Shown here piece by piece: positions 1-22,151 of a stretch of 22,151 bases of DNA. Origin of the DNA: a virus. A program made the position numbers and the translations under genes. Every line of letters starts with the position of its first letter. The first letter of the stretch is position 1. The notes beneath the pieces are model-generated. The model was given only the letters and a program-made list of their open reading frames with translations. It was not told the origin of the DNA and did no database searches. Location: positions 12-22,162 of the IMG/VR virus record IMGVR_UViG_3300000117_000304; one strand, 5' to 3'.

Positions 1-231
1 GATGACCTCTTTGACCGCATCCGAGGAAACCTCGGCGAGCATTTTAGTAACTATATGTTTATAGTTATGGATGATGACGGAGATTTGTTCTACGACTATA
101 CTAACCATAGGGTAGGACGTATGCTAGTAAGCGAAACCCAAAAGGATATGGACAGCGATTTAGACGCGTTGGACATAATCTGGGAAGCCGAAGAAGAAGA
201 GGAGGAAGCTGATGGAACTGACATTTACTAA
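1..231 (+). CDS. Acidic protein of unknown function, C-terminal part
   Basis: An open frame runs from the first base of the window to a TAA at 229-231, giving 76 residues of a protein whose start lies upstream. The visible part is strongly acidic and ends in a run of Glu (WEAEEEEEEADGTDIY). It has no membrane segment and no motif I recognise. Its last 20 bases overlap the start of the terminase gene, and the GAGGAGG run that encodes its Glu tail also serves as the Shine-Dalgarno of that gene, so the two are probably co-translated. A small terminase subunit often precedes the large one, so this could be its end, but nothing in the sequence proves that. Confidence 0.6.
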   Translation, partial: DDLFDRIRGNLGEHFSNYMFIVMDDDGDLFYDYTNHRVGRMLVSETQKDMDSDLDALDIIWEAEEEEEEADGTDIY

Positions 232-1870
232 ACATCCTTTTCTACAGCCACCTACGGATGAAGAGATTGTACTCCTAGCTGAGAACGATCCTAAGTTGCT
301 GGAGGCTTTGTATCAAGCCCACGAGGGGAGAATACAAGCAGCTGAGGAAGACCCTATCCGATACGGTTTTGATTTACCGGGATGGGATAGAATGAGACTC
401 AGTCTCAATAAGCATAATGAGTGCTTAGTTCTCGGCGGTAATAGAAGTGGTAAGACCACCGGTTGTGCGAAGATGGTTATGCAAGCCGTTATGGAGAACA
501 ATAATGGACATATAGTATGTTTCTCTCAGAACGCGGATACTTCAGTGAAGGTACAGCAAGCGGCGATATGGGAGATGATGCCGAAGGAGTTCAAGCGAAA
601 AACAAAGAGTGTAGACGGCTATATCAACTTCTCTATGCAGAATGGATTCACTGGGAGTTCATTTATTTTTCCGGATACTAAGACGAGGGTGGACTTTAAG
701 ACGTACACGCAGTTCTCGAACAATCAGACCATCTTGGAGGGTTTTGAGTTCGGCTTTAAGAAGCCTACTGGTTTGAACCTCGGTGCGTGGCTGGACGAAT
801 ACTTGGGAGATGCGGCGTTGGTGAACACCCTACGATTCCGATTAGCCACAAGGAACTCTAAGCTAGTGATTGGATTTACACCAATTGATGGATATACTCC
901 ATTTATATCTGAGTACCTCAAGGGTGCCGAGACTTTACAGACTAGAGAAGCGGAGCTACTCAAAAATAAGAAACTACCTATAGAGCAGTACAGCCCCGAA
1001 AGAGATGCTGGAGTTATTTATTTACATTCAGACGAGAACCCATTCGGCGGATACGAGCGTATAGCGAAAGACCTTCGTGGCAGACCAGAGGAAGAGATTA
1101 TGGTTCGTGCTTACGGTATGCCCGTGAAGTCAATGACAAGTCTGTTACCATTATTTAACACAGAAGTAAATGTATTATCCGAAGTACCCAATAAATACGG
1201 AAGAAGATTTCCAGACATCACTGATAAGTCCAACTATAGCTGTTATCAAGTGGTCGACCCCGCCGGAGCAAGAAACTATGTTGCAATCTGGGCTGGAGTT
1301 GATAGAGATAATAATGTCTATATTAGAAGAGAGTTCCCCGACCGTGATTCATACGGAGAGTGGGCAGTTTTTGGCGATCCAAAGTGGCGTTTTGGACCAG
1401 CCGCGAAAAAGGTGGGGTACAACGTAGAGGGCTACGTAGAGCTCTTCAATGAAATAGAGGAAGAGTTGGGGATTGAAGTAATCGAGCGAATCGGTGACTC
1501 CAGATACTTTGCTAGAGAAAATGAGAACAATGATGACTTATTCACAGCCTTCTATGATTACGGTATGAACTTCATTCCTAGTGACGGACGTACAGAGGAA
1601 CTAGGAATCACTGCGTTGGACGAGTGGTTCAGTTACAATCCTAATGTACCAATAGATGAAGCCAACAAACCTATGTGTTATATACACAAGGACTGCGGAA
1701 ACCTAATAGATTCTTTAATTAACTACAACTCTAACGGAAAAGCGGACGAGCCCCTCAAGGACTTCTTTGATGTCATTCGTTACTTACGTATGGCAAACTC
1801 CGGAGATGGACCCGACCACATAGACGCTAGAGACTACCAAACTATAACATACACAAAAGGAGGCTACTAA
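212..1870 (+). CDS. terL: Terminase large subunit (packaging ATPase and nuclease)
   Basis: This 552-residue protein is the DNA-packaging motor that pumps phage DNA into the prohead and cuts the concatemer. A Walker A motif (GGNRSGKT, residues 75-82) is followed by a Walker B-like strand ending in Asp-Glu (LGAWLDE, about 190-196) and a coupling-type motif (IGFTPIDG, about 220-227). The C-terminal half fits an RNase H-like nuclease, with candidate metal ligands Asp349 (VVDP), Asp429 (IGDS) and an Asp in FFDVIRYLRMA near the C-terminus. The length is usual for the family. The ATG is preceded by an AGGAGG Shine-Dalgarno. The stop overlaps the next start (TAATG), which suggests coupling. The role is well supported by motifs; the nuclease ligands are inferred. 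Confidence 0.95.
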   Translation: MELTFTKHPFLQPPTDEEIVLLAENDPKLLEALYQAHEGRIQAAEEDPIRYGFDLPGWDRMRLSLNKHNECLVLGGNRSGKTTGCAKMVMQAVMENNNGHIVCFSQNADTSVKVQQAAIWEMMPKEFKRKTKSVDGYINFSMQNGFTGSSFIFPDTKTRVDFKTYTQFSNNQTILEGFEFGFKKPTGLNLGAWLDEYLGDAALVNTLRFRLATRNSKLVIGFTPIDGYTPFISEYLKGAETLQTREAELLKNKKLPIEQYSPERDAGVIYLHSDENPFGGYERIAKDLRGRPEEEIMVRAYGMPVKSMTSLLPLFNTEVNVLSEVPNKYGRRFPDITDKSNYSCYQVVDPAGARNYVAIWAGVDRDNNVYIRREFPDRDSYGEWAVFGDPKWRFGPAAKKVGYNVEGYVELFNEIEEELGIEVIERIGDSRYFARENENNDDLFTAFYDYGMNFIPSDGRTEELGITALDEWFSYNPNVPIDEANKPMCYIHKDCGNLIDSLINYNSNGKADEPLKDFFDVIRYLRMANSGDGPDHIDARDYQTITYTKGGY

Positions 1871-2247
1871 TGCCAAAGAAAAGATTAACAGAAATAGCAG
1901 AAGAATACGGCATACCTTTCGAGGAAGCCTTAGAACTAGTTTTCAAAGAACTAGAAGAAGAAATGGTTACTGGAAGAGGTAAGGGTACTTGGATTGATGA
2001 TAGCGGACAAAGAGTCCTAGATGAGTTCATCTCAATGCCGGTTCTTTACAGAGGACCAGTTCTAGAACAAGCACCAAACCCTATGTACGTTATGGCGTAC
2101 ATAAAAGAACTTACTAAAAAAGTACCAGTTAAAATTCCTATGAGAATGAAAGGAAAGATTACTAAAGGTAAATTAATATACATAGAAGCCGATAATAGTT
2201 CAGATAACCCCAAGTATAATTGGATAAAAACACCTCAAAGAGGTTGA
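1870..2247 (+). CDS. Small protein with N-terminal helix-turn-helix-like segment
   Basis: This 125-residue protein starts on the TAATG overlap with terminase. Residues 5-30 (RLTEIAEEYGIPFEEALELV) look like the small helical domain at the N-terminus of initiation factor IF-2 or a short helix-turn-helix. The centre carries GKGTWIDDSGQRVLDE, and the C-terminal third is basic and probably beta-rich (VPVKIPMRMKGKITKGKLIYIEA). A nucleic-acid-binding role near the packaging motor is possible. It could replace or assist a small terminase subunit, although those usually lie before the large subunit. I do not know an assigned function. The last codon and stop (GGT TGA) lie inside the promoter-like motif in front of the portal gene. 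Confidence 0.75.
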   Translation: MPKKRLTEIAEEYGIPFEEALELVFKELEEEMVTGRGKGTWIDDSGQRVLDEFISMPVLYRGPVLEQAPNPMYVMAYIKELTKKVPVKIPMRMKGKITKGKLIYIEADNSSDNPKYNWIKTPQRG

Positions 2248-2262
2248 TAGCTGTGATATTAT
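2243..2262 (+). promoter_or_regulatory. Promoter-like motif TTGA-N9-TATTAT before the portal gene
   Basis: TTGA at 2244-2247 is followed after nine bases by TATTAT at 2257-2262, with TG at 2254-2255 giving an extended -10 look. The same geometry recurs at 4984, 5235, 9317 and 16118. The hexamer ends only 12 bases before the portal ATG, so a transcript starting here would have a leader of a few bases at most. Promoter function is inferred. Confidence 0.45.
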
Positions 2263-2274
2263 ATTAAATAAACT

Positions 2275-4344
2275 ATGCAAAGTGACTCAATTTCAGAAAG
2301 CCTTACTTACGTAGGGAAAGAGCCGGACATTAAAACTTTACGTTATGCGTATGATCAAACTACAGTAGAGCTAGAAGCTTACTTTGATTTGTGTCGTACA
2401 AGCTATGACGATAGACGTAATTGGTGGGCTGGCAAATCTCGCGACCATCGCAAGCACGGAGCGGATGCTTTCCCTTGGGAAGGAGCTGCTGATATGGAGG
2501 CACACACTATCGATGAAAGAATTACTCGTCTTGTATCTCTGTTTATGTCTTCTCTTAATCGTTCTAATGTAAGAGCGTTTCCGGTTGAGAGTACAGATGT
2601 GCCAAGAAGTAAAGTAGTATCTAGTTTCTTGAAATGGATGGTGTCCAGTGGTTACATTCCTAGATTCAAGAGAGAGATGGAACTCGGTGCCAATTATCTT
2701 CTTGAGCGTGGTATTTTAATTACTTACGTAGGTTGGCACAGAGAGGACCGAAGATTCTTACAGCGTTTAGATCTAAATCAAATTGCTCAAATAGCTCCAG
2801 AGCTAGTTACTCTTATCGAAGAAGGTAAAGACGATGATGATTTAGTAACTTTACTTGAAGGAACATTTCCGGGAGTAACTAAGAAAAGAGCTAAGAAAGC
2901 TCTCAAGGATTTACGTAAAACCGGCGAAGCTGAGTTGCCGATAGTACGCAGACAAATAGATGCACCAGAGGTAAAGACACTAGCACCGGACGGAGACTTT
3001 TTCTTTCCTCCTTATGTTACAGATCCTCAGAGAGCACCGTACTGTTTTTGGAGAACTTACTACACAGCTCAAGAGCTAGAAAATAAAGTAGTGACTGACG
3101 GATGGGATGCTGACTTCGTTGAAGAAATGATAGACAAATATCGCGGCGTAAGTATAGATAGCATTGAACGCGAGCAAGAAGGTCGTAGAAGTACTACACT
3201 TACTGATAATGCTTATGAAGCAGAGGAATTAATTGAAATCATTTATGGTTATCAGCGTTTGATTGATCCAGAAGATGGTTCCGAAGGTATTTATTGCACA
3301 GTTTTCCACAGACAATATGATGGCGGCTATGCTAAGTTCGAGCTATTGAATGGCTACGAAGATTACCCAGTAGTAGTAACAAAACTTTCTGAAGATAGTA
3401 AGAGGCTCTATGATACTCAAACTATTCCAGACATCCTTCGCGGTATTCAGAATCAAGTAAAGGTTGAGCGGGATTCACGTATTGATAGAAACAGTCTAGC
3501 GACTCTACCTCCGATTCTACACCCCGTTGGTCAAGCACCAACAGATTGGGGTCCCGGAAGGATGATACCTTACCGCCGAAAGGGAGACCTTGATTTTGCT
3601 CCTACACCACCATCTCCGACTGGTTCTATTGAAATAGAAAAGACAATGGAAGCTCAAGCGGATAGATTGTGTGGACTAGATGAAACATCTCAGATCTCAC
3701 AAGTACGTAAACAGTTCTTAGTGGACAAGTTCTTACAACACAACGCAGAGGTTTTACAGATGTGTTATCGTTGTTTTCAGCGGTTTGGACCGGACTCAGT
3801 ATTCTTTAGAGTTACCGGATCGCCAGACCCCATAGTTTTTAACAAGGGCAACCCAGATGAGAACTATGACATAATCATATCATATGATGTCCTCAATTCG
3901 GATCCAGAAACTCAAGAACAGAAACTCCAACAGTTGGTCCAACTTACGCAACTCGATAGGAGCGGTCGCATTAACATTGACTCTTTACTTGATGCAGCTG
4001 CTAATAATATTGACCCGGTACTCGCTGATCGTATTCTACAACCTACGGAAGCGGCTTTTGAACAAGTTGTAAACCAAGTAACTGATGATTTATCTAAGAT
4101 ATTTGCTGGTATCGAAATGCCAGCACGTCCTAACGGTGCACAAATTGCGATGCAAGTTATTGAGCAGTATGTTGCTCAGCCAGATGTTGCTGCTCGCTTG
4201 CAGTCCGATGAAGCCTTCCGAGCACGTATCGAAAAGTACGTTGGACAGTACACCTTCCAAATGCAGCAACAACAAAATGCTCAAATCGGAAGAGTGGGAA
4301 CAGAGCCAGCACAAATGGGTAACATCCAGACACAAGGAATATAA
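2275..4344 (+). CDS. Portal protein
   Basis: This 689-residue protein is called as the portal, the dodecameric ring at the capsid vertex through which DNA enters and leaves. The size, the position two genes after terminase and before scaffold and capsid, and the overall make-up all fit: an N-terminal helical region with WW/PWEGAADMEAHTIDERI (about residues 45-80), a long central alpha/beta region, a conserved-looking stretch LRGIQNQVKVERDSRIDRNS, and a C-terminal helical, Gln-rich tail (QMQQQQNAQ). Portals of this length are typical of podoviruses. There is no clear Shine-Dalgarno before the ATG; instead a promoter-like motif ends 12 bases upstream. The PWEGAAD segment is commonly seen in portals of this kind (from memory). 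Confidence 0.88.
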   Translation: MQSDSISESLTYVGKEPDIKTLRYAYDQTTVELEAYFDLCRTSYDDRRNWWAGKSRDHRKHGADAFPWEGAADMEAHTIDERITRLVSLFMSSLNRSNVRAFPVESTDVPRSKVVSSFLKWMVSSGYIPRFKREMELGANYLLERGILITYVGWHREDRRFLQRLDLNQIAQIAPELVTLIEEGKDDDDLVTLLEGTFPGVTKKRAKKALKDLRKTGEAELPIVRRQIDAPEVKTLAPDGDFFFPPYVTDPQRAPYCFWRTYYTAQELENKVVTDGWDADFVEEMIDKYRGVSIDSIEREQEGRRSTTLTDNAYEAEELIEIIYGYQRLIDPEDGSEGIYCTVFHRQYDGGYAKFELLNGYEDYPVVVTKLSEDSKRLYDTQTIPDILRGIQNQVKVERDSRIDRNSLATLPPILHPVGQAPTDWGPGRMIPYRRKGDLDFAPTPPSPTGSIEIEKTMEAQADRLCGLDETSQISQVRKQFLVDKFLQHNAEVLQMCYRCFQRFGPDSVFFRVTGSPDPIVFNKGNPDENYDIIISYDVLNSDPETQEQKLQQLVQLTQLDRSGRINIDSLLDAAANNIDPVLADRILQPTEAAFEQVVNQVTDDLSKIFAGIEMPARPNGAQIAMQVIEQYVAQPDVAARLQSDEAFRARIEKYVGQYTFQMQQQQNAQIGRVGTEPAQMGNIQTQGI

Positions 4345-4345
4345 T

Positions 4346-4984
4346 ATGGCATATACATCACTGAGAGAAGCTTTCATAGGTCTTCAAGCTACACAGCAAC
4401 CAAAAGATTTATTCGGAGTATATACCACTTCACCTATGCCATCACCTCCAGATATGGCTACTGCTTTTGACGATACCATAATTGGATCTCAATATGATCC
4501 GTTTGATGCCGGTCAATATATGGATACATTGGAAAAGGATGAAGGTTTTATCTCAGTAGCTAAAAGATTACCCAAAGGAAAGGATCCAGAAACTGGAGAA
4601 ACAATATACGAAGAGTTTCCCACTGGAGCATTTGGGGACTACGGACCTCATATAAAGGTAGGACAAGTTTTTACCAAAGAACAAGACAGACCTAGATTTC
4701 AAAAAAGAGCTCAAGAAAGAGTTGATTACTTAAAAAAAACTTTTCCAAACTTTGCTGATTTTCCTTTTGACGTAAGAAACAGTATGGTAAGCTCAACATA
4801 CAGAGGAAGTTTACCCGGAAGCCCAAAAACAATTAAATTTATTCAAGAAGGAAACTTTATGGAAGCCGGAGAAGAGTTCCTAAGAAATCAAGAGTACAAA
4901 GATGCTGAAGGTAGTGAGTACAAAAGTGGTATTAGACCAAGAATGGAAAGATTGTCTAATGCACTCAAGGGAATGGCTGAATAG
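4346..4984 (+). CDS. Lysozyme-like (GH24-type) virion-associated muramidase
   Basis: This 212-residue protein starts at the ATG one base after the portal stop. It has an AAGGA ribosome site 5-9 bases upstream, so the longer frame reaching back to 4085 inside the portal gene is rejected. Residues 62-68 (LEKDEGF) give a catalytic-Glu candidate at 66, followed by FGDYGPHIKVG (97-107), which matches the position of the active-site strand of phage lysozymes. The C-terminal part (RNSMVSSTYRG, then FMEAGEEFLRNQEY) fits the helical half of the fold. There is no signal peptide or membrane segment. Its place between portal and scaffold suggests a virion-borne enzyme that opens peptidoglycan during DNA entry, but it may also be the only endolysin here. 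Confidence 0.72.
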   Translation: MAYTSLREAFIGLQATQQPKDLFGVYTTSPMPSPPDMATAFDDTIIGSQYDPFDAGQYMDTLEKDEGFISVAKRLPKGKDPETGETIYEEFPTGAFGDYGPHIKVGQVFTKEQDRPRFQKRAQERVDYLKKTFPNFADFPFDVRNSMVSSTYRGSLPGSPKTIKFIQEGNFMEAGEEFLRNQEYKDAEGSEYKSGIRPRMERLSNALKGMAE

Positions 4985-5003
4985 TTTACAAAACTTATAT
5001 TAA
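4984..5003 (+). promoter_or_regulatory. Weak copy of the promoter-like motif before the 74-residue gene
   Basis: TTTA at 4985-4988 and TATTAA at 4998-5003 keep the same spacing as the better copies at 2243, 5235, 9317 and 16118, with one mismatch in each element. It ends 18 bases before the ATG at 5022. Confidence 0.3.
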
Positions 5004-5021
5004 CTCAGTAAAAAAATCTTA

Positions 5022-5246
5022 ATGACATTAGAAGAAGACTTAAGAGTATTAGCTCAATATGATCACTTTGCTCACTTTTTGAAAGTAATATCAGAGCTTA
5101 GAGAAGAAACTATTGGAGAGCTACACGAAGCAAGTACAGAACAGATACAACAACTATCTGGTAGAATACTTACTTATGATCAAATACTACAGATGTGCGA
5201 CTGGAGAAAACTACAAGTTCGTTTCTCAGATGCACTTGATACATAA
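5022..5246 (+). CDS. Small helical protein between lysozyme-like gene and scaffold
   Basis: This 74-residue acidic protein is predicted to be almost wholly helical (LEEDLRVLAQYDHFAHFLKVISELREETIGEL). It has no Cys pairs beyond a single Cys, no membrane segment and no known motif. Small genes at this place, between portal and scaffold, are common in marine podoviruses of similar layout (from memory), but I know no function for them. A poorly matched ribosome site precedes the ATG. Its 3' end contains the promoter-like motif that probably serves the scaffold gene. Confidence 0.7.
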   Translation: MTLEEDLRVLAQYDHFAHFLKVISELREETIGELHEASTEQIQQLSGRILTYDQILQMCDWRKLQVRFSDALDT

Positions 5247-5254
5247 GTTATAAT
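5235..5254 (+). promoter_or_regulatory. Promoter-like motif TTGA-N9-TATAAT before the scaffold gene
   Basis: TTGA at 5236-5239 and a perfect TATAAT at 5249-5254 show the exact spacing found upstream of the portal, the 105-residue protein and the 354-residue protein. Unlike those, it leaves a leader of about 35 bases that includes a short CGCC/GGCG hairpin (5263-5277) and an AAGGAG ribosome site (5280-5285). It would drive scaffold and capsid expression. Confidence 0.5.
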
Positions 5255-5295
5255 ACATTTATCGCCATCGCTCGGCGTTAAGGAGTGCAAACATT

Positions 5296-6402
5296 ATGTC
5301 AAACGAAATCATAGAGGGAGTCGCTGAACCCTCAACCGAAACAACAGCGGAACAGTCAAATATGTCAGTGGCGGATTTTATTAATCGCCGCTTGGGGCAA
5401 CAGAATGAGGAAACTCAAGAAGAAGCCCCACCAGTTGAAGCAACAGACGAAGTAGTAGAAGAAGCAGAAGTCGAGAGTACAGAAGCTGAAGCAAACGAAG
5501 AAGTCGTTGCTGAACAAACTGAAGAAACTGAAGAAGTTGAAGAAACTTCTGAGGAATCAACAGATGTTCTTTCACAGTTAGATCTAGATGAGATGTCCGA
5601 AGATGATCTCCGGGAGTTATCCGAAAAGCTTGGAAGCAGAGCTGTAGCTCGATTTGGTGAGTTAACAGCAAAGCGTAAAGCAGCTGAAGCTAAAATAAAA
5701 GAGTTGGAATCAAAGTTAAATACTACAGATCCACTCAGTTCAGATAAACCAATAGCCGACAATCCTTACAAGTCAATCGATACACTTGAGGAATTACAAA
5801 ACAAGGCTGAAGAAGTCAATCAAGTTATAGAATGGGCTGAAGATGTACTATTCAATGCAGACGGATACGGACCAGAAGACATCGTTACGGAAGTAGAAGG
5901 TAAGGAACTTACCAAAAAAGATATTCGATCAAGCTTATTGCAAGCTCGAAAATCAAGGGATAAATTATTACCGTCTCAACTTAAAGTTCTTCAAGCCAAA
6001 GAAAATGGCAAACAGCTGAAGGAGGCTTTTGATGCAAAAGCTTCGGAAGAACTAAAGTGGTTAAAAGGAAACGACAACGATACTCGTAAGAACTATGAGG
6101 CAATGGTTGCCGACCCAAGATTCAAAAAACTAAAAGAATCGGCGGATCCAGAAATAGGAGCACAGCTCAACTATATTATGGCTCACGCGGCGAACAGTAT
6201 CTATGGACGCAAATTAGTTCAAGGGTCAACGAAGTCCGCTTCATTAACACCACCTAAGACAGCTGCATCAGCTGCATCTACATCGGAGAAAACTATGGGA
6301 AAGTCCGCTAAGGCACTTAAAAATCTTAGTCAACAGTTTAGACAGTCTGGCAATAAGAATGATTTCATTACTCTCAGAACTCTACAAATTAAAAACCGAT
6401 AA
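5296..6402 (+). CDS. Head scaffolding protein
   Basis: This 368-residue protein sits directly before the major capsid gene, as scaffolds do. Residues about 37-105 are an extreme acidic stretch made mostly of Glu, Thr, Val and Ala. The middle (about 115-150) is a charged coiled-coil-like helix (ELTAKRKAAEAKIKELESKL), and the C-terminus is basic (SGNKNDFITLRTLQIKNR), which is where scaffolds usually bind capsid protein. A scaffold guides capsid subunits into the prohead and is then expelled or degraded. There is a good Shine-Dalgarno (AAGGAG) 10 bases before the ATG. The call rests on position and composition, not on a catalytic motif. Confidence 0.85.
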   Translation: MSNEIIEGVAEPSTETTAEQSNMSVADFINRRLGQQNEETQEEAPPVEATDEVVEEAEVESTEAEANEEVVAEQTEETEEVEETSEESTDVLSQLDLDEMSEDDLRELSEKLGSRAVARFGELTAKRKAAEAKIKELESKLNTTDPLSSDKPIADNPYKSIDTLEELQNKAEEVNQVIEWAEDVLFNADGYGPEDIVTEVEGKELTKKDIRSSLLQARKSRDKLLPSQLKVLQAKENGKQLKEAFDAKASEELKWLKGNDNDTRKNYEAMVADPRFKKLKESADPEIGAQLNYIMAHAANSIYGRKLVQGSTKSASLTPPKTAASAASTSEKTMGKSAKALKNLSQQFRQSGNKNDFITLRTLQIKNR

Positions 6403-6420
6403 TCCTAATTATATAATACA

Positions 6421-7437
6421 ATGTCATTCTCAAATACATTCGATACTACAAATCAAGGATCTGGTGTTTCTAACAGAGAAGACTTGACAGATGTCTTGTC
6501 AATTCTTGCTCCAGAAGAAACTCCAATCCTTTCCTCTGCTCAAAAGCAGAAAGCTAGTGCGACAAACGTTGAGTGGACAGTAGATAAGTTAGCAGCTCCA
6601 TCTATCGCTGGTATCAGCGAAGGTGCGGACGTAACTGCATTTACTGATAAATTCGCTGGACGTGCTCGCTTAGGTAACCGCATACAAAAATTCCGCCGTG
6701 ACTATATGGTATCAGACCTCCAAGAGGCTGTTGATTCTGTAGGTCCAGCTAAGATCGCTCAAGCAGAAGCTAAAGCAATCCGTGAACTCAAAAGAGATAT
6801 CGAAGGTGCCATCTCTGGTCGCCAAGATTCTTCTACTGAAGACGGTGCTGGTACTGCTAACGCTCTTCGTGGATTAGGTAAATGGACTGCATCTGGTTCT
6901 GATGGATTAATTCCAGCAGCTCCTACTGATGTTCCAGCTGATTACCAAACACAAGCATCTAATAACTCATCATCTGGTTCTGCTTATACAGAAACAATTC
7001 TTAACAGCCAAATCGCTTCTATTTTCCGCGAAACTGGTTCTGTTGATAACCTAATGCTAGTTGCAGACACAGACTTACGTCAGCAAATTTCTGACTTTGC
7101 TCGTTTCTCAACTGGTGGTGCTGTTACATCTCGTAACGTAAATTACGATGGTAACTCTGGTTCTATCAAATTGTCTGTTGAGCTTTATCAATCAGACCAC
7201 GGTGTTGTTTCAGTTGTAAATATGAACCCAGCTTGTTCACCTTCAGCAGTTGCTGGAGACACTGGAAACAATGATGATGGTTTCTTAGTTAACCCAGAGT
7301 ACTACGGTATTCACGAGTTAATCCCAATGGGCTCTACACGTCTTCCAAATCTTGGTGGCGGTGAGCGTGGTTTTGTTGATTGTGCATTAACACTAGGTGT
7401 TTACCACCCACGTGCACACGGTCAAATCGTTACTTAA
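6421..7437 (+). CDS. Major capsid protein, SU10/DUF5309-like
   Basis: This 338-residue protein is the main shell subunit with the HK97-type fold. The N-terminus (NTFDTTNQGSGVSNREDL, residues 5-22, then SILAPEETPILS) matches what I know of the SU10-type major capsid family. A central stretch RLGNRIQKFRRDYMVSD and the C-terminal RLPNLGGGERGFVDCALTLGVYHP are also family-like. The codon use favours frequent codons and the mRNA ends at a strong terminator after the next gene, fitting high expression. The ATG has no Shine-Dalgarno; an AT-rich TATAATACA lies immediately upstream (6412-6420), too close to the ATG to be a usual promoter for this start. Confidence 0.92.
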   Translation: MSFSNTFDTTNQGSGVSNREDLTDVLSILAPEETPILSSAQKQKASATNVEWTVDKLAAPSIAGISEGADVTAFTDKFAGRARLGNRIQKFRRDYMVSDLQEAVDSVGPAKIAQAEAKAIRELKRDIEGAISGRQDSSTEDGAGTANALRGLGKWTASGSDGLIPAAPTDVPADYQTQASNNSSSGSAYTETILNSQIASIFRETGSVDNLMLVADTDLRQQISDFARFSTGGAVTSRNVNYDGNSGSIKLSVELYQSDHGVVSVVNMNPACSPSAVAGDTGNNDDGFLVNPEYYGIHELIPMGSTRLPNLGGGERGFVDCALTLGVYHPRAHGQIVT

Positions 7438-7462
7438 TAATTAAAAAAGGAGATATAATAAT

Positions 7463-7921
7463 ATGTCAAAATTAACAGTAAACGAAGCAAACGGGGATTT
7501 CACTCACGTTTTAGTTTTAACAGCACAAGATATTGTCAACTCTGCCGGTGCTCAAACAGTATGGGGTCAAATCCCAGCTGGTGGTGCCGTTGATGTTGCA
7601 TTCGCTGTTGAATCAGTAGCTCTTGTGGGTGCATCTGATATTACATTAGAAGTTGGAACTGGTACAGACGATGATACACTTATCGACAGTTTCGATATTG
7701 ATGCTAATGCTGGTGCAACTGTATATAACACTGGAACAGATTTTGTTCAAGGTGCTGGTACTACAACAGTCAAAGCTGGGTCTTCTCCAGTTGCTGGCTC
7801 TGGTGGTGCATCTGCTACGAACCTTATCTACAACTTCGGTGGAACAGTAGCTGACTTAACAGCTGGTGAAGTTATCATTGGTGTTCGTGTATTCGATCCA
7901 ATGAGATTCTCTCAAGCTTAA
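7463..7921 (+). CDS. Capsid decoration-type protein
   Basis: This 152-residue protein follows the major capsid gene, has an excellent AAGGAG ribosome site and precedes a strong terminator, so it is probably made in similar amounts to the capsid. The sequence is rich in Gly, Ala, Thr and Val and reads as alternating beta strands with no Cys and no Lys-rich region. It carries neither a membrane segment nor a catalytic motif. A head-decoration or head-fibre base role is inferred from position and composition. Confidence 0.75.
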   Translation: MSKLTVNEANGDFTHVLVLTAQDIVNSAGAQTVWGQIPAGGAVDVAFAVESVALVGASDITLEVGTGTDDDTLIDSFDIDANAGATVYNTGTDFVQGAGTTTVKAGSSPVAGSGGASATNLIYNFGGTVADLTAGEVIIGVRVFDPMRFSQA

Positions 7922-7933
7922 CACTTAAAATTT

Positions 7934-7967
7934 GGTACGGGGGCGTAAGCCCCCTACCTCTTTTTTT
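7934..7967 (+). terminator. Rho-independent terminator after the capsid genes
   Basis: GGTA-C-GGGGGC, a GTAA loop, and GCCCCC-TACC form a stem of ten pairs with a single bulged C (7934-7958), followed by TCTTTTTTT. This is the strongest terminator in the window. It separates head genes from tail genes. Confidence 0.93.
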
Positions 7968-7990
7968 AATTTAAAACTACTTAGATACTT

Positions 7991-8299
7991 ATGGATATAA
8001 TTACAAACGTACCAAAGAGTTTCACGACTGGTGAACTCGACCAAGCATTTATGAATGAAATCAAAAGTGGTTTCAAATTAGAAAGAGAAACTGAGCACCT
8101 ACGAGTTGCACAAGCTCGCAAAGAAGCTCAAGACACTAAAGGTAAAACAATTCCGGGACTCGGTAGATGCGTAGCAACTATGCCGGCTCGTGAATTTTTT
8201 AGATTAACAAATAAATACGGACACAAAGAAGTTCATTCAAAAGAATTTTTAAAGTACTATCAGAAACAATTTTCAGATCTTAGCCCTAACAAAATATAA
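7991..8299 (+). CDS. Conserved-looking small protein before the tail adaptor
   Basis: This 102-residue protein is mostly helical and basic (GELDQAFMNEIKSGFKLERETEHLRVAQARKEAQ), with PGLGRCVATMPAREFFR in the middle. No function is recognised. It is the first gene after the capsid terminator and ends on a TAATG overlap with the tail adaptor gene, so it belongs to the connector/tail block. The ATG at 7991 lacks a Shine-Dalgarno and lies inside a sequence resembling the promoter at 16118. A later start at 8051 (MNEIKSGFK) is therefore possible, which would give an 82-residue product. Confidence 0.65.
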   Translation: MDIITNVPKSFTTGELDQAFMNEIKSGFKLERETEHLRVAQARKEAQDTKGKTIPGLGRCVATMPAREFFRLTNKYGHKEVHSKEFLKYYQKQFSDLSPNKI

Positions 8300-9312
8300 T
8301 GCAAACTAGAACTTACGGAGAACTAATAGATTTAATTCAATCACTGATTGGGGCTGGAACAATGACCGGCGATGAGTACTTGAAAATATCTAACTTCATA
8401 AACAGAAGGTTTGCTGAAGCTTATAACGCAAGCCCTAGTTGGTATAGATATGTAGTATCCTCAGAGGCTAGAGATATTAATCAGTACACTTTGTCTGACG
8501 CTACCGCAAGCACAAGTACATCTGTAAATCAGAACTATAAAATTTTAGGAACTGTAGGATCAAATGCTTCAGATGTAGCTACAGTTGGAACAAATATATA
8601 TGAAGGTGTTACTACATCAACTGTAAGAATTTACAAAAATACATCTAATGCTTGGGTTGTTGCAACCGGAACAGCAGTTTCTCAAAACGCAGATGCTACT
8701 TACGATATTACAACAGCCGGTACAGTTCAGTTCACAGAAGCGGATACAATCAAAAAAAATGTTTTAGAAGATGTAGAAGTATTTACCCCAAGAGCCGGTT
8801 CAGATGTATTGAATGTAGAACGCAAGAATCTAATTCCTTACGCCGAGGCTGGAGAAAATACTATAGGTGAGTTTATTAGGATTCACAGAAAGAAAGCATT
8901 CTTAAACAGATCGGCGATAGAATATGATTTCTTTGTGGACTCACAAGGTGCTAATATATTAAATGTCGTAAACAGTGAAGACGGTAAAGCATTTGTTACT
9001 TACAAAATACCTTTAACTTTGTTTACAGTAGCTGTTAGCGATCCACCAGTTGCCGCAGACTTCGTAGATGGCGGGACAACTAATGGTGCAGCTAATAGAG
9101 CACTTACGGTTCCATTAGAATTTTTCTATTACTTAGCTCATTCATCATTTGCAGACTTCCTTAGATTGGAATCTAAGTACGCAGATGCTAGAACCGAGGA
9201 AGGTATTGCTCAGACTTACTTAGCTCAAGAGCTAGAAAAAATAGATATAAGAAATAATAACAACTCTTTAAATAAAAAATTCTCAACTTACGTCAATCGC
9301 CAAAGTAGATAA
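8299..9312 (+). CDS. Tail adaptor / connector-type protein
   Basis: This 337-residue protein begins with a helical segment (YGELIDLIQSLIGAGTMTGDEYLKISNFINRRFAEAY, in pieces over residues 5-40) and ends with helices (FFYYLAHSSFADFLRLESKYADARTEE). A beta-rich Thr/Val/Asn domain is inserted at about residues 70-160. Such an N- and C-terminal helical framework is usual for the adaptor ring that binds under the portal in short-tailed phages. It starts on a TAATG overlap with the 102-residue gene. No catalytic residues are visible. The adaptor assignment rests on architecture and position; the inserted domain could be a binding or stabilising module. Confidence 0.65.
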   Translation: MQTRTYGELIDLIQSLIGAGTMTGDEYLKISNFINRRFAEAYNASPSWYRYVVSSEARDINQYTLSDATASTSTSVNQNYKILGTVGSNASDVATVGTNIYEGVTTSTVRIYKNTSNAWVVATGTAVSQNADATYDITTAGTVQFTEADTIKKNVLEDVEVFTPRAGSDVLNVERKNLIPYAEAGENTIGEFIRIHRKKAFLNRSAIEYDFFVDSQGANILNVVNSEDGKAFVTYKIPLTLFTVAVSDPPVAADFVDGGTTNGAANRALTVPLEFFYYLAHSSFADFLRLESKYADARTEEGIAQTYLAQELEKIDIRNNNNSLNKKFSTYVNRQSR

Positions 9313-9316
9313 CAGC

Positions 9317-9336
9317 GTTGACACTTAATGTAAAAT
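9317..9336 (+). promoter_or_regulatory. Promoter-like motif TTGA-N9-TAAAAT before the 105-residue gene
   Basis: TTGA at 9318-9321 (part of a TTGACA) and TAAAAT at 9331-9336 keep the same nine-base interval seen at 2243, 5235 and 16118. The hexamer ends six bases before the ATG at 9343, so the transcript would be leaderless. The seven-base gap after TTGACA excludes a normal -35/-10 pair. Confidence 0.42.
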
Positions 9337-9342
9337 ACTTCT

Positions 9343-9660
9343 ATGGCAAACTCATACGTAACCAATCTTTATCCTAAACCAACAATCGGTGTAGCTGATC
9401 AAACTCTTACGGTTGATGCAACAGCCGGAGGTGTACAGTTCGGAACTGCTTTTAATAAATTAACTCGTTACATTGTATTTGATGTTCAAGGAGCAGATGT
9501 TCGAGTAACTTATGATGACTCAGCTCCTACTACAAGCAATGGACATATCCTATTTGCTGGACGTTCTTACACTTGGAGTAAACAAGCAGCCGAAGCAGCT
9601 AAGTTCATTCGAGACGGAAGTACAGACGCTACTATTCACGCTTCAGAATTTACTGATTAA
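9343..9660 (+). CDS. Small beta-sandwich structural protein
   Basis: This 105-residue protein reads as a compact beta sandwich (TRYIVFDVQGADVRVTYDDS, residues 42-61, then NGHILFAGRSYTW and AAKFIRDGSTDATIHASEF). The pattern is one I associate with small structural proteins encoded beside tail fibre genes in marine phages (from memory). It probably decorates the virion or links a fibre. The ATG has no Shine-Dalgarno and sits six bases after a promoter-like hexamer. It is separated from the tail fibre gene by only two bases. Confidence 0.65.
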   Translation: MANSYVTNLYPKPTIGVADQTLTVDATAGGVQFGTAFNKLTRYIVFDVQGADVRVTYDDSAPTTSNGHILFAGRSYTWSKQAAEAAKFIRDGSTDATIHASEFTD

Positions 9661-9662
9661 TT

Positions 9663-11873
9663 ATGTCTTCCGAACTTCTAGGTGCCGCCCAAAACGTACT
9701 CAAGGGCAACCTTGGTGGTGCTTGGGACATTAACAAGGGCTATGCAGACGCTTACACCGATCTAGGAATAGGTCGTAGATTCGGTGGTGCTACAATGGCT
9801 TTCTCATTGCGAGATATTGGTGCAATGAATGGAAGGGTTGTCAAAGCTCGTAGAGATGTAGACGGACAAGGTTCAGACCCAGAAGAAGATTTTTCAGCTA
9901 AACAAGTTTCTAGTGGTACATTAGAAGATTGGGTAAATGGTAAGTTAGAAGGTACACTACCAGCAGATGTAGCAACAGCCGCAGCTGCTTATAGTCTTCG
10001 TAAGGTAAAAGCTAGTTATAGTGGCAATGCAGTTCGTATTCGTAGAAGCTCAGATGATATTGAGGTAGATGTAGCTTTTGATTCAGATGGTAAGGTAAGT
10101 GCTAGTTCAGCAATTATAAATGTAGCTGAACAAGGTGGCGAAAGTGGACAGACAACTGACACTACTCTTGGAGATTTTATTAGTGGAACAGATGCCTTTG
10201 TCCACACTTGGTACGACCAAGCTGGGTCAAACGATGCAACTCAAGCGACTGATGCTAACCAACCAAAGATTGCAGATAGTGGAGCATTGCTCGCTGATGG
10301 CATAGACTTTGATGGTAGTAATGATTTGCTAGGATTAACATCTGCACTAGGTGCTACAACTACTCAAAGTATATTCGTTGTACAGAAGAATGATATAACC
10401 ACTGGTGGTACTTTATTATTTGATAACAGAGATGCGAATGATGATGGGTCTGCTATATTTGCAACAGATACAGCTGGCAAAAAGCAAGCTAGTTGGGATG
10501 CTGCGGATGCAGAACATACAGCTACTACTAATGAAGAATTAATATCTTTAATCAAGACTACCTCGGCTATTAAGATAATAGCTAACGCTGTTGAAAAAGG
10601 TTCTACAGCTTCTACATCTACTATAGATATATCTAATGCTCCTAAGATTGGGGCTTCGTTCTCTAGTGGAAATCATTACGATGGAAGTATAAAAGAACTA
10701 ATTTGTTACAACTCAGACCAATCAAACAATCGCTTCAAGATTGAGTCCAACATCAATAACTATTATGGCTTGTACAATGATGCGAATGAGTTAACTCAAA
10801 CTGAGTGGCAAAATACTGGAGGCGAATCCTTCAGCTCTACTAGTACAGATGGATTTAGTTTTAGTAATAGTTCTAGTACAGCATTTATTGGAGTTACACT
10901 TTCAGAAACATTAGCACTTAATGATTCAGTATTTATTTCATTTAATGCAAGTGGTGTAACTCACCCAGCTAGTTCTGACCAAAGTCCTCAAGTTAGATTA
11001 AGAGATTCTGTTAGTGGAGGTAGTGGTACATCTCCAATCAATCAAGTAACAAATGGATTTAATGCTTATGAATTAGAATACACAACTGGAAGCAGTGGAC
11101 AACATATAGTATTCTCAGAAGGAGATACCGCTGGTGGTACTGTAACTATATCTGACTTTAAAGTATCTCGTGTAGCTCGTAATGGTTTAGTAGAAACTTG
11201 GTACGACCAAAGTGGTAATGGCTTTGATTTAAAAAGCCAGAGTGCAGATACACAACCATTTATTGTGAATAACGGTGGATTTACTGGAGGTGTTTATTCT
11301 CCATCTCGTTTGAATAATTCAACGAAACAATACCTAGAAATATCTGACCCAGACTTTGACTCCACGAATATCACTTCATCTAAATTTGGATGGCTCGCAG
11401 TTATGGCTAATATGGAAGAGAATGATGGTTCTGACGCTGGTGGTGTTATACTCGGTAATACTAGAAATACACAAAGTTTCCCGGCTGGAAGTATTTCTTT
11501 AACTTTAAGTGACACGAATCCTAATGGTAGAATGTTTGTTACTAATTTAAAAACCAGTAGTACTGGAGACTTTATAGGTGCTGTAGATAACGATAATTTA
11601 TTTACATCAGAGACAATAGGAACTGCCATTGTCAGTGGTTCTGCTTTGAGTACATTCTTGAATGGTACAACTGGAAGTGGAACATTTACTGATTTAACAT
11701 TAACGAGCAATGTTCACTTTAAAATATTTCAAGCAAGTGATGCTGGAAATAATCCATACTACCAAAATGCGGCACAAGGATTTATAAAAGAACTTATGTT
11801 TATGCAAGGCGATACAATAGATGACATTGTAACCATAAGAAACGAAGTAAATAATCATTATAATATTTTCTAA
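9663..11873 (+). CDS. Tail fibre with two GH54/concanavalin-like lectin domains
   Basis: This 736-residue protein is a host-recognition candidate. Residues 1-40 are a likely virion attachment end. Residues 45-100 (MAFSLRDIGAMNGRVVKARR) form a short copy of the start of the next domain. Residues 106-371 form a beta-sandwich domain like the arabinofuranosidase-B (GH54) catalytic-type or concanavalin fold, with AYSLRKV, VRIRRSSDD, HTWYDQAGSNDAT, IDFDGSND and an end of ESNINNYYGLY. Residues about 375-503 are a separate Ser/Thr-rich beta module. Residues 508-736 repeat the lectin pattern (ETWYDQSGNGFDL, ending in RNEVNNHYNIF) without its N-terminal strands. Such domains bind or sometimes cut surface polysaccharide; no catalytic residue is assigned here. 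Confidence 0.82.
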   Translation: MSSELLGAAQNVLKGNLGGAWDINKGYADAYTDLGIGRRFGGATMAFSLRDIGAMNGRVVKARRDVDGQGSDPEEDFSAKQVSSGTLEDWVNGKLEGTLPADVATAAAAYSLRKVKASYSGNAVRIRRSSDDIEVDVAFDSDGKVSASSAIINVAEQGGESGQTTDTTLGDFISGTDAFVHTWYDQAGSNDATQATDANQPKIADSGALLADGIDFDGSNDLLGLTSALGATTTQSIFVVQKNDITTGGTLLFDNRDANDDGSAIFATDTAGKKQASWDAADAEHTATTNEELISLIKTTSAIKIIANAVEKGSTASTSTIDISNAPKIGASFSSGNHYDGSIKELICYNSDQSNNRFKIESNINNYYGLYNDANELTQTEWQNTGGESFSSTSTDGFSFSNSSSTAFIGVTLSETLALNDSVFISFNASGVTHPASSDQSPQVRLRDSVSGGSGTSPINQVTNGFNAYELEYTTGSSGQHIVFSEGDTAGGTVTISDFKVSRVARNGLVETWYDQSGNGFDLKSQSADTQPFIVNNGGFTGGVYSPSRLNNSTKQYLEISDPDFDSTNITSSKFGWLAVMANMEENDGSDAGGVILGNTRNTQSFPAGSISLTLSDTNPNGRMFVTNLKTSSTGDFIGAVDNDNLFTSETIGTAIVSGSALSTFLNGTTGSGTFTDLTLTSNVHFKIFQASDAGNNPYYQNAAQGFIKELMFMQGDTIDDIVTIRNEVNNHYNIF

Positions 11874-11875
11874 TT

Positions 11876-12124
11876 ATGAGCGAAGAAACAGATAATTACA
11901 TTATATACGATACTCTAGAAGATGCTTTAGTAAAAGCAGATGCAGAGGGTGCTAGACGAGGCTATGCTTACCATAGAGTAGGTTCTGGTACTCGTTATAA
12001 GACTTACCCACAAGTAACTGCTGATGACAAGTATGCACTACTAGTGAACGGATACGAACTAACAGAAGATGAAGAGTCAGCTATTACAAATAGCGTCACC
12101 TTCCCGGCAACAGAGGAAGTCTAG
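11876..12124 (+). CDS. Small tail-fibre-linked protein
   Basis: This 82-residue acidic protein follows the fibre gene after two bases. Its sequence (NYIIYDTLEDALVKADAEGARRG, then KYALLVNGYELTEDEESA) has the pattern of small proteins often found just after fibre genes in marine phages (from memory), perhaps assembly chaperones or fibre components. It has no Cys and no membrane segment. Its stop is followed by a single base and then the next ATG (TAGTATG). Confidence 0.62.
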   Translation: MSEETDNYIIYDTLEDALVKADAEGARRGYAYHRVGSGTRYKTYPQVTADDKYALLVNGYELTEDEESAITNSVTFPATEEV

Positions 12125-12125
12125 T

Positions 12126-12284
12126 ATGGAGGAGACACTACAAAGATTATCCGTAGGAATCTTCGGATGGATAGCCACGGATACATTACAGAGCGTAGAC
12201 CTTGTGCTTGGTGTAGTGTCTAAATCAGTTCTAATCACTTTAACAGTTTTATCAATCTATAAACTATGGAAGGAACTTAAATGA
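12126..12284 (+). CDS. 52-residue single-span membrane protein
   Basis: The ATG one base after the preceding stop gives a 52-residue product with an amphipathic N-terminus and one hydrophobic segment at about residues 24-48 (VDLVLGVVSKSVLITLTVLS). A longer frame starts at 12069 but overlaps the upstream gene by 56 bases and has no ribosome site, so it is rejected. The stop overlaps the holin start as ATGA. It may be a second holin, an antiholin or a pinholin-like protein; position next to the holin is the main argument. Confidence 0.62.
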   Translation: MEETLQRLSVGIFGWIATDTLQSVDLVLGVVSKSVLITLTVLSIYKLWKELK

Positions 12285-12688
12285 GTACAGAATTATTAGC
12301 AATGTTAGGGGGCGGAGCAAGTGGATTCTTGTTTAAGCTTATTGGTACTTTAGTACAAAATCAAGCAGCCGTCACTGAAGGACTTATCAAAAAACAAAAA
12401 GCATCGGACGCAAGTGCAGATGCAGCAGCAGCTAGGGTTGATGCCTTTGGTGCTTGGACTAGACGTATTATCGTACTAACCGTACTATTCGGCGTAATTA
12501 TTGCACCATTCATATTAGCTCATAGTGAAGAAGGTGTAACAGTTGCTAGTGAATACAGCAAATGGTTTGGGTTCGCTAAAGGAACAACGTACCAAACTCT
12601 TCACGGTTATATTATTCTCCCCGAAATTAAGACAGCCGTTATCAGTATAATCAGTTTCTATTTCGGAAGTGCAGCAGTAAGTAAATAG
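12281..12688 (+). CDS. Holin, 3TM superfamily-like
   Basis: This 135-residue protein fits the three-span phage holins of the type also found in gene transfer agents. There is a Gly-rich N-terminal hydrophobic segment (about 5-26, LLAMLGGGASGFLFKLIG), a charged Ala/Asp helix (36-62), a clear span at 63-80 (IIVLTVLFGVIIAPFILA), a Trp-containing loop and a final span at 111-133. Holins form inner-membrane holes that time lysis. It begins on an ATGA overlap with the 52-residue membrane gene. No endolysin gene lies beside it; the lysozyme-like gene is about 8 kb upstream. Confidence 0.75.
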   Translation: MSTELLAMLGGGASGFLFKLIGTLVQNQAAVTEGLIKKQKASDASADAAAARVDAFGAWTRRIIVLTVLFGVIIAPFILAHSEEGVTVASEYSKWFGFAKGTTYQTLHGYIILPEIKTAVISIISFYFGSAAVSK

Positions 12689-12709
12689 TATGATCTGTAA
12701 ACTTTGCAA

Positions 12710-13531
12710 ATGGATAAGAAAACTGCAAAACAAAACCTCAAAGAACTGCGAGATTCTTTGTCCAGAGTATTGGACGGCAAAGAGTATCAAAGTGCTGACG
12801 AGATTAAAGAGCAGTCTAAGGAAGCTATCCAACAAGCTAGGTCAGCTGGTAAGCAACTTAAAAAGTCGCTTCTTGAAAAAGTAAAAGATCTTCCAGTTGT
12901 ACAGAAGGTTAGTGAACTAGGCACTGCCGGTAGTGTTGCTGTAAGTACAGCCGCAGTTGCTCAGACAACGGTTGCGGTAGATCAAACAGAAGTCTTCGTG
13001 GCAAGTGTCGCAAATGATGTTGTCGAACAGCGTATTGAAGTTCCAATGTTCATTGATACTTTTGTTGACTTCCACGAGTTGAATGATTGGGGTCAAGTGG
13101 TTATCGCCGAGAAGATCGCTGCGGTTTCCGAACTACCACAGATTTCTCAACCATCTGTTGACGCTTCGGACACCACACAAGAAACCTCTCCTTCTTCACA
13201 AAGTTCTTCCGCCGAAACTCCCGCTCAAACTTCTCAGCCCGAACAAACTGAAAAATCACAAGAGTCACAAAACAAAGGGCAAGAATCAAAAGGAGAGAGT
13301 TCATCTAAAAATAGCGATTCAGAAAAAGATAACAAAGGTAAGCAAGACTCAGCCCAAGAATCCAAAACTGAAGAACAGAAAGAATCTCAAGAAAGTAAAT
13401 CATCCTCCGAGACTAGCACAAAGTCAGAGTCTGTCAAGGCTGATGTACCTATAATAGAAACTCCCTTTGAACCAATGAATGACGATATGAAGCCTCATTC
13501 AAGTCTAAGACAAGTGTCACCCACAAACTAA
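12710..13531 (+). CDS. Unknown protein with helical N-terminus and Ser/Glu/Lys/Gln-rich tail
   Basis: This 273-residue protein starts at an ATG 21 bases after the holin stop; a TTG six bases earlier is also in frame. Residues 1-70 are charged, coiled-coil-like helices. Residues 71-100 are a weakly hydrophobic Ala/Val/Thr segment (GTAGSVAVSTAAVAQTTVAV). Residues 100-145 are acidic and structured-looking. Residues about 146-240 are low-complexity Ser, Glu, Gln and Lys, and a short tail (VPIIETPFEPMNDDM) closes it. The order of helix, weak hydrophobic patch and long flexible linker beside a holin allows a role in envelope disruption or virion structure, but I recognise no family. It ends on a TAATG overlap with the next gene. 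Confidence 0.72.
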   Translation: MDKKTAKQNLKELRDSLSRVLDGKEYQSADEIKEQSKEAIQQARSAGKQLKKSLLEKVKDLPVVQKVSELGTAGSVAVSTAAVAQTTVAVDQTEVFVASVANDVVEQRIEVPMFIDTFVDFHELNDWGQVVIAEKIAAVSELPQISQPSVDASDTTQETSPSSQSSSAETPAQTSQPEQTEKSQESQNKGQESKGESSSKNSDSEKDNKGKQDSAQESKTEEQKESQESKSSSETSTKSESVKADVPIIETPFEPMNDDMKPHSSLRQVSPTN

Positions 13532-13701
13532 TGGAATTTTTTAAATATATATTCGATAACTACAAGGACAATATGCTAGGTATGGCATTTGCCTATATTG
13601 GTATAATATCTATAGTGATGATGTTTTTACCTAAAGAGAACTTCATTTCCAAACTCTTTCGAGAGTTCGCCTCAATCTTTACATCCCTATTCAAAAAATG
13701 A
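13531..13701 (+). CDS. 56-residue single-span membrane protein
   Basis: This small frame begins on the TAATG overlap with the preceding gene and ends on an ATGA overlap with the following one. Residues 1-14 are amphipathic (MEFFKYIFDNYKDN). Residues 15-33 are one membrane span (MLGMAFAYIGIISIVMMFL), and the rest is a basic amphipathic helix (FISKLFREFASIFTSLFKK). The shape would fit a lysis accessory or a partner of the next, PEP-CTERM-like membrane protein. No family is recognised. Confidence 0.68.
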   Translation: MEFFKYIFDNYKDNMLGMAFAYIGIISIVMMFLPKENFISKLFREFASIFTSLFKK

Positions 13702-13979
13702 GCCACGAAGCCACAACACGTCCACTAGCTATAACATACTCCGATTACGATTGGGGTGATAACTTTGCATCAAATGATTACAATTACTTCTATGTACCTT
13801 CTATTCCAGAATGGGCATACAGTGAGTTTGATGGATTACTATACGAAGGAGTACAGTATAATTGGAGTGAAGTGGATTACAGACTTTCGGTAGAGTATAA
13901 CAGTGTACCAGAGCCAGCATTTGTTGGTTTATTTATGGGTATCTGTTTATTGGCATTAACTATATTTAAAAGAAAATAA
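13698..13979 (+). CDS. Protein with PEP-CTERM/exosortase-type C-terminal tail
   Basis: This 93-residue protein has an acidic, very aromatic N-terminal region (Tyr, Trp, Phe and Asp throughout residues 10-68) and a tail from residue 69. The tail begins VPEP, continues with about 16 hydrophobic residues (AFVGLFMGICLLALTIF) and ends KRK. This is the tripartite layout of PEP-CTERM sorting signals, which exosortases recognise at the inner membrane of many Gram-negative bacteria with extracellular polysaccharide. What is missing is an N-terminal signal peptide. The frame upstream (to a stop at 13632) has no start codon and no hydrophobic run, so none is hidden there. It may instead be a C-tail-anchored membrane protein. 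Substrate status is inference. Confidence 0.7.
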   Translation: MSHEATTRPLAITYSDYDWGDNFASNDYNYFYVPSIPEWAYSEFDGLLYEGVQYNWSEVDYRLSVEYNSVPEPAFVGLFMGICLLALTIFKRK

Positions 13980-13981
13980 CT

Positions 13982-14074
13982 ATGAAAAAAGCGTGTTGCC
14001 CAGCTTGTGCCGCCGAAATGGAAGCAGAAAAAAACAGACGTAAACAACCTAATTATAATAGAAGAAAAGTATAA
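13982..14074 (+). CDS. 30-residue basic protein with a CCPAC motif
   Basis: Three codons after the start a CCPAC motif appears at residues 5-9, followed by a short helix and a basic tail (KNRRKQPNYNRRKV). The frame opens two bases after the preceding stop and closes on a TAATG overlap with the next gene, the same style as its neighbours, which argues that it is real despite its size. A single CPxC knuckle could bind zinc in a dimer or with a partner. No function is known. Confidence 0.5.
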   Translation: MKKACCPACAAEMEAEKNRRKQPNYNRRKV

Positions 14075-14199
14075 TGGATCTACCTAAAAATCTCAGTGCA
14101 AAGCAGAAAAAATTAGCTAAACTAGCTATTCCTTACGATAAGATTACAGCGGAGGATTTACAAAAATTAAGAAAAGATGGCAAGAAAAACGAAAGGTAA
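14074..14199 (+). CDS. 41-residue basic helical protein
   Basis: The product is Lys-rich and probably helical (LSAKQKKLAKLAIPYDKITA, then EDLQKLRKDGKKNER). It starts on a TAATG overlap with the 30-residue gene, and its 3' end overlaps the start of the next gene by 23 bases. No motif is recognised; charge and company suggest nucleic-acid binding. Confidence 0.5.
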   Translation: MDLPKNLSAKQKKLAKLAIPYDKITAEDLQKLRKDGKKNER

Positions 14200-14338
14200 T
14201 AAAATCTGTCCAGCTGGTGTAGCTTGGGCTCGTAGAACTTTTGACAAGTATCCATCCGCTTATGCGAATATGGCTGCTTCAAAGTATTGCAAGGATCCGA
14301 ATTATGCAAAGGGAGCTAAACGTAAAAAGAAAAAGTAA
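14177..14338 (+). CDS. 53-residue basic protein with CPxG...YCKDPNYA motif
   Basis: The protein is strongly basic at both ends (MARKTKGNK and KRKKKK) and carries Cys at residues 11 and 38 in CPAGVAWARRTFDKYPSAYA and YCKDPNYAKG. I recall this motif from small uncharacterised proteins of marine phages. Paired Cys could bind metal or form a disulfide; the basic tails suggest DNA contact. It overlaps the preceding gene by 23 bases, and its stop overlaps the next ATG (TAATG). Confidence 0.65.
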   Translation: MARKTKGNKICPAGVAWARRTFDKYPSAYANMAASKYCKDPNYAKGAKRKKKK

Positions 14339-14583
14339 TGGGTGAACTCAAAAAGTGGAGAGAACAAAACTGGGTCAGAATCGGAATTGACGGTTCAATC
14401 AAAGGACCTTGTGGAACCTCAAAAGATAAGAAAAGACCAGACCGCTGTCTTCCAATGGCTAAAGCGAAGAGCCTCACTAAGTCTGAAAGAGCGGCTACAG
14501 CTCGCAAGAAAAAAGCTGGCGGAGCAAAAGGAAAACAATTCGTAGCTAATACACCTAAAGCAAAAGTGAGAACTAAGAAATAA
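14338..14583 (+). CDS. 81-residue basic Cys protein, DUF6321-like
   Basis: The N-terminus has WREQNWVRIG, followed by GPCGTSKDKKRPDRCLPMAK with Cys at residues 25 and 37, and the rest is a Lys/Arg/Ala-rich segment (SLTKSERAATARKKKA) ending in KVRTKK. This order, Trp-Val start, CG and C motif, Ser/Thr-Lys-x-Glu-Arg helix and basic end, resembles the family I remember as DUF6321, found in phages and large viruses; the name is not certain. It is coupled by TAATG at both ends. A DNA-binding virion role is inference. Confidence 0.68.
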   Translation: MGELKKWREQNWVRIGIDGSIKGPCGTSKDKKRPDRCLPMAKAKSLTKSERAATARKKKAGGAKGKQFVANTPKAKVRTKK

Positions 14584-14876
14584 TGGCAAAGAATCCTAAG
14601 AAAACTATGAGATGTGGCGAAGTTCGCCGAAGTACTCGTCCCGGTAAAAAGATTATGAAACTCTACTGCCAAGGTGGAGAGCGTAAACTTGTACACGCTG
14701 GTGCCAAAGGATATGGTCACAACTATTCTCCAGCAGCTAGGAAATCATTTAGAGCACGTCACAAATGCGACACAGCTAAACCCGGAACTGCAAAGCACTT
14801 AGCTTGCACAGAACTATGGAAAGGTCCCGGAGGTAGAAAGAAATCATCACCTAAATCTAGAAGAGGTAAGTATTAA
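14583..14876 (+). CDS. 97-residue basic four-Cys protein
   Basis: Cys residues at 11, 29, 62 and 75 lie in a protein that is about one third Lys, Arg and His. The most distinctive part is YSPAARKSFRARHKCDTAKP (48-67) followed by AKHLACTELW. I recall the ARKSFRARHxC motif from small marine phage proteins of unknown function. Four Cys plus several His could build a zinc site, and the Arg/Lys tail (GRKKSSPKSRRGKY) suggests DNA binding. It is coupled by TAATG to both neighbours. Confidence 0.66.
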   Translation: MAKNPKKTMRCGEVRRSTRPGKKIMKLYCQGGERKLVHAGAKGYGHNYSPAARKSFRARHKCDTAKPGTAKHLACTELWKGPGGRKKSSPKSRRGKY

Positions 14877-15775
14877 TGCCAACTTATACGACAACCTTAC
14901 GCTTAAACGATAATATCGTTTCAGTTACACCATTGCCGGCGAGTGAGTTTTCTCTCGTCAGAGCTTACGAGTACAACAGTATCGGTGTAGCCCCTAATGT
15001 TCTGCACGCTAGGGATAAACTGCAAACTCCGGACGGAACTGACTTAAGTGCAAACGCAATATTTTTTGAGACTCGTGTAAATAATAATAGCAATCCTCCT
15101 ATATTTACACAGCAAGTTATTGATGGAGCATTCACAAGTAACGAAATTAAGATTCACGAATACAAATCATTTGTTACGTTTTCTTATCCGGGAACCGTTG
15201 ATCCCGATAATGTTGAGGATAATACTGGAGTTAATCCCGGACAAGATGCTCTAGAATCTCACGCATTTTACTTACTTGAAAGTCCAGTTCAATCCGAAGT
15301 TTTGGCTACTACATATGAATTTATACAAACATCTAGCTCGATAACAGCAAGTGATTATACTTATGAAAGTGCGGCTGGACTGTGGTCTCCAAATCAATGG
15401 GCATCCGTAAAAGCAACTGGTTCACAAACAAAAACTGGTCTTGAACAATGTTTTTTTGCTGACTCTCAAGATTTTAGAGGATATAGGTCAAGTAGTGCAG
15501 TTGGTCAAGTTGTTAACAAGTCTAGCAGAGGTTACATATATCTTAATAACAGAAAAATGTTAGACACTAGATTGAATGGTAGTCCAAACGCAACCCTATC
15601 AGTTGATGTAGTAGAACAAGGTCCGCCGACACCCGTAGGTAGTAAATGGGTACTTGATGTCAATATATCCCCAGCCTTTGTTGGTACTGATGGAACACCT
15701 TACTATAAGAAAACAATAGTAGTAACTGACTCAATTCCAGCTCAATCCGATAACTTACCCTATAGGTCCACATAA
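14876..15775 (+). CDS. Putative virion structural protein, beta-rich
   Basis: This 299-residue protein is rich in Ser, Thr, Asn and Val with few Lys clusters, unlike the basic genes just before it. It opens with TYTTTLRLNDNIVSVTPLP and shows beta-strand patterns throughout, including SRGYIYLNNRKMLDTRLNG and KWVLDVNISPAF. It has no signal peptide or membrane span. Position before the internal virion proteins and the beta character suggest a tail or virion surface component. I recognise no family. It starts on a TAATG overlap. Confidence 0.65.
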   Translation: MPTYTTTLRLNDNIVSVTPLPASEFSLVRAYEYNSIGVAPNVLHARDKLQTPDGTDLSANAIFFETRVNNNSNPPIFTQQVIDGAFTSNEIKIHEYKSFVTFSYPGTVDPDNVEDNTGVNPGQDALESHAFYLLESPVQSEVLATTYEFIQTSSSITASDYTYESAAGLWSPNQWASVKATGSQTKTGLEQCFFADSQDFRGYRSSSAVGQVVNKSSRGYIYLNNRKMLDTRLNGSPNATLSVDVVEQGPPTPVGSKWVLDVNISPAFVGTDGTPYYKKTIVVTDSIPAQSDNLPYRST

Positions 15776-15781
15776 TTTAAT

Positions 15782-16117
15782 ATGGCTAACAGAAATAAAC
15801 CCATAGAGTATAACACAAAGGTTAGCCAAGAGGATTTCGATTTACTTGAAACCCAAAGGTTAAATAGGCGAAAAAGCCAAATGGAAATGATTGAATCTAG
15901 ATTCAACGGAGGGACACTTAGTGGTCTTCAAGAAAGATTAAGATTATCTAAATCACCAGCAGAATCAAAAGTGTTAAAATCTCAGTACAAGAATATAGAT
16001 GCTGAAAATAATTCATCCGGATTAAATGATACTTTTAAATCAAAAGGTGTAGACGAAACACAAAATATTGGTTACGCAAACTATGAATACTACGTATCCC
16101 CCGAAAATCAACTTTAA
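15782..16117 (+). CDS. Small hydrophilic protein before the internal virion genes
   Basis: This 111-residue protein is hydrophilic. It has a helical first half (YNTKVSQEDFDLLETQRLNR, then SQMEMIESRFNGG) and an Asn/Ser-rich second half ending in YEYYVSPENQL. No motif or membrane segment is seen. It lies six bases after the 299-residue gene and just before a promoter-like motif, so it closes its transcription unit. Confidence 0.6.
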   Translation: MANRNKPIEYNTKVSQEDFDLLETQRLNRRKSQMEMIESRFNGGTLSGLQERLRLSKSPAESKVLKSQYKNIDAENNSSGLNDTFKSKGVDETQNIGYANYEYYVSPENQL

Positions 16118-16137
16118 CTTGAGCCTTATGATATAAT
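16118..16137 (+). promoter_or_regulatory. Promoter-like motif TTGA-N9-TATAAT before the internal virion genes
   Basis: TTGA at 16119-16122 and a perfect TATAAT at 16132-16137, with TG at 16129-16130, form an extended -10 with the same spacing as the copies at 2243, 5235 and 9317. It starts one base after the preceding stop and ends seven bases before the ATG at 16145, so the transcript would start at or beside the ATG. This is the best copy in the window. Confidence 0.5.
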
Positions 16138-16144
16138 TACGATT

Positions 16145-17209
16145 ATGGCAAATGAAACACAAAACTTTTTATCATCTATGATTGGCAAACAAAATGAAAA
16201 CCTCAATCTTGCTCCAGATGTTGAAGAAAAGCAAAATATACTACAAAAAACTGGTGGCGTAATATCAGACCTTGTGGGTTCAGCTATATATAAAAATCCA
16301 TTATCTCGAATCGATGATGTTACATCATTCGTTGAGACTGATAAGGGTGCTATTGGATTCACTTCTGAAGGTAAGAAAGTCAGCGATTTAAGTAAAGGTG
16401 AATTAGATTTTTTAAAGAAGCAAAATGAAGAAAAACTGAGAGCAGAAACTGGATTTGGTCAACCAGTTATATCTGGAACTCAAACTGAAGAAGCTAAATT
16501 TAAATTATATGACCCCCTAAAGGATTACATATCTGGAGAAGGAAGCACTGGTGCTTACGGAAATAGAGCCGCTCAAAATATGTTGATGCAACAGCAAGTT
16601 GCTGGAGAACCCATTGTGGATGCTTTATTAAAACAAAAAAGAGTTGAGGCTCAAGCACCATCTATGGAATCATTGAAAGCTATTGCTATGGCTCCATCTA
16701 GGGCGGAGCAAGAATCTTTTGCAGCATCTTCAAGAAGAAGAGAAGAGAATATTAGAAGAGAAGCAAGGCTTGACGAGATTAACAGAATAAATGACCGCGA
16801 GGCTAGAGAAGCTGCACTAATGAATTTTTATGCTTCTGAACAACCAGCACAAGAAACAAATATTTTATCTCAAATGAGTCCAACTCAATTAACTTATTTG
16901 TTAGGTGAGTTAGGATATGATATTACTCCAAAAGCAACTGCAGCTAGACCGACTGAACCAGTTGAAGCAGTTGAAACAGAGACTAAAGTATCTACTCAAC
17001 CAATAAGTCCGGACTTAACATTTGCTCAAGTTCCAACATCAGTAGAGCCATCTACTCCAGTTTCTGCATTGGATTTTGCTAGATCATTTAAAGCAACATT
17101 TGACCCATCACAATTAAGTGGAGAAGATTTAACTGCCTATAATTTTGCTTTACAGAATCCAAACGATCCGCGTTCTAGAGACATATTAATTCAATTAGGA
17201 GCTTTATAA
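16145..17209 (+). CDS. Internal virion protein, helical
   Basis: This 354-residue protein is hydrophilic and mostly helical, with an Arg/Glu-rich coiled stretch at about residues 180-225 (RRREENIRREARLDEINRIN). A Pro/Thr/Val linker follows at about 255-310, then a C-terminal helix pair ending in DPRSRDILIQLGAL. It is one base upstream of the very large internal protein and probably forms part of the same ejected complex, as core proteins in podoviruses do. No enzyme motif is seen. No Shine-Dalgarno precedes the ATG; a promoter-like hexamer ends seven bases upstream. Confidence 0.66.
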   Translation: MANETQNFLSSMIGKQNENLNLAPDVEEKQNILQKTGGVISDLVGSAIYKNPLSRIDDVTSFVETDKGAIGFTSEGKKVSDLSKGELDFLKKQNEEKLRAETGFGQPVISGTQTEEAKFKLYDPLKDYISGEGSTGAYGNRAAQNMLMQQQVAGEPIVDALLKQKRVEAQAPSMESLKAIAMAPSRAEQESFAASSRRREENIRREARLDEINRINDREAREAALMNFYASEQPAQETNILSQMSPTQLTYLLGELGYDITPKATAARPTEPVEAVETETKVSTQPISPDLTFAQVPTSVEPSTPVSALDFARSFKATFDPSQLSGEDLTAYNFALQNPNDPRSRDILIQLGAL

Positions 17210-17210
17210 T

Positions 17211-20200
17211 ATGGAGTTCGATCCCAAGGCTTACTTGGAGAAAAAATCTAAAGAAGACTTTGATCCAGATACTTACTTATCGTCAAAAGAAAAATTTGAT
17301 CCAAATGCTTACTTAGCATCTAAGGAAGAGTTTGATCCAGACGCTTATTTAACTTCAAAAGAGGATTTTGATCCAAATGCTTATCTTGCTTCTAAGGAGG
17401 AAGATGAGGGTTCATCTTTGGCTAAAACTGCCGCTGGATTTGTTACAGATATTGCAATAGCGGAAACATCTAGATTAGGTGGAGCAGCCGCTGGAGCAGC
17501 TATAGGTACAGCTATAGCTCCCGGAGTAGGTACAGCTATAGGAGCTGGCATTGGATACGTTGTAGGTGCACTCGGTGGTGGTGCGGCTGGATCTAAAGTA
17601 CGCCAAAATATAATCGACCCAAATGCAGAATTAGACCAAGGTCAGATGGTAGCAGATGCCTTGATAAACCTTATACCGGGAGTCGGCGTAGGTAAATCTG
17701 TAGTAAAAGGTATAGCTTCTCAAGCAGCAATAGGTGCTGGTATTTCTGGTGGTGCCGAGATTGTTGAATCCGTAATCAACAAAAAAGAATTACCAACTTT
17801 AGAAGATTTAGCAAAAGCTGGAGCAACTGGTGCAGTCTTAGGTGGAGGACTTGGTATTACTGGAGAAGCTTTCAGCAAAGCGTACGCAAAGTTTGCTGGT
17901 ATGCCTACTCGTAATTTAACGGACGCATTTCGCAGAGGTGATCCAGATGCTAAAATAATTATAGATGGAGTAGAGAAAACATCAAAAGAGTTTACCGATG
18001 AAGTAGCTAAAAGATACCAAGATATTGGAATCAACATAAGAGATAAGTACGATGATGAATTTATTAGAGCAAAACTATTGCAAGATATATCTGCTGGTGG
18101 GCAACTAAAAACTGAAGGAGGAAAACTAAAGGTTACTTCAGATTCAATGGATTACTACTTACAAAGAAGATTGGCTGAAGGGAAGATTGATAATAAACTT
18201 CAAAGAGTAGAAGAAGAAATGAATTTAGATGCTGCGTTTCTTTTAAATAAATCAGACGAAATAGGTAAAACTCCAGCTGAGTTATCTAAGGGTATAAATG
18301 ATTATTTGTACGCAAAACACGCAGTTGCTTACAACAAGGCTAATCGCACAAAGTTCGGCGGTGATGGAGCTGCCGGTATATCTACAGATGAAGCTCAGTC
18401 AATAATTAAGAAGTTTGAAGATAGCGGATTAGATAAAACTTTAAAAAATTCTATAGATAATAGAAAAAATCTTTCTAGAGAAATACTAGATACTATTGAA
18501 GAAGGTGGGCTTATATCAAAGAAAGAAGCTGACAGATTACGTAAAGAGTTTCCGGACTACGTACCACTAAATCGTATAATGGATACAGATGATGTAGCCG
18601 ATGCACAAAAGATTATAACTTCTAGTTCTACTAGATATGAAACCTTAAAAAGTGGGGTACGTAGAGCATTTGGTTCCGAAAGAGAAGTATCAGATATATC
18701 CCAAAATATATTAAATAATTTATCTGGTGCAGTTCGCCGAGCTGAAGTCAATAAAGCTAATCAAGCATTTGTGAGACTTCTTATGAGCAATAAGAAAGCG
18801 GCTAAAGATATGGGGATTAGAGTAAGGAAGCCTAAAATAGTTGGAACCAAAGTAGTCAAAGATATGTCTGAAGAGGCTCAACTAGCTAGGTCATTAGGGA
18901 AAAAACCGAAATCAATTAAAGTTCCTATTTATGAAAACGCGGATTCAAATATCTTAACAGTATTTATAAATGGAGAGAGAAGATTTGTGGAGTTCTCGGA
19001 TCCCTTGTTAGCTAGAACATTCAAGGGTGCAGATAAAAGAGAGCTTAACTCAATATTAAAAGCTATGTACGGAATGAATAGATTCCTTGGTAGTATGTAC
19101 ACTAAACTTTCTCCAGAGTTCGTTATACCCAATTTGTTCCGTGACCGTTCTGAAGCTTTTGTAAATAATCTAGCCAAGATGAAAGGTTTGCAAGCACTAA
19201 AGACTCTTAATCCCATTGAAGATATGAGAGTTATCCGCCGAAATCTATTCGGTGGAATGACAGCTGATACTCCCCGAAAAAGAGAACTAGACAGATTGTA
19301 CAAGCAATTCAAGGAAGATGGTGGAAGCACTGGTGGTCTTGGTTTAAGCACAATAAAAGATATTGAGAAAAGAATGGATGAATTATCCAAGAATTTGAAT
19401 GCTCCCTCTAAAAGCAAAATAAAAGCTCTCAATGAACTTATAAATAATATTAATGAAATCGTTGAGGACTCTACTCGTTTTGCTACATACAGAAATGGTT
19501 TAGCTTCTGGATTGACTAGAGATCAAGCTGCATTTGCAGCTCGTAATAGTTCTTTCGATCCTAAACTAAAAGGTAGAGAAGGCGATGCACTAAAGGCAAT
19601 TTATCTATTCTCCAATCCGGCTATTCAAGGTGCTAAAAACTTTTTAAGAAGTATTAAGAATCCAAGGGTTGCTGCTAGTGTAGGTGGTGGATTAATAGCT
19701 ATTACTACAGCCCTCGATAAGTACAACTCAATGATAGATGAGGACTACCGTCAGAAAATTCCTAAATGGAAGCTTGATAAGCACTTAACTATTATAAGAG
19801 GAAAGAATGAAGATGGATCTTTAGATTACCTATCTATTCCTATTGGTTACTCTATGGTTCCATTTAAGATGGCTGCGGATTTAACTCAGCGTATTGCTAG
19901 ACAAGATGGTGAACTAGATAACGTAAAGGAAGTTGCCTCTAGTTTCGGTCAAGCAGTTATTGACTCATATAATCCTATGGGTGGTTCTCCAGTTCCAACT
20001 ATACTAAGACCTATGACTGAGTTAGCTCAGAACAAAGATGGATTAGGTAGAGATATTAGACCCTCTTGGTTGGAGAATAAAAACATCAGTGCAACAGAAC
20101 AGATATTCCCTTGGACTGCCGACACCCAAGGCGGCGAGTTAGCTATGTCAATAGCGGATCAACTTAAAGATATGGGATACGAGGTTTCTCCAGAGAACCT

Positions 20201-20774
20201 ATTATACTTGTATCAGACTTACACTGGAGGTCCCGGTCAAACGGTAAAAAGATTATTTGATTTAACCTCAAAGCTGTATAATAATGAGGCAATAAATAGA
20301 TCCGATTTCCCAATAGCGAGAAGATTTTACGGAAGAACTTTTACTGATGTATTCGAGAAAAGAACTGGCGATAGAGCTATTATAGAAAACTTAGAGAAGC
20401 AAGAAAACACCGACTCAGCAAAGGCGAGCAGAATAGCTTACCAAATTATAAAGAGATATGATGAGGCACCCGATGAAGATAAACAAAGAGTACTAAATGA
20501 TTTATTGTCACAGCCGGAGTCTAATGCTGCTGTTCAAAGAAGGGTTCAGAATAAATTAGAAGATAGAGCCAAAGGTCTTACCTCAGTGGATAGACAAGCT
20601 AAAAATCTTACGGTAGTAAAACGAGCAGAGTACTTTAAGGATAAAATAAATTCTCTTCCTCCAGAAAAAGTACAGCCCTACATAAATGAAATGATAGAGA
20701 AGCGAGTAATGACTCCTAAGGTTATAGATACAATAAAAGATACTGAGTCATTTAAACAATTCTTTGGTCAATAA
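17211..20774 (+). CDS. Very large internal/ejection protein with LPD38-like domain
   Basis: This 1187-residue protein has four distinct parts. Residues 2-64 hold five copies of a 12-14 residue unit FDPxAYLxSKE. Residues about 75-185 are Gly/Ala-rich, with GAAAGAAIGTAIAPGVG and similar runs forming glycine zippers that can insert in membranes. Residues about 280-560 are a charged helical region containing LRKEFPDYVPLNR. Residues about 630-830 (SPEFVIPNLFRDRSEAF, TRFATYRNGLASGLTRDQAA, then ALKAIYLFSNPAIQGAKNF) resemble the large polyvalent protein domain LPD38 as I know it. Such proteins are thought to travel with the DNA into the host; this one probably builds the membrane-crossing channel. 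It ends one base before the A-run of the convergent hairpin. Confidence 0.82.
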   Translation: MEFDPKAYLEKKSKEDFDPDTYLSSKEKFDPNAYLASKEEFDPDAYLTSKEDFDPNAYLASKEEDEGSSLAKTAAGFVTDIAIAETSRLGGAAAGAAIGTAIAPGVGTAIGAGIGYVVGALGGGAAGSKVRQNIIDPNAELDQGQMVADALINLIPGVGVGKSVVKGIASQAAIGAGISGGAEIVESVINKKELPTLEDLAKAGATGAVLGGGLGITGEAFSKAYAKFAGMPTRNLTDAFRRGDPDAKIIIDGVEKTSKEFTDEVAKRYQDIGINIRDKYDDEFIRAKLLQDISAGGQLKTEGGKLKVTSDSMDYYLQRRLAEGKIDNKLQRVEEEMNLDAAFLLNKSDEIGKTPAELSKGINDYLYAKHAVAYNKANRTKFGGDGAAGISTDEAQSIIKKFEDSGLDKTLKNSIDNRKNLSREILDTIEEGGLISKKEADRLRKEFPDYVPLNRIMDTDDVADAQKIITSSSTRYETLKSGVRRAFGSEREVSDISQNILNNLSGAVRRAEVNKANQAFVRLLMSNKKAAKDMGIRVRKPKIVGTKVVKDMSEEAQLARSLGKKPKSIKVPIYENADSNILTVFINGERRFVEFSDPLLARTFKGADKRELNSILKAMYGMNRFLGSMYTKLSPEFVIPNLFRDRSEAFVNNLAKMKGLQALKTLNPIEDMRVIRRNLFGGMTADTPRKRELDRLYKQFKEDGGSTGGLGLSTIKDIEKRMDELSKNLNAPSKSKIKALNELINNINEIVEDSTRFATYRNGLASGLTRDQAAFAARNSSFDPKLKGREGDALKAIYLFSNPAIQGAKNFLRSIKNPRVAASVGGGLIAITTALDKYNSMIDEDYRQKIPKWKLDKHLTIIRGKNEDGSLDYLSIPIGYSMVPFKMAADLTQRIARQDGELDNVKEVASSFGQAVIDSYNPMGGSPVPTILRPMTELAQNKDGLGRDIRPSWLENKNISATEQIFPWTADTQGGELAMSIADQLKDMGYEVSPENLLYLYQTYTGGPGQTVKRLFDLTSKLYNNEAINRSDFPIARRFYGRTFTDVFEKRTGDRAIIENLEKQENTDSAKASRIAYQIIKRYDEAPDEDKQRVLNDLLSQPESNAAVQRRVQNKLEDRAKGLTSVDRQAKNLTVVKRAEYFKDKINSLPPEKVQPYINEMIEKRVMTPKVIDTIKDTESFKQFFGQ
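17215..17404 (+). repeat. In-frame tandem repeat encoding FDPxAYLxSKE units
   Basis: About five units of 36-42 bp, each close to TTTGATCCAGATGCTTACTT, lie at the 5' end of the 1187-residue gene. The last three units are exactly 36 bp apart. Synonymous differences between units show that the protein repeat is conserved while the DNA drifts. Confidence 0.85.
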
Positions 20775-20778
20775 AAAA

Positions 20779-20814
20779 AGCCCCCACCGGAAAACAAATA
20801 AAACGGTGAGGGCT
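20779..20814. terminator. Convergent hairpin, terminator mainly for the minus strand
   Basis: AGCCCCCACCG (20779-20789) pairs with CGGTGAGGGCT (20804-20814) with one C/A mismatch and a 14-base AT-rich loop. Read leftward, the stem is followed by seven U (the A-run 20773-20779 on the + strand), a good rho-independent terminator for the 211-residue gene. Read rightward, only CTTGTAG follows, so it is weak for the late genes. Confidence 0.85.
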
Positions 20815-20835
20815 CTTGTAGATAATGGTTAACGA

Positions 20836-21471
20836 TTAGTACTCCCACTGGGAGTCACCAAATAGTTCATAGGGTTCTTCTAACCATTCTTGATCCCACT
20901 TGTTGTTGGAGGCAACCTCCCAAGGTGGTCTATTCTTAACTGCTTCTTCTGTAGATAAAGATTCTGGTATCCACTTCAAACGATTGTTCGGATAAATAGC
21001 TATTTGTCCGTTAGATAAACGGATGACATTCATTTCCTTGTGCTCATCCAGTAAGTCCGAATCGCCGACATCTATATATCCCAGTGATTGCTTCTCTGGA
21101 ACGCAGTCGATAGTAAACCAATAGTTGCCGGTTTCAATATCTCCTTCGCCGAGGTTTACAACCATAGGTACATCTGCTAATTGAGCTTTGTGAAATAGTT
21201 CTATATCACTAGATAAGCATTCCCACATTTGTACTTCGGTAAGTAAAAGTCTTTCGTGATCCGGTTTCGGCATTTTCCAGTATATGCAATCAACCTTAAC
21301 CTTATCGTAACAAGCTGCGTAATTATCTACCCATACTTGAAAGCAAAATGGTCTACCTCTAAGAGCTCTAACTGAAACTAGCCAAGCTTCTTGATAGCTG
21401 TCCTTATCTCCGCCCCAAGCATCTTCTCTTATGAAGACACGAGCCTTTGGTAAATTAATATTTCTTGGCAT
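20836..21471 (-). CDS. Unknown 211-residue protein, Trp-rich
   Basis: This is the last gene of the minus-strand operon. The product is acidic, with many Trp and Tyr residues and Cys at several places. It begins PRNINLPKARVFIREDAWGG and ends LEEPYELFGDSQWEY. The pattern suggests a compact globular protein with beta strands (RPFCFQVWVDNYAACYDKVK). No signal peptide, membrane span or known motif is seen. The start overlaps the end of the 55-residue coiled-coil gene by 17 bases, and a terminator follows its stop by about 20 bases. Confidence 0.7.
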   Translation of the reverse strand: MPRNINLPKARVFIREDAWGGDKDSYQEAWLVSVRALRGRPFCFQVWVDNYAACYDKVKVDCIYWKMPKPDHERLLLTEVQMWECLSSDIELFHKAQLADVPMVVNLGEGDIETGNYWFTIDCVPEKQSLGYIDVGDSDLLDEHKEMNVIRLSNGQIAIYPNNRLKWIPESLSTEEAVKNRPPWEVASNNKWDQEWLEEPYELFGDSQWEY

Positions 21472-21622
21472 CTAGATGGGCTAATAACTCCTTGAGGTTT
21501 TTCTTTTGTTCTTGAAGTTCTTTACGGCGTTCATAAAGAGCTTCTATTTTGTAAGATATTTGACGTGACTCCATACGGATCATATCAATTCTAGTTTGTA
21601 GTCTTTCTGTACTTTCGCTCAT
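21455..21622 (-). CDS. 55-residue coiled-coil protein
   Basis: The product is nearly all charged helix (TERLQTRIDMIRMESRQISY, then LYERRKELQEQKKNLKELLA) with a heptad-like spacing of Leu, Ile and Met, so it probably forms a dimeric coiled coil. The start codon overlaps the stop of the preceding minus-strand gene as TAATG, and its end overlaps the next gene by 17 bases. No function is recognised. Confidence 0.66.
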   Translation of the reverse strand: MSESTERLQTRIDMIRMESRQISYKIEALYERRKELQEQKKNLKELLAHLDAKKY

Positions 21623-21768
21623 TATCTTTTAGTTATTTGTAGGCTCAATGTAAAGTTGAATAACCCTACTGATAGCCAAATAATTCTGTCCCCTTTGAGT
21701 CCATCCACTTCTACGAAGATAGAAGGGATAATATATATTTCGGAAACCTTGAATATATGTAATCTCAT
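21622..21768 (-). CDS. 48-residue protein, start set by ATGA overlap
   Basis: An ATG upstream at 21873 would give 83 residues but would lie 109 bases inside the nuclease gene. The ATG at 21766-21768 overlaps the nuclease stop as ATGA, the junction style used throughout the window, and gives 48 residues (MRLHIFKVSEIYIIPSIFVE, then GDRIIWLSVGLFNFTLSLQI). The second half is hydrophobic but has polar breaks, so either a membrane segment or a beta hairpin is possible. Function unknown. Confidence 0.55.
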   Translation of the reverse strand: MRLHIFKVSEIYIIPSIFVEVDGLKGDRIIWLSVGLFNFTLSLQITKR

Positions 21769-22151
21769 AAATGCAAAATAGTTGCGTCCTTTGCCGAGAG
21801 GTACCCTATTGGCTTCTCTGACTTGCCTTGCTTTGTGAACTCTGTTGAGTTCGGTAATAGTTTCGTAGTCCATTTAAAATCATAATCCTTTCTAGTTAAT
21901 TTGCTTATGTTGTAAAGATATACAGTTTTGTTTACTTCCGTCAAGAAAATAAAATCCTTTTTGCGATTTTTTGCTATCTCCATATTGGAGTTGTACTTGA
22001 TAGCTTCAATGAACCACGGATCCCAAGCTTGAGATCTGCACTTCACTTCGATAATGTATTTGTCGCATTCGAAATCGAATGGGCTAAACTGATCCTCCGG
22101 TTCTTCCAGAGTTCCCAGTTGGGGGTAGAGTTTTTCCAGTCCTCTTGCGAC
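21765..22151 (-). CDS. PD-(D/E)XK-type nuclease, C-terminal part
   Basis: The frame is open from the right edge of the window, so the start is missing; 128 residues are visible. The stretch SPFDFECDKYIIEVKCRS (residues 23-40 of the visible part) carries an Asp at 26, then Glu35 and Lys37 as ExK, the layout of PD-(D/E)XK nucleases that use a metal ion to cut DNA. A helix (WFIEAIKYNSNMEIAKNR) and strands (DFIFLTEVN, VYLYNISKL) follow in the expected order. A role in phage DNA replication, recombination or host DNA breakdown is likely. An internal GTG at 22046 is not needed as a start because the frame continues to the edge. Confidence 0.72.
   Translation of the reverse strand, partial: VARGLEKLYPQLGTLEEPEDQFSPFDFECDKYIIEVKCRSQAWDPWFIEAIKYNSNMEIAKNRKKDFIFLTEVNKTVYLYNISKLTRKDYDFKWTTKLLPNSTEFTKQGKSEKPIGYLSAKDATILHL

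What the first reader, a model, noticed from the sequence alone, without database searches (positions are those of the whole stretch)
13698..13979. Phage gene with a PEP-CTERM-like sorting tail but no signal peptide
The C-terminus shows VPEP, a hydrophobic span and KRK, the exact three-part layout of exosortase substrates, at the very end of a short Tyr/Trp/Asp-rich protein. Host PEP-CTERM proteins also have a signal peptide, and this one has none. It could be a decoy or inhibitor of the host exosortase, a way to place a phage protein on or in the envelope, or a C-tail-anchored lysis or exclusion protein. It also suggests that the host carries the exosortase system (for example Verrucomicrobiota), a clue to the host of an otherwise unassigned phage.
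Basis: partly seen in the sequence, partly recalled or inferred. Interest (0 to 1): 0.75.

Follow-up and report, generated by a model that had tools for sequence, protein, structure and literature searches.

The report
Phage envelope cassette with PEP-CTERM-type tail
This small phage protein ends in the kind of anchor that bacteria use to sort proteins to their surface, and it is one of several interchangeable versions in a gene set shared by unrelated, uncultured, mostly marine phages, which suggests that phages borrow a host surface-sorting route.

Summary
ORF 13698-13979 (93 aa) ends in VPEP, a hydrophobic helix and KRK, and has no signal peptide. The window copy scores below the curated cut-offs (Pfam 14.3 of 20.7 bits; TIGR02595 12.7 of 16). 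A direct homologue, L034, passes both (21.8 and 21.4), so the resemblance is not chance.

The gene is one allele in a phage cassette: long-linker protein, 55-58 aa membrane protein, PEP-tailed protein. The cassette occurs in this 38-kb group and in much larger unrelated phages, which often add a predicted outer-membrane barrel. In all 63 informative loci the third gene ends in a VPE[P/S/Q], helix, basic tail. In two phages of the window's own group this locus instead holds a 197-aa signal-peptide protein on a homologous tail. DNA homology stops at the upstream gene and resumes just after PEP. Another pair keeps the N-part and swaps the tail, exactly after PEP.

Best reading: a phage ectodomain displayed at the host envelope (N-out), on an anchor probably read by host exosortase. 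A role in superinfection exclusion is favoured over lysis. A decoy is unlikely. The host, its exosortase and cleavage remain untested.

The parts
13698..13979 (+). MSHE-type protein, 93 aa: acidic Tyr/Trp-rich N-part (1-70), PEP (71-73), TM helix (about 73-90), KRK tail; no signal peptide
13908..13916 (+). PEP codons (CCA GAG CCA). Module boundary: in L063/L064 homology ends at the last base of the third codon; in L135/L139 homology to the window resumes at about 13924
13531..13701 (+). 56-aa membrane protein (TM 15-33, then amphipathic helix), second cassette gene; overlaps the start of the PEP gene (ATGA)
12710..13531 (+). Long-linker protein (273 aa from ATG 12710; TTG 12704 possible): weakly hydrophobic LGTAGSVAVSTAAVAQ core, low-complexity S/Q/E/K linker, conserved C-terminal motif ETPFEPMNDDMKPHSS.RQVSPTN; first cassette gene
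12281..12688 (+). 135-aa two-TM protein (phrog_38283, unknown function; holin-like by size and layout only), upstream neighbour; also in C75C1, which lacks the cassette

Best explanation
The ORF is one allele of a modular phage envelope cassette. Its C-tail is a PEP-CTERM-type anchor homologous to the tails of full signal-peptide PEP-CTERM proteins found in the same slot of related and unrelated phages. The acidic N-part (net charge -9 to -17) is probably moved across the inner membrane without a signal peptide (YidC-type N-tail translocation), leaving N out, PEP at the periplasmic face and K/R in the cytoplasm, which is the orientation that exosortase is proposed to read. Host exosortase then probably releases or re-anchors the ectodomain toward the outer surface, where it works with the linker and small TM proteins. 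The favoured role is to alter the infected cell's envelope, most likely superinfection exclusion; assistance in lysis is second. Shown: cassette, homology, swapping, PE conservation, charge layout. Inferred: topology, processing, role.
For: 34 homologues by sequence and 45 loci with the profile. All 63 informative of 71 cassette loci carry the tail as the downstream gene. Relatives L034 and L211 pass Pfam's PEP-CTERM cut-off. The PEP codons keep their residues while using 2-3 synonymous codons each, and residues on both sides vary (that set was chosen for having PEP, with two known exceptions, L075 and L163). In L135 and L139 DNA homology to the window ends at 13701 and resumes at 13924, with a 197-aa signal-peptide protein between. 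L063 and L064 are 95% identical up to the last base of PEP and then carry unrelated tails. Tail profiles of the two protein types align (hhalign 96.2%, E 2e-9). Linker and small TM proteins are homologous between the 38-kb and the large phages (93.4%, E 2e-7; 96.7%, E 4e-10). The charge layout predicts N-out in all 39. The swapped ectodomain models as a PPC-like jelly roll (VIA Z 8-10), a kind common in secreted proteins.
Against: The window copy itself fails both curated PEP-CTERM cut-offs and lacks a signal peptide, a feature of about 97% of PEP-CTERM proteins (PMC1569441). Some alleles carry PES or PEQ, and tail classes such as PEPADAG... do not resemble the canonical tail beyond PEP. No phage record tested carries exosortase, no host is known, and no homologue was found in the species genomes scanned. 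The relative C75C1 lacks the cassette, so it is dispensable. The role in exclusion rests on analogy only.
Confidence: 0.5

Rival explanations
1. Plain tail-anchored or N-out membrane protein: the PEP is a conserved helix cap or leftover of an ancestral PEP-CTERM protein, and no exosortase acts on it.
For: Below cut-off in this copy; divergent PEPADAG tails and tails extended by about 25 residues; PES and PEQ alleles; no signal peptide.
Against: PE is never lost while its flanks vary; canonical PEPSTYALL..RR forms in the most divergent members (L034, L033, L076) and in the large phages; recombination junctions fall at PEP.
Confidence: 0.25
2. Lysis accessory, spanin-like: an envelope protein of the late operon that helps to breach the outer envelope.
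For: It lies in the same gene run as a holin-like two-TM gene. An independent phage (L103) has a signal-peptide-less 97-aa PEP-CTERM protein (24.9 bits, over cut-off) downstream of a GH19 endolysin, where spanins often lie.
Against: No lipobox and no i/o-spanin layout. C75C1 has the holin-like gene but no cassette. No endolysin was recognised beside the cassette in the large phages. Swappable ectodomains are unusual for a lysis part.
Confidence: 0.18
3. Decoy or inhibitor of host exosortase.
For: It shows a sorting tail without the export signal.
Against: Other alleles in the same slot are full proteins with signal peptides and about 170-aa ectodomains, and the N-part is conserved over 60 residues; a decoy needs neither.
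Confidence: 0.04

Closest known systems
PEP-CTERM / exosortase (EpsH, Xrt) substrates, PF07589 / TIGR02595
   Same: Three-part C-tail in the same order and spacing; charge layout; relatives in the same family and slot pass the curated models; signal-peptide alleles in the slot fit fully.
   Different: Phage-encoded; this allele has no signal peptide and scores below cut-off; sits in a translationally coupled gene run, whereas most PEP-CTERM genes are single-gene operons (PMC1569441); PES/PEQ variants; no exosortase nearby.
Bacterial tail-anchored membrane proteins lacking signal sequences (PMC3087755)
   Same: No signal peptide, single C-terminal TM; N-out members are reported.
   Different: Those are not described as having a PEP boundary or swapped ectodomains on a shared tail.
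Phage superinfection-exclusion envelope proteins (T5 Llp, T4 Imm and Sp; from general knowledge)
   Same: Small phage proteins set in the host envelope.
   Different: Llp is a lipoprotein and Imm/Sp are membrane proteins; none is known to me to use a PEP-CTERM tail. No sequence relation was tested.

Membership tests
PEP-CTERM sorted proteins | Near-invariant PEP at the start of the C-tail | tested here: met
   Residues 71-73; kept in 39 of 41 distinct MSHE-type proteins tallied; the other two are PEQ (L075) and PES (L163)
PEP-CTERM sorted proteins | Hydrophobic helix followed by a basic cluster at the C-terminus | tested here: met
   KD15 in tail at least 1.94, net charge after TM at least +1 in all 39; helix 73-92
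PEP-CTERM sorted proteins | Score over curated cut-off of PF07589 / TIGR02595 | tested here: not met
   Window copy 14.3 of 20.7 and 12.7 of 16; homologue L034 21.8 and 21.4, met
PEP-CTERM sorted proteins | N-terminal signal peptide | tested here: not met
   No N-terminal hydrophobic segment in any MSHE allele; apparent in other alleles of the slot, L135, L116 and others
PEP-CTERM sorted proteins | Host encodes exosortase | not testable with these tools
   Host unknown; phage records tested have none
PEP-CTERM sorted proteins | Cleavage at PEP by exosortase | not testable with these tools
   Needs experiment
Tail-anchored membrane proteins | No signal peptide and a single TM close to the C-terminus | tested here: met
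   Hydropathy and model
Spanins | Lipobox, or paired inner/outer membrane subunits | tested here: not met
   The only Cys of P0001 lies inside the TM; no lipobox at the N-terminus. Pairing with another subunit was not tested
Superinfection exclusion proteins | Blocks entry of a second phage | not testable with these tools
   Needs a host and an assay

The most novel reading that the evidence does not exclude
Uncultured, mostly marine phages of at least two unrelated lineages share a mobile envelope module (linker protein, small TM protein, exosortase-tailed surface protein, sometimes an outer-membrane barrel) that hijacks the host's exosortase to display swappable phage ectodomains on the infected cell. 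The PEP site is the recombination joint, and in the window's lineage the export signal has been replaced by an acidic N-tail.
Probability: 0.35. Interest if true: 0.85.

Novelty: new variant of a known kind. Interest (0 to 1): 0.62.

Why it matters
Exosortase sorting is known from cellular bacteria. No paper found in the searched library describes phage-encoded substrates. If true, phages exploit this route to remodel the infected cell's surface, PEP-type tails become a host clue for uncultured phages, and the cassette gives natural allele pairs (with and without signal peptide, PEP against PES/PEQ) to test what exosortases recognise.

Tried and rejected
Host by homologues in GTDB genomes: none for the PEP family or TerL. 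Host by named phages: the nearest, C75C1 (TerL 77%, MCP 70%), states no host and no paper was found; cassette proteins of the large phages have no match among 50,697 phage records; the TerL used for the large phages has only distant matches. The large phages first looked T4-like to me (wording in my notebook); Gp23 was not found, so I dropped the label. Fold of the MSHE N-part: low confidence (mean pLDDT 60; 41-42 over residues 1-30), so not searched. Chance motif: rejected. Pfam hits such as BppU-like_C and TMEM107 are weak. The barrel matched no family; its type rests on a signal peptide and sequence character only. In one search I scanned a wrong ORF for the L103 endolysin; one search has the right one.

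Full report
What is there. The ORF at 13698-13979 encodes 93 aa ending VPEPAFVGLFMGICLLALTIFKRK. It begins inside the stop codon of a 56-aa membrane protein gene (13531-13701) and follows a 273-aa low-complexity protein (12710-13531) and a two-TM protein (12281-12688). The phage is a Caudoviricetes fragment (22,162-base record) with an SU10-type capsid protein. The closest named phage is C75C1 (TerL 77%, capsid 70% identical), which has no host on record and lacks the PEP gene, the 56-aa gene and the linker gene.

Is the motif real? Profile scores of this copy are below curated cut-offs. The family settles it: 34 homologues were found in viral contigs by sequence and 45 loci by profile. The most divergent members have textbook tails (L034 VPEPSTYALLAGFAVLIFTMIKRRNK; L076 IPEPSTTAIFLGIIALCMVSLNKLIRRT), and L034 passes both Pfam and TIGR02595. 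In 622 ORFs of related phages only cassette genes have such a tail, and shuffles give none. PEP positions use 3, 2 and 3 synonymous codons with the residues unchanged, while positions -3, -2, +4 and +5 vary freely (the set was chosen for PEP, and two distinct proteins outside it have PEQ, L075, and PES, L163). P-E is never lost.

A cassette, not a lone gene. A scan for [VI]PEPSTYA in viral contigs gave 36 loci. Some are prophage-flank or host-like genes, but a set of low-GC, apparently marine phage contigs carries PEP-CTERM proteins with signal peptides directly after a homologue of the window's 56-aa protein and of its linker protein. Profile comparison confirms homology of the linker protein (93.4%, E 2e-7), the small protein (96.7%, E 4e-10) and the PEP tail (96.2%, E 2e-9) between the 38-kb group and the large phages (contigs up to 141 kb). 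Of 71 loci with the small protein, 8 are cut off or broken; all other 63 have a [VIA]PE[PSQ], helix, basic tail protein downstream, nearly always as the next gene. In many large phages a 384-aa signal-peptide protein, probably an outer-membrane barrel, follows.

Modules swap at PEP. L135 and L139 belong to the window's own group (86-87% DNA identity over more than 1.1 kb upstream). Their homology to the window stops at 13701 (end of the small gene) and resumes at 13924, just after the PEP codons; between lies a 197-aa signal-peptide protein related to those of the large phages, with tail NIPESMHIGLLMGLCLLTLTLIKRK. Conversely L063 and L064 are 95% identical through the N-part up to the last base of PEP and then carry different tails. 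So N-parts and tails are exchanged and the PEP site is the joint. The 197-aa ectodomain models as a jelly roll nearest to PPC domains (VIA Z 8-10, mean pLDDT 65.5); such Z values are only moderately above background.

How it probably works. In the signal-peptide alleles the tail must lie N-out. The MSHE alleles share the tail and, in all 39 tallied, have a net charge of -9 to -17 before the helix and +1 to +9 after it, so the positive-inside rule gives the same orientation. Bacterial signal-less N-out tail-anchored proteins are reported (PMC3087755), and Sec-independent translocation of acidic N-tails (ProW, Pf3 coat) is established knowledge that I did not check here. This puts PEP at the periplasmic face, where exosortase is proposed to read it (PMC1569441). 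Whether it is cut is unknown. Exchangeable ectodomains on a fixed anchor, encoded next to envelope proteins, fit a surface-modifying role; I favour superinfection exclusion. A lysis role is the main functional rival: an independent phage (L103) has a signal-less PEP-CTERM protein, over the Pfam cut-off, a short way downstream of a GH19 endolysin with two small ORFs between.

Membership. It works like PEP-CTERM proteins, and its tail is homologous to theirs. It is not filed as a canonical member because the signal peptide and the curated score are not met by this copy. Host exosortase and cleavage could not be tested. No paper in the searched library reports phage-encoded exosortase substrates; subscription journals are mostly not covered.

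Noticed in passing
L103 1463-1756 (-): Independent phage with a signal-peptide-less 97-aa PEP-CTERM protein over the Pfam cut-off, a short way downstream of a GH19 endolysin.
   Followed up: partly
L116 2080-3684 (+) and L114 1780-3276 (-): The linker protein has three repeats of KKK.GFFSKLLSGDDEEE type (basic, hydrophobic, acidic) in an acidic low-complexity chain, like sticker motifs.
   Followed up: no
L116 4693-5847 (+) and 22 other loci: A 384-aa signal-peptide, probably beta-barrel protein follows the PEP-CTERM gene in the large phages; no family match.
   Followed up: partly
L205 4815-5994 (+), L196 2133-3321 (+): Two PEP-CTERM-type proteins of different ectodomain types in tandem in one cassette.
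   Followed up: no
L022, L023, L060, L061, L179: PEP tails extended by about 25 residues with an amphipathic segment resembling the C-terminus of the small TM protein.
   Followed up: no
L090, L091, L102, L121: Another phage-contig protein: signal peptide, Asp run, VPEPSTYALFAGMIGLGYAVYRRKF tail; not seen in this cassette.
   Followed up: no
window 4343-4984: Possible T4-lysozyme-like protein inside the structural gene block; recognised by eye only, no Pfam match.
   Followed up: no
window 17211-20774: 1187-aa protein with the LPD38 domain, likely an internal or ejection protein.
   Followed up: no
window 14177-14876: Run of small, very basic, Cys-containing proteins whose order differs in C75C1.
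   Followed up: no
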